Source: Poriferisphaera corsica
GTDB taxonomy: Bacteria; Planctomycetota; Phycisphaerae; Phycisphaerales; Phycisphaeraceae
Direction of reading: 5' to 3'
Assembly: GCF_007747445.1 (NCBI RefSeq)
Contig: NZ_CP036425.1
Coordinates: 620,001-684,000, forward strand
Length of the DNA stretch: 64,000 nucleotides
The notes beneath the pieces are model-generated. The model was not told where the DNA came from, did no database searches, and saw nothing but the letters and a program-made list of their open reading frames with translations. Positions 1-64,000 of this stretch are shown in pieces (within the stretch, counting starts at the first letter, position 1; every line of letters begins with the position of its first letter). The position numbers were made by a program, and so were the translations under genes.

Positions 1-318
1 GCCGGTGACGAGGGGGTTGTTCTGGAAACGTGGGTCTTTGGTGGCGTCTTGAATGATGAGCGGCTCGTCACGAAGGATGGTGTGGCCACAGAATGATTCT
101 TCGCGTCCGGTTTGATTGAAGGTTAGGCCGCATTTTGCTTTCAGCCATTGGCGGTCGCTGTCGATGAGCGCGATGTAGGACATGGAGGTGTCGGCGATGG
201 TGCAAGCGAGTTTGACGATCTGGTCGTAGCGGAGTTCGCGTGGTGTGTCGAGGATACGTGCGGCTCGGAGGTCAGCGATGCGTTCGATCTCATTGGGTGG
301 TTTGATGGGTGCAACCAT
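1..318 (-). CDS. GAF-domain sensor protein, N-terminal part (runs off the window)
   Basis: The first 106 residues of a signalling protein are present; the rest lies beyond the window edge. The segment contains an ILDTP motif (residues 23-27), a Leu-Ile-Asp-Ser-Asp-Arg-Gln-Trp stretch (51-58) and a Glu-Ser-Phe-Cys-Gly-His segment (74-79). This layout is typical of GAF domains at the N-terminus of planctomycete and proteobacterial histidine kinases or diguanylate cyclases. The start codon is chosen because a GGAGG ribosome site (327-331) lies 8 bases upstream. The output domain cannot be seen, so the enzyme class is open. The domain assignment is fairly sure. Confidence 0.8.
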   Translation of the reverse strand, partial: MVAPIKPPNEIERIADLRAARILDTPRELRYDQIVKLACTIADTSMSYIALIDSDRQWLKAKCGLTFNQTGREESFCGHTILRDEPLIIQDATKDPRFQNNPLVTG

Positions 319-574
319 GGGGATGGCCTCCGGTGTCTAAATAGAGAAGGTTTTGGGAATCATAGGCTGGTCTGTTTGAGGTTGATGTCACGTGTGTGGT
401 GGATCGGTGTGGGTTTGTTGATTGGCGGTGGTGTGATTGTGTTAATCGGTATAAAGGTCACGAGGGATGACTGGATAAGTCAGGGTTTGTGTGTGGAGGG
501 GCATGGGGGATGAGTGGGGGAGGCGGTGCTGATGGATGGTATCTTGAAGGTGGGTTGTGGGTTAGAATGGGGGT

Positions 575-796
575 ATGGAACAAGAACAGCGGATTGTGAA
601 TGTTGAAGAGAAGATCGCGTATCTGGAGAAGATGGTTGCAGATCTGAATGAGGTTGTGACTGGGTTGAATCGTGAGGTGCAGAACCTTTCGAAACAAAAC
701 AAGCGGTTGCATTCGCAGGTTGCGGCACAGGGTGAACGGTTGTCGCAGATGGAGCCTGAGCGGACGCTGGAAGATGATAAGCCGCCGCATTATTGA
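575..796 (+). CDS. slyX: SlyX family protein
   Basis: This is a 73-residue protein that is almost entirely coiled coil: heptad-spaced Leu/Val residues run from about residue 8 to 60. It ends in the Pro-Pro-His-Tyr sequence that is the signature of the SlyX family. The length matches the family (70-75 residues). The molecular role of SlyX is not established. The coiled coil suggests oligomerisation or partner binding. A G-run directly precedes the ATG. It stands 51 bases before the lipid kinase gene on the same strand and may be co-transcribed with it. Confidence 0.85.
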   Translation: MEQEQRIVNVEEKIAYLEKMVADLNEVVTGLNREVQNLSKQNKRLHSQVAAQGERLSQMEPERTLEDDKPPHY

Positions 797-847
797 TTGG
801 ATGGGTGATGATTGATTTTGCTTGTGTATTGGGAGTAAAAAGGTCGT

Positions 848-1870
848 ATGGCAGCGAAGATTGTTTACATTTTTGCGAATCCGTATAGTGGCAGCGGTGA
901 GAACAAGCGGTATGTTGCGGAGTTGATTGGTGCGCTTGAAAAGTGCGGTGTTAAAGGAGAAGCGGTGTGGGATCTGCATGAGCGAAAGGCGATCTTGTCG
1001 GATAGGAAATTGGGAGAGCGGTGTGAGACGGTGGTGTCTGCGGGTGGTGATGGGTCGCTGGGTGATGTGGTGAATGAGTTAGCGGTGGGTGAGAATTTGG
1101 GGGATGTGAATGTGGCGATGTTGCCGATGGGGAATGAGAATCTGTTTGCGAGAGAGTTTGGGTTTACACGCGAAGCGGGGGCGATGGCTGAAGCGATTGC
1201 AAAGGGGGATTGCGTTCGAGTGGATATGGGATGGGTGATGCATCGAACGAATATTGGGAAAGATGAGCAGAGTAAGAAGGGAGATGGAAAGTATTTTACG
1301 TTGGTGCTTAGTGCGGGGTTTGATGCTGAGGTGATTCATGCGTTGGATCTTTGGCGGCGGGTGAAATCGGATCGTGGTGAGGAGAAAAAGAAGCGTGTGA
1401 CGCGTTTGAGTTACGTGCCGATTGTGTTGAAGACGGTGTGGCGGTATGGGTGGCCCCGGATTGAGTTGCTGCCGGAGGAAGGGGGCGTGGTGAGGGGATG
1501 TTGCGCATTTGTGTTTGTATTGAAGCAGTATGCGGCGGGGTTGCCGATTGCGGGGGAGGTCGTCGCGGATGATGGGATGGTGGATTGGGTGGTGCTTGAG
1601 AAAGGGGGCGTGCTGCAGATGTTGCGGTATGTGTGGTGGATATGGCGAGATGTGCATATTGGGAAGCCGGGGGTGAGTTATGGTCGCAGTCGGCGATTAG
1701 TGTTGCGGGTTTGTGAAGGAGACAGTGTGAGACGTGAGGTTACGGCAGGGCAGAAGGTGGATGAACGACGAGTCGCGGTTGAGATCGACGGGGATGTGGG
1801 GGGATTTTTACCTGTTGAAGTTGAAGCTGAGCGGCGAGTGTTACGCGTGCTGGCTATGGGCTCGTCGTAA
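848..1870 (+). CDS. Diacylglycerol kinase-family lipid kinase (YegS/LCB5 type)
   Basis: This 340-residue cytosolic enzyme probably phosphorylates a diacylglycerol- or sphingosine-like lipid with ATP. The N-terminus has the Asn-Pro-x-Ser-Gly motif (residues 11-16). The nucleotide-binding Gly-Gly-Asp-Gly-Ser is at 66-70, and a Leu-Pro-Met-Gly-Asn-Glu-Asn-Leu segment at 92-99 corresponds to the usual Gly-Thr-x-Asn motif. Length fits the DAGK catalytic family. It differs from the canonical motif in having Met-Gly rather than Gly-Thr, so lipid specificity cannot be deduced. A short AAGG ribosome site precedes the ATG. The gene is strongly G-rich on its coding strand, as are its neighbours. Confidence 0.85.
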   Translation: MAAKIVYIFANPYSGSGENKRYVAELIGALEKCGVKGEAVWDLHERKAILSDRKLGERCETVVSAGGDGSLGDVVNELAVGENLGDVNVAMLPMGNENLFAREFGFTREAGAMAEAIAKGDCVRVDMGWVMHRTNIGKDEQSKKGDGKYFTLVLSAGFDAEVIHALDLWRRVKSDRGEEKKKRVTRLSYVPIVLKTVWRYGWPRIELLPEEGGVVRGCCAFVFVLKQYAAGLPIAGEVVADDGMVDWVVLEKGGVLQMLRYVWWIWRDVHIGKPGVSYGRSRRLVLRVCEGDSVRREVTAGQKVDERRVAVEIDGDVGGFLPVEVEAERRVLRVLAMGSS

Positions 1871-2072
1871 AGCGAAGCATAAGTTATTTATGAATATCTA
1901 GATATATCAATCGGCGTGGTGAGGTGGGGATCAACATAAGAGACATGAGTGGGGAGGGGCCTATTATTTAGCAATGAAATACAAAACAGTCATGAAGTGT
2001 GATATGATTTGAGTGATTATGGCAAATCATGGAAATTTGTGATTGCGGTTTTGGTTGTTGAGGGAGGGTGGC

Positions 2073-2117
2073 ATGAGCAAGTTTTGGGTCAGCTTCGTGG
2101 TGTGGGGCAGGGTTTGA
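2073..2117 (+). CDS. Possible 14-residue leader peptide in front of lutA
   Basis: A very short ORF starts with ATG 4 bases after a strong purine-rich ribosome site (GGGAGGGTG, 2061-2069). It encodes 14 residues including two Trp and three Val, and it stops one base before the lutA ATG. Such spacing would couple translation of the two frames. No family is recognisable. It could be a chance ORF, but the ribosome site in front of it looks better than the one lutA has on its own. Confidence 0.4.
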   Translation: MSKFWVSFVVWGRV

Positions 2118-2118
2118 T

Positions 2119-2883
2119 ATGAAAGTAGCACTTTTTATTACATGTCTGACGGATAACTTTTACCCGCGCACAGGCATTGCGCTGGTGAAGATATTGGAGC
2201 ACTTGGGATGCGAGGTTGTGTTTCCGGAGGAGCAAACGTGTTGTGGTCAGCCGATGTGGAACAATGGGTTTGCAGAAGAGACACGTGGATTGGCTAAGCG
2301 CATGATAGATGTGTTTGAGGGGTATGAGTATGTGGTGACGCCGTCGGGGTCATGTGCGGCAATGGTGCGGGATTATTATGAAGAGGCGTTTGAGGGCATG
2401 CCTGAGTGGCAGGCGAAGGCGAGAAATTTAGCAGAGCGGACGTATGAATTTATTGAGTTTTTGGTGAAGGTGGCGAAGATTGATTTGCGTGAGTTTGGTG
2501 CGAAGTGGGATGGGGATGTGACATATCATTATTCGTGTCACTTGCGAGGGATTGGGATGACGGATGAGGCGGTGCAGTTGCTGAAGCAGATTGAAGGGGT
2601 TAGGTACCATGAGCTTGAGAAGATGGAGCAGTGTTGTGGGTTTGGCGGCACGTTTGCGATGAAGTTTTCAGAGGTGAGTGGTGAGATGTCGCGTGATAAG
2701 GTGGGGTGTATTGAGAAGACCGGAGCGAAGGTTGTGGTGGTGAATGATGCAGGTTGCAGTATGAATATCGAGGGGACATGTCGGCGAGAGGGGGTTGATG
2801 TGAAATTTATGAGTTTGGCAGAGATCATTGCTGAGAGTTTGAGCTTGATGGATGATTCTGATCAGGTTGGGGCTAATGGTTGA
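2119..2883 (+). CDS. lutA: L-lactate oxidation subunit LutA (CCG-domain Fe-S protein)
   Basis: LutA belongs to the LutABC (YkgEFG) complex that oxidises L-lactate to pyruvate in the cytoplasm. The 254-residue protein has the two diagnostic Cys-Cys-Gly motifs of the CCG domain (Cys41-Cys42 and Cys172-Cys173), which bind an Fe-S or related cofactor. The length is the family norm (about 240-255). It is the first gene of lutA-lutB-lutC, with lutB starting 16 bases after its stop. No GntR-type lutR regulator is adjacent, so regulation is not evident locally. The assignment is strong because all three subunits are present in order. Confidence 0.93.
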   Translation: MKVALFITCLTDNFYPRTGIALVKILEHLGCEVVFPEEQTCCGQPMWNNGFAEETRGLAKRMIDVFEGYEYVVTPSGSCAAMVRDYYEEAFEGMPEWQAKARNLAERTYEFIEFLVKVAKIDLREFGAKWDGDVTYHYSCHLRGIGMTDEAVQLLKQIEGVRYHELEKMEQCCGFGGTFAMKFSEVSGEMSRDKVGCIEKTGAKVVVVNDAGCSMNIEGTCRREGVDVKFMSLAEIIAESLSLMDDSDQVGANG

Positions 2884-2899
2884 TTAGATTGGGATATTG

Positions 2900-4426
2900 A
2901 TGTCGCGATTAGAAGATCAGAGAAATTTAAATGGTGATGGGCAGGCTGTGGACGGGCATGAGTTATTATTCCCGGAATTGCCTTATGAGGGGATGAAGAA
3001 CCGGGTCAAGGGGGCGGTGAAGAATGTGCAGTTGCAGCAGTTTGTGAATAGTGCGACGTTGAAGAAGGATGTTGCCCGTAAGGCGATGATGGAGCAAACA
3101 TTTGGTGCTAATGTACTCAAGGCTAAAGAGTTGGCGGGTGAGATCAAGCAGCACGCGTTGGACCATCTGGATTATTACCTTGAGCAGTTCATTGAAAATG
3201 CGGAGAAAAGTGGGGCTGTGGTTCATTTGGCCAAGGATGCAGAGCAGGCGAGAGAGATCGCATTGGCGATTGCGCGGCAAAATGGGTCGACGTTATGTGT
3301 GAAAAGTAAGAGTATGGTGACTGAGGAAGTACAGTTGCTTGATGCTTTTGAGGGAGCGGGTATTGAGACGGTTGAGACGGACTTGGGTGAGTTTATTTTG
3401 CAGCTGGATCATGATGCGCCGTCACATATTGTGACGCCAATGATTCATAAGAATAGGGTGTCGGTTGCGGAGGCATTTACGCGTGAGCTTGGCGCAGCGT
3501 ATACAGAAAATCCTCAAGAGCTGACAACCATTGCGCGTGAACATTTGCGAAAGAAATTTGCGAAAGCAGATCTTGGGATGTCGGGTGGAAATTTTCTGAT
3601 TGCAGAGACAGGTGGGGTTGTGATCTGTACAAATGAAGGGAACGGACGGCTTAGTACATCGGTTGCTAAAGTGCATATCGCGATGGTGGGGATCGAGAAG
3701 CTAATTCCACGGCAGGAACATCTTGGTGCGATGTTGAAAGTGCTTACGAGAAGTAGTACAGGGCAGCCACTCACATGTTATACGCATATTATGACAGGTC
3801 CTAAGCGAGAGTTAGAGGTAGATGGGCCGGAGCAGATGCATATTGTGTTGGTTGATAATGGCCGATGCAATGCGTTGGGTGAAGAGACAAGGGAGATGCT
3901 GCGGTGTATTCGCTGTGGTGCTTGTTTGAATACGTGTCCGGTGTATCGAAAGATTGGTGGGCATAGCTATGGTGCTGTTTATCCGGGGCCGATCGGTTCG
4001 ATTTTAACACCGATGTTGAAGGGGATGGAGAACTATAAGGATTTGCCGAACGCGAGCTCGCTTTGCGGAGCGTGTTACGATGCGTGCCCAGTGCGGATAA
4101 ATATACCGAAGCAGTTGATCCATCATCGTCGTGTGATGAATGAGCAGAAAATGAACAGTTGGGGTGAACGATTGATGATGAAGGGGTGGACGATCGCGTA
4201 TAGCAGTAAGACTGGTTATTTGTTGAGTAATCGTTTGCAGCGGATGATGAGTCGATTGATTGCAAGGCAGAAAGAGGGAGGGGGGAAGTATGTTGATCGT
4301 GGTTGGGTGAAGAGAATGAGAGGGCCGTTGAAAGGGTGGACGGATCAGAAGGATTTGCCGACGCCGCCGAGCCGCCAATTCAGGGATTGGTGGTCACGTG
4401 ATCATGATTCAAAGGGAGATGAGTGA
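2900..4426 (+). CDS. lutB: L-lactate oxidation iron-sulfur subunit LutB
   Basis: This is the 508-residue Fe-S subunit of the LutABC lactate oxidation complex. The N-terminal two-thirds is a LUD-type domain. The C-terminal third has two ferredoxin-like clusters: Cys-Ile-Arg-Cys-Gly-Ala-Cys followed by Thr-Cys-Pro near residue 335-347, and Cys-Gly-Ala-Cys followed by Ala-Cys-Pro near 390-398. The ATG at 2900 is preferred over an in-frame TTG directly before it. It sits between lutA and lutC. Its stop codon overlaps the lutC start (TGATG), which indicates translational coupling. It is slightly longer than many LutB proteins (about 475) because of an N-terminal extension. Confidence 0.93.
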   Translation: MSRLEDQRNLNGDGQAVDGHELLFPELPYEGMKNRVKGAVKNVQLQQFVNSATLKKDVARKAMMEQTFGANVLKAKELAGEIKQHALDHLDYYLEQFIENAEKSGAVVHLAKDAEQAREIALAIARQNGSTLCVKSKSMVTEEVQLLDAFEGAGIETVETDLGEFILQLDHDAPSHIVTPMIHKNRVSVAEAFTRELGAAYTENPQELTTIAREHLRKKFAKADLGMSGGNFLIAETGGVVICTNEGNGRLSTSVAKVHIAMVGIEKLIPRQEHLGAMLKVLTRSSTGQPLTCYTHIMTGPKRELEVDGPEQMHIVLVDNGRCNALGEETREMLRCIRCGACLNTCPVYRKIGGHSYGAVYPGPIGSILTPMLKGMENYKDLPNASSLCGACYDACPVRINIPKQLIHHRRVMNEQKMNSWGERLMMKGWTIAYSSKTGYLLSNRLQRMMSRLIARQKEGGGKYVDRGWVKRMRGPLKGWTDQKDLPTPPSRQFRDWWSRDHDSKGDE

Positions 4427-5133
4427 TGCATATGAATCAAAAATTGGGTGAAGAAAAAAGTGTATTTCTTAAGCGCATCACGAAGTCACTTGGGTACGAG
4501 AAGGCCAGTGTACCGAAGAATGTGCCGGGAGTTGATGAGGCTGTGTTTCGATTACTTGAAGAAGATGCGGATCTGCTCGCACGATTCAAACAAGGTGCGG
4601 AGGTTGTTGGGATGCTTGTGACTGTTTGCGAGCAGGATGAGGTGAAAGATGTGTTCAGGCGATTATGTGAAAAGTATCAGGCGAAGAAAGTGATACGTGG
4701 ATGGGGAAAGAAACTGGATGATTTGGGTTTGGAAACTGTGATTGATGATGCAGGCGCAGTGTTGTATGTGCCGGCGGATGGGGTGTGCAATTTTGAGGGG
4801 CAGTATGATGCGGAGATTGGTGTAACAGATGTTACTGCAGCGCTTGCTGAAACAGGAACACTTGTCATTGAGAGTGGGAAGGATGGTGGTGGCGGCGGTG
4901 GACGTGGAGCCAGCTTGGTGCCGGAATGTCATGTTGCCATTGTGCGTGAATGCGACCTTGTGGCTGACATGATCGATTATTGGGCAAGGTTTAAAGGTAT
5001 TGAAGGAAATGACCAACCCAGCTCGAAGGTATTTATAACCGGGCCAAGCAAGACGGCAGATATTGAAGGTGTATTGATTACAGGTGTACACGGGCCTCGT
5101 GAGGTGGAGATTGTTGTCGTGAAGGGGATGTGA
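4426..5133 (+). CDS. lutC: L-lactate oxidation subunit LutC (LUD domain)
   Basis: This is the third subunit of the LutABC system, a 235-residue LUD-domain protein. The centre of the protein has the family pattern Ala-Glu-Thr-Gly-Thr-Leu-Val with a Gly-rich loop following it, then Pro-x-x-His-Val-Ala. The ATG at 4426 shares its A with the lutB stop, and a GGGAG site lies upstream. A second in-frame ATG at 4432 is an alternative. The Gly run in the loop (six Gly in a row) is longer than usual. No clear terminator follows. The next gene converges from the other strand 138 bases downstream. Confidence 0.92.
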   Translation: MHMNQKLGEEKSVFLKRITKSLGYEKASVPKNVPGVDEAVFRLLEEDADLLARFKQGAEVVGMLVTVCEQDEVKDVFRRLCEKYQAKKVIRGWGKKLDDLGLETVIDDAGAVLYVPADGVCNFEGQYDAEIGVTDVTAALAETGTLVIESGKDGGGGGGRGASLVPECHVAIVRECDLVADMIDYWARFKGIEGNDQPSSKVFITGPSKTADIEGVLITGVHGPREVEIVVVKGM

Positions 5134-5271
5134 TGGATGGCGATAGTTATCTGAGCTGATTGATGAAAGTGATTATTAAATTTCTTGATGATCATGTCAG
5201 CCTCTTTGTGTCATGTTTGATATTATGCCACATGTGATAAAAAATGGTTGTGGGATATATGATTTTTTTGG

Positions 5272-5730
5272 CTAATTGTTCGGGTGTTCATGCCCCTCTA
5301 TGACGGCCCACTTCTTTGGATTTTCGTCGATCCATGTCTGAAGCATATCGATACATGATGGGTCGTTGAGTATTTCGAAAGAGATTTGATGTCGAGATAA
5401 CGTGTTGCGTGCGCCGGGTACGGTAGTGTCATCGCCAATGATAATGCGTGGGATCTGATAGAAGGTGATGAGGCCGGAGCACATCAGGCATGGCGAGAGG
5501 GTGGTGGCGAGTGTGAAAGATTGCCAATCATTGCGGATGCCAGCAGTGCGTGCGGCGCACATTTCTGCATGAGCTGTAGGGTCCTTGGTCTGAAAGATAA
5601 GATTGTGTCCTTTGCCAACGATATGTCCTTGGGCGTCCATGATTGCGGAGCCGATGGGTACGCCACCTTCTGTCAGTCCTTTGCGAGCTTCTTTGATCGC
5701 AACATCAAGTAGATCGTGTTCAGTCATCAT
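5272..5730 (-). CDS. Cytosine deaminase, yeast FCY1-like zinc enzyme
   Basis: This 152-residue enzyme of the cytidine/deoxycytidylate deaminase fold probably converts cytosine to uracil plus ammonia in pyrimidine salvage. Zinc ligands and the catalytic Glu are visible as His54-Ala-Glu56 and Pro80-Cys81-x-x-Cys84. The segments Glu-Gly-Gly-Val-Pro-Ile-Gly (21-27) and Gly-His-Asn (41-43), and a C-terminal Phe/Trp-Ile-Asp-Glu-x-Pro-x-x-Trp pattern, are closer to the small fungal cytosine deaminase than to tRNA adenosine deaminase or the large bacterial CodA. A GAGG ribosome site lies about 8 bases before the first ATG. The substrate is inferred from family resemblance. Guanine deaminase-like activity cannot be excluded. 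Confidence 0.8.
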   Translation of the reverse strand: MMTEHDLLDVAIKEARKGLTEGGVPIGSAIMDAQGHIVGKGHNLIFQTKDPTAHAEMCAARTAGIRNDWQSFTLATTLSPCLMCSGLITFYQIPRIIIGDDTTVPGARNTLSRHQISFEILNDPSCIDMLQTWIDENPKKWAVIEGHEHPNN

Positions 5731-5953
5731 TTCATTATCCTCGGTGTGGCTACTTTAAGTGCATTCTATAACGCAGTTTGTGGCTGTATGTAGGGGATTA
5801 TGCTTGTTTAAGTTTATGAAAAAATGATTAAGAGTATTGTAAGTGAATACTTATTCTGTTAATGTAAGTAAAAATATACAAAACGTGCTGGCTTTGTTGA
5901 TTGTCCATTTATTAGCCGCATGAGTAAAAACGAAAGTGTGAAGGAGCGATGTA

Positions 5954-6343
5954 ATGGTTGAGGTGAATCTAATTTTTGGCTGGGCGTGGGTGATGGTTGG
6001 CATTTTTACTGGCGCAGTGATCGGTATGTTTTTTGCACGGGAAGACTTCATGGGTGGGTACGGTAGTTGGCGGAGGCGGATGGTGCGCCTTGGACATATC
6101 GCATTTATGGGTATGGCTGCAGTGAATATTGGTTTTGCTTTAACGGTAAAAGTTTTTGGCGTTTCTGGGTGGGGTATCAATATAAGTGGCGCGTCCCTGA
6201 TCATCGGGGGGATTGGGATGCCTGTGATCTGTTTACTGTCTGCGTGGAGGAAAAGTTGGCGGCATGCTTTTGCCTTACCTGTGAGCATGTTGCTTATTGG
6301 GATTGGCAGCCTGCTTCTATGGCTTGTCGTGGCAATCTATTGA
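5954..6343 (+). CDS. Small four-helix membrane protein
   Basis: This 129-residue protein has four predicted membrane segments (about residues 7-25, 46-66, 74-95 and 105-127), separated by an Arg-rich loop (38-44) and a Trp/Arg/Lys loop (97-101). No family is recognised. The start has an AAGGAG ribosome site 7 bases upstream. It lies 37 bases before the B12-binding radical SAM gene on the same strand, so the two are probably co-transcribed. That neighbourhood hints at a membrane-linked product or substrate for the radical SAM enzyme, but nothing in the sequence shows a function. Confidence 0.7.
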   Translation: MVEVNLIFGWAWVMVGIFTGAVIGMFFAREDFMGGYGSWRRRMVRLGHIAFMGMAAVNIGFALTVKVFGVSGWGINISGASLIIGGIGMPVICLLSAWRKSWRHAFALPVSMLLIGIGSLLLWLVVAIY

Positions 6344-6380
6344 ATCGAGCATATTAATGATCATTCCGAGGATATGAGAC

Positions 6381-7754
6381 ATGATGAAACAAAAGGCACA
6401 AAAACAACTAAGAGTCGGCTTAATTGCGATGAGTGGTGTGCGGGCGTGTGACCGTGAGTTGTTGGCATTGGGGCTGACGTTGCCGGGATTTGTAGAAAGA
6501 AGCGAGACGATTGCATCGTTGCCAAGTTTGGGGCTTATAACGCTTGCAAGCTTATCACCCGATTGGTGCGAGGTGAGTTATCACGAAGTTGATCAAATCG
6601 ATGATTGGTCGTTGGATGAAATGGATTCGTTTGATGTGATCGCAATCTCGACTTTTACTGCTCAAGTGAAAGAAGCATACGTGTTATGCGAGCGGTTGAA
6701 AAATCACGGTGTTCAGTATGTTGTGATGGGTGGATTGCATGCAACATCATTGCCAGACGAGGCGTTGCAGTTTTGTGATTCAGTAATTGTGGGTGAGGGA
6801 GAGCTGGTCTGGAAGCAGATGTTGGTTGATGCCCGAGATCGTTGCTTAAAATCAAAATACCGCGCATCTCAACCATTTGATCTCGCTGACGCGCCTATGC
6901 CTGCTTATGAACTACTCGATATTCAGCGATACAATCGCCTGACTGTGCAGACTTCTAGAGGATGTCCTTTTAAGTGTGAGTTTTGTGCAAGCTCGATTCT
7001 TTTAACGGATAAATACAAACAAAAACCAATGGAAAAGGTGCTCGCAGAGGTTGATAAGATTTGCGAGTTATGGAAGCGTCCATTTATCGAGTTTGCTGAT
7101 GATAATAGTTTTGTAAATCGAGGGTATTGGAAGAAACTGCTTCCTGAATTGGCAAAACGTAAGGTGAAGTGGTTTACGGAAACGGATTTGAGTGTTGCAT
7201 GGGATGATGAGCTGCTGGATTTGATGCGTATGAGTGGTTGTGCGGAAGTTCTTATTGGTTTGGAAAGCCCATCTATAGACGGTCTAAATGGCTTGGAAAC
7301 CAAGGGCAATTGGAAAGCAAAACAATTAGGACGATATCAAGAGGGCATTACCAAGATTCAGAGTGCCGGCATACGCGTGAATGGCTGTTTTATTCTTGGG
7401 CTTGATGGCCATGATGTTGGGATATTTGATCGTGTGCTTGCTTTTGCAGATAAGTTGGAGCTGTATGATGTGCAAGTCACATATCTGACTCCATTCCCTG
7501 GCACACCGCTCTATTCAAGGCTTAGGCGTGAGGGCAGATTGCTTGAAGAGAATGCATGGGAGCGCTGTACCCTTTTTGATATTACATATCAGCCAAAAGG
7601 GATGAGTTGTGAACAGTTGCGTGCAGGTTTTCATCAACTCGTGAAAGAGCTGTATAGCGAAGAGAATACATCGTTACGCAGAGATCGATTTAAGCACAAG
7701 TATCGGCAAGCATCAAGATCAAGGCTGCGCAATGTGTCTCATCTCAAGGTTTGA
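6381..7754 (+). CDS. B12-binding domain radical SAM protein
   Basis: This 457-residue enzyme has a cobalamin-binding-like N-terminal domain followed by a radical SAM domain. The N-terminal region shows the Rossmann-like Gly-Gly-Leu-His-Ala-Thr segment near 119-124 and Val-Gly-Glu-Gly-Glu near 138-142, both common in this class. The 4Fe-4S/SAM ligands are Cys195, Cys199 and Cys202 in a Cys-Pro-Phe-Lys-Cys-Glu-Phe-Cys motif. The C-terminal part keeps Pro-Phe-Pro-Gly-Thr-Pro-Leu, typical of the family. It may methylate or rearrange an unactivated carbon in lipid, hopanoid or cofactor biosynthesis; the substrate is unknown. A GAGG site precedes the ATG. Confidence 0.88.
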   Translation: MMKQKAQKQLRVGLIAMSGVRACDRELLALGLTLPGFVERSETIASLPSLGLITLASLSPDWCEVSYHEVDQIDDWSLDEMDSFDVIAISTFTAQVKEAYVLCERLKNHGVQYVVMGGLHATSLPDEALQFCDSVIVGEGELVWKQMLVDARDRCLKSKYRASQPFDLADAPMPAYELLDIQRYNRLTVQTSRGCPFKCEFCASSILLTDKYKQKPMEKVLAEVDKICELWKRPFIEFADDNSFVNRGYWKKLLPELAKRKVKWFTETDLSVAWDDELLDLMRMSGCAEVLIGLESPSIDGLNGLETKGNWKAKQLGRYQEGITKIQSAGIRVNGCFILGLDGHDVGIFDRVLAFADKLELYDVQVTYLTPFPGTPLYSRLRREGRLLEENAWERCTLFDITYQPKGMSCEQLRAGFHQLVKELYSEENTSLRRDRFKHKYRQASRSRLRNVSHLKV

Positions 7755-7777
7755 AAATAATGAGCGAGGTGTTTACT

Positions 7778-8905
7778 TCAAGAACTGCAGCATGAGGTTG
7801 TGACGCGTTTGCTGAAAATCGGTTTGATTAATGGCAATGTTGCAAGTGTGAGTAGAAGCAATGAACCGATCGCGATCGGTACCGGGATAATATTATGCGA
7901 ACTGCTTAATTCCGCAGTGATATTGATATTGAGGATGCCGATGAAGTAGTCGGTTAGTAGGCCTGCACCCAGTGAACAGACTGCAATGGATCCTAAATAA
8001 ATAATCGTTGCGATCGTGCCAATCTCTCGGCGAATAATCGCAAGCGATCCGATATTTGTAGCTGGCCCAGCTAGCAAAAACACTAACGCAGTGCCTGGCG
8101 AAACGCCGGCTAGTAGCATGGCGGCTGCGAGTGGTGTCGATGCTGTAGCGCAAATGTATAGCGGTACGCCAACAATCAGCATCAGAAGCATGGGCATGAT
8201 GCCTGATCCGACTTCAGTTAGTTTTTCAGGTGGGATGAAAGTCTGAACTGAAGCTGCAATGACAATGCCCACGATTAGCCAAAAAGCGAGATCACGATAC
8301 AAATCGACAAATGCATAGCGGAATACTTTGACGATCCAGCCTTTGACGCCATTGTTCCTAGCGTCTGCATCTTGTGATTCGACGCAGCATGTTGTTGGTT
8401 GTTGGGCTTCTTTGCTGCAACTAATGTCAGAGCTGGAGCAGCACAAAGAGTTTTCATTACCAGCGACCGTTACTGTTTGCGATTCTTTTACAGGTTCTTC
8501 TTTGGCAAGGTACTCGGTGAGTACACCTGCTGTTATGGCGGTCGTGATGGCTGCGATTGGGCGAACCAATGTCATAAATGGCCCGAGCAATGCATAACTC
8601 ACAGCGATTGAATCCAAACCGTTTTCAGGCGTTGCAATCAGAAAGGACGTTGTTGAGCCACGCGATGCGCCCGATCGGCGTAATGTGACAGCGGCAGGTA
8701 ATACTGAACATGAACACAAGGGCAGTGGCGTCCCCAGGACAGCTGCCCTGGTGATCGAGAATATGCCTCGTCCTGCAAAACATCGCTGTAGCAGGTTGGT
8801 AGGCAAGGCAAACTTAATTAATGATGCGACTAGCAATCCCAAAATCAGCCAAGGTGCAGCGTCTAAAGATAAGTCGTATAGATTTCTAGCGTACTCAAGC
8901 AACAT
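7778..8905 (-). CDS. Permease of the SO_0444 Cu/Zn efflux type
   Basis: This 375-residue inner-membrane permease has about eight membrane segments in two halves. The first half carries the Pro-Leu-Cys-Ser-Cys-Ser motif (residues 62-67) typical of the DUF318/SO_0444 family, which is linked to copper, zinc or arsenic efflux. The loop between the halves is cysteine-rich (Cys155, 156, 163, 173, 174) and the protein ends in another Cys pair (372-373); both look like soft-metal binding sites. It converges with the radical SAM gene, 23 bases apart. No regulator gene lies next to it. The metal is not determined by the sequence. Confidence 0.82.
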   Translation of the reverse strand: MLLEYARNLYDLSLDAAPWLILGLLVASLIKFALPTNLLQRCFAGRGIFSITRAAVLGTPLPLCSCSVLPAAVTLRRSGASRGSTTSFLIATPENGLDSIAVSYALLGPFMTLVRPIAAITTAITAGVLTEYLAKEEPVKESQTVTVAGNENSLCCSSSDISCSKEAQQPTTCCVESQDADARNNGVKGWIVKVFRYAFVDLYRDLAFWLIVGIVIAASVQTFIPPEKLTEVGSGIMPMLLMLIVGVPLYICATASTPLAAAMLLAGVSPGTALVFLLAGPATNIGSLAIIRREIGTIATIIYLGSIAVCSLGAGLLTDYFIGILNINITAELSSSHNIIPVPIAIGSLLLLTLATLPLIKPIFSKRVTTSCCSS

Positions 8906-9280
8906 TGGTTTCTCGCTTTCTGGTGGGCATTATAAGTAATGATGGGGGAATTAAACAAATTCGCACCAAAAAGGTGGTAATTGGGGTTTTGTAGTTGTAA
9001 CCCATGGTAGGGAAGGCAAAAAGGCTTATAAAAATGTCAAAATAAATAAGGCAACAGTTGCACATGTGTTATTTAGGTGATATAAATAAATATGAAGCAT
9101 TGATATGCCTGATTGCCTATTAAGTGTTCGTGCTTTCATGTTTATATTTTTTACCGAAGTTATTAATCAGATTTATTTAACATATGTTGCAGCAATCCGT
9201 TCGGATTTTCTGTGTCGGCTATCGTTTTAATTACATTGAGATTTTGGATCATTTCAGAGAATTACCGGAAAGGGAAAGTC
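8906..9280. other. AT-rich intergenic region before the PEP-CTERM gene
   Basis: These 375 bases are AT-rich and separate two divergently transcribed genes, so promoters for both must lie here. No convincing -35/-10 pair, ORF or long inverted repeat was recognised. An upstream in-frame start at 9212 for the PEP-CTERM gene was not adopted, because the signal peptide begins at 9281. Confidence 0.5.
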
Positions 9281-10144
9281 ATGAGAAACGTTTGTAAAAT
9301 ATTAGGTGTAGTAACAATCAGTTCATTGATGATAAGTTATGCTTCAGCAGCAACACTTGGTGCGGGCGAAACTATTTTTGTTGATGTGCAAAGTGGACGC
9401 GAGAATCCAGATGGCTCAGTCTATGATTTTGGTGATTACACAGGTGTAATCGGCGGAGTTCACTACAACGACGTACCAATGTACATCGATGATGGTGGCA
9501 CGGATACTTTGACGACTGCCTATGTTGGCACCATCGTCGATGGTATGGTGACATCGACTGGGACAGTAACAGATGTTGATCTAGTGACACGTGAAGATTT
9601 TTTAAATCAAACTGTTGAGGTCGTGAACCTCGATGGCACGGTTACTGTTACAGATAACCTACTCTATGCGAATGGAAGTAATCAAGGTGTTTCTGATAGT
9701 ACCAGTTGGTTTACAGATACGGCAGCTAAAGACATGTGGCAGGCATCTGGCTGGGATAACAATGCCGACCAAAATGAACAGAACAGTGTCGAAGTTGCAT
9801 TTACAGGTCTTGTAGCTGGCGCGCTTTATGATCTGAAGACATTCCATGCAACGAAGTTCTCCCACAGCACAACAGGTAACTCGCGTGATTTCCGTGTTAT
9901 TGCCAATGGCATTGAGGTGTTGGATAACGCTGCGAATGGTGCATTGGTCGAATTCGATTCAATTGCAGCGGATCAAAATGGTGAGATCGTCGTTTCTGTT
10001 AAGGGTGGTGATTTCTATCCTAATGGTACAAGGAACTATATCTATCTCAATGCGATGTCGTTGAGTGGTGTGTTGATCCCAGAGCCAGCGAGTCTTGCAT
10101 TGCTTGGCCTTGGCGGCTTGGCGATGCTTCGCCGCAGGTCGTAA
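9281..10144 (+). CDS. PEP-CTERM sorting domain protein
   Basis: This is a 287-residue secreted protein. It has an N-terminal signal peptide (basic Arg-Lys start, hydrophobic core, Ala-Ser-Ala end near residue 22). The C-terminal tail reads Ile-Pro-Glu-Pro-Ala-Ser, then a Leu/Gly/Ala-rich hydrophobic segment, then Arg-Arg-Arg-Ser, which is the PEP-CTERM signal cut by exosortase during export to the cell surface. The body is Thr/Asp/Val-rich with no recognised enzyme motif and is likely a beta-sandwich surface protein. The ATG at 9281 follows a GGAAAGGGAAAG purine stretch. A 17-bp perfect hairpin follows the gene. Confidence 0.9.
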   Translation: MRNVCKILGVVTISSLMISYASAATLGAGETIFVDVQSGRENPDGSVYDFGDYTGVIGGVHYNDVPMYIDDGGTDTLTTAYVGTIVDGMVTSTGTVTDVDLVTREDFLNQTVEVVNLDGTVTVTDNLLYANGSNQGVSDSTSWFTDTAAKDMWQASGWDNNADQNEQNSVEVAFTGLVAGALYDLKTFHATKFSHSTTGNSRDFRVIANGIEVLDNAANGALVEFDSIAADQNGEIVVSVKGGDFYPNGTRNYIYLNAMSLSGVLIPEPASLALLGLGGLAMLRRRS

Positions 10145-10201
10145 TCTTGATTTGATTAGGATTGAAGCTGTAATAATTGGCAGATTACACACTGAAAACA
10201 G

Positions 10202-10243
10202 ATAGCAAAAGGCTGCAATCATATGGTTGCAGCCTTTTGCTAT
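10202..10243 (+). terminator. Perfect 17-bp inverted repeat after the PEP-CTERM gene
   Basis: The arms 10202-10218 and 10227-10243 are exact complements with an 8-base loop. Each arm carries an A-run or T-run next to the GC-rich part, so the hairpin can act as a terminator for the upstream plus-strand gene. It lies about 60 bases after the stop codon. The converging sugar transporter gene ends 87 bases further on. Confidence 0.75.
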
Positions 10244-10329
10244 ATCAGGTATTTGTCGAGTTCAGAAGGTGTAAACGAAAACCTATTATGCCTATTTGCC
10301 TATTGAGACTGGGGTTCCAATTAGGCAAA

Positions 10330-11763
10330 TCAGAGTTGCATTTCCTCCAGTTGCTTGCCTTTTGTTTCACGGATCCAGATAAGCACAAAAATGAGCGATA
10401 TCAGTGCGAAAAGTGTGTAGATTGCATACGAACCAGATAATCCCAGAACGGCAAGCATGGGAGGGAATGTCAGTGTGATCACAAAGTTGGCTAACCATTG
10501 TGCTGCTGCGCCCACAGATAATGCTGCGGCTCGAATCCTGTTTGGGAACATTTCGCCAAGAAGCACCCAAACTACGGGGCCCCAAGACACGCCAAAGAAA
10601 AATACAAACAAATTGATCACAGTTAACCCAACAATAGCCTGATTGCTTGTCAGCATCAGGTTTCCATCTTTGTCCATGTCTGCCAAAGAAAAGATAACGG
10701 TCAGGATCGCGAGATTGACGAACATCCCAATTGATCCCGCTGCCAGTAGTGGCTTTCGTCCAACCTTATCTATCAACAAGATAGCCACAATTGTTGCCGA
10801 CACATTCACAGCCCCAGAAAGCAGGTTAGTTTGTAGAGCCTGCGCTTCCGTAAAGCCTGCTGCCTCCCACAAGTACGCCCCGTAATAAATCACGACATTG
10901 ATGCCCACGAATTGCTGGAAAATAGATAAAACAATACCAATCCAAACGATGCTGTGGATGCGTTTAGATTTGTCGTGTATCAAATCTTTAAAAGAAGGTT
11001 GTTTGTTTGTTTTTAAGGTTTCTTTGACCTGTTCAACAAGCAGATGTACGTTACCGCCGCGAGTTTTGAGGAAGATTGATTTCGCGCGTTCATGATAACC
11101 TTTGGCTACCAAATGTCGCGGCGATTCCGGTATTAATATCGCGCCAATAAAAAACACAATCGATGGTACCGCTTCCATCCAAAACATCCATCGCCATGCT
11201 GCAAATCCGAGCAACCAAGTATTGATTGCATTTCCTGCGGAATGCGCGATTAGATAGTTTGTCAGAAATGCCGCAAATATGCCCAATACAATCGCCAGTT
11301 GTTGCAGCGATCCGAGGCCACCACGAATATGCTTCGGCGCAATTTCTGCGATATATGCTGGAGAAATCACGGATGCTGCACCAACTGCAAGGCCGCCTAA
11401 TATGCGAGCGGCAACAAAAAATTCTGAAGTATTTGCAATGCCTGAACCAATCGCTGAAAGCATGAATGCAACCGCGGTGACGATCATCGTCGGTTTGCGG
11501 CCAAACCGATTTGCGCATGTCCCAGCTAGCAATGCGCCAAACACGCACCCCAGTAAAATCGAAGCAACATTAAAACCTGTGCCTACATTCGTCGATTTAA
11601 ACGCAGTTTGCAGGGCAGGGATTGTGCCATTAATCACGCCAGAATCATAGCCAAACAGAAACCCGCCCACCGCAGCCACGCAAGATAAGGTGATCACATA
11701 AAGAATGTTGCCTTGCTCGATTTCGCCATGGCTATGATTGCTTTTATTGGATGCTTCGTTCAT
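10330..11763 (-). CDS. Sugar/H+ symporter, MFS sugar porter family
   Basis: This 477-residue inner-membrane transporter has 12 predicted helices. Family motifs are present: Gly-Arg-Lys-Pro in the loop after helix 2 and again in the second half, Pro-Glu-Ser-Pro-Arg-His-Leu before the central loop, and Gln-Gln-Phe-Val-Gly-Ile-Asn in helix 7, which contacts sugar in XylE/GLUT proteins. The start at 11763 is preferred over the longer frame (to 11925) because the extra 54 residues are not transporter-like and an AGG site lies just upstream. It probably imports a pentose or hexose. The exact sugar is not decided. An unusual short His/Ser-rich N-terminus precedes helix 1. Confidence 0.9.
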   Translation of the reverse strand: MNEASNKSNHSHGEIEQGNILYVITLSCVAAVGGFLFGYDSGVINGTIPALQTAFKSTNVGTGFNVASILLGCVFGALLAGTCANRFGRKPTMIVTAVAFMLSAIGSGIANTSEFFVAARILGGLAVGAASVISPAYIAEIAPKHIRGGLGSLQQLAIVLGIFAAFLTNYLIAHSAGNAINTWLLGFAAWRWMFWMEAVPSIVFFIGAILIPESPRHLVAKGYHERAKSIFLKTRGGNVHLLVEQVKETLKTNKQPSFKDLIHDKSKRIHSIVWIGIVLSIFQQFVGINVVIYYGAYLWEAAGFTEAQALQTNLLSGAVNVSATIVAILLIDKVGRKPLLAAGSIGMFVNLAILTVIFSLADMDKDGNLMLTSNQAIVGLTVINLFVFFFGVSWGPVVWVLLGEMFPNRIRAAALSVGAAAQWLANFVITLTFPPMLAVLGLSGSYAIYTLFALISLIFVLIWIRETKGKQLEEMQL

Positions 11764-12065
11764 ACACGCACACCTGTTAAGAAAAAGGAAGGCTACAAGT
11801 TGAAGATCGGCATAGCTGGTGCGATGAATGATGTTATTTGGGTGAAGTGAGGTAAAGCTGGATGTGAAGCAGGGAGAGTGTCTAATGGTGAATGAGTAAG
11901 TGGTTGGCCAAGTTATTGGGAACACGAATTATTTACAGTCAATGAGTAATTGGTAGAATGAGACCAGTCATGTCATGGGTAATTTTGGTTTGTTGCCCTG
12001 TGTAATGAGCATATGTTAGCCGTAGCAGATTTACGACCTATCAACAGTCTTATCGTGCGGAATAT

Positions 12066-12857
12066 ATGAGAATAAAACGAGCAATCCAAGAATATCTTTG
12101 GCATCAACGTACCTATCTGCTCTATGCGAAATTGAGCCAGTATTACAACCTGTCGCAAACCATCTTTATTATGCTTAGGGCAGCGATTGCGTTTTGGGAC
12201 TATAAAATCCATGTGCCGGGTTATGACGTGCCATTTCTAATCCGCGCGAAACAATCAGATTGGGATGTATTCAAGCAAATTATTCTCAGCATGGAACTTG
12301 ATCATCTTAATGCGCCTTCGCCCGGCTCACTGATAATTGATGCAGGTGCTAATATCGGAATTTCAACCGCTTACCTCTCCAGACGCTATCCAGACAATAC
12401 GATTATTGCGATTGAACCAAGCAATGAAAATCTTGTTTTGTTACGTGAGCACTGCAAGGGGTTAAGTAATGTTGTCATCATCGAGGGCGGGCTTTGGGGG
12501 GCTGATGCATGGCTAGAAATTTATAACCCCGATGCGAAATCTTGGTCATTCCGCGTAAAAGAAGTGAAAGAAAACTCGAATCAGGCAATGCTAGGTATGC
12601 GTATCGACACCATCATGAAAAAGCAAAATGCAGAGAAAATCGGCATTTTGAAAATGGATATCGAAGGCTCGGAGTGTGACGTGTTCAGCCGTGGTGTAGA
12701 AAAATGGTTGCCACAAGTTGAGCAGATTGTTGTTGAACTGCATGGCGAGGAAGCTGAGGGTATTGTGACTAACGCAATCTCAGACGAATTTACGGTAGAT
12801 CGAAAAGGCGAGAAAATGCACTACCAACGGAAAGTCCTTTCCGCAGTTGAAACTTAG
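12066..12857 (+). CDS. FkbM family methyltransferase
   Basis: This 263-residue SAM-dependent methyltransferase has motif I at Ile-Asp-Ala-Gly-Ala-Asn-Ile-Gly (residues 91-98), an acidic Ile-Glu-Pro-Ser after beta-2 (near 117), and Lys-Met-Asp-Ile-Glu-Gly-Ser-Glu near 196, the FkbM hallmark. Such enzymes O-methylate sugars in polysaccharides, glycolipids or natural products. The N-terminal 60 residues are Tyr/Gln-rich without known features. There is no glycosyltransferase cluster next to it, so the acceptor is unknown. The ribosome site is weak. Confidence 0.85.
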   Translation: MRIKRAIQEYLWHQRTYLLYAKLSQYYNLSQTIFIMLRAAIAFWDYKIHVPGYDVPFLIRAKQSDWDVFKQIILSMELDHLNAPSPGSLIIDAGANIGISTAYLSRRYPDNTIIAIEPSNENLVLLREHCKGLSNVVIIEGGLWGADAWLEIYNPDAKSWSFRVKEVKENSNQAMLGMRIDTIMKKQNAEKIGILKMDIEGSECDVFSRGVEKWLPQVEQIVVELHGEEAEGIVTNAISDEFTVDRKGEKMHYQRKVLSAVET

Positions 12858-13079
12858 TACCCTTTTTTTAACACCTTTCTCCTAATGTATGCTGTAAATC
12901 CACTATCAAAAACCTGTGCAAGCTCTGATGAGTGTAATGGGTGATGTCATTGCTTTTAGCTTCAGCGAGTGATATCTAAATTACAGGCATACGTATATTT
13001 GGCAACTAAATAGTGATCAAATCTGTATCTCGTATTTGAGATCGCACCTAATCATAAGATAGTTGCTGCCGAAGTGATT

Positions 13080-13769
13080 TTATTCGTTTAGCGTGATCGC
13101 TTCGTCCGCTTGCTTGATATGAATTAAACCATCAGTCACTTCCGAGAATCCGACAAGTATAAACTGTACAGCCATCGCCACGAGAATCAGGCCAAGTAGT
13201 CTTGAGCAAATTTCCATCCCCAATCCACCGAGTACGCGCTTGATAGCCGACGACATGAGCAGGATCAGGACCGTGACTCCCGCCACAGCAAAGATGGCTG
13301 AGGTGCCCGCGATGCGAGTTGGGATTGTGCTGGGGTATTGCGATGACAAGATGATCGCTGTTGCGACCGATCCCGGCCCGACAAAGATCGGAAATACTAA
13401 TGGGATAAATATGGTCTGGAATCGAGAGGCCGCCATCCGCATCGCTGATTTCCGCGCCGCCGGGGCCTTTGGATGAGCCGCATCAGAATGAACCTCCCAA
13501 AGCATCTTGATCCCGGTCAACAGCAAAATGATTCCCCCCGCAATCCGAAATGCAGGCAACGACACATCGAAAAATCTCAATACCTCGTTCCCTGCTAAGT
13601 AAAATGTTCCCAGCCCCAAAAAAATAAACAGCCCCATCAGTAGTGCAATCCCGTTCCGCACCCGCGGTGGGTCGTTACCTGTCGCTTCCACGAATATGGG
13701 CAAACACCCGATCGGGTTCACAATCGAAAACAGTGTTATAAAGAAGATTGCAAAATGCTGCGTATGCAT
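13080..13769 (-). CDS. MarC family (NAAT) integral membrane protein
   Basis: This 229-residue protein has six predicted membrane helices and the MarC-family layout: Phe-x-Ile-Val-Asn-Pro-Ile-Gly (residues 15-22) in the first helix and Pro-Leu-Val-Phe-Pro-Ile-Phe-Val-Gly-Pro-Gly-Ser near 122-133. Despite the historical name, MarC is not shown to confer antibiotic resistance; the function is unknown. Transcription is divergent from rpoB. The 474 bases between the two starts hold the rpoB leader. Confidence 0.88.
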   Translation of the reverse strand: MHTQHFAIFFITLFSIVNPIGCLPIFVEATGNDPPRVRNGIALLMGLFIFLGLGTFYLAGNEVLRFFDVSLPAFRIAGGIILLLTGIKMLWEVHSDAAHPKAPAARKSAMRMAASRFQTIFIPLVFPIFVGPGSVATAIILSSQYPSTIPTRIAGTSAIFAVAGVTVLILLMSSAIKRVLGGLGMEICSRLLGLILVAMAVQFILVGFSEVTDGLIHIKQADEAITLNE

Positions 13770-14243
13770 AGTTGGCTCCGCACCGCTTCCCCTTGCCGGG
13801 TCCCCATCTGAAATCTGATCGGTCAGCCGCGCAAAAAAAAATAGTCAGGCTCCCCCTCTTTGTGCATAAAAGCGGTACGGGAAAATCCGTAATTGAAATG
13901 GAAATTAGTTCTGAGTGCCTGCAAATAAAAGAGTTAAGTGCCACAGTCTGCCGAAAGTGGGTTGGCTGGGGGCACACGGTGGATAAATGTTGGGGAAAGC
14001 GATGGACTTGTGCAATAAGCTCGGTAACTATAAAACATTAGGTAATTAGAACGAAGGCGCGAAGCTCGCGCAGGCAAAATCCATACCAAATTTAAACGTT
14101 TGGAGAAGGTTGTGTCTGTCGAGCTTGTGGGTATGTATACATGGGTGTATACTGTTTCGTTCGCGGCGTGGAACCGGTACTGATCTGGGCTTGTAAAACC
14201 CTCCACAGTATGAACTTAGAGATCTCTTAAGCCGAGGATATCG
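13770..14243. promoter_or_regulatory. rpoB upstream region, no ribosomal protein genes
   Basis: This 474-base stretch lies between divergent marC and rpoB. Nothing in it encodes L10 or L7/L12, the usual upstream neighbours of rpoB. A TTGTGC/TATAAA pair (about 14008-14036, 15-base spacer) is a possible but weak promoter. Two GTATAC hexamers flank ATGGGT at about 14132-14150 and form a short palindromic site. A GAGG ribosome site at 14234-14237 serves rpoB. Confidence 0.45.
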
Positions 14244-17200
14244 ATGCAGCTAAACTCTGTGCGCGATTACTCCAAGCGCGGCGATGCTCTTCCCATTCCA
14301 AATCTCGTTCGAGTGCAGCAGGCTGCATATGAGCGTTTTTTGCAGAAAAAAGAGGAAGATCAGAGCGAGCGCGATAAGAACATGGGCCTGGAAGGACTTC
14401 TTAATGAGGTGTTTCCAATTATTTCGTATGACGGGAATATGCAGCTTGAGTACTTGTACTACAAGCTTGATGAGCCCCGATACACTTCGGATGAGTGTCG
14501 TGAGTTAAGGCTCACGTACGGAATGCCATTCCGTGTTGGTGTCCGTCTTGTGCGCAAGGATGTGCCCGAGATTCCCGAAGAAGAAATTTACCTGGGCGAA
14601 ATCCCGGTCATGATGGGGGGCGGTGAGTTCATCATCAATGGTGCTGAACGCGTCATCGTCAACCAATTGCACCGATCGCCTGGTGTTGACTTCTCCATCG
14701 CTTCTGCCGAAGCTGACCGCCCACTCCATTCAGCCCGTATCATTCCTGAACGCGGCTCATGGATCGAGCTTGAAGTCACCAAAAAAGACGTCCTCACGAT
14801 GAGGATTGACCAGTCGACCAAGATTCCAGCCACGACTTTCTTGCGTGCGCTGGATGAGAAGTACTCGACGACCGACTCACTTCTTAAGCTCTTCTACAAT
14901 GTCGAGACGATCAACGTCACCGACCTGAAGCCCGAACATTATGTCGCGGCTGCGGTCATCGACACCGACACCGGCGAGGAAATTCTCCCCGTCTGTGCTC
15001 AGGTTGGCGAAGCCGTCGAGCGAATCCTCGGCTCAGCCCTCAAGAAGATATCAGTGGTCTCCAATGCCTCTGATATGCTCATCCTCAACACGATCGCTGA
15101 GGAAAAGCAGGCACAGGTCGATCTTCAGGTCAACGAGCACGAAGCGGCGCTTCTCGCCCTTTACGCCCGTCTCCGCCCCGGCAATCCGCCGCAGGTCGAC
15201 AAAGCGAAGCAACTCTTCGAAGAGAAATTCCTCGATGACAACCGCTACCGTCTCGGTAAGGTTGGACGCTTCCGTATCAACCGTAAATTCAATCTTGATG
15301 TTGACGAGAACATCATGCAGATCCGTGGCGACGACTTCCTTGAAGTCATCAAATACATGCTTGATCTGCGTTCAAATCGCAACAAAGCCCACATCGACGA
15401 CATCGACCACCTTGGCAACCGTCGTCTCCGCACCCTCGACGAATTAGCTGTCGAAGAAATGCGTAAGGGCTTCCTCAAGCTCCGCCGTACCGTGCAGGAG
15501 CGTATGTCGGTTAAAGACCCTGACGAGCTGTCAAAGATCGCTGATCTGATCAACAGCAAGTCCATCAGTTCCGCCATCGACCATTTCTTTGGCCGCGGCG
15601 AACTCTCTCAGGTCGTTGACCAAACCAACACGCTCTCGATGCTCACCCACGAGCGTCGTCTCTCCGCTCTCGGACCCGGTGGTCTGAACCGTAAACGTGC
15701 TGGCTTTGAAGTCCGCGACGTTCACATCTCCCACTACGGCCGCGTCTGCCCGATTGAAACACCTGAAGGCACGAACATCGGTCTCATCTGTTCACTCGGC
15801 ATCTACAGCCGCGTCGACCAGTACGGCTTCCTTCTCACACCTTATCGCAAGGTTGAAGGCGGCAAGATGATCGAAGGCGAAAAGGGTATCGAATACCTCA
15901 GAGCCGACGAAGAGATGAAGATCACCATCGCGCCGACCGACTCCATCAACCCCGATGGTACGCTCGTTAAGGGCAACGTCCTCGCACGTGTTGACGGCGA
16001 AGTCGCTCAGGTTTCCTCCAAGCAACTCGACTACGTCGACGTCTCGCCTAAGCAGATTGTCGGTGTCTCAGCTGCTCTGATTCCATTCCTCGAACACGAC
16101 GACGCGAACCGCGCTCTCATGGGTTCGAACATGCAACGCCAGGCTGTGCCCCTGATTAAGGCACAAGCTCCATGCGTCGCGACAGGTATGGAAATGGAGA
16201 TTCCGAAGTACTCCGGTATGGTCGTCCGTGCGAAGAACGCCGGCACCGTGACCTATGTCGATGCGAAAATGATCGTGATCGACAACGCTGATGAGTATGA
16301 ACTCCGCAAGTTCGTTGGCCTCAATGAGCGTACCTGTCAAAACCAAAAACCAATCGTCCGTTTGGGCGACTGGGTTGAAGAAGATCAGATCATCGCCGAC
16401 GGCGCAGGCACCGACAAGGGTGAACTCGCACTCGGCAAGAACTGCCTCATCGCCTTCAACACATTCGACGGTTACAACTACGAGGACGCGATCGTCATCA
16501 GCGAACGCCTCGTTAAGGACGACGTCTTCACATCGATCCATATCGATGAATTCGAAGTCGAAATCCGTGAAACCAAGCTCGGCCGCGAAGAGTTCACTTG
16601 CGACATCCCCAATGTCTCAGAAAAACAACTCTCTCGTCTCGACGAGAACGGCATCATCCGCATCGGCTCTCACGTTAAACCTAGCGACATCCTCGTCGGT
16701 AAGGTTTCACCAAAGAGCAAGAGCGAGCTGACCCCAGAAGAAAAACTCCTCCACGCCATCTTTGGCCGTGCAGGTGAAGACGTTAAAAACGATTCTCTCG
16801 AAGTCCCCGCAGGCACCGACGGCATCGTCATCGGCGCTAAACGCTTTAGCCGTCGTATGCACCTCAACGACGATCAGAAAAAATCGCTCAAGCGTGAGAT
16901 GCGTGACTACGAAATGCACATGGACGAACGTGCAGCCGAACTCTTCCGCCAGATGGTCGAGAAGGTCAACGAAACGACGGGTACGCCAATGGTTGACCCA
17001 TCGACTCGTCAGAAAGCTGCCGCTTCCGACATCACCGAGATCATTCTCGAGCAGATCGAATCGTTCAACGTGAAATGGATCAAGGGTTCCAAGGATGTGA
17101 TGGAAGAAGCCATTAAGGTACACAAAGCCTTTTGGCCTCGTATCCAGTCCATTGAGAAGGAAAAACAACGCCGTCTCGCTCACATGAAGCGCGGCGACGA

Positions 17201-18044
17201 GTTGCCTTCAGGCGTCCTCGAAATGGTCAAAATCTACATCGCCACCAAACGCCCACTCTCAGTCGGCGACAAAATGGCGGGTCGTCACGGTAACAAGGGT
17301 GTTATCGCCCGTATCGTCCCGATCGAAGATATGCCATTCATGGACGACGGCACACCTGTCGATGTCCTGCTCAACCCACTCGGCGTGCCTTCCCGCATGA
17401 ACGTCGGACAGATCCTCGAGACACACCTCGGCTGGGCCTGCTCCGTCCTCGGATTCCAAGCTCGAACGCCTGTCTTCGACGGTGCAACCGAGGGTGAAAT
17501 CTGGGAAGCACTCAGAGAAGCTAACGAGTACTGTGACCGTCGATGGGCCGACACCGCCGCCGCTGGTGGTGCTCCCGGCGACCGCGAACTGCTCGCTAAG
17601 ATGCCTCAGGAAGCGAAGATTCAACTTCATGACGGCCGCACCGGTGAACCTTTTGATGAAAAGACCACCGTTGGCTACATGTACCTGCTGAAACTTCACC
17701 ACCTCGTTGACGACAAGATTCACGCCCGTGCAACCGGCCCATACTCGCTCATCACCCAGCAACCGCTCGGTGGTAAAGCTCGTACCGGTGGCCAGCGATT
17801 CGGCGAGATGGAAGTCTGGGCCCTCGAAGCCTACGGCGCAGCATACATCCTTCAGGAACTGCTCACCGTTAAGTCCGACGACGTCGAAGGCCGCACCAAG
17901 ATCTACGAATCAATGGTCAAAGGCACGAACAGACTCGAAGCGGGCATGCCCGTTGCGTTTGACGTCCTCTGTAACGAAGTCAAAGGCCTCGGCCTCAACA
18001 TCGGTCTCGAAAAAGCTGAACTCGAAGGCGGTTCGATCTTCTAA
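14244..18044 (+). CDS. rpoB: DNA-directed RNA polymerase subunit beta
   Basis: This is the 1266-residue beta subunit of RNA polymerase, which forms one jaw of the active-site cleft with beta prime. It starts with the typical Pro-Asn-Leu-Val segment near residue 20. It carries the rifampicin-region sequences ([11 protein letters not shown]) and the Cys-Pro-Ile-Glu-Thr-Pro-Glu-Gly motif. It also has [12 protein letters not shown], and a C-terminal [13 protein letters not shown]. The length is at the short end for the family. Codons are strongly C-ending, unlike the G-ending genes elsewhere in the window. rpoC follows after 113 bases. Confidence 0.98.
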
Positions 18045-18054
18045 TCAACCCCTG

Positions 18055-18078
18055 CAGCCGCCGAATAGGCGGCTGTTT
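18055..18078 (+). terminator. Hairpin between rpoB and rpoC
   Basis: The arms 18055-18062 and 18068-18075 (CAGCCGCC and GGCGGCTG) form an 8-bp GC-rich stem with a 5-base loop, followed by only three T residues. It is too weak in its T-run to be a full terminator. It may attenuate transcription or be a processing or stability element between the two subunit genes. Confidence 0.5.
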
Positions 18079-18157
18079 ACCGTTTCAACTTTTCGTAACC
18101 CGAACCTTCGTTCAAAACTGATACCACTAAACGCTCAATGATGGAGTGTTTCAAGAT

Positions 18158-21100
18158 ATGGCTGATATAGCTTACGATCGTGTTAATGACTACGCCGCTG
18201 TGAAGATCACACTTGCTTCACCGAACGATATCCGTTCATGGTCCTTCGGCGAAGTCAAAAAACCAGAAACGATCAACTACCGTACATACCGTCCCGAAAA
18301 AGACGGCCTGTTCTGCGAACGTATCTTTGGACCAGAACGCGACTACGAATGTGCCTGCGGTAAATACAAAGGCACCAAATTCAAAGGTATTATCTGTGAT
18401 CGTTGTGGCGTCAAAGTCACACACTCCCGCGTACGCCGCAAGCGTATGGGTCACATCAACCTCGCCGCGCCGATCGTCCACATTTGGTTCTTCAAAGCCA
18501 TACCTTCCCACCTCGGCAACCTCCTTGGAATGAAGACCAGCGACATCGAAAAGGTCGTTTACTTCCAGGACTACGTCGTTACCGAGCCCGGCGACACCCC
18601 ACTCAAACACCAGCAAGTCCTCACCGAAGACGAATACCGTCAGGCTTACGAGTCCTACGGTGCTGGCTTCCAGGCCATGATGGGTGCTGAAGCAGTCAAA
18701 GAACTGCTCTCCCGTATGGACCTCAATGCCGTCGCAGGTGAACTCCGCGCTGACCTTAACAACACTAAATCTAAACAGAAGATCAAAGACCTTTCCAAGC
18801 GTCTGAAGATCATCGAGCAGATCCGCCACTCAGAAAACGATCCAGGTTGGATGGTCATGGACGTTGTTCCTGTCATCCCTCCAGACCTGCGTCCACTCGT
18901 TCTTCTCGAGTCCGGCAACTTTGCTACTTCCGACTTGAACGACCTCTACCGTCGTATCATCAACCGTAACAACCGTCTCAAGAAACTCATCGACCTCAAC
19001 GCTCCTGAAGTCATCATTCGTAACGAAAAACGTATGCTTCAGCAGTCTGTCGATGCACTCTTTGATAACGGTCGTTGCCGTCGTCCAGTGCTCGGCTCAT
19101 CCAGCCGCCCACTCAAGTCACTCACCGACATGATCAAGGGCAAGCAAGGCCGCTTCCGTGAAAACCTTCTCGGTAAGCGTGTCGACTACTCCGCTCGTTC
19201 CGTCATCGTCGTCGGCCCCAACCTGAAACTTCACCAGTGTGGTCTTCCCAAGAAGATCGCTCTGGAACTTTACCAGCCATTCATTATCCGCAAGCTCAAA
19301 GAGCATGGCCTCGTCGACACCATCAAGTCCGCGAAGAAAATGCTCGAGCGTCGTGATCCTGAAGTCTGGGACATCCTCGAGGAAGTCATCCACGAGCATC
19401 CGGTTATGCTCAACCGTGCTCCGACCCTTCACCGTATGGGTATTCAAGCTTTCGAACCAGTACTCGTCGAAGGTAACGCTATCCGCGTTCACCCACTCGT
19501 CTGTACCGGCTTCAACGCTGACTTCGACGGTGACCAGATGGCTGTCCACCTCCCACTCTCAGTCGAAGCTCAAGCTGAAGCTTCACTGCTCATGCTCTCA
19601 CCGCACAACATTTTCTCCCCAGCCAACGGCAACCCCATTATCTCACCTTCGCAGGACATCCTCCTCGGTGCTTACTACCTCACCATGAAACATGGTGGCG
19701 GCGAGCCCGATCGCGAAAAGATGATGAAGTTCCACACCCCGCATGAAGCCTTCCTCGCTTACGATCTCAAAAAGATCGAAATGCACGACTTCATCGAAGT
19801 CCGCATGCCTGAAGGCCGCTGGGTTGACGTCGTTAACGACCAAAAAGATCAAGCCGTTCCGATGCCGAAAAACCTTCGCATCGTCACCACGGTTGGCCGT
19901 CTCCTCTTCAACGAGATCCTCGCTCATGGCATGCAGTTCTATAACTGTGCCCTCGGCTCCAAGGGTTGCTCACGTGTCATCGACGACACCTACGCAATCT
20001 CCGGTCGTCCCGCGACCATCGATCTTCTCGACAACATGAAGAACATCGGCTTCAAGCACTCAACAATCTCAGGCCTATCCTTCGGCCTCACCGACCTCCG
20101 TATCCCAGAGAAGAAAAAAGAGCTCATCGACAAGACCCAGAAAAAGGTCGACCGCGTCGAGAAAGCATTCATGGCCGGTGCTATCACCGAACGTGAACGT
20201 TACAACCAGCTCCTCGACCTCTGGACACACTGTCGTGAAGCCGTCACCAAGGAACTCCTCAAGGAACTCCGTAAGGACCGCCGTGACGAGTTCAACAACC
20301 ACCTCCCTGTCGACTCCGATGAAGGCAAGCTGTACATCAACCCGGTGTTCATCATGTCCAAAGACGCGTCCGGTGCTCGTGGTAACGTCTCGCAGGTTCA
20401 GCAGCTCGCTGGTATGCGTGGTCTGATGTCTAAGCCTTCCGGTGAAATTATTGAAACACCGATTAAGGCTAACGCTCGCGAAGGTCTATCCGTCCTCGAG
20501 TACTTCTCATCAACCCACGGTGCTCGTAAGGGCTTGGCCGACACCGCGCTTAAGACCGCTGACTCCGGCTACCTCACCCGTAAACTCGCTGACGTCGCTC
20601 AGAACGTCTTCGTCACCGGCGACGACTGTGGTACCCACAAGGGTGTCACCAAGCACGCCATCTATAAGGGTGAAGAAATCGACGTCGCGCTCAGCCAGCA
20701 AATCGTTGGCCGTACCGCTCGCGAAACCATCCGCAACCCGATCACCGATCAACTCATTGCGGAAGAAAACGAAATCATCACAGAAGAAGCAGCTCGCGCC
20801 ATCGAAGGCCTCGGCATCGAGTCCGTCATGGTTCGCTCACCGCTCTCTTGTGATTCATCACACGGTATCTGTGCTCGCTGCTATGGCCGCGACCTCTCCA
20901 CCGGCCGCAAGGTCGAGGAAGGCCTCGCCGTCGGCATCATCGCAGCTCAGTCCATCGGTGAGCCAGGCACGCAGCTAACCATGCGTACCTTCCACACTGG
21001 TGGTGTTGCGACAACCGCAACCATCGACACCAGCTTCCAGGCTTCCACCCCTGGTAAGATCGTCATCCGTGACGCCAACGCTGTTCCAACCAAGGACGAA

Positions 21101-22564
21101 GACGGCAACGATTGCCTCGTCGCTCTTAAACGTAACGGTGAAGTACTCGTGACCGACGACAAGGGCCGCGAACTTGAGAAGTTCAAAGTCCAATACGGTG
21201 CCATGATCCTCGTCAACGAAGGTGACACCGTGAAACGCGGCCAGATCCTCGTTAAATGGGATCCACACCGTACCGTCATCCTCGCCGAAAAAGCTGGTGC
21301 CATTCGCTTCGAAGACATCGTCCTCGGCGAAACCGTTCGCGAAGAAAAAGCGGGTGATGTTAAACAGCTCGTCGTCATCGAACACAAGGGTGAAATGCAC
21401 CCACGTATCGTTATCGAAGACACCGCTGGCAACATCCTCGACTTCCACTACCTGCCTGCGAAGGCTCGTATCGACGTTACAGAAGGTGAAAGCGTCGCCG
21501 CTGGCCACCTCCTTGCCCGTCAGCCTCGTGAAGCATCCGGTTCTGCCGACATCGTCGGTGGTCTCCCACGTGTTACCGAGATCTTCGAAGCTCGTAAACC
21601 GAAGGAATCCGCCATCATGGCCGAGATCTCCGGTACCGTCGAACTTCGTTCTGACCGCCGCCGTGGTAAGATGACCGTCATCGTCCGTTCCGAAGCTGGC
21701 CTCGAAGTCGATCACCACGTCCCGCAGGACAAGCACATGCTCGTCCACACCGGCGACTACATCGACGCAGGCGATCCGCTCATCGACGGCCCACTCATCC
21801 CACAAGACATCCTTCGTGTTAAGGGTGAAGAAAACCTCTTCGCTTACCTCATCGACGAAGTTCAGAACGTCTACCGTGCACAGGGCGTCCCCATCGACGA
21901 TAAGCACATCGAGATCATCGTGTCTCAGATGCTCCGCAAAATCCGCGTTGAGAACCCCGGCGACACCAACCTCCTGCCAAACGAAGTGGTCGACAAGTTC
22001 CGCTTCCGTGAAGCAAACGCAACCGTCGCTGGCATGGGCAAGATCAAAGACCCAGGCGATTCCAATCTTCCACTCGATGCGATCGTGTCCAAGAACGAAC
22101 TCAAGGACGCTGTTGCCGAATGCGAAGCTGAAGGTAAGGTTCCACCGAAGGCTGCCAAGTGTCGTCCTTCCACCGGCCAAACCCTCCTCCTCGGTATCAC
22201 CAAGGCCTCACTCCAATCCGACTCGTTCCTCTCTGGTGCTTCCTTCCAGGAAACCACCAAGGTTCTCACCGAAGCTGCCCTCGCAGGCAAGCAGGACACG
22301 CTCGTTGGCCTCAAGGAAAACGTCCTCCTCGGACACCTCATCCCAGTCGGTACCGGCTTCACCAAGTACACCGGCATGAATGTCATTAAGCTTGCTGAGC
22401 CACCATCACAGGAAAAACTTTCCCGTGAAGAGGAACTCGAATACGCAGCCGCTCTCGCAGAAGCAGCCGGCGCCATCACACCCGATCAGATCAAGACGAC
22501 TGTTGGCGAATCTCGCCTCGTCGCTCAGATGCTCGGCGAAGACGGCAAAAAACGCATGCGATAG
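18158..22564 (+). CDS. rpoC: DNA-directed RNA polymerase subunit beta prime
   Basis: This is the 1468-residue catalytic subunit. The zinc-binding Cys-Ala-Cys-Gly then Cys-Asp-Arg-Cys-Gly-Val occurs in the first 90 residues. The active-site [10 protein letters not shown] motif binds the catalytic Mg2+. The second zinc site (Cys-Asp ... Cys-Ala-Arg-Cys-Tyr-Gly) and the Gln-Leu-Thr-Met-Arg-Thr-Phe-His trigger-loop segment are also present. The ATG at 18158 is preferred to an upstream GTG at 18146: it fits the known N-terminus, and a GGAG lies 11 bases before it. A strong terminator follows the stop codon. Confidence 0.97.
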
Positions 22565-22593
22565 TTTTGGCGCCTAATACTCTATTAGAATTA

Positions 22594-22630
22594 AAAACCC
22601 TCGGCTTCTCAGCCGAGGGTTTTCTTTTTT
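22594..22630 (+). terminator. Rho-independent terminator of rpoBC
   Basis: The 13-bp perfect stem (22594-22606 with 22611-22623) has a TCTC loop and is followed by a T-rich tail. It lies 30 bases after rpoC and also faces the end of the converging SDR gene, so it may serve both strands. Confidence 0.92.
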
Positions 22631-22648
22631 ATCCTTGTATAGTTCTCA

Positions 22649-23419
22649 TCACCACTGCATGGCTATCCTCATCTGATTCATCCCGCCATCAGCTTGTATT
22701 TCACTGCCAAACATAAACGATGAGTCATCTGAAGCCATAAATAAAGCAGTTTTCGCCATTTCCTCAGGTTCTCCAACGCGTCCCGCAGCAAGAACATTCG
22801 CAAATGCTTGTTTGTGCGTATGAATCTGCTCGTCACTCATCCCTGAATTTTCAAGCACTGGTGTATCAATCGGCCCAGGACTCAATACATTGATCCTCGC
22901 ACCTTTACGCGCAAGGTCAGGCGTCAATGATCTCGCCAATGAACGTATCGCCGCCTTCGTCGCGTTATACAACGAGTAGTTTTCAGCACCCATTTCATCC
23001 AGACAAGATGAAACAAGAATCACCGATGCATTATTTGTCAGTAACGGGAATGCATACTGAACCGTAAAGAATGTGCCTTTAAAATTGACATCACTCATCT
23101 GATCAAAATCGCTCACACTCACTTCCCCGAGCGGCGTCGTCGGCACAATCCCTGCATTCGCGAACACAATATCAAGCCGACCATATTTTTCTCTAATCAT
23201 CGAATAGGCGATTTCTAGTGAACCCAAATCAGTTACATCACCGATCACCGCTTCCGATTCGCCGCCAATTTCCGCCAATGCTCGATCCGCTTTCTCCTGA
23301 CTTCGAGCCAGTATCACAACCGTCGCGCCTTGCTTAGCAAACTCTTTCGCTGTCGCCAAGCCAATCCCACTGTTTCCCCCCGTCAGAAACGCGATTTTCC
23401 CATCAAGTCTTTTAGGCAT
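22649..23419 (-). CDS. SDR family oxidoreductase
   Basis: This 256-residue NAD(P)-dependent short-chain dehydrogenase/reductase has the cofactor motif Thr-Gly-Gly-Asn-Ser-Gly-Ile-Gly near the N-terminus, Asn-Ala-Gly after beta-4, and the catalytic Tyr-x-x-x-Lys (Tyr-Asn-Ala-Thr-Lys) with an upstream Ser. It ends with the usual Gly-x-x-x-Gln-x-Asp-Gly-Gly. The start at 23419 is chosen over 23440 because a GGAAGGA site stands 8 bases before it. It is divergent from a TetR-type regulator, which probably controls it. The substrate is unknown. Confidence 0.88.
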   Translation of the reverse strand: MPKRLDGKIAFLTGGNSGIGLATAKEFAKQGATVVILARSQEKADRALAEIGGESEAVIGDVTDLGSLEIAYSMIREKYGRLDIVFANAGIVPTTPLGEVSVSDFDQMSDVNFKGTFFTVQYAFPLLTNNASVILVSSCLDEMGAENYSLYNATKAAIRSLARSLTPDLARKGARINVLSPGPIDTPVLENSGMSDEQIHTHKQAFANVLAAGRVGEPEEMAKTALFMASDDSSFMFGSEIQADGGMNQMRIAMQW

Positions 23420-23533
23420 CTTCAAATTCCTTCCATTCATAAATCAATGCATAGCAACAGCATCGCTGCGACACATACAGCATCGCAAACGCTTGATTCA
23501 GAATTTAATGCTCATTAAAACGCTATATCACGA

Positions 23534-23560
23534 TTGATATTTTGTAGCGTACGTTATAAT
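23534..23560 (+). promoter_or_regulatory. Candidate tetR promoter in the SDR/TetR intergenic region
   Basis: A consensus TATAAT lies at 23555-23560 with TTGATA at 23534-23539 (15-base spacing, shorter than ideal). The region is the shared control segment of the divergent SDR and TetR genes, so the operator should be close by. No clear palindrome was recognised. Confidence 0.45.
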
Positions 23561-23601
23561 ACTAGAGGCAGCAGATTTGATGTCAAGGAGTTTTGTAACG
23601 A

Positions 23602-24204
23602 ATGGTACAAAAAAAGGTCGGCAGACCTCGTAATTTTGATATGGATACAGCCCTTGAGGCCGCTGTAAATGTCTTTTGGGCCAAAGGTTACGATGGGTCT
23701 TCCATACGTGACCTCACTGACGCGATGGGTATTAATAGCCCCAGTCTTTACGCCGTTTTCGGGGATAAGCACAGCCTTTACCTCAAAGCCATCGAACGTT
23801 ACACAACTAACGATGCCTGCGAGCCGCTTGTCGCCTTCGAGTCCGAACCCGACATCCATAAAGCTGTTCGCGCCCTCATGAACGCCGCCCTCGACTACGC
23901 CACGCAAAAAGGTGATGGCCGTCTCGGCTGCTTCCTCGGTTCATGTGTTGCCACCAACGCCGGCTCCGTTGAAGGTGTTAAAGAGCTTCTTCAGCAAGCC
24001 ATCCTCGCAACCGATCTTCGCATCGCCAAACGCTTCGATCGGGAAAAAAGCAAAGGCAACCTGCCCGGCGATTTCCCCTCACTACAACGTGCTCGCCTCA
24101 TGCTTGATTTGCGCCAAGGTCACGTACTCCGCGCAAGAGCTGGGCTCGACCGTCAATCCATGGCTGAAGATCTCAATCACCGTGTACAGATTATTCTTGA
24201 TTAA
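23602..24204 (+). CDS. TetR/AcrR family transcriptional regulator
   Basis: This 200-residue repressor has an N-terminal Gly-Arg-Pro-Arg arm and helix-turn-helix (residues about 25-50: Ser-Ser-Ile-Arg-Asp-Leu-Thr ... Leu-Tyr-Ala-Val-Phe-Gly-Asp-Lys). The C-terminal half is helical and ligand-binding, with a Gly-Cys-Phe-Leu-Gly segment near 110. An AAGGAG site lies 11 bases before the ATG. The divergent SDR gene is the probable target, a common pairing for reactive-electrophile responses. The inducing compound cannot be read from the sequence. Confidence 0.88.
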   Translation: MVQKKVGRPRNFDMDTALEAAVNVFWAKGYDGSSIRDLTDAMGINSPSLYAVFGDKHSLYLKAIERYTTNDACEPLVAFESEPDIHKAVRALMNAALDYATQKGDGRLGCFLGSCVATNAGSVEGVKELLQQAILATDLRIAKRFDREKSKGNLPGDFPSLQRARLMLDLRQGHVLRARAGLDRQSMAEDLNHRVQIILD

Positions 24205-24794
24205 TCACGAGGCACTCATCAATTCATGGTTTCCGTTGGTCATATTGGATTCACTTTTTAGATATTCGAAAATGTGGTAGTTGTGCAAAGGACGATTTAT
24301 TTTCTCCGCGCGTATAGATGTCTGGAGCATATTCAATTGATCGTCAATCCGATACAACATGAAAATTATCCGGCGCGCACAAACGTGAAATTTCGCTTTT
24401 CGCACTTGCGCGGAAAAATACTTTTCTCGTCAAAGCTTGAGCATAGTTAATCATTGTTGATGGTTTTTAAGAGAAAACGTAGCTGAAAAGATACAGGCAA
24501 ACCCCCGAAAATCGTTTTTTGTGCGCACAAACACGCCGCGAAATGTAAAACTGTGCGCGCGTTCTGTTGCGTTGTTCTACGAAGAAGAATCAAAAAACCA
24601 AATAGATTCAGTTAGTTGATTTGAACAATATAGCTTGCAATACGTCTTTAATAGAGTGATATTGAAATGATCAGAATGCCTGTGTGATTGATGTTTTATT
24701 GAATACTTCTTCATGATCCGCAATGATTGAACTTGTGTTGCGTCTTATAGATAGAGGTTGTTCAATAGGACATCATTTTTTACGGGGTATTCAG
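24205..24794. other. 590-base AT-rich intergenic region with GC-rich GTGCGC motifs
   Basis: No gene is supported here. Inside AT-rich sequence sit several GTGCGC-type motifs: GCGCGCACAAACG near 24371, a perfect 14-base palindrome TTTGTGCGCACAAA at 24518-24531, and TGTGCGCGCG near 24552. Similar motifs recur at 49311-49600. A short minus-strand frame at 24205-24405 was judged to be chance. The promoter of the S41 protease must lie near the right end. Confidence 0.45.
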
Positions 24795-25898
24795 ATGCTT
24801 AGCCGTACATCAGTTTTAGTGTTATTCATTATTTTTCAAACACTTACGCTTTATGCTGCCGATGCGCCCGCTCAGGCAATTCAACCAAAAGATAAGCTAG
24901 TTCAAAAGGTTGAGGTTCTCACTTCCAAACGGCAAATCCAAGCGTGGCAAAAGCTTTCGATTCTGCTTCAAACAAAATACGCCTACCGTGATCAACACAA
25001 CATTGATTGGCAATATCTTTGCGACATGATGATGAGCGATGTGGAGGGCGTAACCACAAGAAAACAAATGATTTCCGACATGCGCTGGTTGCTCGCACAA
25101 GCCCGCGATTTACATCTTTCCATCATCAATCACGATCAGCGCATCAGCACATCCACGAGTTTTGTAGAAGACAATTCAAACATCAGTTGGATCATCGACA
25201 CGCTCAGCGATGTTCGTAAACACAAAAACATTGTCTCCGGCATCACAATTGAAGGATACGGTTACATTTATGTTCCCTCTCTATCCGGGAATATTAAACA
25301 GCAGGTCAATGCTTTTTATCAAGCCGTTGAGCATGTCAAAGATACGCCGGGTGTGTTTCTTGATCTACGAGTTAACGGGGGCGGCGATGAACTCATGGCG
25401 CGCGGGATGGCTGGTTGTTTTATCAAAGGCAAATTGCCGTATGCGAAGAATATCAGTGTTGATCCTTCATCGAAAAGTGGTTTTACACCTGTTTTTACTC
25501 GCTGGTTCAAGCATGATGTGAGTGGGCCGTATTACGATAAACCGGTCGTTGTGCTCATGGGACAGCGGTGTATGAGTTCGTGTGAGGCGTTACTTCTGAT
25601 GATGCGTGCAGCGCCGAATGCGACGCTGCTGGGTGATCGATCACGCGGTTCGTCGGGAAATCCGCGGCGTTATGAGTTGATGAATGGTTTGTTCGTGGTG
25701 TTGCCTTCGTGGCAGGCAATGACGCTGGATGGTGAGTGTTTTGAGGGTGTGGGGATTGAGCCGGATGTGTATGTGGCATCGAGGCCGGAGGAGTTTCGGA
25801 ATTACGACCCTGTGTATGAGGCGGCGGTTGTTCACATGATGAACCGGTTAGAAAGTGAAGAAGATGTTGTAGTGACGGATGCGGTGAGTGATGAATAA
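24795..25898 (+). CDS. S41 family (C-terminal processing type) serine peptidase
   Basis: This 367-residue exported protein has a signal peptide (residues 1-22, ending Leu-Tyr-Ala) and an S41 peptidase domain in the C-terminal half. Visible motifs are Phe-Leu-Asp-Leu-Arg-Val-Asn-Gly-Gly-Gly and Gly-Gln-Arg-Cys-Met-Ser-Ser-Cys-Glu-Ala, where the Ser before Cys-Glu is the likely nucleophile. No PDZ domain is evident. The start at 24795 follows a GGGG stretch and begins the signal peptide directly; an upstream ATG at 24723 would bury it. Codon endings change from mixed to strongly G-ending at about 25,560. Confidence 0.85.
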   Translation: MLSRTSVLVLFIIFQTLTLYAADAPAQAIQPKDKLVQKVEVLTSKRQIQAWQKLSILLQTKYAYRDQHNIDWQYLCDMMMSDVEGVTTRKQMISDMRWLLAQARDLHLSIINHDQRISTSTSFVEDNSNISWIIDTLSDVRKHKNIVSGITIEGYGYIYVPSLSGNIKQQVNAFYQAVEHVKDTPGVFLDLRVNGGGDELMARGMAGCFIKGKLPYAKNISVDPSSKSGFTPVFTRWFKHDVSGPYYDKPVVVLMGQRCMSSCEALLLMMRAAPNATLLGDRSRGSSGNPRRYELMNGLFVVLPSWQAMTLDGECFEGVGIEPDVYVASRPEEFRNYDPVYEAAVVHMMNRLESEEDVVVTDAVSDE

Positions 25899-25976
25899 AA
25901 TGCTTTGAATATAGGGGTATGGCGGCTGGTTTTGTTTTTGAATGTACTGTAATGCATGTCATGAAAGGGCAATGAG

Positions 25977-27440
25977 ATGAGAATAGGCTTTCGTTGGATG
26001 TTGAGTTTAATGATGGTGTTGGGTGTGATGGCGAGTACTTGGGCGGCTGCGCCGCGGGTGGTGAGTACGACGCCGAAAGCTGGGGATCAGCATGTTGATC
26101 CGAATCTGAAAGAGATTGTGATCAAGTTTAATGTGCCGATGGGGAGGGGCAGGTCGATGACGGGGGGCGGGGAAACGTTTCCGTTTATCGATGGGAAGCT
26201 TACATGGCGTGACAATAAGACGTTTGTGGTGCCGGTGAAGCTGCTTCCGGGCAAGGAGTATTATTTTGGGGTGAATAGTCCATCACATCGAAATTTTAAG
26301 AGTAAGGATGGGGTGAGTGTGAAGTGGACGAAAGTGCGGTTTAAGACTCGGGAGGCGAAGTCTGGGGAGCAGGTGAATACGGTTGAGGATGTGAAGGTTC
26401 CGGAGTTGCCAAAGGTTGTGAGTATGACGCCGCGGAATGGTGATATGAATGTTGATCCGAGCTTGAAAGAGATCGTGATTAAGTTCAATGTGCCGATGGG
26501 GAAGGGCAGGTCGTTTACAGGTGGTGGCGAGACGTTTCCGCCGTCGGCAGGGAAGATTTACTGGAAGGATGATAAGACGTTTGTGCGTCCGGTGAAGTTG
26601 GAGCCAAACAAGAAGTATTATTTTGGGGTGAATAGTCCGTCGCATCGGAATTTCAAGAGTGCTGATGGTGTGAGTGTGCCTTGGACGAAGGTGAATTTTC
26701 GGACGGGTAAGGCGCGTGATGGGGTGGAACAGGTTGAGTCGGGGCAGTATGAGCAGGGTGATGTGAGTACGGGTGTGCCGAAGATTGTGAGTATTACGCC
26801 GAGGAATGGTGCGCGTGGTGTTGATCCCATGACGGATGAGATTGTAGTGGTGTTTGATCAGCCGATGGGTAAAGGGTTTGCGTTCCCGAAGTTTGGTGAC
26901 GATGCGCCGAAGGGTGTTGAGCGGCCGGTATGGCGGGATGAAAAAACGATTGTTTGGAAGGTAAAGTTGGAGCCGAGCAAGGGGTACAGGTTTGGCGTGA
27001 ACTGGAAGCAGTTTAATTCGTTTAGGAATGAGGATGGGGTGCCTGTGAAGGATACGATGGTGCGTTTCTGGACGGGGCGTGAGAAGCGTGGGGATGATGG
27101 AAAACAATCGAAGGTTAAGAAAGCGAATGCGCCGAAGATTGTGAGCATGTCGCCGTCGAATGGTGAGATAGATGTTGATCCCGCGACGGATGAGATCGTG
27201 ATTGTGTTCGATCAGCCGATGAGCAGCGGGTATTCATTTCCGCAGTTTGGTGACGATGCGCCGGAAGGTGTGGATCGGCCGGTGTGGCGAGATGAGAAGA
27301 CGATTGTGTGGAAGGTGAAGTTGGAGGCTGGGAAGGGATATCGGTTTGGCGTGAACTGGGGGAAGTTCAATTCGTTTAAGAATAAGGAGGGGGTGCCGGT
27401 GAAGGATACGAAGGTACGTTTCTGGACAGCGAAGAAATAA
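25977..27440 (+). CDS. Secreted protein of four SbsA/Big_5-type Ig-like repeats
   Basis: This 487-residue protein has a signal peptide (residues 1-24) followed by four tandem repeats of about 110-120 residues. Each repeat opens with Pro-x-x-Val-Ser-x-(Thr/Ser)-Pro and contains Val-Asp-Pro, Glu-Ile-Val, an Asn/Asp-x-Pro-Met segment, a Trp-(Arg/Lys)-Asp-(Asp/Glu/Asn)-Lys-Thr segment and Tyr-(Tyr/Arg)-Phe-Gly-Val-Asn. This is the Ig-like fold of SbsA/Big_5. Repeats 1 and 2 resemble each other most, as do 3 and 4. No enzyme domain is attached; a cell-surface or matrix role is inferred. Confidence 0.85.
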   Translation: MRIGFRWMLSLMMVLGVMASTWAAAPRVVSTTPKAGDQHVDPNLKEIVIKFNVPMGRGRSMTGGGETFPFIDGKLTWRDNKTFVVPVKLLPGKEYYFGVNSPSHRNFKSKDGVSVKWTKVRFKTREAKSGEQVNTVEDVKVPELPKVVSMTPRNGDMNVDPSLKEIVIKFNVPMGKGRSFTGGGETFPPSAGKIYWKDDKTFVRPVKLEPNKKYYFGVNSPSHRNFKSADGVSVPWTKVNFRTGKARDGVEQVESGQYEQGDVSTGVPKIVSITPRNGARGVDPMTDEIVVVFDQPMGKGFAFPKFGDDAPKGVERPVWRDEKTIVWKVKLEPSKGYRFGVNWKQFNSFRNEDGVPVKDTMVRFWTGREKRGDDGKQSKVKKANAPKIVSMSPSNGEIDVDPATDEIVIVFDQPMSSGYSFPQFGDDAPEGVDRPVWRDEKTIVWKVKLEAGKGYRFGVNWGKFNSFKNKEGVPVKDTKVRFWTAKK

Positions 27441-27454
27441 ACCTGATTGGTTCG

Positions 27455-27617
27455 TTTTAGAACGCCTTGCGAGAATACTCACTCGTTGACCAGTAAGCCG
27501 TTGCAGTAAAAACACTTCTCACGTGAGCCTGCTTCCGATTGTTTTCGCAGGACATGTAGGACGTCATGATGCAACTTGCTCTAGTATTGTAAAGACCCTT
27601 ATTTTTAAGGGTTTTTT
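27455..27617 (+). ncRNA. Candidate structured RNA, copy A, with terminator
   Basis: An element of about 130 bases (27455-27584) recurs at 43711-43842 on the other strand. The two share a 20-base identical run (27525-27544) and a 24-base identical run (27561-27584), with substitutions between. The two ends are partly complementary (TAGAACGCCTTGC with GCAACTTGCTCTAG). An intrinsic terminator (stem 27595-27601 with 27606-27612, then T-run) follows at once, which supports a separate plus-strand transcript. It does not match the conserved cores of 6S, SRP, tmRNA or RNase P RNA. A miniature transposable element is the alternative. Confidence 0.55.
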
Positions 27618-27763
27618 AATTGGATGGATGGGTGAAGAGGTCGTTGTGTGTATGGGGCATTATGAGCCGCATTGATTTGAGCGACACGCCACGGCCGGGG
27701 GGCGTGCGCTTGGAGAAAATTAATGAATATTCTTGGGACGACGATCGCTATTTAGTGGGAGAC

Positions 27764-28318
27764 TTAGTTGAGGTTGGGGTCGGCGTCAAAGAGTTTGGGG
27801 TTTTGGTAGAGGGTGGCTTGCGAGGGGTTGATTGCTCGGAGGGTCTCTATCCACTGGTTAGCGTGATCTTCTTCAAAGATGATTTCGGGTGTTGCTTCTG
27901 CGGTGACCCATGAACCGACTTCGAGTTCTTCTTCGAGTTGAAGGGCGCTCCAGCCAGAGTAGCCGGTGAAGCATTTCATGTGTCCGCGGTGGTGTTCGAG
28001 GAGCCAAGTGATTTCTTCAGGGTCGGTGGTGAAGAAGACGTTTGGGATGACGGGTTGCGTGCCGTAGATGGGGTTGTTGTGGAGGATCATGAGGGGGCCT
28101 TCGCAGGGGCCGCCGAGCATGAGCGAGCCGTCGTAGTTGGAGGTGGAGGGTGAGACGTTGGCCCAGAGTTCTTTGAAGTCCACGTCGAGTTCACGGTTGA
28201 GGGTGAGGCCGAGTGCGCCCTGGTCGTCGTGTTGAACGAGGAGGGTGAGGGTTTGATGGAAGTTCGGGTCGAGCATGTCGGTGTTCGAGATGAGGATTTG
28301 GCCTTGGCGAGACTGCAT
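27764..28318 (-). CDS. YqgE/AlgH family protein (UPF0301)
   Basis: This 184-residue protein of the YqgE/AlgH family has the conserved N-terminal Gly-Gln-Ile-Leu-Ile-Ser-Asn, Asp-Pro-Asn-Phe-x-x-Thr-Leu-Thr-Leu-Leu-Val-Gln-His segment and Gly-Ala-Leu-Gly-Leu-Thr-Leu-Asn-Arg (residues 34-42). Gly-Gly-Pro-Cys-Glu-Gly-Pro-Leu is near 68-75 and Gly-Tyr-Ser-Gly-Trp near 118-122. The family function is unsettled; AlgH was first linked to alginate control in Pseudomonas. The length matches. The second strand of this interval is G/T-rich although the gene runs on the minus strand. Confidence 0.92.
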   Translation of the reverse strand: MQSRQGQILISNTDMLDPNFHQTLTLLVQHDDQGALGLTLNRELDVDFKELWANVSPSTSNYDGSLMLGGPCEGPLMILHNNPIYGTQPVIPNVFFTTDPEEITWLLEHHRGHMKCFTGYSGWSALQLEEELEVGSWVTAEATPEIIFEEDHANQWIETLRAINPSQATLYQNPKLFDADPNLN

Positions 28319-28736
28319 GTGTGGGCTCTGCTCCTGAGAGGAAAAGGTTGGGAAATTATAGGGGGAATTGATGCATGATAGATGAGAAAGGGCTGATCAG
28401 AAAGCGAGGAATAGGTTGATCGTGGGGCGGTATGAGCAATATTAGAAAAGCCAAGCACATAATAAGACTATTTATTCCGAAGATACTTGCGGAAAGCTTG
28501 CAAAACCGCAGAATATGTCCAATCAGGGCAAATACTTACTTGTTTGTACTGATTAATGATCAGTTAGTGCATTTGTGAAGAACGGTTTGCTGAGTAGGCT
28601 GCTGAGGAGATATGGCAGCGGCCGGAGTGTGTAGAGGGTGGGATGTGCTGGGGAGGGGGAAGGCAGACAGGTTATATCACAAAGCCTAGTTCTATGGATT
28701 GTGTTTACCAGGGCGGGACATAGGAGTTGTGTTTAC
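28319..28736. other. Intergenic region between yqgE and the porin
   Basis: These 418 bases separate divergent genes and must hold both promoters. A small inverted repeat (GCGG ... CCGC, about 28486-28508) is visible. No gene or clear promoter pair was recognised. The longer porin frame starting at 28638 was not adopted. Confidence 0.4.
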
Positions 28737-30125
28737 ATGTCAAGGTTATTTAATCGCCTCGCGGCGTCGGCTGCGATTGCGCTATCGGTCGGTTCGTTTG
28801 TGCAGGCTGAAGGCCAAGTAGAGGTGATGAGTGGTCAGATTCAGCAGTTTGAAAAACGGATTGCAGAGCTCGAGCGTCAGCAGATTTCAGATGAATTAAC
28901 GTCACGCCAGACGCAGCAGGTTAAGGATCTGATTGCGGATGTTTTGGCGGATGCGGAAACGCGGAGCAGTTTGTTGCAGAGCAGTGTGCTGGCTGGGAAT
29001 GAGAACGGGAAGTTTTTCATTCGCTCGGCGGACAATGATTTTTATATGAACATTGGTGCGCATTTACAGATTCGATATTACTACAACGTGATGAATAATC
29101 GGCCGAAGTCGAAGGGCGGGGACAAGATTAGCGAGTTTCAGGTGCGGCGTGCACGGTTGATCTTCAAAGGGCATGTGGTTGATCCACGGTTCCAGTACCG
29201 GTTGGATGTCGGCACGAATCCGTATAACGGTTCGAGTGTGATGGAGCTTGCGTTCTTTAAGGTGCAGGTGACGGATGATTTTGCGGTATTAGGTGGGCAG
29301 TGGCAGTTGCCATACTTGCGTGAGGAGTTGACGAGCCTTGCACGTCAGTTGACTGTTGCGCGTGCGTCTGCAGCGGAGTATTTCACGCTGGATGCTGGGA
29401 CGGGGTTGCAGTTCTATTACAACATCAATGACAACGCGAAGTTTACTGGTGCGATCAGCAACGGTGAATATGCAGCTTATCCGAATGACTACAACGGCTT
29501 TGGTGAGAATGTGTTTGATTATGCGCTCACGAGCCGGTTGGATATGAAGTTAGCGGGTGATTGGCGCCAGATTTATGATCGGGTTTCATGGTCGGGGACA
29601 GGGATGTCAGCGTTCTTAGGGGCGGCGGTGCATTATGAGAAGGGGTTTGAGAACGATGCGATTATTGATGAGGATTTGGATTATCTGGCGTGGTCGGTTG
29701 ATGCGATGTACAAGAACAAGGGGTTGATGCTTGAGGGTTCAATGAATGGTTCGCATGTATTGAATGCGGACGAGACAACGTTTTTGGGGGACCCGCTGGC
29801 TGATGCTGTGGGTGTGGTGTTGCAGGCGGGTTTTATGGCGACAGAGAAGGTTCAGCCGTTCGTTCGTTATGAGTATTTTGATAAGGATTCAAAAGGCTTT
29901 GAGGCGAATCAGGGCGTGACGGTGGGTGCGAATTACTTTATTAACAAGCACAATCTGAAGCTGACGAGTGATGTGGTTTACTTCTTTGACGGTACGGCCC
30001 CGGGGATGAACCCGTTTGGTAATGATCCGATGAGTGGGGCGCTTGGTTTTAGTGCTCAGCCGGGTCAGGATTTCAGTCAAGATCCGATGATCGCTTGGCG
30101 AACGGAATTTCAAATTGCCTTCTAA
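28737..30125 (+). CDS. Outer-membrane porin, phosphate-selective porin O/P-like
   Basis: This 462-residue outer-membrane protein has a signal peptide (Ala-Glu cleavage near residue 24), a coiled-coil periplasmic segment (about 30-75, Glu/Gln/Leu-rich) and a C-terminal 16-18-strand beta barrel. Barrel features include alternating aromatic residues, Phe-Gln-Val-Arg-Arg-Ala-Arg-Leu near 128 (typical of the OprP/OprO family), and a final Ala-Phe. The AGGAG at 28722-28726 supports this start. The solute is not known; phosphate is the family name only. A terminator follows. The gene is strongly G-ending in codon use. Confidence 0.88.
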   Translation: MSRLFNRLAASAAIALSVGSFVQAEGQVEVMSGQIQQFEKRIAELERQQISDELTSRQTQQVKDLIADVLADAETRSSLLQSSVLAGNENGKFFIRSADNDFYMNIGAHLQIRYYYNVMNNRPKSKGGDKISEFQVRRARLIFKGHVVDPRFQYRLDVGTNPYNGSSVMELAFFKVQVTDDFAVLGGQWQLPYLREELTSLARQLTVARASAAEYFTLDAGTGLQFYYNINDNAKFTGAISNGEYAAYPNDYNGFGENVFDYALTSRLDMKLAGDWRQIYDRVSWSGTGMSAFLGAAVHYEKGFENDAIIDEDLDYLAWSVDAMYKNKGLMLEGSMNGSHVLNADETTFLGDPLADAVGVVLQAGFMATEKVQPFVRYEYFDKDSKGFEANQGVTVGANYFINKHNLKLTSDVVYFFDGTAPGMNPFGNDPMSGALGFSAQPGQDFSQDPMIAWRTEFQIAF

Positions 30126-30188
30126 TTGGGCATTAGATAAATGCTTGTGTTTTTAATGTGACATTGAAACGTCATATGGATATATGAG

Positions 30189-30220
30189 AAAACCGCGGCT
30201 TGCGTCGCGGTTTTTATTTT
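30189..30220 (+). terminator. Terminator after the porin gene
   Basis: The stem 30189-30197 with 30206-30214 (9 bp, loop 8) is followed by a T-rich tail. The A-rich left side means it could also stop transcription of the converging acyltransferase gene. Confidence 0.85.
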
Positions 30221-30248
30221 ATGTTTACTTTGGTTTTGTTGAGGTTGA

Positions 30249-31610
30249 TTAGAGTTTTAGGCGCAGGCCGCGTTTGGCAATGAGTCCAGTGAGGGCGACG
30301 ACGAAGAATGCGAAGACGATGGATTTTGTGATGCCGATGTAGGGTTGTGCGAGTGGGACTTGTGATCCGAACCACGAGGCGGATTCGGAGCCGAGGCTGA
30401 ATGGTGAGTAGCGATTGGGATCGGTGAGTTTGTCGGAGATGGAGAAGATTTTGTAAAGGACTGGGGCGAGCATGTAAGCGAAGAGTGGGTTGGAGCCAGC
30501 GGGGCCTACGAGGAATGTCCACTTTTTGTAGTTGCAGAGATCGATGATGATGTAGAGGTGCATCCAGATGAAGACGGTGATGGCAGAGCAGAAGAGACAC
30601 CATGAGAGTGTGGCTTGGGGTTTGTTGATGCCGTAGGAGGGGTAGGCGATGAGGCCGGCGATGGCGAGCAGGGAGGCGAAGATGAAGGCGTAGGAAAGAC
30701 GTTGCTGAGGTGATTGGATTTTGGAGGATTTGAGGAAGATGGTGCCGAAGAGAATGCCGGTCATGGTGATGGCGGCTTGGGAGCCGATGGTTTCACCGGT
30801 GAAGCGGAAGTTGAACCAGAGGGGTTGGTTGTTCCAGGTAGGTTGCCAGGTGAGTGGTGATGCGGGGTCGCCGGAGAATAGGAAGTTGTCGCCGGTGCGG
30901 TAGAGGACGTAGACACCGTAAAGGGCGGCGGTGGCGATGATGAGTAGGTATGGATTGTTTCTAACAATAAGATAGAGGAGTGAGCAAACGAGGTATGCCC
31001 AGCCGATGAGCCCGAGGATGCCCCACCAGCGTGGCTCGATGGGCTCGCCTTTGTATCGGTAGATTGTGGAGAGGTAGAGGATGGCGATGATGCCAAGGAT
31101 GCGGAGTGTAAGTGAGATGATTTGTCCGCGTTTTGTAGTAGTTTGGACGTGATGCCAAACGATGAAAACACAGGTGTAGGTGGCAAATGACCAGAGGTTA
31201 GGAAGGATTTTGATGAGGGTTGAGTTTTGTGGATCGATGAAGTGGAATTTGATTTCGGTGGGGCCTGCGACGGTGAGAATGCCGAGGACGATGAGTGAGA
31301 GTGAGCGGATGAGGATGTGTGAGAGGAGTTGTGGGAGTGAGTTGCTGGTGAGGCGTTTGGAGAAGGCGAGGGGCATGGACATGCCAACGATGAAGAGGAA
31401 AGCGCCGAAGACGATATCAGGGAGCATCATGCCGTTGCCGTAGAAGTGTTTGAGGAAGGTGGGTGTTTGCGCGACGCTGGCGACATCGTTGACGAAGATC
31501 ATGAGTAGGATGATGAGGCCACGTGTGACATCGAGGGATAGGATACGCGGTGATTGGGATGAAGATAGCGCGGGTTGACTGGTGGCTAACGATGTGGTGA
31601 TAGTGCTCAT
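30249..31610 (-). CDS. NagX/HGSNAT-like membrane acyltransferase
   Basis: This 453-residue protein has about ten predicted membrane helices. The N-terminal Ser-Leu-Asp-Val-Thr-Arg-Gly-Leu segment (near residues 27-34) and the Leu-Pro-Asp-Ile-Val-Phe-Gly-Ala-Phe-Leu-Phe-Ile-Val-Gly-Met-Ser segment are characteristic of the heparan-alpha-glucosaminide N-acetyltransferase/DUF5009 family. Members transfer acetyl groups across membranes to sugars, and bacterial NagX is linked to amino-sugar use. The start at 31610 is preferred to 31676, whose extra residues are not membrane-like. The acceptor is unknown. The strand composition is C-rich on the coding strand, opposite to neighbouring plus-strand genes. 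Confidence 0.8.
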   Translation of the reverse strand: MSTITTSLATSQPALSSSQSPRILSLDVTRGLIILLMIFVNDVASVAQTPTFLKHFYGNGMMLPDIVFGAFLFIVGMSMPLAFSKRLTSNSLPQLLSHILIRSLSLIVLGILTVAGPTEIKFHFIDPQNSTLIKILPNLWSFATYTCVFIVWHHVQTTTKRGQIISLTLRILGIIAILYLSTIYRYKGEPIEPRWWGILGLIGWAYLVCSLLYLIVRNNPYLLIIATAALYGVYVLYRTGDNFLFSGDPASPLTWQPTWNNQPLWFNFRFTGETIGSQAAITMTGILFGTIFLKSSKIQSPQQRLSYAFIFASLLAIAGLIAYPSYGINKPQATLSWCLFCSAITVFIWMHLYIIIDLCNYKKWTFLVGPAGSNPLFAYMLAPVLYKIFSISDKLTDPNRYSPFSLGSESASWFGSQVPLAQPYIGITKSIVFAFFVVALTGLIAKRGLRLKL

Positions 31611-31919
31611 GTATCGGTCTTTCGGTATACGAATAAAACAGTAGGCGATAACCGTTGCTCGACCACACGATCCCAAGAAATTGCCATACCGGGCAGGGCG
31701 CTATTTTAAGGTGAAATGATGGGAATGATAAGCGTAATGTGATGGGTGGTTGTATGTTTTGCAGGATTGGGAGATGAAGGGTGAGAAAAGGCGTAAATGT
31801 GCCTATAAATATGCTATATTTGATGGAAAGATTTATTTGAAAATTGAGTTGAATGGTATTGTTGCTTTAATTTTTGTTTTGATTCTCAGGGGTTCGGGAT
31901 GAATAGACGGGAGTGAAAT

Positions 31920-32564
31920 ATGGCAAGGTTTAGTTTTACTTCGGCTCGTAAGTGTCCTAAGTGCATGATTCACGATCTTAAAGAGCTGGAAGTTAAGAAG
32001 CGTAATATCAAGATTGATCAATGCCCGTCATGCCAAGGGATTTGGTTTGATGCGAACGAGTTGGATCAGGTGCTTGGGGCAACAGGGCTGGGCGAGGTTG
32101 GTGCGTCTGAGAAGGTATTGTCCTCGTGTAAATGCCCGGCTTGTCAAACGAATTCGATGTGTGAATTGATGTTTCCTGAGACGATGGTGAAGGTGGATAT
32201 TTGCGGTCGATGTCATGGCGTGTGGTTGGATGGCGGTGAATTTGATGAGATACGCGCAGTACTGAAGAGGAAACGCGATACGGAGCGAGAAGCTGTGATC
32301 GCGTCCACACAAAAGACAGTAGGAACATCCTCTATTGATCCATTAGATGAAGAAACACCGCCGCGGGAGGTTCATGTGCCATCGCATATTCGTGATGAGA
32401 ATCATAAGCTGCGACAGACGTATCAGTATGATGACGATGCGATGCGCCGGAACGAGTATCGAATGGATGATAGGCTCAGTAGCAATCGACGTAAAAATCG
32501 AAATGAATCGAAGACGAGCCGCTTTTTTGATTTTCTCGAAGATGTCTTCGATGTGTTTACATAA
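31920..32564 (+). CDS. Double zinc-ribbon (zf-TFIIB type) protein
   Basis: This 214-residue cytosolic protein has two TFIIB-type zinc ribbons. Each carries Cys-Pro-x-Cys followed about 25 residues later by a second Cys-x-x-Cys, then Gly-Ile/Val-Trp-Phe/Leu-Asp (residues about 13-48 and 77-110). The C-terminal half is charged and Arg/Asp-rich and looks disordered. No enzymatic motif is visible. Zinc-ribbon proteins of this kind are of unknown function. There is no obvious operon partner. A terminator hairpin follows. Confidence 0.8.
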   Translation: MARFSFTSARKCPKCMIHDLKELEVKKRNIKIDQCPSCQGIWFDANELDQVLGATGLGEVGASEKVLSSCKCPACQTNSMCELMFPETMVKVDICGRCHGVWLDGGEFDEIRAVLKRKRDTEREAVIASTQKTVGTSSIDPLDEETPPREVHVPSHIRDENHKLRQTYQYDDDAMRRNEYRMDDRLSSNRRKNRNESKTSRFFDFLEDVFDVFT

Positions 32565-32592
32565 ACGAGAACAGATTGTATCGATTGGGTAT

Positions 32593-32627
32593 TAAAAAAA
32601 CCCCGCGAAAATGCGGAGTTTTTGCAA
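32593..32627. terminator. Bidirectional terminator between zinc-ribbon and PEP-CTERM genes
   Basis: Two arms (AAACCCCGC and GCGGAGTTT, one mismatch) surround an A/T loop, with an A-run on the left and a T-run on the right. The stem can therefore terminate transcripts from both converging genes. Confidence 0.75.
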
Positions 32628-32664
32628 CTGTTGTATGTCAATACATACGGATTTGGTGTTGAGG

Positions 32665-33858
32665 TTATTTACGGCGACGTTTGCCGAGGATGAGCAGGCC
32701 TGCTGCGCCGAGGAGAGCCATGGACGCTGGTTCAGGGACTGCTGCGAATGTATAAACGTCGAGACGTTCATCGCCGAATGATACAACGAGGAGGGTGCCG
32801 TTGCCTTCAGCGTCAACGTCGTACATGATCTGCTTGGTGTCGTTCTGCCATGCTGCGCCGATACCGTCTTCCGCGCCGGTGAGTTCAATTTGCGAGAGGC
32901 CGTCGACTGAGCCATCGAGGTTTGCGAGATAAACGTTGTTTGCGTCAATGCTGCGGCTGGAGCCGGTGGAATCGGTGACTTCGGTCGTGCCTCGCAGTGT
33001 ATAAGCGATCAGGTCAGAGTCGCCCGCGTCTTCGACGATATCAACGGAAACCCAAACGTTATTGTCCGCTCCGTACTGAAGTGCGTTTGTGACACCTGCA
33101 CCGGAATCATCAAGCTTGCGGTAACCATTGCCATCACCATTGAGGTTGCCGACAACGATACCTTGGAAGGTTGCGGCTGTAACATTACCATCGGAGTCGA
33201 AGGAAACTGAACGCCATGCTGTGCCGGTGGCTGGATCGTAAATGATGGCTTTGTGAGTATCGCCTTCTTGCTCGGTTAGTGTGTCTTTGTTGAGTTGGAA
33301 TATGCGGCCTTGGCTGTACTGAACATAGCTGATGTTGTCAGCATTGGGGTTATAGTCAATGGTGAGTGGGCGGCCTGGCGCGTTGACTTCAGTTTCGAGT
33401 GATGGGGTGTCGCCTGAAACATCATATTTGCGGATGTAGGAAGAACTGGTTGTACCGTTGTCGTTCGCAAGGTAGAGCGCATCGTTTGCATAGACCATTG
33501 AATCGATACCACGGAAGCCGCTGACGTCGAATTTGATACCAAGGTCTGTAACCGTGACGTTGCCTGTGCCGGTAACATTGCTGACTTTTACAACACCAAC
33601 GGAGCCATCGCTTGAGCTATTGTTGTAGCCGCTGATGTAGGCGTTTGTGCCATCAAATGCGAGTGATAGTGGGCTGTTACCGTTGCCTGCGAAGCCAACG
33701 GTGCTATCGGGGGCGCCGCCGATGAAGTATGGGCTGAGGTCGATGGCTTGGCTGTGTCGGAGTGCTGTTTGTGCAGCGTTGACTTGTGCTCCGATCGCGA
33801 ATGAGCTGGCGATCATAAAGGTGGCTGCAGTGCATTTGGTCATCGTTGTAAGTCTCAT
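32665..33858 (-). CDS. PEP-CTERM sorting domain protein
   Basis: This 397-residue exported protein has a signal peptide (residues 1-28, ending Val-Asn-Ala) and a PEP-CTERM tail: Val-Pro-Glu-Pro-Ala-Ser-Met-Ala-Leu-Leu, then Gly/Leu-rich, then Lys-Arg-Arg-Arg-Lys. The body holds repeated beta-strand blocks (Ala-Phe-Asp-Gly-Thr-Asn-Ala-Tyr-Ile-Ser and similar) that resemble a beta-propeller. It is likely displayed on the surface through exosortase processing. An AGGAG site lies just before the ATG. It is the second such protein in the window, and the two share no obvious body sequence. Confidence 0.9.
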   Translation of the reverse strand: MRLTTMTKCTAATFMIASSFAIGAQVNAAQTALRHSQAIDLSPYFIGGAPDSTVGFAGNGNSPLSLAFDGTNAYISGYNNSSSDGSVGVVKVSNVTGTGNVTVTDLGIKFDVSGFRGIDSMVYANDALYLANDNGTTSSSYIRKYDVSGDTPSLETEVNAPGRPLTIDYNPNADNISYVQYSQGRIFQLNKDTLTEQEGDTHKAIIYDPATGTAWRSVSFDSDGNVTAATFQGIVVGNLNGDGNGYRKLDDSGAGVTNALQYGADNNVWVSVDIVEDAGDSDLIAYTLRGTTEVTDSTGSSRSIDANNVYLANLDGSVDGLSQIELTGAEDGIGAAWQNDTKQIMYDVDAEGNGTLLVVSFGDERLDVYTFAAVPEPASMALLGAAGLLILGKRRRK

Positions 33859-34232
33859 GTTTCTCTCCTGGTTTTTGGGGCGGCAATATTCAGAATAGAG
33901 GCTTGCCGATATCAGTAAAAAGTTAATTCATATGAAAACAAATAGAATTTTGGTTGTTTATTGTTGTGATTGTTTAGGCGTGCTGCGAATCATGTATTTG
34001 AGGTGACTGGATGAGTCCGAAGGTACGACGTAATTAAATGTATCCAATAGGTTACAAATACAAGGTAAGCGATAATGAACGAAAGTCAAAGGCTTTTTAA
34101 GATAGATATAGGTGTGATGTGACACGATTGGCTGTAAGTATCGAATAATTAGATAGTTAAAATATTCGCAAAAAGTTGCCTTTGGGGTGCAAATGGTCGG
34201 TTGGATATGGTGGCGAAGTTGTCTAGCTATAG
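33859..34232. other. Upstream region of the second PEP-CTERM gene
   Basis: This AT-rich stretch of 374 bases must hold the PEP-CTERM gene promoter on the minus strand. No ORF or clear regulatory repeat was recognised. Confidence 0.4.
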
Positions 34233-34257
34233 AAAAACGCCAGTCGTAACTGGCGTT
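34233..34257 (-). terminator. Terminator of the dehydratase-ACP-dehydratase operon
   Basis: On the minus strand a perfect 9-bp stem (34236-34244 with 34249-34257, loop of 4) is followed by a T-run. It lies 27 bases after the last gene of the operon. Confidence 0.88.
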
Positions 34258-34283
34258 GAAGGGGCAATTGATTGTGCTGGGAT

Positions 34284-34793
34284 TTACTCGACTTCGACAC
34301 CAGATCGTTTGAGCAGGTCGATGAACATGCCCGTGAAGACGAAGTTGTGTTCGGGAAATTCGAGGCCAGCCATGTTGTGATCGATGTGTGAGAACATGAG
34401 GGAGATTTCGGCGAGTGGCTTGGTTTCGCCTGTTGCGGGATCAATGAGTTCAGTGACACCTTTTGCGGAAGCGCCGCTTTTGCCGAAGTTTTCCATGGTG
34501 GCGGTATGGCGGATGGTGTAGCCGGGCTTGGCAACACTATGGAAGGTTGCTCGGGTGATTTTGGCGAGTAGGACTTTTTCTTTGAAGTCGCTGGCGTGTC
34601 CAACCATGATGCCTGCGGTCTGGGCCATCCCTTCAATGATCAGGGAGTTAGGCATGACGGGCATGGCGGGGCGATCATCCGTTGCGGGGAAGTGGTCGTG
34701 GACGACTTCCTCGGCAGCGGAAACGTTTTTGATAGTCACGCATCGCTGCGCTTTTTCGATTTCAACGATTCTGTCAATCCAGATCCATCGCAT
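34284..34793 (-). CDS. FabZ-like 3-hydroxyacyl-ACP dehydratase (long form)
   Basis: This 169-residue hot-dog fold protein probably dehydrates 3-hydroxyacyl-ACP. The catalytic His is in Asp-His-Phe-Pro (His34) and the Glu is in Ile-Ile-Glu-Gly-Met-Ala-Gln (Glu54). It is longer than ordinary FabZ (about 145) and has Ala-Thr-Asp-Asp in place of the usual Gly after the His-Phe-Pro motif. It is third in an operon with an ACP (gap 117 bases) and a second dehydratase, so it likely serves a dedicated lipid or polyketide pathway rather than bulk fatty acid synthesis. The pathway is an inference. Confidence 0.82.
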   Translation of the reverse strand: MRWIWIDRIVEIEKAQRCVTIKNVSAAEEVVHDHFPATDDRPAMPVMPNSLIIEGMAQTAGIMVGHASDFKEKVLLAKITRATFHSVAKPGYTIRHTATMENFGKSGASAKGVTELIDPATGETKPLAEISLMFSHIDHNMAGLEFPEHNFVFTGMFIDLLKRSGVEVE

Positions 34794-34852
34794 ATTAGTC
34801 TAATCACCTGTTAGAGCTTGTGTGGCGGTTGATTTCAGGTTCGGTATATAAA

Positions 34853-34884
34853 CCAACAGCAAGACACTTTCATGTCCTGCTGGG
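34853..34884. terminator. Hairpin between ACP and the long dehydratase gene
   Basis: The stem CAGCAAGACA with TGTCCTGCTG (one mismatch, loop CTTTCA) is followed on the plus strand by GGGGTTTTTA. On the minus strand, the sense of the operon, it lies in the spacer after the ACP gene and could attenuate expression of the downstream dehydratase. The T-run is better placed on the plus strand, where no gene ends, so its role is unclear. Confidence 0.5.
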
Positions 34885-34910
34885 GTTTTTATCGTAGATC
34901 CACCGATTGA

Positions 34911-35294
34911 TCAGGCAGCGAGCTTGCCTTCGATGAACTTGCAGACAGCATCGACGGTGAAGACGTTGGAGAAGTCTTCAACCTTGCGGCTGCTGTCGAA
35001 TTCGTCGAGGTTCGCGTGAGGCATACGGCTCTTGAGTTCGGCCATGCCAGCATCGGTGACTTTGCCGTCTTGAACGAAGTTAGGATCGTTGAGGACGCTA
35101 TCTGGGAAAAGCTCAGACTGTTCGATCTTGACATCGAAAGCCTTTTCGAGGCGGAAGACGATATCGAGGAAGTCGATTGATTCTGCGCCGAGATCGCCAA
35201 CGAGGGTTGCTTCAGGCGTGACTTCATCGTCGTCTACGCCGAGTGCGTCTTCGAGTACTTCCTGTACCTTTTCGAAAATTTCTTCCTGAGTCAT
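34911..35294 (-). CDS. Acyl carrier protein with a 40-residue insertion
   Basis: This 127-residue acidic carrier protein has the phosphopantetheine site at Ser39 in Gly-Ala-Glu-Ser-Ile-Asp, within an otherwise normal ACP helix I-II region. An ordinary ACP is about 78 residues. Here an extra segment (about residues 64-104) separates helix II from the C-terminal Val-Asp-Ala-Val-x-x-Phe-Ile helix. It lies between two dehydratase genes, 54 bases after the first, and is part of the same operon. Such a carrier probably serves a specialised acyl chain. The identification as ACP is firm and the pathway is not. Confidence 0.88.
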   Translation of the reverse strand: MTQEEIFEKVQEVLEDALGVDDDEVTPEATLVGDLGAESIDFLDIVFRLEKAFDVKIEQSELFPDSVLNDPNFVQDGKVTDAGMAELKSRMPHANLDEFDSSRKVEDFSNVFTVDAVCKFIEGKLAA

Positions 35295-35348
35295 TATCCA
35301 GTCTCCAAAATTACTGTTTGCTTTTGACAGTTGTCTTGAGCTTCGTTT

Positions 35349-35738
35349 TTATTCGGCCTGATCCAATGGGATCAAAGTAAATCGGCCTTTCACAGCCACC
35401 TGCCCGTCGACTGTGCCGACGCCGGTGAAATCATATTTATCTTGTTCAGCTTTTTTGAGGGTGACTTCGACCTCAAGTGTCTGCCCCGGTTTGACCATGT
35501 TGCCATATTTAAGGTTGCGCACTTCTTTGACAACCAGCGGCATCGTTGGGCTTTGGGGCAGGGCATCGGTAAGCTTGCGACCAGCCTGCACGAGTGTCTC
35601 CAGCATCATCACACCGGGCAGCACGGGGAAGCCAGGGAAGTGATCGCCGAGATATTCTTCGGCGCTCGTGACCGTTTTGAGGGCACGGATGTTATTCTCT
35701 TCTAATTCGATCACCCGATCGATCAGTTCAAATCGCAA
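35349..35738 (-). CDS. FabZ-like 3-hydroxyacyl-ACP dehydratase
   Basis: This 129-residue hot-dog fold dehydratase has the canonical His33-Phe-Pro-Gly-Phe-Pro-Val-Leu-Pro-Gly motif and Glu47. It is slightly shorter than E. coli FabZ. It is the first gene of the three-gene operon dehydratase-ACP-dehydratase, which points to one substrate bound to the dedicated carrier. It is divergent from galactokinase, and the 235 bases between them hold both promoters. It could instead be a thioesterase-like hot-dog protein, but the motif favours dehydration. Confidence 0.87.
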   Translation of the reverse strand: MRFELIDRVIELEENNIRALKTVTSAEEYLGDHFPGFPVLPGVMMLETLVQAGRKLTDALPQSPTMPLVVKEVRNLKYGNMVKPGQTLEVEVTLKKAEQDKYDFTGVGTVDGQVAVKGRFTLIPLDQAE

Positions 35739-35973
35739 GTTTCAATCCTTATATAGCCAATTGGAGCATAAAGCATGGTTGGCTTGGCGGTTATGTGTTG
35801 CCGAATCGTCATCTGGCATGTGCTTGGAGCAGGTCGAGCCGGTTACGCACATAGCATATTTGTCGGTTCACCTACAATACATTGGTTGGCACGGAGGATG
35901 CGATTTAACGGATTTAAAATGCGAGTTTAGCCGCGAAAAGGCCAATTCGCAACATCATAACAACTTGGATATC

Positions 35974-37179
35974 ATGTCGCTCATGACCGCTAACGCAATG
36001 ATTCAGGCTCAATTATCCTCGCTTTGCGATCAGTTCTCTACCTTTTTTAAAGAGGCGCCGACGCATGCTGCGATCGCACCCGGTCGAGTCAATCTGATTG
36101 GTGAGCATACGGACTACAATGATGGCTTCGTTTTGCCCATGGCAATTGAGCGCCAAACGCTTATGGTTGCCAGCTTTAGAGATGATGATCAGGTTCATCT
36201 TAAGTCCACAGCGTTCGATGAAAAAGCGATCTTTTCACTCTCATCAAACATCCCTACGGGTGAACCCACATGGTCGAATTACTTGCGTGGGCCGATCTCG
36301 TATTGCCTTGAAAAAGGCATCACGCCCCCATCAGGCTTCAACGTTTTGCTTGATTCTACGGTCCCGGGTGGCGGCGGACTTAGCTCATCAGCTTCACTCG
36401 AAGTAGCGATGGCAACACTGGTTGAGACGCTAGCAGACAAAAATCTGGATCCAGTCCAAAAAGCGCTCATCTGCCAGAAGGCTGAGCATATTTATGCTGG
36501 CACACCCTGCGGCATCATGGACCAGTTCATTTCGGCGATGGGCCAAGAAGGCTCAGCTTTGCTGATTGACTGTCGATCGCATGAGACCACACCAGTAAAG
36601 CTTGATGACCCCAACATCGTCATCATCATCACTAACTCGAATAAAGCACATGAATTGTCGGGCGGTGAATATGCGGAGCGTCGTGAGCAGTGTGAATCTG
36701 CCGCACGCACACTCGGCGTCAAAGCATTACGCGATGCGACCTTAGATCAGCTCAAGGATGCTCGCGAGAAGCTTGATCCTGTAACTTATCGCCGCGCATT
36801 ACACATTATTACGGAAAATCAGCGTACACTTGAGGCCGCATCAGTGCTGAATAATGGCAATTTTCTTGCGATGGGGCCTCTAATGTTCGCATCGCACGAA
36901 TCCATGAAGAATGACTTCGAAATCACTACCCCTGAACTGGATCTGCTCGTGACGCTTGCCGCTGATATGGCAGAGCAGGGCGTTATCGGTTCGCGAATGA
37001 CTGGTGGTGGCTTCGGTGGCTGTACCGTCACGCTCGCTTACGCTGAGTACGCGATGCCGATCATGAAGTCGCTTTGTACGCGTTATCGTGAGCAAACCGG
37101 CATCGAGCCATCTGCCTTCATCACCCGCCCAGCAGCTGGTGCACGTCCGCTCACGGTGACCCAATACACTTCCATGTAA
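35974..37179 (+). CDS. galK: Galactokinase
   Basis: This 401-residue GHMP kinase phosphorylates galactose at C1, the first step of the Leloir pathway in the cytosol. It has the family signature Pro-Gly-Arg-Val-Asn-Leu-Ile-Gly-Glu-His-Thr-Asp-Tyr-Asn (residues about 36-49), the GHMP motif Pro-x-Gly-Gly-Gly-Leu-Ser-Ser-Ser-Ala, and Gly-Gly-Gly-Phe-Gly-Gly-Cys near the C-terminus. The ribosome site before 35974 is weak; ATG 35998 would give the more usual N-terminal length. No galT or galE is adjacent. The frame extends further upstream without a start of the right family character. Confidence 0.92.
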   Translation: MSLMTANAMIQAQLSSLCDQFSTFFKEAPTHAAIAPGRVNLIGEHTDYNDGFVLPMAIERQTLMVASFRDDDQVHLKSTAFDEKAIFSLSSNIPTGEPTWSNYLRGPISYCLEKGITPPSGFNVLLDSTVPGGGGLSSSASLEVAMATLVETLADKNLDPVQKALICQKAEHIYAGTPCGIMDQFISAMGQEGSALLIDCRSHETTPVKLDDPNIVIIITNSNKAHELSGGEYAERREQCESAARTLGVKALRDATLDQLKDAREKLDPVTYRRALHIITENQRTLEAASVLNNGNFLAMGPLMFASHESMKNDFEITTPELDLLVTLAADMAEQGVIGSRMTGGGFGGCTVTLAYAEYAMPIMKSLCTRYREQTGIEPSAFITRPAAGARPLTVTQYTSM

Positions 37180-37356
37180 ACCTGTGATCTTGAATATCCA
37201 TGAATCCGTACGAATTTCGTTCAGGTTTTGTCTGCTGCGCTGCCGAGGATCTCTTTGAACCCCCATTTGAATCAGACTCCTTAAAAGTTATATAATCATG
37301 GTCTGAGCCCAAGCCATTCGCCCGGCATCAATAACCAACAATAAAGGCATGTCACT

Positions 37357-38226
37357 ATGAGCCAGGATTCAATTGTCTATCTCAACGGCCAATACATCTC
37401 AAAATCTGACGCGAACTTCCCCGCTGAAGAACGTGGCACCCTCTTTGCCGAAGGTGTTTATGAAGTGGTCCGTATCTACGCGGGCAAATCTTATGAAATG
37501 ACGCCGCACCTTGATCGCCTTGAGCGTTCGCTCGGCAAAACCGAGATGGCAAAGCCTGCGGATTTTGATCGTATCCCCGAAATCACAGAAGAACTCGTTA
37601 AGAAAAACAACCTTCCTGATTCCATCGTGTATGTTCAGATCACTCGCGGAGCAGCCCCACGTACGCAGCGCGGCTACGAAAACCTCACCTCCACACTTTT
37701 CCTCGTCGCCTATCCAGCCGCTACATTCGACCCCGCCGCAGCGATGCCAACCATGACCTGTGCTTTCGTCGACGATATCCGGTGGCATATGTGTGACGTC
37801 AAGACCGTCATGCTCATGCCCAACATCATGGCCGGCAACAAAGCCGTCGAAGCCGGCGCAGACGATGCGATCATGCATCGTTCAGGCACCGTCACCGAAG
37901 CAACCGCTGCAAACGCATTTGCTGTCAAAGGTGGCGAAATTTTTACTCACCCCGCTAACAATCTCATTCTGCATGGCATCACCCGCGCAACTGTCATCAA
38001 ACTCGCGAAAGAACTCAACTACACCGTCGTTGAAAAAGCACTCACCACCAGCGATTTCGCAAAGGCTGACGAAGTTTTCGTCTCAGGCACGACCAAGCAC
38101 GTGACTGCCATCACATCCATCGACGGCCAGCCGATCGGAAGCGGCTCTTACCCTGTTGCAGAAAAACTTCACCAAGCTTTTACTGACCGTGTTGTTTCAC
38201 TCTGTGATATTGCTCAAAACGCTTAA
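37357..38226 (+). CDS. Class IV aminotransferase, D-amino acid aminotransferase-like
   Basis: This 289-residue PLP enzyme of fold type IV probably transfers amino groups between D-amino acids and 2-oxo acids (the Bacillus Dat type), making D-Ala or D-Glu for peptidoglycan or catabolism. The PLP lysine is Lys149 in Cys-Asp-Val-Lys-Thr. Gly-Thr-Val-Thr-Glu-Ala (near 177-182) and Gly-Ile-Thr-Arg-Ala (near 209) contact the cofactor phosphate. Thr-His-Pro-Ala-Asn-Asn and Val-Ser-Gly-Thr-Thr match the Dat group better than IlvE, but branched-chain activity is possible. A terminator follows. Confidence 0.85.
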   Translation: MSQDSIVYLNGQYISKSDANFPAEERGTLFAEGVYEVVRIYAGKSYEMTPHLDRLERSLGKTEMAKPADFDRIPEITEELVKKNNLPDSIVYVQITRGAAPRTQRGYENLTSTLFLVAYPAATFDPAAAMPTMTCAFVDDIRWHMCDVKTVMLMPNIMAGNKAVEAGADDAIMHRSGTVTEATAANAFAVKGGEIFTHPANNLILHGITRATVIKLAKELNYTVVEKALTTSDFAKADEVFVSGTTKHVTAITSIDGQPIGSGSYPVAEKLHQAFTDRVVSLCDIAQNA

Positions 38227-38259
38227 TTGCTAGCTTAAAACCCACAATATGAAAAGTTA

Positions 38260-38286
38260 CAGCCCGCTTATGCGGGCTTTTTTATT
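38260..38286 (+). terminator. Terminator after the aminotransferase gene
   Basis: A 7-bp GC-rich stem (38261-38267 with 38272-38278, loop TTAT) is followed by a run of T, the standard form of an intrinsic terminator. Confidence 0.9.
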
Positions 38287-38355
38287 GATCATCGCGGCCT
38301 TGTATTCATGAATCAAAAAATATCCACATAAAATCGACAATGAAGTGTTTAGTCG

Positions 38356-38456
38356 AACCGAAATCATACGGTTTACCGTCACGCAAACATCGTACTTTTC
38401 ACATCTTCCGAAGATTTTATCCCTATTTTTATAGTGTTTTGTTTAAACGGTTTACC
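38356..38456 (+). promoter_or_regulatory. Repeated ACGGTTTACC sites upstream of a small gene
   Basis: The decamer ACGGTTTACC occurs at 38368-38377 and 38447-38456, 79 bases apart. The first copy overlaps an inverted repeat AACCG ... CGGTT (38356-38373). Such paired sites resemble operators of a LacI-type or similar regulator. The downstream gene at 38546 would be the target. This is a weak call. Confidence 0.35.
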
Positions 38457-38545
38457 AAGTGATAGCTTTACAGCCTCATCGCGATACCTACACTTACCAT
38501 CTGATTTATCGAGCCTGTGTGTAATCGATACTGGGTGATATCGCG

Positions 38546-38788
38546 ATGCGCAAACAATCTAAAGCCATTATTTTTCTGGTTAGTTACTTCATATGTATCT
38601 CACTTGTGCAGTTTGCTGCCGCACGCATGATGCCTAGTCCAAATGTGATTGAGCGCATCGAGCACGCTAAAACACTGATTGCCATTTTAGATATGAACGC
38701 TCACCTGATTACAGCCGACGAGCGTGAACGATTGCTCATCAATAATGGTGTTTATAGTGATTGGGCAACCGTTGGTATGAGAAAATAG
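38546..38788 (+). CDS. Small membrane-anchored or exported hypothetical protein
   Basis: This 80-residue protein has a basic N-terminus followed by a hydrophobic segment (about residues 8-25) and a charged, helical C-terminal part ending in Met-Arg-Lys. No family is recognised. The ribosome site is poor (GGGTG about 10 bases upstream). It lies alone between a terminator and a converging gene. It is kept because the composition is protein-like and two repeated sites lie upstream, but it could be spurious. Confidence 0.45.
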   Translation: MRKQSKAIIFLVSYFICISLVQFAAARMMPSPNVIERIEHAKTLIAILDMNAHLITADERERLLINNGVYSDWATVGMRK

Positions 38789-38858
38789 CTGCCGCCTAAT
38801 TGTTGATTAGGTCATTTGTAAGAGCTGACGAATATATCAACCCTAGCAATCGATTTGA

Positions 38859-39398
38859 TTATCCCGCAAGCTTTAATGCTTCCGCGATCGCTGCCTCATG
38901 TTCTTTATCATTCAAGCCATCATTCAGGTCTTCACTAAAAGAAAACCCATCAAACAGCTTTGCCCCAAGCACTTCAATCGCCGCTATAAATTTATCCGGC
39001 TTCTGGATACCGCATGCCTCAATATAAACATGTGCATGTACTTGTAGAGTTCCCGATGACATCATCAAGGCCAATGGTGTCGCCAGCCCAGTATATTTCG
39101 CGATCTTTCTCAACAATAACAATTCCCTCGTCTTCAATCCCATCTGACGCCCAACCTTATAAAACACCCCCATCGGCTGCGACCGGTTGTCGCGGGATCG
39201 CCACCAGCGAATCACACCAAGCAAACCAAACAACATCAAAACCGCGCCGCCAGCCAGCATGAGCAACCGCATGTCAAGCTTAGTATCAATGCCGTTATCG
39301 CGGATGTTCTTCCCCACTTCGCTCGATAAGACGCGTTCTACCGCTTTTTGTGCAGCTTCGTTTGCTTGTCCTAATATTAATAGTTTGCCGCTCATCAT
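38859..39398 (-). CDS. Hypothetical protein with one membrane segment
   Basis: This 179-residue protein has one clear hydrophobic segment (about residues 44-64) followed by Arg-Trp-Trp-Arg-Ser-Arg, a positive stop for the membrane anchor. The remainder is helical and soluble, with an acidic C-terminus. No family is recognised. Its start overlaps the stop of the HEAT-repeat gene (ATGA), so the two are translationally coupled and likely function together, perhaps as an envelope complex. Nothing more specific is visible. Confidence 0.75.
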   Translation of the reverse strand: MMSGKLLILGQANEAAQKAVERVLSSEVGKNIRDNGIDTKLDMRLLMLAGGAVLMLFGLLGVIRWWRSRDNRSQPMGVFYKVGRQMGLKTRELLLLRKIAKYTGLATPLALMMSSGTLQVHAHVYIEACGIQKPDKFIAAIEVLGAKLFDGFSFSEDLNDGLNDKEHEAAIAEALKLAG

Positions 39399-41338
39399 GA
39401 CGCGCTTTCCTCCGTCACAAAAGCTTCGCTCGCTCCAGCCTCGTCTTCCGTCAATCCCAGTTCACCAGAATCATTCATCATGCGCATCAACTCTCGTACG
39501 ACGCGATCCGCACGCTCTTGAACAATCTGCTCCGGATCACTCACAGACATTTCGACGACATCCTTTGCGACTTCCACCAATCCCAATACTTCAACCAGCC
39601 ATAGCGCGCTGACGCGGTGTGAAGCTCGGTTGTCAATCAACATCCTTCGCAACTCAACCAATGCATCTTCCGGCCGATTTTGCATCAACACACCAATCGC
39701 ATTCGCACGCGATCGGTTCGCATCATCATGTGTAAGCCCCATTAATCGTGCAATCACTTCAGGTGTCTGGATCGCTGCAACTGCTTCAATTGCGTTGGCT
39801 CTCACGCGGTCATCTGTATGGCTCAGTGATGTTTCAATTATCTTGGCCGCCTCGTGACTTTCGACTGTTCCTAAAGCCTTGACCGCACTCGCCCGTACTT
39901 GATTATCCATGTGATAAGTGAGTTGAATCAGTTTGCGCTCAAAGAAATCACCCTGTCCCAGAAGATCTATCATTGAAATAGAGCGCAGCTTAGTCTGTAC
40001 ATCAGATTTGCGTAACATCTCATCCAAATATACATGGAATCGCGGTGAAATCTTAATCAGTGCTCTGCCCGCTGCCATGCGTTTTTTGTGATCCATCTTC
40101 GACCAGTGATCCCAGAGCCGTTTGAATCCCAACGGCCCAAGGTGTCTGCCAGCCAAATGACGCACACTCTCATGTTCAGAATTCACCACACTTGCCAAAA
40201 TTTTAGCAAGCCCCGAATACTTACATCCAATCAGATGCCATAACGCAATCCTCGCCACCTGTTCATCACGATCCATGCTAAACTCAGCGATCGCATCATG
40301 AACCGCCTCGCAAGGGCCGTGTTTTGATTCCTCTTGCGCGATTCGCAGCAAGATTCGCAATCCCATCAAACGCAACCCAGTATCATCCCACCTTGTTAGC
40401 TGCTTTAATTGCTCAACCTTCTCTAACCATCGCATAGGAATCAAGTCTAACCATGTAACCATGCCCCGTCGCTGATGCTCATTCATCCCCTCCATCGCGA
40501 CCCAGCCGGGCCATAACCCCTCGCAGCTCCGCAATAATTCCAGTTTGTCACGCACTCGGCCCATCTCGAGCATTTCCCAATGATCCAGATAATCCTTAAA
40601 CCGTCCTATCGCAATAGCTTGTTTAATACCATCTAACGCAGCATTAGATAATGTGCTGATTCCCATCATCGCAAATGTCGCCCGCCGAACTTCTACATCA
40701 TCCCCCTGGCGTAGCAGACTCTGTATCGGGCCCACCGCCGCATGGCCGCGTACACTCAATACATGCGATGCTTCACTCATCCCTTTGCTGATCAGCCCGC
40801 ACATCGCCACCAACACACCCGGATGCATGTGCGAGTCATACAACACGACCGATTCATCGACGACCTTCTGTAGATATGCCGCGCTCTCGGGCTCGATCGT
40901 CCCACCAATACCATGTCTTGCGCCAACACAATCCTTCGCCAGTTCAACAAATGTGTACGCCGCCGCATCACGCAGGACATCCGTGCCATGTCGCAGCTGC
41001 TCGCCAACCAAATAACTCAACCGTGTTGCCTTTGCCTCACGTACGATATCCAACACATTCGCCGGCCCCTCCGTATTTCGCCTGCTCGCCGCTTGGCGCA
41101 ACGGCGTAAACAGTCGATTCACCATCCCCAGAATCCGCCCCTTCATCACATCCGGCAGCCGATGGTAATACAGAATCATCCCCAGAATCCCCTCCCCGCG
41201 CCGCCGTTTCAAGATCTCATTGCACAGTACCATCAACTCATCGCCGCTCGCCGTCCCCAGCGCAGCAGCCATCGCGCGGTCAACAACCACATCCTCCACA
41301 CCCTGGACCGCTTCCATGACTGCCGTGTTACTCGCCAT
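39395..41338 (-). CDS. HEAT-repeat protein
   Basis: This protein of about 647 residues is built from helical repeats. The clearest HEAT-like units are in the last 250 residues (Val-Arg-Ala-Ser-Ala-Val-Lys-Ala-Leu-Gly and Val-Arg-Ala-Asn-Ala-Ile-Glu-Ala-Val, spaced about 30 residues). It has no enzyme motif and no signal peptide, so a cytosolic scaffold role is inferred. It overlaps the downstream membrane-anchored gene by 4 bases. The ATG at 41338 is preferred. A TTG at 41389 would add 17 residues, and neither start has a strong ribosome site. Confidence 0.75.
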   Translation of the reverse strand: MASNTAVMEAVQGVEDVVVDRAMAAALGTASGDELMVLCNEILKRRRGEGILGMILYYHRLPDVMKGRILGMVNRLFTPLRQAASRRNTEGPANVLDIVREAKATRLSYLVGEQLRHGTDVLRDAAAYTFVELAKDCVGARHGIGGTIEPESAAYLQKVVDESVVLYDSHMHPGVLVAMCGLISKGMSEASHVLSVRGHAAVGPIQSLLRQGDDVEVRRATFAMMGISTLSNAALDGIKQAIAIGRFKDYLDHWEMLEMGRVRDKLELLRSCEGLWPGWVAMEGMNEHQRRGMVTWLDLIPMRWLEKVEQLKQLTRWDDTGLRLMGLRILLRIAQEESKHGPCEAVHDAIAEFSMDRDEQVARIALWHLIGCKYSGLAKILASVVNSEHESVRHLAGRHLGPLGFKRLWDHWSKMDHKKRMAAGRALIKISPRFHVYLDEMLRKSDVQTKLRSISMIDLLGQGDFFERKLIQLTYHMDNQVRASAVKALGTVESHEAAKIIETSLSHTDDRVRANAIEAVAAIQTPEVIARLMGLTHDDANRSRANAIGVLMQNRPEDALVELRRMLIDNRASHRVSALWLVEVLGLVEVAKDVVEMSVSDPEQIVQERADRVVRELMRMMNDSGELGLTEDEAGASEAFVTEESAS

Positions 41339-41389
41339 CCGTGCTTCTCGCTCAGCATGGCCAAGCGATTTTTCCTTCCTCAAAAACAA

Positions 41390-42023
41390 TATCAGCGACC
41401 CGAAAGCCGCCTAAAACCGGTTTAAGCACCCACCTGTCCCGACCTTGCCGAGGCCTTTGCCCCAGTTTTGCACCAAATGTCCCCTGCAGGGCTCTTTTGT
41501 GCCCATTTTGCGTGCATATCAGAGCTGTTTTTCAAGAAAACACCCCAAAAATGACGCCATAAGACATTCTTGACGTAAGCCCCTATCGGCTCCGTCGCAT
41601 CCCAACTCACCCCTCTGTCTTCCCTGTTTTATCGGCCATACCCAGTCCGAAAACCCAAAATCAGCCGCAAAAACAGAACGCTAACACAAAAAACCCTAAA
41701 AAAAGCTGAAAAAGGGGGTTCTCAAGGGAAACCCCATCGCTATAATCGCACTCGTAACATGAGTAAGCGTATCAACAAATTCAGGTTTTAGCTTACTGTC
41801 AGACTTGTCTACTATTGGGCATTGAATCGTGCTTCCGTCTGTTGGCCATGCCAACCCCACCTCGACGGTCACGGATCGCAGTCTTTTTCGATCCAAGCAT
41901 CCTTCAATGACATACGCCCATAGACACTCCGCCTGGCAGTACAGCCATACGAGTGTCGAACCCGACCTGAATATTCAAAATTTGGTTTGCAGAATCCCTA
42001 ACTTATTTACTGAGGGTTTTACT
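41390..42023. other. Intergenic region of about 630 bases with no recognised gene
   Basis: This divergent spacer lies between the HEAT-repeat gene and the DUF2617-like gene. It contains C-rich sequence and a short GGGGTTCTCAAGGGAAACCCC imperfect stem near 41715. The long plus-strand frame from 41829 continues into the DUF2617-like gene but is not used upstream of 42024. No tRNA, promoter pair or structured element was recognised. Confidence 0.4.
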
Positions 42024-42578
42024 ATGAGTGCTAGTCAGAAGACTACCAGCGCGCAGGTTTACCGCCTGATGCTCTACAATCGTCCCATGCACCCCGAGCT
42101 CTTTGATCTCTCCGCTCGCCGTATCGAACGTCACGGTGACTACGAAGTCGAAGCTTGGATCACATCCATCGGACATACCGTACGTTTTCAGTACGATGAC
42201 CAGGTCATGACCGAAGCGGTTATCGATCGCGGCGATCATCTGCCCGAAAAAGGCCTAGTCCACGCCGTCCCATGTATCGGCGAAAAAGACTACGAGCGAG
42301 ATTCGGAAGAAAACGGCATCGGTTTCATGACAACCATCCAAACCGAATCACTGACCGAGAACCTCTTCATGGCTACGCTCCGTGAAATGCAGGACTTCGC
42401 TCACGAAACCGGCGCCCTCTGCCGCGAGTGGACCGCACACAACGGCATACCCTGCCTCACAGTTCTCGATACTCAAAAGTACCGCAAGGAATTCCACTTC
42501 CAGTCATACCACCTACTCGGCGGTTGCTGCAATATCCTGCGTACTCAATCTATCTTCGAGATCAACGAAGATTTCTAA
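42024..42578 (+). CDS. DUF2617-like protein of unknown function
   Basis: This 184-residue soluble protein starts with an Arg-Leu-Met-Leu-Tyr-Asn-Arg-Pro-Met-His-Pro-Glu-Leu-Phe segment (residues 14-27). It keeps Glu-Ala-Trp-Ile, Gly-His-Thr-Val, and a C-terminal Phe-His-x-x-x-Tyr-His-Leu with Leu-Arg-Thr-Gln-Ser-Ile-Phe-Glu. The pattern resembles what I recall of DUF2617 proteins; the family assignment is from memory and only moderately sure. The start has a GAGGG site 7 bases upstream, whereas the frame continues open for 65 codons before it. It is a single gene with its own terminator. Confidence 0.7.
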   Translation: MSASQKTTSAQVYRLMLYNRPMHPELFDLSARRIERHGDYEVEAWITSIGHTVRFQYDDQVMTEAVIDRGDHLPEKGLVHAVPCIGEKDYERDSEENGIGFMTTIQTESLTENLFMATLREMQDFAHETGALCREWTAHNGIPCLTVLDTQKYRKEFHFQSYHLLGGCCNILRTQSIFEINEDF

Positions 42579-42690
42579 TCAGACATTAGCTTAGCCGCAT
42601 GCCGCGACCGCAATATTCTTGCATCGCCGCAGCGCCCAGAGGATTTCTGCAAACATACCCTCGAAAAGCAAATTTTGAATACCAAATAAG

Positions 42691-42724
42691 AAAAACGCTG
42701 CTCTCAATGGGCAGCGTTTTCTTT
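42691..42724. terminator. Bidirectional terminator between DUF2617-like and histidine kinase genes
   Basis: A perfect 10-bp stem (42692-42701 with 42711-42720, 9-base loop) is flanked by an A-run on the left and a T-run on the right. It can serve both converging genes. Confidence 0.9.
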
Positions 42725-42781
42725 GTTTATCAAATTTCAGTACTGATCTAACAATAGAATAGGTGATTTACTTTGAATGTT

Positions 42782-43660
42782 TTAGCTATTTATATCTTCT
42801 CGCGGCAACCGAATCGCAAAATCCGTTCCTCTTCCTGCCTCCGCATGAACTAATAGCTCGCCGCCATGCTCTTCCGCAATCCTCCTCGATGTCGGTAGCC
42901 CCAAGCCAGACCCGCCTCGTTTCGTCGAAAAGTATGGCTCAAACACTCGCTTCATCACTTCATCACCAATCCCCGGCCCGGTATCCGTCACATGTATCGC
43001 TAGCCCTTTTTTACCCGACACTTCTTCATTCTCTGTTCGGATCATCAACTCGCTTGCTCCGCCATGATCTCCGCCCTTCTCCTTGGCTTCCGTCATCGCC
43101 TGAACCGCGTTGATCATCAAATTTAACAACGCCTGCTTCAGCAGCTTTCCGTCAACACTAATCTCACTTGGCTTCGCCAAAAGCTGCGTCCGCAAATGCA
43201 CCCCACATTCCTCCGCTTGCGGCCCAAAAAAATCCACGAGTTCTTCAATCAGTGCATGAACATCTGTCTCTGCCGCTTCTAGCTTCATCCGACCCGCAAA
43301 ACGCAAAAAATCCTCCAAGATGTCTTTCAATCGCTGTGTTTCTCTCCCTAATGCACCAAACACTCGCTGTACCCGCGCAATCTTGTCGTCCGTCTCCATC
43401 CCGCTTGGCAATTCGCCGACCAGATCATCCAAATCTTCATGAAGTAATTGCAAGTTCAAACCAATGGTCGATAGTGGGTTTTTGATCTCATGCGCAAGCC
43501 CGCTTGTCATACGGCCCATTTCCGCCAGCCGCTCGCTACGCCTCACTTGCTTCATCACCTCGCGCGTTTGTTTATTCGCACGCAGCGATAATTGCCGCGC
43601 CACCGCTCCCATTAGCAGCACGCCAAGCACGAATCCAATTGTCAGCCATAGCATTATCAT
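42782..43660 (-). CDS. Membrane-anchored sensor histidine kinase
   Basis: This 292-residue kinase has one N-terminal membrane helix (residues 2-20) directly followed by a linker and the dimerisation/H-box (His57 in Leu-Ala-His-Glu-Ile-Lys-Asn-Pro-Leu-Ser). The ATP-binding domain has the N-box (Leu-Met-Ile-Asn-Ala-Val-Gln-Ala-Met), the G1 box (Asp-Thr-Gly-Pro-Gly-Ile-Gly), an F-box and the G2 box (Gly-Gly-Ser-Gly-Leu-Gly-Leu). It lacks a sensing domain, so it senses through the membrane or a partner. The start at 43660 is preferred to 43741, because the extra N-terminus would overlap a structured element. No response regulator is adjacent. Confidence 0.88.
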   Translation of the reverse strand: MIMLWLTIGFVLGVLLMGAVARQLSLRANKQTREVMKQVRRSERLAEMGRMTSGLAHEIKNPLSTIGLNLQLLHEDLDDLVGELPSGMETDDKIARVQRVFGALGRETQRLKDILEDFLRFAGRMKLEAAETDVHALIEELVDFFGPQAEECGVHLRTQLLAKPSEISVDGKLLKQALLNLMINAVQAMTEAKEKGGDHGGASELMIRTENEEVSGKKGLAIHVTDTGPGIGDEVMKRVFEPYFSTKRGGSGLGLPTSRRIAEEHGGELLVHAEAGRGTDFAIRLPREDINS

Positions 43661-43710
43661 CCCAAAAGCATAACCGCAATCACTCAGACCGTCATGCCCA
43701 TATCCATCGC

Positions 43711-43842
43711 CTCTAGAGCAAGTTGCATCATGACGTGCCACATGTTCAGCGAAACAATCGGAAGCAGGCTCCTGTGATAAGCGTTTTTTACCAAACAGCC
43801 CACTGGTTAACGAGGCAAGTCATTTCGCAAGACGCCCTAGAG
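43711..43842 (-). ncRNA. Candidate structured RNA, copy B, in front of the histidine kinase
   Basis: This is the second copy of the element at 27455-27584, on the minus strand. It shares identical runs of 20 bases (43752-43771) and 24 bases (43713-43736) with copy A. The ends pair well: CTCTAGGGCG with a distal TTGCTCTAGAG, then TTGC with GCAA beyond a 2x2 loop. Unlike copy A it has no terminator after it. It ends about 50 bases before the histidine kinase start and could be a leader element for that gene. A transposable-element origin is also possible. Confidence 0.5.
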
Positions 43843-43861
43843 TCTTCGCGATGAGCGCATA

Positions 43862-43884
43862 ACAAAACCCCTCCAGAGGGGGCT
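43862..43884 (-). terminator. Minus-strand terminator between two structured elements
   Basis: On the minus strand CCCCTC pairs with GAGGGG around a two-base loop and is followed by TTTTGTT. No protein gene ends just upstream. The transcript it stops would be the folded element at 43929-44030, which supports a short separate RNA. It also insulates copy B from upstream transcription. Confidence 0.65.
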
Positions 43885-43928
43885 TCTCATGAATCCACTG
43901 TTAACAATTTAAAAAGAAATGAAAAGTA

Positions 43929-44030
43929 AGCATGCGACAGATTGAAAAACTACCACATACAGGAATATATCCTGTTCGCGAGATCGATAAGCCGCTCTCA
44001 TAGCGGTACATCTTTCACCTGTCGCATGCT
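43929..44030 (-). ncRNA. Candidate folded RNA with a 12-bp closing stem and two inner hairpins
   Basis: The arms 43929-43940 and 44019-44030 (AGCATGCGACAG and its complement) form a perfect 12-bp stem. Inside are two hairpins: 43959-43975 (6-bp stem, 5-base loop) and 43992-44006 (5-bp stem, 5-base loop). A further TGAAA/TTTCA pairing can extend the closing stem. A terminator follows on the minus strand at 43862-43884, so the minus strand is the likely sense. The class is not recognised; ribozyme and common riboswitch cores were not found. Confidence 0.5.
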
Positions 44031-44462
44031 CACACATTCTGCAACATTGCATGGGTGGTGTATTAAGTAAAACGTATGACCACATTGATGCTTCTCGTCT
44101 TTTGGTAAACCAAAAGTCAATCGCCAAGCATGCACTCAAAAATGCTCTCGCTGCATGTCGTTCATGGACAATGACAGCTCTGAAGAAGCAAATTCTCGTA
44201 TCACGCTTCAATGCAGCGTCGTTTTGTCAATACACTGTACCGAAAATCTCTCATCATTGATCTCGCTTCGCTCTCGCCAGTGTTCGCGCTCTCCCGAACA
44301 AATCAATCTCGCAAAGCTCGTCAATCAATCATGATTTTGATATTCAGCACATTAAAGCAATATGCCCCTGATCCCCCGATCATCATTTAGTCAAAACCAC
44401 TTTGCTTCGCGGTTTATCACGACCAAATCACAACCCTAAAGATCAAGCCTCATCCAACATGA

Positions 44463-44687
44463 CTACTGAGCAGCAACCTTTTCTTTTGCTCGCTCAACAG
44501 TCCGAGCCTGCCAGCCTTTATCTGACTCGACCAGCTCATAGTCCACTGCCTCGCCATCCTTCAGCGAACGGAAACCGTCACCCTGAATTTGGCTGTAGTG
44601 AATGAACACGTCTTGACCCTCTGGGCCATGAATAAATCCATAGCCTTTTTTAGGGTCAAACCACTTTACCTGACCACGAGTTGACAT
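44463..44687 (-). CDS. Cold-shock domain protein
   Basis: This 74-residue cold-shock domain protein binds single-stranded RNA or DNA and helps to melt RNA structure. RNP1 is visible as Lys-Gly-Tyr-Gly-Phe-Ile (residues about 14-19) and RNP2 as Asp-Val-Phe-Ile-His-Tyr-Ser (26-32). Trp9-Phe10 and the C-terminal Lys/Arg-rich end match the CspA family. A GAGGAG site lies about 9 bases before the ATG. The long AT-rich upstream region may give a long 5' leader, as in other csp genes, but no cold box was identified. The exact csp paralogue is not determined. Confidence 0.93.
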   Translation of the reverse strand: MSTRGQVKWFDPKKGYGFIHGPEGQDVFIHYSQIQGDGFRSLKDGEAVDYELVESDKGWQARTVERAKEKVAAQ

Positions 44688-45484
44688 AGCATAAGTCTCC
44701 TCATGAAGGTCACAGATCTTCAGCCAGCCGCGGTACTTATACGTTTAAGTTAATGTGCACTCATTGTCGAAATGCCGTCACTACTCGCATGCAAAGATCT
44801 ACTCGTGAAATAGAGAGGAATAATCTGCAACTTGCGACCCTCGGAACAACTTAATCCGTACTCAAGCAGCACCACACCAAGTGAATAATCCGTGCCTCAA
44901 CAAGATGCTGGACTTTGAAATGAACCAGCACATCCCCTTTGAGGGATATCCCCGCGATCATAACATCGGCCGATCGCAATGGCCTGCACAAACCCACGTT
45001 TGCGACTTCTTTGTGTCCAACTTCTACAAACTAAAACGTTCACTCTCTTTCGAAATTTGCAAACGTCTTCGCCGAAAAGCTAAACACTACATGCATTTCA
45101 ACAATCTCACTATACATCCTTTTACATTTTGAAAAAAGAGGAATTTCTTGTTTCTTGCTTAAAGTGCCAATCTACATGGCACTCTTAACCGATATTACTA
45201 TCCTTTTTATGCACATTTTTGCTAACTTTATCGTTTTATCCCCCTTTTTCATCACAACTTGATCATTAAAAAACATTTTGTGATGCAGATTTTTGCTGCT
45301 TTTTAACCGCCCTAAATGAGTTCTATTAAAAATGCAATGACTCTTTTTGTTAATAACGTTGTCTCAGTCTTATTCTTAAATACCCCTACTTTTATTAACT
45401 CTTATGTATGTTCTAGAACGGATGCATGTAAGCTTACACTTAGTATTCATACGTGATGACGCGCCAACTTCTTTTTTGACTCAA
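44688..45484. other. AT-rich region between csp and the pnp terminator
   Basis: This stretch of about 800 bases becomes strongly A/T-rich after 45130. It must hold the csp promoter and 5' leader near its left end. A plus-strand frame at 44881-45132 has no ribosome site and was not accepted. No RNA gene or repeat was recognised in the rest. Confidence 0.4.
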
Positions 45485-45516
45485 TAAAAAAACCACGACG
45501 TCTTTCGACGTCGCGG
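45485..45516 (-). terminator. Terminator of pnp
   Basis: On the minus strand a 10-bp stem (45493-45502 with 45507-45516, one wobble pair) has a GAAA loop and is followed by TTTTTTT. It lies 36 bases after the pnp stop codon. Confidence 0.95.
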
Positions 45517-45552
45517 CATCTAACTTTCAGTTAGTCACTAACTAATCAATGA

Positions 45553-47823
45553 TTAGTCTCTGCGGCCACCACCACGGTTTCCACCGCGATCGCCACCACG
45601 ACCACCGCCGCCACCGCGACGATCACCACCACGGCCACCACCGCCGCCACGACGATCACCGCCGCCATCACGTGACTTGCCGCTGCTCACGACTTCTTCT
45701 TGGACGCCTTCTTCGTCAAGCACTGCCTTGCGGCTAAGCTTCACGCGACCCTGCTCGTCAATGTTAATCACCTTAACACGGACTTCATCGCCAACCTTCA
45801 CAACATCCTCAACGTTGTCAACGAAACCGTTTGACAACTCAGAGATGTGGCAAAGACCGTCTTGGCCAGGAATCACTTCAATAAAGGCACCAAAGTCGCG
45901 AACGCTCGAAACCTTACCGTTATAAAGAGCGCCAACTTTGACCTCTTCGCACAGTTTTTCGATTTCTTCCAAAGCCTTCTCAGCCTTCTCGCCGCCGACC
46001 GAACTGACGATCACAGTGCCGTCTTCTTCGATCTCAATCGTCGCGCCGGTATCAGCTTCCAATGCACGAATCGTCTTGCCGCCAGGGCCGATCAGCTTGC
46101 CGATCTTATCTGGATGAATCTTCGTCGTTAGCAGACGTGGTGCGTGTTCGGAAAGCTCGCCAACCTCAGGCTGTGCTTCTTCGATCTTCTCGATAATCTG
46201 AATACGATTCTTCTTCGCAAGCTCAAACGTCTTCGCGATCTGATCCATATTCAAGCCACGAATCTTAAGGTCAAGCTGGATCGCCGTGATACCTTCACGT
46301 GTACCCGTCACCTTAAAGTCCATGTCGCCAAAGTGATCTTCTTCACCTTGGATGTCTGTCAGGTAAATATCTTCCTGGCCTTCTTCATCAGCTTGGATCA
46401 AACCAATGCTGATACCGCCAATCGCTGCACTCAGTGGTACGCCCGCATTGAGCAATGCCAAACAGCCGCCACAAGCCGAAGCCATGGAGCTAGAACCGTT
46501 GGATTCCATGATGTCCGAGACCAAACGCACCGTGTATGGGAAGTCTTCCGGCTCAGGCATCACAGGCATCAATGCCTTCTGTGCCAGCATGCCGTGACCA
46601 ATCTCGCGGCGGCCAGGGCCCATGATACGCTTCGCTTCACCAACACTGAATGGAGGGAAGTTGTAGTGCAGGTAGAATTTTTCGCTGTACTCTTCGCCGA
46701 GACCATCGATGATCTGCTCTGCTTTGGTTGTACCCAAAACAGCGGTCACCAATGCCTGAGTCTCGCCGCGAGTGAACAGGCCAGAACCGTGAACGCGTGG
46801 CAGAAGGCCCGTTTCACAGTCAATATTACGGAGTTCATCAAACGTACGGCCATCGGTACGTGAGCCGCTGCGGATAATCACGCGTGTGATGTCTTCTTCA
46901 AGGTCGTGGATCGCGTTCTTCGCCATCTTGAAGTCGCTCTTCCACTTGTTGTAGACACCAACGCCAGCATCATCAGCAGGCTCTGGGAAGCTTTCAGCCA
47001 AGAAGTTCTTAGTCGCTTCTTTGACGGCTGCGGAGCGGTCAGCTTTGTCGCCTTCCGTTGTTTTTGCAGCACGAAGCCCGTCGCCGAACTTCGCGACGAT
47101 TTCTTTAACTTCTTCACTGATTGAAGGTTCTGGAATGATCTTCTCTTTACCGCACTTGGCAACTAATTCGTCGATCATCTCCACGACCTGCTTGACGTAG
47201 CCGTAGCCGAATTCAATGGCTGTGAGCATTTCGTCTTCTGGGATTTCATATGAACCGACTTCGATCATGTTCAAGCCGTCTTTGTGACCGCAGAGCAGCA
47301 TGTCTAGGTCGCTGTACTCGTCTTGTGCAACGGTTGGCATGATGACGAGTTCGTCCTCAACGCGGCCGACGCGGACGTTACCGACAGGGCCTTGGAAAGG
47401 AACTGAACTAATGGACAGTGCAGCACTTGCAGCGATGCCCGCGAGTACGTCAGGCTCGTTTTGGCCGTCGTATGCGAGAACCCAGCACTGGATCTGTACT
47501 TCGTCGTGGTAACCCTTGGGGAACAGCGGCCGAATTGGACGGTCGATGTTACGCATCGTGAGGATTTCTTTTTGGTTTGGAGCGCCTTCACGCTTACGGA
47601 AACCGCCTGGGAATTTGCCAGCTGCGGATAGTTTTTCGCGGTAATCGACGGTCAGTGGGAAGAAGTCGATGCCTTCGCGGGGGTCAGCGTGTACAGCTGT
47701 GCCGAGAACGATGGTTTCGCCGTATTGGACGAGGACGGAGCCGTCAGCTTGCTTGGCGATCTTGCCAGTTTCGATGCTGAGCGTTCTTCCGCCGATTTCC
47801 ATTTCTACGCGGTGTAATGCCAT
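45553..47823 (-). CDS. pnp: Polyribonucleotide nucleotidyltransferase (PNPase)
   Basis: This 756-residue phosphorolytic 3'-5' exoribonuclease forms a trimer and acts in RNA decay. It has two RNase PH cores (about 1-230 and 330-560, with Phe-Pro-Gly-Gly-Phe-x-x-Arg-Glu-Gly and Ile-Met-Gly-Pro-Gly-Arg-Arg-Glu-Ile-Gly-His-Gly). A KH domain follows (Ile-Gly-Lys-Leu-Ile-Gly-Pro-Gly-Gly-Lys-Thr-Ile), then an S1 domain. The last 40 residues are an added Arg/Gly-rich RGG tail, an RNA-binding feature not found in E. coli PNPase. The promoter is distant; about 930 bases separate it from the rpsO terminator. Confidence 0.97.
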   Translation of the reverse strand: MALHRVEMEIGGRTLSIETGKIAKQADGSVLVQYGETIVLGTAVHADPREGIDFFPLTVDYREKLSAAGKFPGGFRKREGAPNQKEILTMRNIDRPIRPLFPKGYHDEVQIQCWVLAYDGQNEPDVLAGIAASAALSISSVPFQGPVGNVRVGRVEDELVIMPTVAQDEYSDLDMLLCGHKDGLNMIEVGSYEIPEDEMLTAIEFGYGYVKQVVEMIDELVAKCGKEKIIPEPSISEEVKEIVAKFGDGLRAAKTTEGDKADRSAAVKEATKNFLAESFPEPADDAGVGVYNKWKSDFKMAKNAIHDLEEDITRVIIRSGSRTDGRTFDELRNIDCETGLLPRVHGSGLFTRGETQALVTAVLGTTKAEQIIDGLGEEYSEKFYLHYNFPPFSVGEAKRIMGPGRREIGHGMLAQKALMPVMPEPEDFPYTVRLVSDIMESNGSSSMASACGGCLALLNAGVPLSAAIGGISIGLIQADEEGQEDIYLTDIQGEEDHFGDMDFKVTGTREGITAIQLDLKIRGLNMDQIAKTFELAKKNRIQIIEKIEEAQPEVGELSEHAPRLLTTKIHPDKIGKLIGPGGKTIRALEADTGATIEIEEDGTVIVSSVGGEKAEKALEEIEKLCEEVKVGALYNGKVSSVRDFGAFIEVIPGQDGLCHISELSNGFVDNVEDVVKVGDEVRVKVINIDEQGRVKLSRKAVLDEEGVQEEVVSSGKSRDGGGDRRGGGGGRGGDRRGGGGGRGGDRGGNRGGGRRD

Positions 47824-48414
47824 TTTGTCTTTCCTTAGTATCTCGAAAAATGGGCTTCAAAGCTTGTCAGGCTAATGCGTTACGATTCAGTCATATGGCT
47901 GATCGCGGTGCCAGTACTTGAGGCGATTTTCTCATGAATCGTGCCCGAGATGGGGCGCGAGCCTCGCGTGGTCTGGCGGCTGCTGCCAGCGGCCCGGTTG
48001 TTTAGCCGGTGATTGTGCTGGCTTATTCATAGGCGACAACTGCAGATAAAAATCACTCAAACATCACTGCGCAAGATCAAAATCCCTGTGGGGGCCTTGC
48101 GAGTCGGCGAAATTCAGCTGCATGGATAAAATTGTAACCATTGGCCTTCAATAAGGTTGTGGCAATCTAAGAAGCAGAGGACAGGGGGCTTACCGTACAA
48201 ACTCGAGACGTGCTAAAACGCTGGGAAAAGCTGTTTGTGATCTTGTGGCAAGTGTTCAGAATTGAAGTTGCCTAGATCGTTGCGTTTTGGCTGGAAATCG
48301 CGGCGGCCTCAATGCGGGGCATGATGGCGTTGGCGAGATCCATGTAATGGTATCCCACGAATTCCGGGAATGTCAGCCGCACTGGTTATCTGCGATATTT
48401 GTTAACTCTTTTCA
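47824..48414. other. pnp upstream region
   Basis: These 590 bases lie between pnp and the hairpin-rich stretch. A GC-rich hairpin (CTGGCGGCTGCTGCCAG, about 47972-47988) lies in what would be the pnp 5' leader. Such leader stems are processing sites for autoregulation in other bacteria; that role here is only an inference. No ORF was supported. Confidence 0.4.
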
Positions 48415-48740
48415 GTGAATGACTTGCGTGAGCTCGTCGGGCTGAAGTGAGAGATGACAAACCAAGGCAGCCCGGTACGGGTTGTGTGGTACCTACTTCG
48501 ACCACACGGATTGCCAGAACTCATACCCTTCAGTAACTCGTAAAATCTTGCAATCTATGGAGTTAGTGGATGGATTTCGTGGGTGTCAGCAGTGCTGACG
48601 GGGAGGAAATCCAACTTCCGGGGGGGATGAGTTTGTTGGGAGCGTATACGGCGAGTCTTCTGCCGTCTGCTTCCGTGAACAGATCCAACCTATACGATGA
48701 TCTGTCCGTACTAGGGGTTAATCGACGTGATGAACCCTTA
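48415..48740. ncRNA. Hairpin-rich non-coding stretch between pnp and rpsO
   Basis: At least five separate stems with short loops occur in about 300 bases: CGGGCTG/CAGCCCG (48438-48473), GTGTGGT/ACCACAC (48484-48507), GTCAGC/GCTGAC (48585-48599), ACGGC/GCCGT (48648-48666) and ACAGATC/GATCTGT (48679-48705). A weaker one lies at 48713-48739. No protein frame fits. The strand is not settled. The conserved cores of RNase P RNA, tmRNA and SRP RNA were looked for and not found, so this is an unassigned structured RNA candidate. Confidence 0.45.
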
Positions 48741-48750
48741 GATAAGAAAA

Positions 48751-48786
48751 AAGTCTGCGTAAGCGTTAACTTATGCAGACTTAAGT
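48751..48786 (-). terminator. Terminator of rpsO
   Basis: On the minus strand AAGTCTGC pairs with GCAGACTT, extended by CATAAG/CTTACG with one mismatch, and is followed by TTTTTTC. It lies just after the rpsO stop codon. Confidence 0.9.
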
Positions 48787-48793
48787 AGTTAGC

Positions 48794-49063
48794 TTATTTA
48801 CGCAGGCCGAGCGTCTTGATGAGATCGCGGTATGCGACGTAATCTTTCTTCTCAACATATCGGAGAAGTCTGTTACGCTTTGAGACCATCCCGAGGAGGC
48901 CACGGCGTGTTGAGAAGTCGTGCTTGTGTTCACGCATGTGCTGGGTGAGGTTGTTGATGCGTTCGGTAAGAACGGCGATCTGTACCTGAGGTGAACCTGT
49001 ATCACTGTCACCCTGCTTGTGTTCATCAATCAGGGCTACTTTTTTTGCGTTAGTAATCGACAT
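48794..49063 (-). CDS. rpsO: 30S ribosomal protein S15
   Basis: This 89-residue S15 binds 16S rRNA in the platform of the small subunit and bridges to 23S rRNA. The family patterns are Gly-Asp-Ser-Asp-Thr-Gly-Ser-Pro-Gln-Val-Gln-Ile (residues 18-29), Thr-Glu-Arg-Ile-Asn-Asn-Leu-Thr, His-x-x-Asp-Phe-Ser-Thr-Arg-Arg-Gly-Leu-Leu (45-56) and Arg-Arg/Asn-Arg-Leu-Leu-Arg-Tyr. The start at 49063 gives the exact family length; a frame extension to 49093 is not used. pnp follows downstream on the same strand in the classical rpsO-pnp order, but separated by a terminator and about 970 bases. Confidence 0.96.
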   Translation of the reverse strand: MSITNAKKVALIDEHKQGDSDTGSPQVQIAVLTERINNLTQHMREHKHDFSTRRGLLGMVSKRNRLLRYVEKKDYVAYRDLIKTLGLRK

Positions 49064-49956
49064 ATTTGGCTGCCATAAGTGGGTGCTTTGCACCGGATGT
49101 AAATTCTTGTCAATTGCGAGGTTACCGCATCCTGCTGCAACAATCGCGCCAATTAATCGCCAAAGGAACGAGATAGTGTATCAGGGGGTGGGATGCAAGG
49201 CAATTGATGGCCGGGAAGTGAGGTGCCTAGCGGGGTGGGGCAGCGTTGTGTGGGGAAGGTGTGGATGAGAAGGAGAAGGGGGCTCACGGATTTTACAGTG
49301 TTTCGCATGACGTGTGCGCGCAGTTTGATCATGAACTGGCAGAAAATGAGGATTGATTTAAGCGCACACAAAAGCGACGTTGGAACCCCCAGAAGGTTAT
49401 AAATTGTGCTTTAGCAGTGGTTTGGCATGTAAATTTAAAAAGGTCAGAAATCGGTTAGAAACCGTGATCTTTGGTGAGTTGTAGGTAGGGTTTGAAGTGT
49501 TTTGATTGAAGAATGGTTAGAAGCACAGGTTATCCACGACTGATTTTGCGCATAGATGCGCGTTTACAAAAAAGATTGTGCGCGCGTCACTGATTTTGGG
49601 TGGATGAGTCGCAATGCAAGCTCGAATTGTTGGATCAATGGGGTAAGGATTTCGAAGCATGGGATTGGGTTGTGATCAGGGATGCTACTAGGGAGCTGTT
49701 ATGTGTGAGGGGTAAAAATAAGCGATAGTCGGTTTAATGTTGTGGAATTTGAGGATTGGGGGCTTCTCGAATTTGCATGGTATAGGGGTTGCCATGAGGG
49801 AGTTGGTGAAATTGGATTGTTGATTGGATTGGAGGTAAGCGTACTATCGCAGTGCTTAATTCGTCCTAATGGATGTATGTTGGGACGAGAGCATTGATTC
49901 ACAATTTTAAAATATATGGGCATGCAATGCGTGTCATTCATTACGGAGTATGTGTT
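49064..49956. other. Intergenic region of about 890 bases upstream of rpsO
   Basis: No gene is supported. The left part must hold the rpsO promoter and leader. GTGCGC-type motifs occur at 49311-49320, 49359-49368 (reverse) and 49577-49586, resembling those at 24371-24555. The segment from 49180 on is strongly G/T-rich on the plus strand. Confidence 0.4.
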
Positions 49957-50118
49957 ATGGGTTCATGTTACAGTGGTACGGGCATTTGTTGCCAGCTCGC
50001 GGATTCTGAAAACAACAATAATAAGTTGAATGAAAAAGAAATCCGTTTGATTCGTAATAACAACAAATCGAATGTGCGTGCGAACAATAAGAACACGAAG
50101 GTTTCGGATAAGTCTTGA
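49957..50118 (+). CDS. Small Cys/Ser/Gly-start, Asn/Lys-rich peptide
   Basis: This 53-residue ORF has a GGAG site 8 bases before the ATG. The first 12 residues contain three Cys, two Ser, one Thr and three Gly, and the rest is Asn/Lys-rich and hydrophilic. No family is recognised. An in-frame ATG at 49927 would add ten residues. It lies 142 bases before a broken YcaO gene on the same strand. YcaO enzymes modify Cys, Ser or Thr of precursor peptides, so a substrate role is possible, although such peptides usually carry the modified residues at the C-terminal end. Confidence 0.5.
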   Translation: MGSCYSGTGICCQLADSENNNNKLNEKEIRLIRNNNKSNVRANNKNTKVSDKS

Positions 50119-50158
50119 TGATTGGTGTATGCCGATTGAAGCAAGACGAGAGAAAATA

Positions 50159-50230
50159 ATGAAAGCGGCAATGGCGAGAGTCGTTGCTGCTTATTTTTAT
50201 AGGCGTATTCAGGGTCTATGGGTTGATTAG
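50159..50230 (+). CDS. Possible 23-residue peptide
   Basis: A short frame with an upstream GAGAG purine stretch encodes 23 residues, Ala/Arg-rich at the start and with aromatic residues (Tyr-Phe-Tyr) in the middle. It sits between the Cys-containing small ORF and the YcaO pseudogene. There is no family resemblance. It is weakly supported and listed only because of its neighbours. Confidence 0.2.
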   Translation: MKAAMARVVAAYFYRRIQGLWVD

Positions 50231-50260
50231 ATGTTAAGTATTTCTTGATGAGGATTGATA

Positions 50261-51551
50261 ATGGTTAGTCAGGATTATGAACGGAGTGTTGGAGCGGCGC
50301 GGGCGATTGGGATTGCGAAACGGGAGTTATCTGATTTGGGGTATGGTTATGAGTTGCGGATGCATGGGGGGTATTTGCCAATCAGTGAGGTGAGGGTGTT
50401 GGATGATGGGGGGCAATGAGTGGTGGCGGGGACGGGGAAAGGGGGGGATCCATTCTGCGAAGCGGGCGCGTTTTTTGAGGCGATTGAGCATTTGTATAGT
50501 GAACAGAATTTGCCTGGGCCTGAAGAGATGGTTGTGATGGGGACGCATGCTTTGGCGGATCAGGCGGAATGCGGCGGTGTAGGAGAGGGGCATCTGGGTT
50601 TGGAAATGCTGCGTGAGTTTCCGGATCAGCGGGTGTATTGCACGGCGATTAAAGAGTGGGGTGGTGAGAGGGAGCTAGTTTTGCCTGTCTTTTTTTGGTC
50701 GCCTAACTTGCTATTAGATGAGAGGTATGTGTGTGAGGATGCGAATATTGAATTATATGCGTATATGATGAAGTATTGTAGTAATAGCGGGGTTGCATCG
50801 GGGATGCGGCGTGAAGATGCGGTATTGCATGGGATTAATGAGGGGATTGAACGGGATGGATATGGTGCTTTGTTGTACCGGTATTTTTATTGTGATGAAG
50901 GTGAGGATGGGGGGTTGCCGGTGATTGATATGGCGAGTTTACCACCGAATTTACAGGGCGAATTAGGGCGAGTGGAAAGGCATGTTGGCGGGGAATGTGT
51001 GTTGATTGATGCAACGACGGATATTGGTGTGCCTGTGGTTGGTGCTGTTTTTAAGGGTAAGGGTGTCTATGGTGGTAGTGAGGTGGGGACGCCGGGCTTT
51101 GGATGTTCGCTATAATAGAGAGATTGCGGTGAAACGTGCGGTGTATGAGGCGCTGCAGATTGTGTATGCGACGGGAGCATATGAGCGGGAACGGTTGGCG
51201 ATGATTGAGCGGGATCTTGAGCGGGTACGGCATGATGAGCGGTATTCGAAGTGCATTCGGTTTGATGTTGGGGCGTATCAAAAGAAAAGCGGGTATTCGT
51301 GGCGGGGATACGAAGAGGTGGGAGATGATGGTTTGATTTTGCAGGAGGCGGTAAGTGTTGCAGATCAGATTGAGAGATTGGTGGGGCGGCTGAATGAGTT
51401 TGGTATGGGGGTGTTTGTGCATGAATTGAAAGCGTTGAATCATGGTGCGCATGTGATGTGTACGCATATACCGGGGGTGAGTTTATTCTTTTTGTCGGCG
51501 AGCGGGATGATGGTGCCGCCTGCGGGGCGGACGGTCGCGGCGTATGGGTGA
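50261..51551 (+). pseudogene. YcaO-domain gene broken by a stop codon and a frameshift
   Basis: Three consecutive open segments read as one YcaO-type protein of about 430 residues. The first (50261-50419) ends in an in-frame TGA, followed at once in the same frame by Val-Val-Ala-Gly-Thr-Gly-Lys-Gly and Glu-Ala-Ile-Glu-His (50420-51115). The third (from about 51113) lies in another frame and starts Asn-Arg-Glu-Ile-Ala-Val-Lys-Arg-Ala-Val-Tyr-Glu-Ala-Leu-Gln, the expected continuation after Gly-Phe-Gly-Cys-Ser. Changing one TGA to TGG and removing one T near 51113 restores the gene. YcaO proteins use ATP to modify peptide backbones. A sequencing error or recoding is the alternative to a true pseudogene. 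Confidence 0.75.
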
Positions 51552-51574
51552 AGAATGATGGGGGTGCGGGGTAT

Positions 51575-51608
51575 GAAAAAACGCTGAGCCGGGGATGTGG
51601 CTCAGCGT
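51575..51608 (-). terminator. Terminator of the YeeE/YedE operon
   Basis: On the minus strand a perfect 10-bp stem (51581-51590 with 51599-51608) is followed by TTTTTT. It lies about 145 bases after the first YeeE/YedE stop codon and also ends the region holding the YcaO pseudogene. Confidence 0.85.
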
Positions 51609-51754
51609 GACTCGAGGGGACGAGGGAAGGATCTTTTTGTGTGATTATTTAAGCGTTGTTCAATTTAAGAAATGGGCTATTGTGTTGAGATGGAGGATTT
51701 GAGTTGCTTGCTGTTTGGGCATGGTCGGTGTGTATGAGATGGCCTAAGCGTTGG

Positions 51755-52387
51755 TTAGGTAGTGGTTGTGGCGGCTTGTGTGGTTGGTGGGTTGGAATGT
51801 TTTTGGGTTTTGGGTTCGAGTACTTTTTCGATGAGTGTAAAGACGGCGAGTGCGATGATGATGAGAGCGAGGATGAAGTACCAGGGTGAGATTTGGGTGA
51901 GGTCAACGAGTGTGACTTTGGTGGTGGTTTTGCCGGCGATTTCGGCGGTGATGCCGAGCGCTTTGAGGAAATTGGCGGAGATTGAGGGGTAGAGTTCAGC
52001 GTAGATGCCGCCGCCGACGATCATGCCCAGGATGCCGGGGTAGATGTCGCGTGAGCCGTCGCCGAGTGCGGCCATGCCGGTGCCGGGGCAGAAGCCGAGG
52101 AGAGCCATGCCGATGCCGAAGATGAGACCGCCGACGATGTTGGCGGCGAGTGCGGCGGACTTAACGTGCATGGGGAAGTCAAGGCCGAGAGACCGCATGC
52201 CCCAGATGCCGACGGCACCGGTGATAATGGCGGTGAGCATGACTTTGAGGACGGTGTAGTCACGGAAGAGGAATTGATTGAGGATGGTGTGGTAGCGGGT
52301 GACATGTGCTTTTTGGAGGAGGAATCCGAAGACGAGTCCCGTGGCGAGGCCGGCAATGATTAGGAATGGGGAGGTGATGGTAAACAT
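51755..52387 (-). CDS. YeeE/YedE family sulfur transport membrane protein
   Basis: This 210-residue membrane protein of the YeeE/YedE (TsuA-like) group has about five helices. The key segment Gly-Met-Ala-Leu-Leu-Gly-Phe-Cys-Pro-Gly-Thr-Gly (residues about 92-103) carries the Cys-Pro pair used for thiosulfate or sulfur-compound transfer. It pairs with a second YeeE/YedE gene upstream, 68 bases away, on the same strand. Two half-size proteins of this family are commonly encoded together. The Thr/Ala-rich C-terminus is low complexity. The transported sulfur species is not determined. Confidence 0.87.
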   Translation of the reverse strand: MFTITSPFLIIAGLATGLVFGFLLQKAHVTRYHTILNQFLFRDYTVLKVMLTAIITGAVGIWGMRSLGLDFPMHVKSAALAANIVGGLIFGIGMALLGFCPGTGMAALGDGSRDIYPGILGMIVGGGIYAELYPSISANFLKALGITAEIAGKTTTKVTLVDLTQISPWYFILALIIIALAVFTLIEKVLEPKTQKHSNPPTTQAATTTT

Positions 52388-52455
52388 TAATGTTTGCTCC
52401 TTTGTGGGGAGGTTTTTGATTACTTGAATAGGCCTAATGTTAGTCTAATAGATAA

Positions 52456-53013
52456 TTAGATAGAGGGTTGTGATACGGGTTTTAGGCCAAAGAGGAGGAA
52501 GGCGGTGATGACGCCGGATCCGAACATGGCGAAGAAGAATGTCCATGAGCCGAGTGCGAGTTGGAGTCCGCCAGATATGCCGTGGCCTGAGGTGCATCCG
52601 CCGGCCATGCGTGCGCCGAAGAGCATGATGACGCCGCCAAGGAATGCGGCGGTGTAGCGCTTAAGTTTGGAGGGACCGAAGCGTTGTTCCCAGAGTGGTG
52701 GGACACTTGTTTTGTAGGGTTTTGTGGGGCGTGCGAGTTTGGCGGCGATATAGGCGCCAACGGGCATGGCAATGACGAGGAAGAATTGCCAATCGAACAT
52801 GTGTTTTTTAGGTGGGTTGAAGTATTTGGCGTAGTAGGTGTTGGCTTCGACGTGCTGCGGAGCGACGATAGCGGTGGCGAGGCCGGCGGTTTTGGCGAGT
52901 GTGGTGCTTGTGCCGATGGCTTTGCCGAAGCCGGCGAAGACGATCCAGCTGAGGACGCCGATGCCGATGCCGACGACATAGGGGTTCCAGCGGTTGCGAA
53001 GGGCGTTGTTCAT
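52456..53013 (-). CDS. YeeE/YedE family sulfur transport membrane protein (partner)
   Basis: This 185-residue membrane protein is the second YeeE/YedE partner. The signature Gly-Gly-Cys-Thr-Ser-Gly-His-Gly-Ile-Ser-Gly is in the C-terminal half, preceded by Phe-Gly-Ala-Arg-Met-Ala. It starts next to a divergent ArsR-type regulator, which suggests control by sulfide, persulfide or a metal. With the downstream partner it probably makes one transport unit in the inner membrane. No sulfurtransferase gene is adjacent. Confidence 0.87.
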   Translation of the reverse strand: MNNALRNRWNPYVVGIGIGVLSWIVFAGFGKAIGTSTTLAKTAGLATAIVAPQHVEANTYYAKYFNPPKKHMFDWQFFLVIAMPVGAYIAAKLARPTKPYKTSVPPLWEQRFGPSKLKRYTAAFLGGVIMLFGARMAGGCTSGHGISGGLQLALGSWTFFFAMFGSGVITAFLLFGLKPVSQPSI

Positions 53014-53300
53014 GTTGGTTCTCCTGCGGCGAATGATTTAGATGATTCTGTTTTTGCGTGCTTGGTGTTTGCGTTTCTATGTATGAGTCAATTTCCAAAA
53101 TCATGATCGACTATTCGTGAGTATATGATAAAATAATCACATAGTAATTCAAGCATATTATTGTGACTTACGATAGAATTGAACAATTAGGCGGGGGATT
53201 GAGAGGGTGGTTTGAAGGTTTGGCAGCGGTGTGTATACGACAGGCGTGTTTGAATGATGAACAGTGGATGTATGGGTCTTTAAATAAAAAATATGTAAAG

Positions 53301-53630
53301 ATGCGAAAAATGAACAAAAAAGATCAGAAGCGATATGAGAAGCAGGCGGAGATGTTGGCGTCGATTGCGCACCCGATCCGGGTGGGGATTGTCGATTTTC
53401 TGACAGAGGATGAGGCGTGTGTGGCGGATATCGCGGAGTATGTGGGGTCGGAGCGGTCGAATGTATCGCGGCATTTAAGTGTGCTGCTCAAGAGCGGGGC
53501 GCTGGTGTGTCGTAAGGATGGGTTGCAGGTTTTTTATTCGCTGTCGACGCCTTGCACGGCGAAATTTCTGGAGTGTGCGAATCGTGTGTTACAGTACAAA
53601 TTCAAGGAAGAGGCGAAGCTGTATGAGTAG
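53301..53630 (+). CDS. ArsR/SmtB-type transcriptional regulator
   Basis: This 109-residue winged-helix repressor has a recognition helix in Ser-Glu-Arg-Ser-Asn-Val-Ser-Arg-His-Leu-Ser-Val-Leu (residues about 50-62) and a wing with Cys-Arg-Lys-Asp-Gly. Cysteines at positions 40, 70, 85 and 92 could form a thiol switch of the persulfide-sensing type or bind metal. Divergent transcription from the YeeE/YedE pair makes that operon the likely target. The start is uncertain: ATG 53301 and 53310 both fit, and the longer frame to 53163 adds unrelated sequence. The intergenic AT-rich segment probably holds the operator. Confidence 0.82.
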   Translation: MRKMNKKDQKRYEKQAEMLASIAHPIRVGIVDFLTEDEACVADIAEYVGSERSNVSRHLSVLLKSGALVCRKDGLQVFYSLSTPCTAKFLECANRVLQYKFKEEAKLYE

Positions 53631-54353
53631 GGGAATTGAAGGGTGGTTTGCAGGCGATTGGTTGTGTGTTGGGAAAGCGACTAGTCACCGGTGGTGGCGG
53701 GCTTGAAGGAAGGGGCTGGTGTTGTGGAGACTATATTAGAGGGGAAGGCGCATAGAAAAAGGCATGAGTAGGGATTCATGCCTTGGAGGAGAAAGATAGT
53801 TTGTGTCTCTTTTAATGCGTCCTTCATCATGGCTCACTTTTGACTAGTGGCGCGATGACGAAAGTTGAGGGGAGTGTCGCAGGCTGGCTGCTTTGGTCTC
53901 TGGATCAAGTCCCATGAATTGATCGAAAAAGCGTGTTTGATTGCGGGTGCGTTTGGGCGGTTGGTTTGGATGGATGGTTGCCCAAACGCGGCAATCGGTT
54001 GTGAGTTTTCGTTCAAACAAGAGCATTTAAGTGAAGCGTTTTGCGTGGTGAGGGTGTTGGCGTTCATCACGCGGTTTGCTTCGTTTGTGTGAACTGTTTG
54101 AAGTAAAGCATGCGGCGGAGAAATGTCCAATAGGTAGGTGAAAAAGTGCAGAATTGAAGGCGATGGAGCTGTGGTGGCGCGGGTGAGTGGAGATGGGTAA
54201 AAGGTGGGATTGTATGGATTGGGGGAGGACGGGGAGGCGGAGGAGGGGGGTAAGCAAATGAGGCGGTTTTGGTGTGAGGGCGAGTGCGGGTAGAATGATG
54301 TGCTGCGCGGGCTGAATCGTGCAGGATTTACACTTAAGAGGGGTTTGGGATAC
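53631..54353. other. Intergenic region with a minus-strand terminator-like hairpin
   Basis: No protein gene is accepted here. A stem (AAGGCATGA with TCATGCCTT, about 53757-53783) carries a T-run on the minus strand, so some minus-strand transcript may end here. Short frames on both strands at 53844-54092 lack ribosome sites and family resemblance. The right end holds the helicase promoter. Confidence 0.4.
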
Positions 54354-55970
54354 ATGAAAGCAGGAAATAAGCTGATGCGATTTGAAGAGATGGGACTAAT
54401 TGAGCCGCTGATGAGGGCAGTGAGCAAGAAGGGGTACGAGACGCCGACAGAGATTCAGCGTGAGGTGTTTAGTGATGTGATGGCAGGTAAGGATGTGCTG
54501 GGGATTGCGCAGACGGGTACGGGGAAGACGGCGGCGTTTGCGTTGCCGATCTTGCAGAAGCTATATAAGACGAAGCCAAAGGTGAAGTTGAAGGAAGGGA
54601 AGAAGCCGGGGAAACGTGGTGGGGGCCGAAGACGGGATGTGCGGGATGATCGTGCGATTCGTGGGTTGGTGATGGTGCCGACACGCGAGTTGGCGGAGCA
54701 GGTGAGTGAGAGTTTCCAGGCGTATGGGCAATATACGGGGTTGCGCCGGGCGGTGGTTTATGGTGGTGTGAAGCAGGGCCGGCAGGTGATGGCGCTGGAA
54801 CGCGGGGTGGATATTCTGGTGGCAACGCCGGGGCGTATGTTTGATTTGATGGAGCAGGGGTATGTGAATCTGGACAAGGTCGAGATTTGTGTGTTGGATG
54901 AGGCGGATCGGATGCTGGACATGGGGTTCTTGCCGGACATCCGCGCATTGGAAAAAGCGTTGCCGAAAGGTGCGCAGCATTGCATGTTCTCGGCGACATT
55001 ACCACGATCTATTCGCGGGTTAGCTGATTCAATATTGAATGATCCGGAGTTTATTGAGATTGAGCCAGAGACGATTGCGGCGGAGACGGTGCATCAGGTT
55101 TTGTATGAAGTTGAGCGTAAGGACAAGCCGGCGTTGCTGAGGCAGTTGCTGAGTGAAGAGCATTTGAAGCGCGTGCTTGTGTTCTGTAGAACGAAGCGTA
55201 ATGCGGACAAGCTGGTGCAGCGGCTTGCGAAGTTTCACTTTACGGCGGAATCGATTCACTCGGATCGGTCACAGGGTGCGCGGCAAAGAGCGCTTGACGG
55301 GTTTAAGAATGGTGATGTTGATGTTTTGATTGCGACGGATATTGCGGCGCGTGGGATTGATGTGTCGGATATTTCGCATGTGGTGAATTATGATTTGCCG
55401 GAGGATCCTGAGACGTATATTCACCGGATTGGCAGAACGGGTCGTGCGGGTGCGAGTGGAGATGCGATTTCGTTTGTGAGCCATGATGATGGGAAGGCAC
55501 TACGGCTGATTGAGCGTTTGTTGGGTTGGCATATCCCGATTAAACAGCATAGTTTTGAGAATGAAGATTTAGCTGAGATTTTGGCGCGTGGTGGTAAGAA
55601 GAAGACTGAGTTGAAGAAGAAGAAGGTGAAGACGCGGCCGGGCGTTGGTCGTGTGAGTGGTGGGAATGCGGCGGCGCCGAAGGGCAAGACGAAGAGTAAG
55701 AAAAAAGCGAGTCGTAAGGCGGTTTCTGATAAGAAGCAGACAAAGCGAACGATTACGAAAAAGGCAACCAAGAAGAAAGTTGCGAAGAAGGGCGACTCCT
55801 TTAAGAAGGGCGGTTTGAAGAAGAAGGCTGCTAAGAAGAAAACTGCTAAGAAGGTTGGCGCGAAGGGTAAAGGCGGTGCGAAGCGGAGCAGTAAGGGTGT
55901 TCGAAAGAAGGCATCACGTGCTGGCGCGATGAAGCAGCGAACCGGGGGCGGTGTGAAGCGTAAAGGGTAG
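54354..55970 (+). CDS. DEAD-box RNA helicase with Lys-rich tail (RhlE-like)
   Basis: This 538-residue ATP-dependent RNA helicase shows the Q-motif (Thr-Pro-Thr-Glu-Ile-Gln), Walker A (Ala-Gln-Thr-Gly-Thr-Gly-Lys-Thr), Pro-Thr-Arg-Glu-Leu-Ala, Thr-Pro-Gly-Arg, Asp-Glu-Ala-Asp, Ser-Ala-Thr and Ala-Arg-Gly-Ile-Asp-Val. It also has the motif VI His-Arg-Ile-Gly-Arg-Thr-Gly-Arg. The last 130 residues are a Lys/Ala/Gly/Arg-rich tail like the C-terminus of histone H1, a probable nucleic-acid anchor. The ATG at 54354 follows an AAGAGGGG site. It probably acts in ribosome assembly or RNA decay, perhaps with PNPase. Confidence 0.93.
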   Translation: MKAGNKLMRFEEMGLIEPLMRAVSKKGYETPTEIQREVFSDVMAGKDVLGIAQTGTGKTAAFALPILQKLYKTKPKVKLKEGKKPGKRGGGRRRDVRDDRAIRGLVMVPTRELAEQVSESFQAYGQYTGLRRAVVYGGVKQGRQVMALERGVDILVATPGRMFDLMEQGYVNLDKVEICVLDEADRMLDMGFLPDIRALEKALPKGAQHCMFSATLPRSIRGLADSILNDPEFIEIEPETIAAETVHQVLYEVERKDKPALLRQLLSEEHLKRVLVFCRTKRNADKLVQRLAKFHFTAESIHSDRSQGARQRALDGFKNGDVDVLIATDIAARGIDVSDISHVVNYDLPEDPETYIHRIGRTGRAGASGDAISFVSHDDGKALRLIERLLGWHIPIKQHSFENEDLAEILARGGKKKTELKKKKVKTRPGVGRVSGGNAAAPKGKTKSKKKASRKAVSDKKQTKRTITKKATKKKVAKKGDSFKKGGLKKKAAKKKTAKKVGAKGKGGAKRSSKGVRKKASRAGAMKQRTGGGVKRKG

Positions 55971-56242
55971 GGGTGTTTGACTAAAAATATTAGTTTTTTG
56001 GTAAAAGTCACGGTTGGGATGACTTGGAGCTATCGTTTGGTTTTTTAGTTGTGTTGCACGTTGTTTTTGTACAGATCTTTAGTTGCTGTGAGTCGTATTT
56101 CTGTATTGAATGGTGTATCAATTGTGCTATATTGTGAGCACCTTTACCGGGTTACTTGTTATTTGGTTTGAGTGCTTGCGCATCTTATATCGAAGATGTG
56201 TGAGCTAGTGTCTATTTGTATTCAGATTGGACAGGTGACTGT

Positions 56243-58906
56243 GTGAAGTGTTTTCAGTGGCGATTGATGTTGTTGCATGTGATTGTGCTTGGTTTGTTTA
56301 CTGGTGTGTTGATGGGGCAATCGGTTGGGCCGGCGGTTGATGATAACAATGTGCTGGATGTGTTGGATGTCACGATTGATGGGCCGAAGGCGCGGTTGGT
56401 GCATGAGGGTGGTCAGGATTTTGTTGGGTTCTGGGATGAGCTGGATACTTCTATCTATTGGAAAGTTAGAGTCGTGAAGGGTGGGGTTGCGAAGGTGTTT
56501 GTGTCGCAAGCTGTGCCAAGGGAGTACGCGGGCAGTGAGTATGCGTTTGTGGTGGGTGATCAGGAGCTACGCTCGAAGACGGTTGGAACGGATGAATGGG
56601 CGAGCTTTGAAGAAAAAGAAATTGGAGAGGTGCGGCTTGAGGAGGGTGTGATTGAGGTACGAATGAAGCCGATGCGGCATGTAGAGCCGAACCTGTTTAT
56701 GTGCTTGAAAGCGGTTCGATTTGAAGGTGATGTGGTTGTTGAGGCGGTGGGTGAAGATGATAATTTTGAGCCTATAAAAACAGGGGATAGTGGTTATGTT
56801 CGTGATGGGGTGAGGGCGTATTATCCGGCGGATGTAGTGGATGTTGCGGGATATGAATCGTTGATGATGGTGGAGAAGCTGCCGATTATCCAACGGTTTA
56901 GCGAAGAAGAAAAAACAGGGGAGGGAGATGTGAGGTTTGAGAAGAATGAGGGGCGGTATCGGGCAACGATTGATGTGCCGATGGGTGGGAATGTATATGG
57001 CGGTGGTGAGGTGACGGGGCCGCTGGAGCGAAGCGGAATCAAAACGAAGTTTTGGAACTCGGATAATTTTGCGTATGTAAGAGATCGTGGAAGCCGATTG
57101 TATCAGACGCATCCGTGGATGATGGTGGTGCGTGAGGATGGGAGCGCGTTTGGTGTGATTGCGGATTCGACTTGGCGGGGACAGGTTGAGGTGAGTGAGG
57201 GGATGATTGTGTTTACGTTTGATGGGGAGCCGTTTCGTGTGTTGGTGTTGGAGGGTGATGGGCCGGAGGACGTGTTGATGAAGTTGGGTGAGTTGACGGG
57301 GAAGATGAAGCTGCCGCCGAAGTGGGCGCTGGGTTATCAGCAATGTCGTTGGTCGTACGAGCCGGATACAAAGGTGATGGCGATTGCGGATGAGTTCCGA
57401 AAGCGAAGATTGCCTTGCGATGTGATCTGGATGGATATTGATTACATGGACGAGTTCCGTGTGTTTACGTTTGATAAGCAGAAGTTTGGGGATCCGAAGG
57501 GGCTGAATAATTATCTGAATGAGCGTGGTTTTAAAGGGGTTTGGATGATTGATCCAGGTGTGAAGAAGGATGATGAGTCGGGGTATGGGGTGTATGAGAG
57601 TGGTACGGCGAAAGATGTTTGGGTGAGGGATGCGAAGGGTGAGGTTTATGAAGGGGATGTGTGGCCGGGGGCGTGTGTGTTTCCTGATTTTACACGTGCG
57701 GATGTTCGTGAATGGTGGGCAGGGTTGTACAAGGACTATATGGCGCAGGGTGTGAGTGGTGTGTGGAATGATATGAATGAGCCTGCAGTATTTAGCGGGC
57801 CGGACTACACGATGCCGATGACGAATTTGCATGAGGGGGATGATGAAATTTCAGCGGGGACGCATCGTGAGTATCACAATGTGTATGGTTTTTTGATGGT
57901 GAGAGCGAGCCGTGAGGGGATGATGCGAGCGAACCCGGAGAAGCGGCCGTTTGTTTTGACGCGGTCGAATTATTTGGGCGGGCAAAGGTATGCGGCAACC
58001 TGGACGGGGGACAACAAATCGACGGTTGAACATATGGAGTTGTCAGTGCCGATGACGTTGACGCTTGGTTTGTCGGGGCAGCCGTTTAACGGGCCAGACT
58101 TGGGCGGATTTTCTGAGCAGCTTGACGGTGAGTTATGGGCGAAGTGGATTGGGTTTGGGACGATGTTCCCGTTTGTGCGTGGTCATGCAATGAAGGGGAT
58201 GAATGATAAGGAGCCGTGGGCGTTTGGTGAAGTGGTTGAGGATGTGTCGCGTGTTGCTTTGGAGCGGCGATATCGTTTGATGCCTTATTTTTATACGGTT
58301 TTTGAAGCGGCGAGTCGGACTGGTTTGCCAATTATGCGGCCGATGTTTATGGCTGATGCAAAGGATCAATCGCTGCGATATGAAGATCGTGCATTTTTGG
58401 TTGGGCAGGATTTGATGGTCGTGCCAAGATGGGCTGAGGATGTGGCGTTGCCGAGTGGTGTGTGGGAGAGTGTTTCCTTGGTGGGCGAAATGATTGATGA
58501 TGAAAAATATCAGGCTGACTTGAAGGTGCGCGGTGGGGCGATCGTGCCGATGGGGCCTGTGATGCAGTACACGGATGAACGGTCGTTGGATGAATTGACG
58601 TTAGTGGTGGTTTTGGATGAACGTGGTGAGGCGCTCGGAGAGCTTTATGAGGATGCGGGAGACGGGTATGGGTATCAGAAGGGTGAATATCTGAGAACAA
58701 CGTATCGTGTGGTTATGAATGGGAGGAAAGATATACGCGTTTGGATTGAGGGTCGGGAAGGCCGATGGAAGCCAATTGAGCGGAAGGTTGTGGTTGAGGT
58801 ATGGTCGGATGGCGAAAAACGAATGGGTGTTATTGAACGAGAGGCGGACTTGGAGGGGAATGGGGTATTCGTTGAATTATCGGGAATGAAAGCATTGGCT
58901 CAATGA
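56243..58906 (+). CDS. Secreted glycoside hydrolase family 31 (alpha-glucosidase type)
   Basis: This enzyme of about 887 residues cleaves alpha-linked glucosides or related sugars. It has a signal peptide after the start, a beta-rich N-terminal region, and a GH31 barrel with Trp-Met-Asp-Ile-Asp-Tyr-Met. The nucleophile is in Gly-Val-Trp-Asn-Asp-Met-Asn-Glu-Pro (Asp near residue 510), and the acid/base is in Trp-Thr-Gly-Asp-Asn. The C-terminal domains are also beta-rich. A GTG at 56243 with an AGGTG site is preferred; ATG 56267 is the alternative. The enzyme is probably periplasmic or surface-bound. The precise substrate (glucose or xylose linkages) is not set. Confidence 0.88.
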   Translation: MKCFQWRLMLLHVIVLGLFTGVLMGQSVGPAVDDNNVLDVLDVTIDGPKARLVHEGGQDFVGFWDELDTSIYWKVRVVKGGVAKVFVSQAVPREYAGSEYAFVVGDQELRSKTVGTDEWASFEEKEIGEVRLEEGVIEVRMKPMRHVEPNLFMCLKAVRFEGDVVVEAVGEDDNFEPIKTGDSGYVRDGVRAYYPADVVDVAGYESLMMVEKLPIIQRFSEEEKTGEGDVRFEKNEGRYRATIDVPMGGNVYGGGEVTGPLERSGIKTKFWNSDNFAYVRDRGSRLYQTHPWMMVVREDGSAFGVIADSTWRGQVEVSEGMIVFTFDGEPFRVLVLEGDGPEDVLMKLGELTGKMKLPPKWALGYQQCRWSYEPDTKVMAIADEFRKRRLPCDVIWMDIDYMDEFRVFTFDKQKFGDPKGLNNYLNERGFKGVWMIDPGVKKDDESGYGVYESGTAKDVWVRDAKGEVYEGDVWPGACVFPDFTRADVREWWAGLYKDYMAQGVSGVWNDMNEPAVFSGPDYTMPMTNLHEGDDEISAGTHREYHNVYGFLMVRASREGMMRANPEKRPFVLTRSNYLGGQRYAATWTGDNKSTVEHMELSVPMTLTLGLSGQPFNGPDLGGFSEQLDGELWAKWIGFGTMFPFVRGHAMKGMNDKEPWAFGEVVEDVSRVALERRYRLMPYFYTVFEAASRTGLPIMRPMFMADAKDQSLRYEDRAFLVGQDLMVVPRWAEDVALPSGVWESVSLVGEMIDDEKYQADLKVRGGAIVPMGPVMQYTDERSLDELTLVVVLDERGEALGELYEDAGDGYGYQKGEYLRTTYRVVMNGRKDIRVWIEGREGRWKPIERKVVVEVWSDGEKRMGVIEREADLEGNGVFVELSGMKALAQ

Positions 58907-59004
58907 AGTTTTTGAGCTAATGATTTGTGAAAAAATGAGGAAAAGCAATATGCGGCTCAAGCACTTTGGTGTTTGGGCTGCATATCGTGATACACTTACC
59001 AGAT

Positions 59005-60339
59005 ATGAATGAAGAGCAGGTCAAAGTGGATCGGTATGCAAAGTCGCGAGATGCGTTTGCTTGGGCAAAAGAGGTGATGCCTGGTGGGGTGAACTCGCCT
59101 GTGCGCGCGTTCAAATCAGTTGCTGGCGGGGGTGATGAGATTGTGCCTGTGACCGTGAAGAGCGGCAAAGGTGCGATGGTGATGGATGTGGATGGGAACG
59201 AATATGTAGATTATGTGCTGTCGTACGGGCCGCTGATTCTGGGGCATGCTCCGGAAGTAGTGAGTGCTGCGATGAGCAAGGTGATGCGCAGCGGCTGGAC
59301 ATTTGGGATGCCGACGGAGGTAGAGACGCAGTTGGCGCAGTTGGTGACAGATGTGGTGCCGAGCGTGGATGTGGTGCGGTTTGTGAATTCGGGTACTGAA
59401 GCGGTGATGAGCGCGATCCGTTTGGCGAGAGCTGCGACAGGGCGTGCGAAGGTGATCAAGTGTACGGGGTGTTATCACGGGCATAGCGATTCGTTGTTGG
59501 TGCAGGCAGGCAGTGGGGCGACGACGTTGGGCGTGCCGAGTTCGCCGGGCGTGCCGGAAGCGATTACGCAGAATACGTTGCTGGTGCCGTTTAATGATCT
59601 GGTGGCTCTGGATGCGGTGCTGAAAGAGCAGGGTGATGAAGTGGCGTGCTTTGTTGTTGAGCCGATTGCGGGGAATATGGGGTGTGTGCCGCCGCAGGAT
59701 GATTATTTGGAAGTTGTGCGTGAGTTGTGTGATCGTCATGGCGTGCTGCTGATTTTTGATGAGGTCATGACGGGGTTCCGTGTGGATCTGGGTTGTGCTC
59801 AGAAGTTGTACGGCGTGATGCCAGATTTGACGTGCATGGGTAAAGTGATCGGCGGGGGTTTGCCTTGTGCTGCTTACGGCGGGCGAGAAGATTTGATGCG
59901 TCAGGTAGCGCCAGATGGGCCGATGTATCAGGCGGGAACGCTGTCGGGGAACCCGCTGGCGATGGCGGCTGGTTTGGCAACATTGGAAGTTTTACGCGAC
60001 ACTGATGCGTACGGCGTTCTCGAAACCCAGACTGCCTCACTCGAGCTTGGCATGAAACAAGCAGCGAGCGATGCGGGCGTCTCGGTCTATACCACACGTG
60101 TGGGATCGATGTTTGGCATGTTCTTCTCGGATAAGCCGGTTTATAACTACGAAGACGCGACGGCTTGCCGCGTGGATGAATATGCAATATTTTTCCAAAG
60201 TATGCTTCACCAAGGGGTTATGCTCGCGCCGAGTGCCTATGAGACCTGGTTCACTTCGACACAGCACGATGAATCGGTTATCAATATGACCATTGACGCC
60301 GCTGCGGTTGCCTTTAAGAAGGTTGCAGGAGCTGTGTGA
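59005..60339 (+). CDS. hemL: Glutamate-1-semialdehyde 2,1-aminomutase
   Basis: This 444-residue PLP enzyme converts glutamate-1-semialdehyde to 5-aminolevulinate, the C5 route to haem. The PLP lysine is Lys280 in Met-Gly-Lys-Val-Ile-Gly-Gly-Gly-Leu. Earlier motifs are Pro-Gly-Gly-Val-Asn-Ser-Pro-Val-Arg (near residue 22), Asn-Ser-Gly-Thr-Glu-Ala and Gly-Cys-Tyr-His-Gly-His. The ATG at 59005 gives the normal length; the ribosome site is weak. Codon endings change sharply from G-type to C-type at about 59,990 within the gene. It is followed on the same strand by serA. Confidence 0.95.
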   Translation: MNEEQVKVDRYAKSRDAFAWAKEVMPGGVNSPVRAFKSVAGGGDEIVPVTVKSGKGAMVMDVDGNEYVDYVLSYGPLILGHAPEVVSAAMSKVMRSGWTFGMPTEVETQLAQLVTDVVPSVDVVRFVNSGTEAVMSAIRLARAATGRAKVIKCTGCYHGHSDSLLVQAGSGATTLGVPSSPGVPEAITQNTLLVPFNDLVALDAVLKEQGDEVACFVVEPIAGNMGCVPPQDDYLEVVRELCDRHGVLLIFDEVMTGFRVDLGCAQKLYGVMPDLTCMGKVIGGGLPCAAYGGREDLMRQVAPDGPMYQAGTLSGNPLAMAAGLATLEVLRDTDAYGVLETQTASLELGMKQAASDAGVSVYTTRVGSMFGMFFSDKPVYNYEDATACRVDEYAIFFQSMLHQGVMLAPSAYETWFTSTQHDESVINMTIDAAAVAFKKVAGAV

Positions 60340-60500
60340 TCGGTTGATGCGGCAGCATCGAATCGGTGGGGAGAGGGACATTTTTGACAGATTGTTATGC
60401 GATACCGGCTCCAGAATGGCGGGAGCGGCTATCGTTATCTCAGATGCTTCGGCATCAAAACTTCCACAAACTCCACGAATCGGAGAGAAGGGAAATAGCC
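60340..60500 (+). promoter_or_regulatory. serA leader with a UUCG hairpin
   Basis: This 161-base spacer between hemL and serA contains a perfect 5-bp stem with a TTCG tetraloop at 60443-60456. It could protect or pause the transcript. No promoter or known riboswitch was recognised. A longer in-frame serA start at 60366 would translate this region and is not preferred. Confidence 0.35.
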
Positions 60501-62126
60501 ATGAGCACATTTCGTATTTTGGCAGCTGATAAGCTCGCCCAAGAAGGCCTCGACTACATTACCAAACAGGATGACTGTGAACTGGTCAACAAGCCAGGTC
60601 TCACGGAAGAAGAGTACGCAGAATTGATTCAGGACTGCGACGCGATGATCGTCCGCTCCGGCATCAAGGTCACGGCAAAAATCCTCGAAAACCCCGGTAA
60701 GCTCAAAGTCATCGCGCGTGCAGGCGTCGGCGTCGACAACATCGACCTCGCTGCCGCAACCGAAAAAGGTATCCTTGTCGTTAACACCGCCGCAGCATCA
60801 ACCATCACGACTGCTGAACACGCGTTCGCGCTCATGATGTCACTCATGCGTAACATCGGCCCAGCCTACAAAGGCATGACCGAAGGAAAGTGGGACCGCA
60901 ACAAGTACACCGGTCGCCAACTCATGGGCAAGACCCTCGGCGTTGTCGGCTTTGGTCGCATCGGTCAAACCATGGCAGAGCGCGCTCTCGCCTTCGGCAT
61001 GGACGTTGTTGCATATGACCCATTCATCAATGCTGAAACTATGATGGATGGCCGCGTGAAGATGTTCAACAACTTCGAAGACATCCTTCCACTCATCGAC
61101 ATCATCTCATTCCACGTACCGCTCAACGACGCAACGCGTGGCATCCTTTCAGCCAAAACATACCCCAAGTGCAAAGACGGCCTCTACGTCGTTAACGCTG
61201 CACGCGGCGGCGTCGTCGATGAAGCTGACCTCCTCGAAGCGCTCGACAGTGGTAAAGTCGCCGCTGCCGCAATGGACGTCTTTACATCTGAACCACCAAC
61301 TGCTGATGATCCTTTACGCAACCACCCACGCGTACTCATCACGCCGCACCTCGGCGCTTCGACTAAAGAAGCACAGCAAGCCGTTTCAGTTGACGCTGCT
61401 GACAACTGCATGACCTACCTTCGTGGCGAAGGCATCGTCGGTGCCGTCAACGCGGGCAACCTCAAGATCAACCTCAGCCCAGTTCAAGAAAAATACGTTG
61501 ACCTCTCAAATCGCATGGCCAAACTGCTCAGCCCAATGATCACTCGCGGCATCGCAGAAGTCACCATCGAACTTGCAGGCAAATCGCTCGCTGCTGGTCT
61601 TTCGATGATCGAACGTACCGCGCTCGTCGGCCTCTTCGAGCATCACCTCACCGACCCCGTTAACATTATCAATGTGAACCAGGTCGCTGAAGCTCGTGGT
61701 ATCAAAGTCAAAACCGTCACGACCGACGACGACAAAGCCACCGGTCTCACCATCGAAGTTACCGGTCCAGCTGGCGCTGTCGACGATGAAACCAATGCTG
61801 ATGACAAGACTCGCCGCATCGTTGGCCGCGTTTACGATGACCTCAAACCACGTATTGTCGAGATCAACGGCTACCACATGGACATGATCCCTGAAGGCCC
61901 GATGATTCTGCTCCTTAACGAAGATAAGCCTGGCATGATTGGTCTCGTTGGTTCAACCTTCGGCAGCGAAAATGTCAACATTGCTGACATGACCATCTCG
62001 CGTCGTGGCAATACTGCCATGATGGTTTTCAAAGTTGATAGCGAACCAACCACCGCTCAACTCGAAACCATCAAGACCAAAGAAGGTATCCTCAAGACCG
62101 CATCCGTTCAGTTAGCTGAAGCCTAA
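60501..62126 (+). CDS. serA: D-3-phosphoglycerate dehydrogenase
   Basis: This 541-residue NAD-dependent enzyme catalyses the first step of serine synthesis. It has an N-terminal substrate part, the cofactor domain with Gly-Phe-Gly-Arg-Ile-Gly (near residue 150), and Asn-Ala-Ala-Arg-Gly-Gly-Val-Val-Asp. The long intervening domain and the C-terminal ACT domain (Asp-Lys-Pro-Gly-Met-Ile-Gly, Ile-Ala-Asp-Met) of the long SerA form follow. ACT domains usually sense serine for feedback inhibition. The ATG at 60501 follows a GAAGGGA site. A strong terminator follows. Confidence 0.95.
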   Translation: MSTFRILAADKLAQEGLDYITKQDDCELVNKPGLTEEEYAELIQDCDAMIVRSGIKVTAKILENPGKLKVIARAGVGVDNIDLAAATEKGILVVNTAAASTITTAEHAFALMMSLMRNIGPAYKGMTEGKWDRNKYTGRQLMGKTLGVVGFGRIGQTMAERALAFGMDVVAYDPFINAETMMDGRVKMFNNFEDILPLIDIISFHVPLNDATRGILSAKTYPKCKDGLYVVNAARGGVVDEADLLEALDSGKVAAAAMDVFTSEPPTADDPLRNHPRVLITPHLGASTKEAQQAVSVDAADNCMTYLRGEGIVGAVNAGNLKINLSPVQEKYVDLSNRMAKLLSPMITRGIAEVTIELAGKSLAAGLSMIERTALVGLFEHHLTDPVNIINVNQVAEARGIKVKTVTTDDDKATGLTIEVTGPAGAVDDETNADDKTRRIVGRVYDDLKPRIVEINGYHMDMIPEGPMILLLNEDKPGMIGLVGSTFGSENVNIADMTISRRGNTAMMVFKVDSEPTTAQLETIKTKEGILKTASVQLAEA

Positions 62127-62143
62127 TAATTGATTAGAACATC

Positions 62144-62182
62144 AAAACGCCGCCAACATCAACAGTTGGCGGCGTTTTTTTA
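62144..62182 (+). terminator. Terminator of serA
   Basis: A 12-bp GC-rich stem (62146-62157 with 62165-62176) around a 7-base loop is followed by TTTTTT, a strong intrinsic terminator. Confidence 0.95.
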
Positions 62183-62294
62183 TATACAAATTGATGCTGT
62201 CTTCAAGGACTCACCTATCAACATGGGGAATGCACTAAATATCCAAATTGCTCGAACAAACATAATGTGAGTGAATCGAAAACGGAGATATTCT

Positions 62295-63311
62295 ATGCCA
62301 TCAAACAACGATCAATATACACTCACACGCCGCGCGGCCCTCACTACGATGGGGATCGGTGTGACGGCTTCTGCAATACTTCTCAATCAATCATGTTCGC
62401 AAGCACAGTCTGTGCCGAATTCAAATACCACAGAAGCACTGCAGGGTGCTGGCTTTTATCGATTTAATATCGGTAATATGCAATGCGCCGTTATTTCTGA
62501 CGGCCAAAATGTGATGCCGCCCAAAACCTTCGCGCAAAACGCAAGTGAAGCTGCGATCAATCAGGTGCTTGAAGAAAATTATCTCAGCACCAAAGAAATC
62601 CCCACACAAATCAACACGATGCTCGTGCAAACCGCGGGCATCAACATCCTCGTCGACACCGGGCTTGGTGGCGGGGTAGGGCCTAACAATGGGCTTACCG
62701 TCAAACATCTCAAACGCCTCGGTCTTGAACCCAAAGACATCGGTATCATTGTCATCACGCATATGCACGGCGACCACATCGGCGGCCTGTTCAATGACGC
62801 TGGCGATAAGATTTATCCAAACGCAGAACTTGTCATCTCAAAACAAGCACTTGATTATTGGCCAAATGCCGGCTCGAGCAATGACACGCAACGAATGCAG
62901 CGATTGGTTAGTGGTGCTAACGAAGTGCTTGCGAGGTATAAAGGTAATGTACGAACGGTGATCGGTGACGATGAGATCGTGCAGGGTATCAAAGTTGTCC
63001 CGCTTTTTGGACATACTCCTGGCCATATTGGTTTGAATATTGCCAATGGCAGTGATCAGCTTTTTTACATCGCCGATACTGTACATATGGTTTATATGCA
63101 GATGCCGCATCCTGATTGGCATGTTGCTTTTGATATGAACCCGATTGAGGCAGAGCAAACACGCAAACGTGTCTTCGAACTTGCTGCCCAAGAAAGGTTA
63201 CTCGTTGCCGGCTCCCATATACCCTTTCCCGCCCTTGGTCATATCCGCAAACAATCCGTTGGCTCTGGATTTATGTGGCAACCCATCATCTGGGTTTGGA
63301 ATCCTGCCTGA
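62295..63311 (+). CDS. Tat-exported metallo-beta-lactamase fold hydrolase
   Basis: This 338-residue protein has a twin-arginine-type start (Leu-Thr-Arg-Arg-Ala-Ala, residues 9-14) followed by a hydrophobic signal with a Cys near residue 34 that could carry a lipid. The MBL zinc motif is His156-x-His158-x-Asp160-His161. A later Gly-His-Thr-Pro-Gly-His gives further ligands. It resembles the group that includes quorum-quenching lactonases and other hydrolases; the substrate is not set. The start at 62295 has a CGGAG site 7 bases upstream. The Arg-Arg pair suggests export of a folded metalloenzyme. Confidence 0.88.
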   Translation: MPSNNDQYTLTRRAALTTMGIGVTASAILLNQSCSQAQSVPNSNTTEALQGAGFYRFNIGNMQCAVISDGQNVMPPKTFAQNASEAAINQVLEENYLSTKEIPTQINTMLVQTAGINILVDTGLGGGVGPNNGLTVKHLKRLGLEPKDIGIIVITHMHGDHIGGLFNDAGDKIYPNAELVISKQALDYWPNAGSSNDTQRMQRLVSGANEVLARYKGNVRTVIGDDEIVQGIKVVPLFGHTPGHIGLNIANGSDQLFYIADTVHMVYMQMPHPDWHVAFDMNPIEAEQTRKRVFELAAQERLLVAGSHIPFPALGHIRKQSVGSGFMWQPIIWVWNPA

Positions 63312-63362
63312 TTATTTTTAATATCTATTCGGTGAATAGTAGCCGCCGCCAAAGGATGTGCT

Positions 63363-63548
63363 ATGTGGTGGTTCGTCCGTTTACATGCACTGATTATCGC
63401 TGCAAAAAGTAATCAAATGATCCGCAGCGCGATCACTGTAGCCCGTGGTACGCTTAGATCGAGCAAAGCCCAGAAGCCCGTTATTGTCGCAGCGTTGATC
63501 CATCTCATGAGCATCATCCTTCAGCAGGTCGGCATGATAAGGCAATAA
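63363..63548 (+). CDS. Small basic hypothetical protein
   Basis: This 61-residue basic protein has an aromatic N-terminus (Met-Trp-Trp-Phe) and two weakly hydrophobic stretches (5-18 and 40-57). An AAAGGA site lies about 7 bases before the ATG. No family is recognised. It lies alone after the hydrolase gene. A chance ORF cannot be excluded. Confidence 0.4.
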   Translation: MWWFVRLHALIIAAKSNQMIRSAITVARGTLRSSKAQKPVIVAALIHLMSIILQQVGMIRQ

Positions 63549-63777
63549 AATAAGTAAGCACTAACATTACGAGTATTAATGTAAGTAAATGCTTTTCTTA
63601 TGTCAAGTGAATATTGTGTGTTGACTCGAATCTGAAGCTAAGTGTACTGTAAGTCTATTTTAGTTATGATCTTACGGCTCTTGCTGTGATAGTCTCCTAG
63701 ATGCGGAGGGCATCAATTTTTAGGTCAGCGATGAAGAAAAATCATCTTAAAGCAGTTAAATAACTGACGAAACAAGT

Positions 63778-64000
63778 ATGGAAACGACGCCCCCCCATCG
63801 GTTGCCGTGGATCTTGGCTTGTCTGATCGCGTGCATATTCGTGACGCCCGTGCATGCTCAAGAAGAGGTTGCGATGTGGGCCCAGTGGCGTGAGCGGATG
63901 GAAAAGCATATCGCCCAGCGTAGCGGGATCATCGCTTGGGACATCCCATATCATCTGCCAACACCTGATCGACAACCCAATCTTAAGCAATCACTTGACG
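63778..64000 (+). CDS. Secreted protein, N-terminal part (runs off the window)
   Basis: The first 74 residues of an exported protein are visible. A signal peptide (basic start, hydrophobic core 12-22, Val-His-Ala cleavage near residue 26) is followed by a charged helical segment. No domain can be assigned before the window ends. A ribosome site is not evident before the ATG. The frame is open to the edge, and the signal peptide supports a real gene. Confidence 0.65.
   Translation, partial: METTPPHRLPWILACLIACIFVTPVHAQEEVAMWAQWRERMEKHIAQRSGIIAWDIPYHLPTPDRQPNLKQSLD

Follow-up and report, generated by a model that had tools for sequence, protein, structure and literature searches.

Bacterial trans-acting small RNAs (sRNAs) encoded between genes are 100-250 nt long, have a stable fold and a terminator-like end, and are found over a narrow phylogenetic range. 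In two further types of RNA the molecule is closed by a stem formed from both ends: 6S RNA (RF00013), where this closing helix is long, and YrlA and the Y-like RNAs, where it holds a variable interior. The spacer between the csp (cold-shock) and sensor histidine kinase genes of the marine planctomycete Poriferisphaera corsica contains a folded element that can be set beside these RNAs. The stretch analysed, referred to as the window, has 64,000 nucleotides and corresponds to bases 620001-684000 of the 4,291,168-base genome; positions are those of the window. Like the trans-acting sRNAs the element, a candidate RNA, is intergenic, folded, narrow in range and followed by a terminator-like end, and it is a conserved structured intergenic element on one strand, as judged from two species and with a plus strand that also folds well in the window copy. 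It differs from them in its long closing stem and in the large gap in interior length between sister species. Going by position, fold and conservation, we have moderate confidence that it is a single-copy small structured RNA, of approximately 140-200 nt in the genome of the window, read from the minus strand of this spacer, restricted to the genus and acting in trans.

The second copy of the element is in ZRK32 (CP066225.1), the sole other Poriferisphaera genome in the comparison, whose strain is called Poriferisphaera heterotrophicis in PMC10945688. It was first seen in a DNA search of 61 genomes as a 28-base match (E 0.0027) approximately 1 kb upstream of the orthologous kinase gene, which is the closest relative of the window's kinase gene and 73% identical to it. 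The order of the ZRK32 locus is csp, element, a P-loop kinase gene and the histidine kinase gene. In its full extent common to both species the element spans 43919-44060 on the minus strand of the window and 2405-2668, also minus, of the ZRK32 locus (L048), in the region around 3,447,100-3,447,500 of CP066225.1. This extent is given by two colinear patches in a spacer that is otherwise poorly alignable and by a match of 109 bits to model R1, which was made from the copy in the window and a ZRK32 copy shortened by hand, and so includes part of what it detects.

Identity with a known class of RNA was sought. At gathering score Rfam 15 has no match in the 64 kb window, and at E values up to 10 the five matches between 43600 and 44800 all lie off the element. 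The ribozyme mentioned as a possibility in the initial annotation found no support: the Rfam scans gave no match to a known ribozyme model on the element and nothing else speaks for one. 6S RNA shares the closing helix; the fold of the window copy, in contrast, has no large open central bubble, and RF00013, a model that rings in five of 14 control genomes (four of them over cut-off), has no match in the P. corsica genome, and this identity was rejected on both counts. The Y-like RNAs share stem and variable interior, and were rejected because the element has no Rfam match and the partner protein Ro60 (TROVE, PF05731) is not found in the window's genome; ZRK32 has one match to it. A retron RNA was also discarded, the immediate flanking genes being CSD and HisKA/HATPase, and in ZRK32 also AAA_33, none of which is a reverse transcriptase.

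The outer stem described from the letters of the window is indeed present as a perfect 12-bp helix, with its 5' arm at 44019-44030 and its 3' arm at 43929-43940 of the minus strand, both evident as an exact inverted repeat and in the fold. The arms are 78 bases apart and the element takes up 102 bases in all. Four places in the 64 kb, the element among them, have inverted repeats that match exactly over 12 bp or more and are spaced by no more than 120 bases; at the other three the 12-base arms are just 4-18 bases apart. The minus-strand fold of 43925-44036 has an energy of -55.7 kcal/mol (z -8.65), far beyond chance and equalled by none of 200 shuffles. Of 6390 segments of 112 bases, taken from both strands across the 64 kb, two match or beat this fold, and both, with 65 and 72% GC, are found at the end of pnp (45541-45672). 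Among the 1942 segments with 38-48% GC the lowest energy belongs to the one over the element, the runner-up reaching -46.2.

Two further hairpins had been proposed inside the stem, and one of them stands. P3 (43959-43975, minus strand, 6 bp) is nearly constant in the minus-strand fold, with pair probabilities of 0.93-1.0. P2 (43992-44006, minus strand), by contrast, is absent from the minus-strand minimum of the window copy, where its probability is approximately 0.01 and forcing it costs 2.6 kcal/mol; it does form in the plus-strand fold of the same copy. Its four C-G/G-C pairs are identical in ZRK32, where the sequence CCGC/GCGG is kept.

Conservation of the stem in relatives, a test set beforehand, was found within the genus, in ZRK32, while no homologue was found beyond it. 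Comparison of the two spacers gave one patch at 44059-43992 (71 columns, 73% identity, 32.8 bits) and another at 43947-43920 (28 bases, 89% identity, 38.3 bits), which share order and orientation between the species and represent the two RNA ends plus flanks. Out of 300 shuffled spacers 283 gave any alignment, the best with 29.2 bits, and the next alignment of the real spacers has 23.8 bits. The 5' tail, the 3' flank and the outer stem are kept in ZRK32 while most of the spacer sequence no longer aligns. Twelve bases of the 5' tail (44048-44059, minus strand) are identical in the two species and may serve as a seed or a promoter-proximal box. The 5' patch alignment carries three single-base gaps, and the patch is therefore probably not coding.

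In the outer helix 13 consecutive modelled pairs hold in both species, and one of them differs on both sides, from C-G to U-A. Two one-sided A-U/G-U changes, one within these 13 pairs, leave the bases able to pair on the minus strand but not on the plus strand. Deeper inside, both species have G opposite A at one position, and the window copy has an A-C mismatch at one modelled pair. The covariation count, obtained with two sequences, is reached by 250 of 500 shuffles and is not significant. Between the 13-base arms lie 74 bases of interior in the window copy, as against 189 in the ZRK32 copy.

The argument for the strand leans mainly on ZRK32, because the plus strand of the window copy folds well too; the latter reaches -42.0 kcal/mol (z -6.38, none of 200 shuffles), which is weaker than the minus strand and still strong. 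In a 231-base stretch of ZRK32 the minus strand has a z of -6.52 as against -2.26 for the plus strand, and with 779 bases of context the pair probability is 0.91-1.0 for all 13 outer-stem pairs on the minus strand, falling to 0-0.63 on the plus strand. The window copy, folded with 606 bases of context, has 12 of the 13 outer pairs at 0.98-1.0 and the last at 0.49 on the minus strand, with 11 of the 13 still at 0.99-1.0 on the plus strand. We read this strand bias in the predicted folds as suggesting selection on a minus-strand RNA. The folded minus-strand RNA of the initial annotation is in this respect borne out as a candidate RNA, the fold being strong in both species and the element conserved between both genomes of the genus.

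Searches with R1 returned the same two genomes each time: two of 51 in the family, two of 301 in the order and two of 397 in the class, these sets overlapping. The searches of order and class scored just 10 and 7 candidates per genome, respectively, and stricter filters apply to searches of more than 40 genomes; as the larger searches are less sensitive, weak matches in order and class may be lost. When R1 was run unfiltered on 18 kinase loci of other genera nothing convincing was found, the best hit having 10.2 bits (E 2.1). In the DNA search 31 of the 61 genomes have a match at E 1 or better; beyond the own genome and ZRK32 these are short matches with E 0.028 or worse. In a separate search, the one that also gave the 24-base match discussed below, matches at E 0.0027-0.1 in three genomes (G002, G045 and G018) align to the interior of the ZRK32 copy. 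The fetched loci were scanned for the stem and tail motifs, and among the weak matches L010 (G051) alone was examined closely; it lies inside a coding frame and was rejected as a chance match. Each genome has one element. Of the two rows that R1 gave for ZRK32 the second overlaps with the first; a 24-base match at another site of that genome (L160) was rejected as a second copy, since it is within a long open frame and misfits the model. A search of phages and plasmids gave no match to the element, and the two stretches picked up by a pattern scan of viral contigs were discarded, neither of them matching R1.

The upstream gene csp encodes a cold-shock domain protein (44463-44687, minus strand, PF00313). 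In other genera a csp is found near the kinase gene in 10 relatives, all of them among the 18 loci searched with R1, and in nine of these (leaving out L037) the csp stop is 53-278 bases from the aligned kinase start. It would appear that Poriferisphaera gained the element, by origin within the genus or by acquisition, between two genes that had been close before. A separate observation concerns the 5' leader of csp (44693-45010, minus strand), which shares 76% identity with that of ZRK32 over 330 columns, while with an E limit of 1 no counterpart appeared at the remaining loci of the family that were compared; it is possibly a structured cold-shock leader.

The signals expected for a transcription unit are less clear than the fold. 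A terminator-like hairpin with T-run lies at 43858-43881 of the minus strand (hairpin 43881-43868), at the place past the stem where the initial annotation had put a terminator. The hairpin itself is there, but the site is weak: its T-run is interrupted, the terminator scan found two sites of this kind against an expectation of 0.8 (sd 0.7), and nine of 200 shuffles fold equally well, or 70 of 200 when upstream context is included. On the minus strand of the ZRK32 spacer the terminator scan found none; a bulged hairpin before seven T, noticed by manual reading, is equalled by 36 of 200 shuffles. The promoter scan has no minus-strand site in the spacer of either species, and one plus-strand site in that of ZRK32 (L048 2101-2130). 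If the element is an independent sRNA, its transcript would begin within the approximately 400 poorly conserved bases after csp and would end at a terminator 45-100 nt beyond the stem, with the closed stem protecting the RNA. Action in trans would most likely occur by pairing via the conserved 5' tail (ACCACCC...) or, alternatively, through a protein bound at the conserved interruption of the stem (GGUGRAA / UUUCAAUC). With the cold-shock gene beside it, a condition-linked role is a possible function.

The main rival to an independent sRNA is that the element belongs to the csp mRNA as its 3' end. The mRNA would then have a long 3' UTR, closed by a stem-loop that stops exonucleases, and a 3'-UTR-derived sRNA might later be cut out of it. 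We consider this doubtful. In its favour, csp is on the same strand, in both species its stop precedes the conserved tail by approximately 400-440 bases, and the scans of the two species list no minus-strand terminator-like site in the stretch from csp to the element. Against it, approximately 400 poorly conserved bases between stop codon and element would be long for a 3' UTR, and R1 finds nothing at the loci of other genera where csp and the kinase gene are close.

The histidine kinase gene downstream (42782-43741, minus strand, PF00512 and PF02518) lends itself to another explanation, in which the element is a cis-acting leader, either riboswitch or attenuator, of the gene that follows. The element precedes a gene of the same orientation and a terminator-like hairpin comes next, which is the arrangement of a leader; however, by reading, the outer stem and the terminator share no arm, a MITE-like repeat intervenes before the kinase, and in the two copies known the downstream gene differs, being a histidine kinase in the window and a P-loop kinase in ZRK32. 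It is on this last ground that a riboswitch or cis leader was rejected and that cis-regulation of the kinase is unlikely; as a whole we regard a leader as improbable. A functional tie to the histidine kinase finds no support either in the 18 kinase loci of other genera, where R1 gives nothing convincing, or in ZRK32, where the P-loop kinase gene intervenes. This gene (AAA_33; L048 1473-2120, minus strand), located between the RNA element and the histidine kinase, is present in two of 41 genomes, ZRK32 included, and was not found in the genome of the window. As just one other of the 41 genomes has it, ZRK32 probably acquired it.

The repeat that precedes the kinase gene, copy B (43714-43839, minus strand), is a dispersed 126-bp MITE-like repeat, bounded by imperfect terminal inverted repeats of 26 bases, and is separate from the RNA. 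It starts, as was noted from the letters, just past the terminator, approximately 20-30 bases further on. The family has 19 matches in the own genome, this copy included and some of them partial (further copies L051-L068), while ZRK32 has one partial match at another site. In the consensus, for which 15 matches were aligned and the four partial ones omitted, the terminal inverted repeats agree at 18 of 26 positions (none of 5000 shuffles) and TA is present at both ends. An IS630-type transposase (PF13358) as parent was not found in the genome of the window. The longest frame of the histidine kinase starts inside copy B; the automatic annotation may for this reason be too long by the extension 43660-43741, and the true start, going by the ZRK32 frame, is probably an inner ATG near 43660. 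The arrangement of two RNA-like elements in tandem looks coincidental, explained by insertion of copy B, whose MITE-like family is dispersed over the genome with 18 further matches.

A mobile nature could be considered for the stem-loop as well, that is a DNA element instead of an RNA, either an inverted-repeat mobile element or a protein-binding cruciform with conserved arms. Conserved arms and flanks around an interior of variable length, together with good pairing of the window copy on either strand, would suit DNA. Copy B is present in many copies, as a MITE would be, whereas the stem-loop is found once per genome; moreover the changed pairs favour G-U on one strand, ZRK32 is strongly structured on the minus strand only, and conservation reaches past the arms on both sides. 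A DNA element is in our view very improbable.

It is hardly credible that the element encodes a small protein, for although the window has a 36-codon frame from 44011 behind AGGUGAAAG, a Shine-Dalgarno-like stretch, this start codon is absent from ZRK32, the listed short ORFs have no common frame, the conserved patch contains single-base gaps, the overlapping 100-aa frame (43909-44211, minus strand) has no Pfam match, and the minus strand over the ZRK32 homologue has no ORF of 60 aa or more.

A small structured RNA acting in trans remains the reading we prefer. A more far-reaching version of it, which we think unlikely, would see in the element a new class of structured RNA, made at the Poriferisphaera csp locus and linked to cold or stress, in which the conserved closing stem and 5' tail would be the functional core and the interior, with its 74 or 189 bases, an expansion segment. 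A literature search by title gave, among the matches listed, no title on small RNAs in the class Phycisphaerae. For ZRK32, strand-specific RNA-seq is publicly available (PRJNA768630 and PRJNA694614, named in PMC10945688), and a candidate that is strongly folded and present once per genome, in a genus that is cultivated and has such data, could readily be confirmed. If confirmed, the element would be one more lineage-specific sRNA, of modest general interest.
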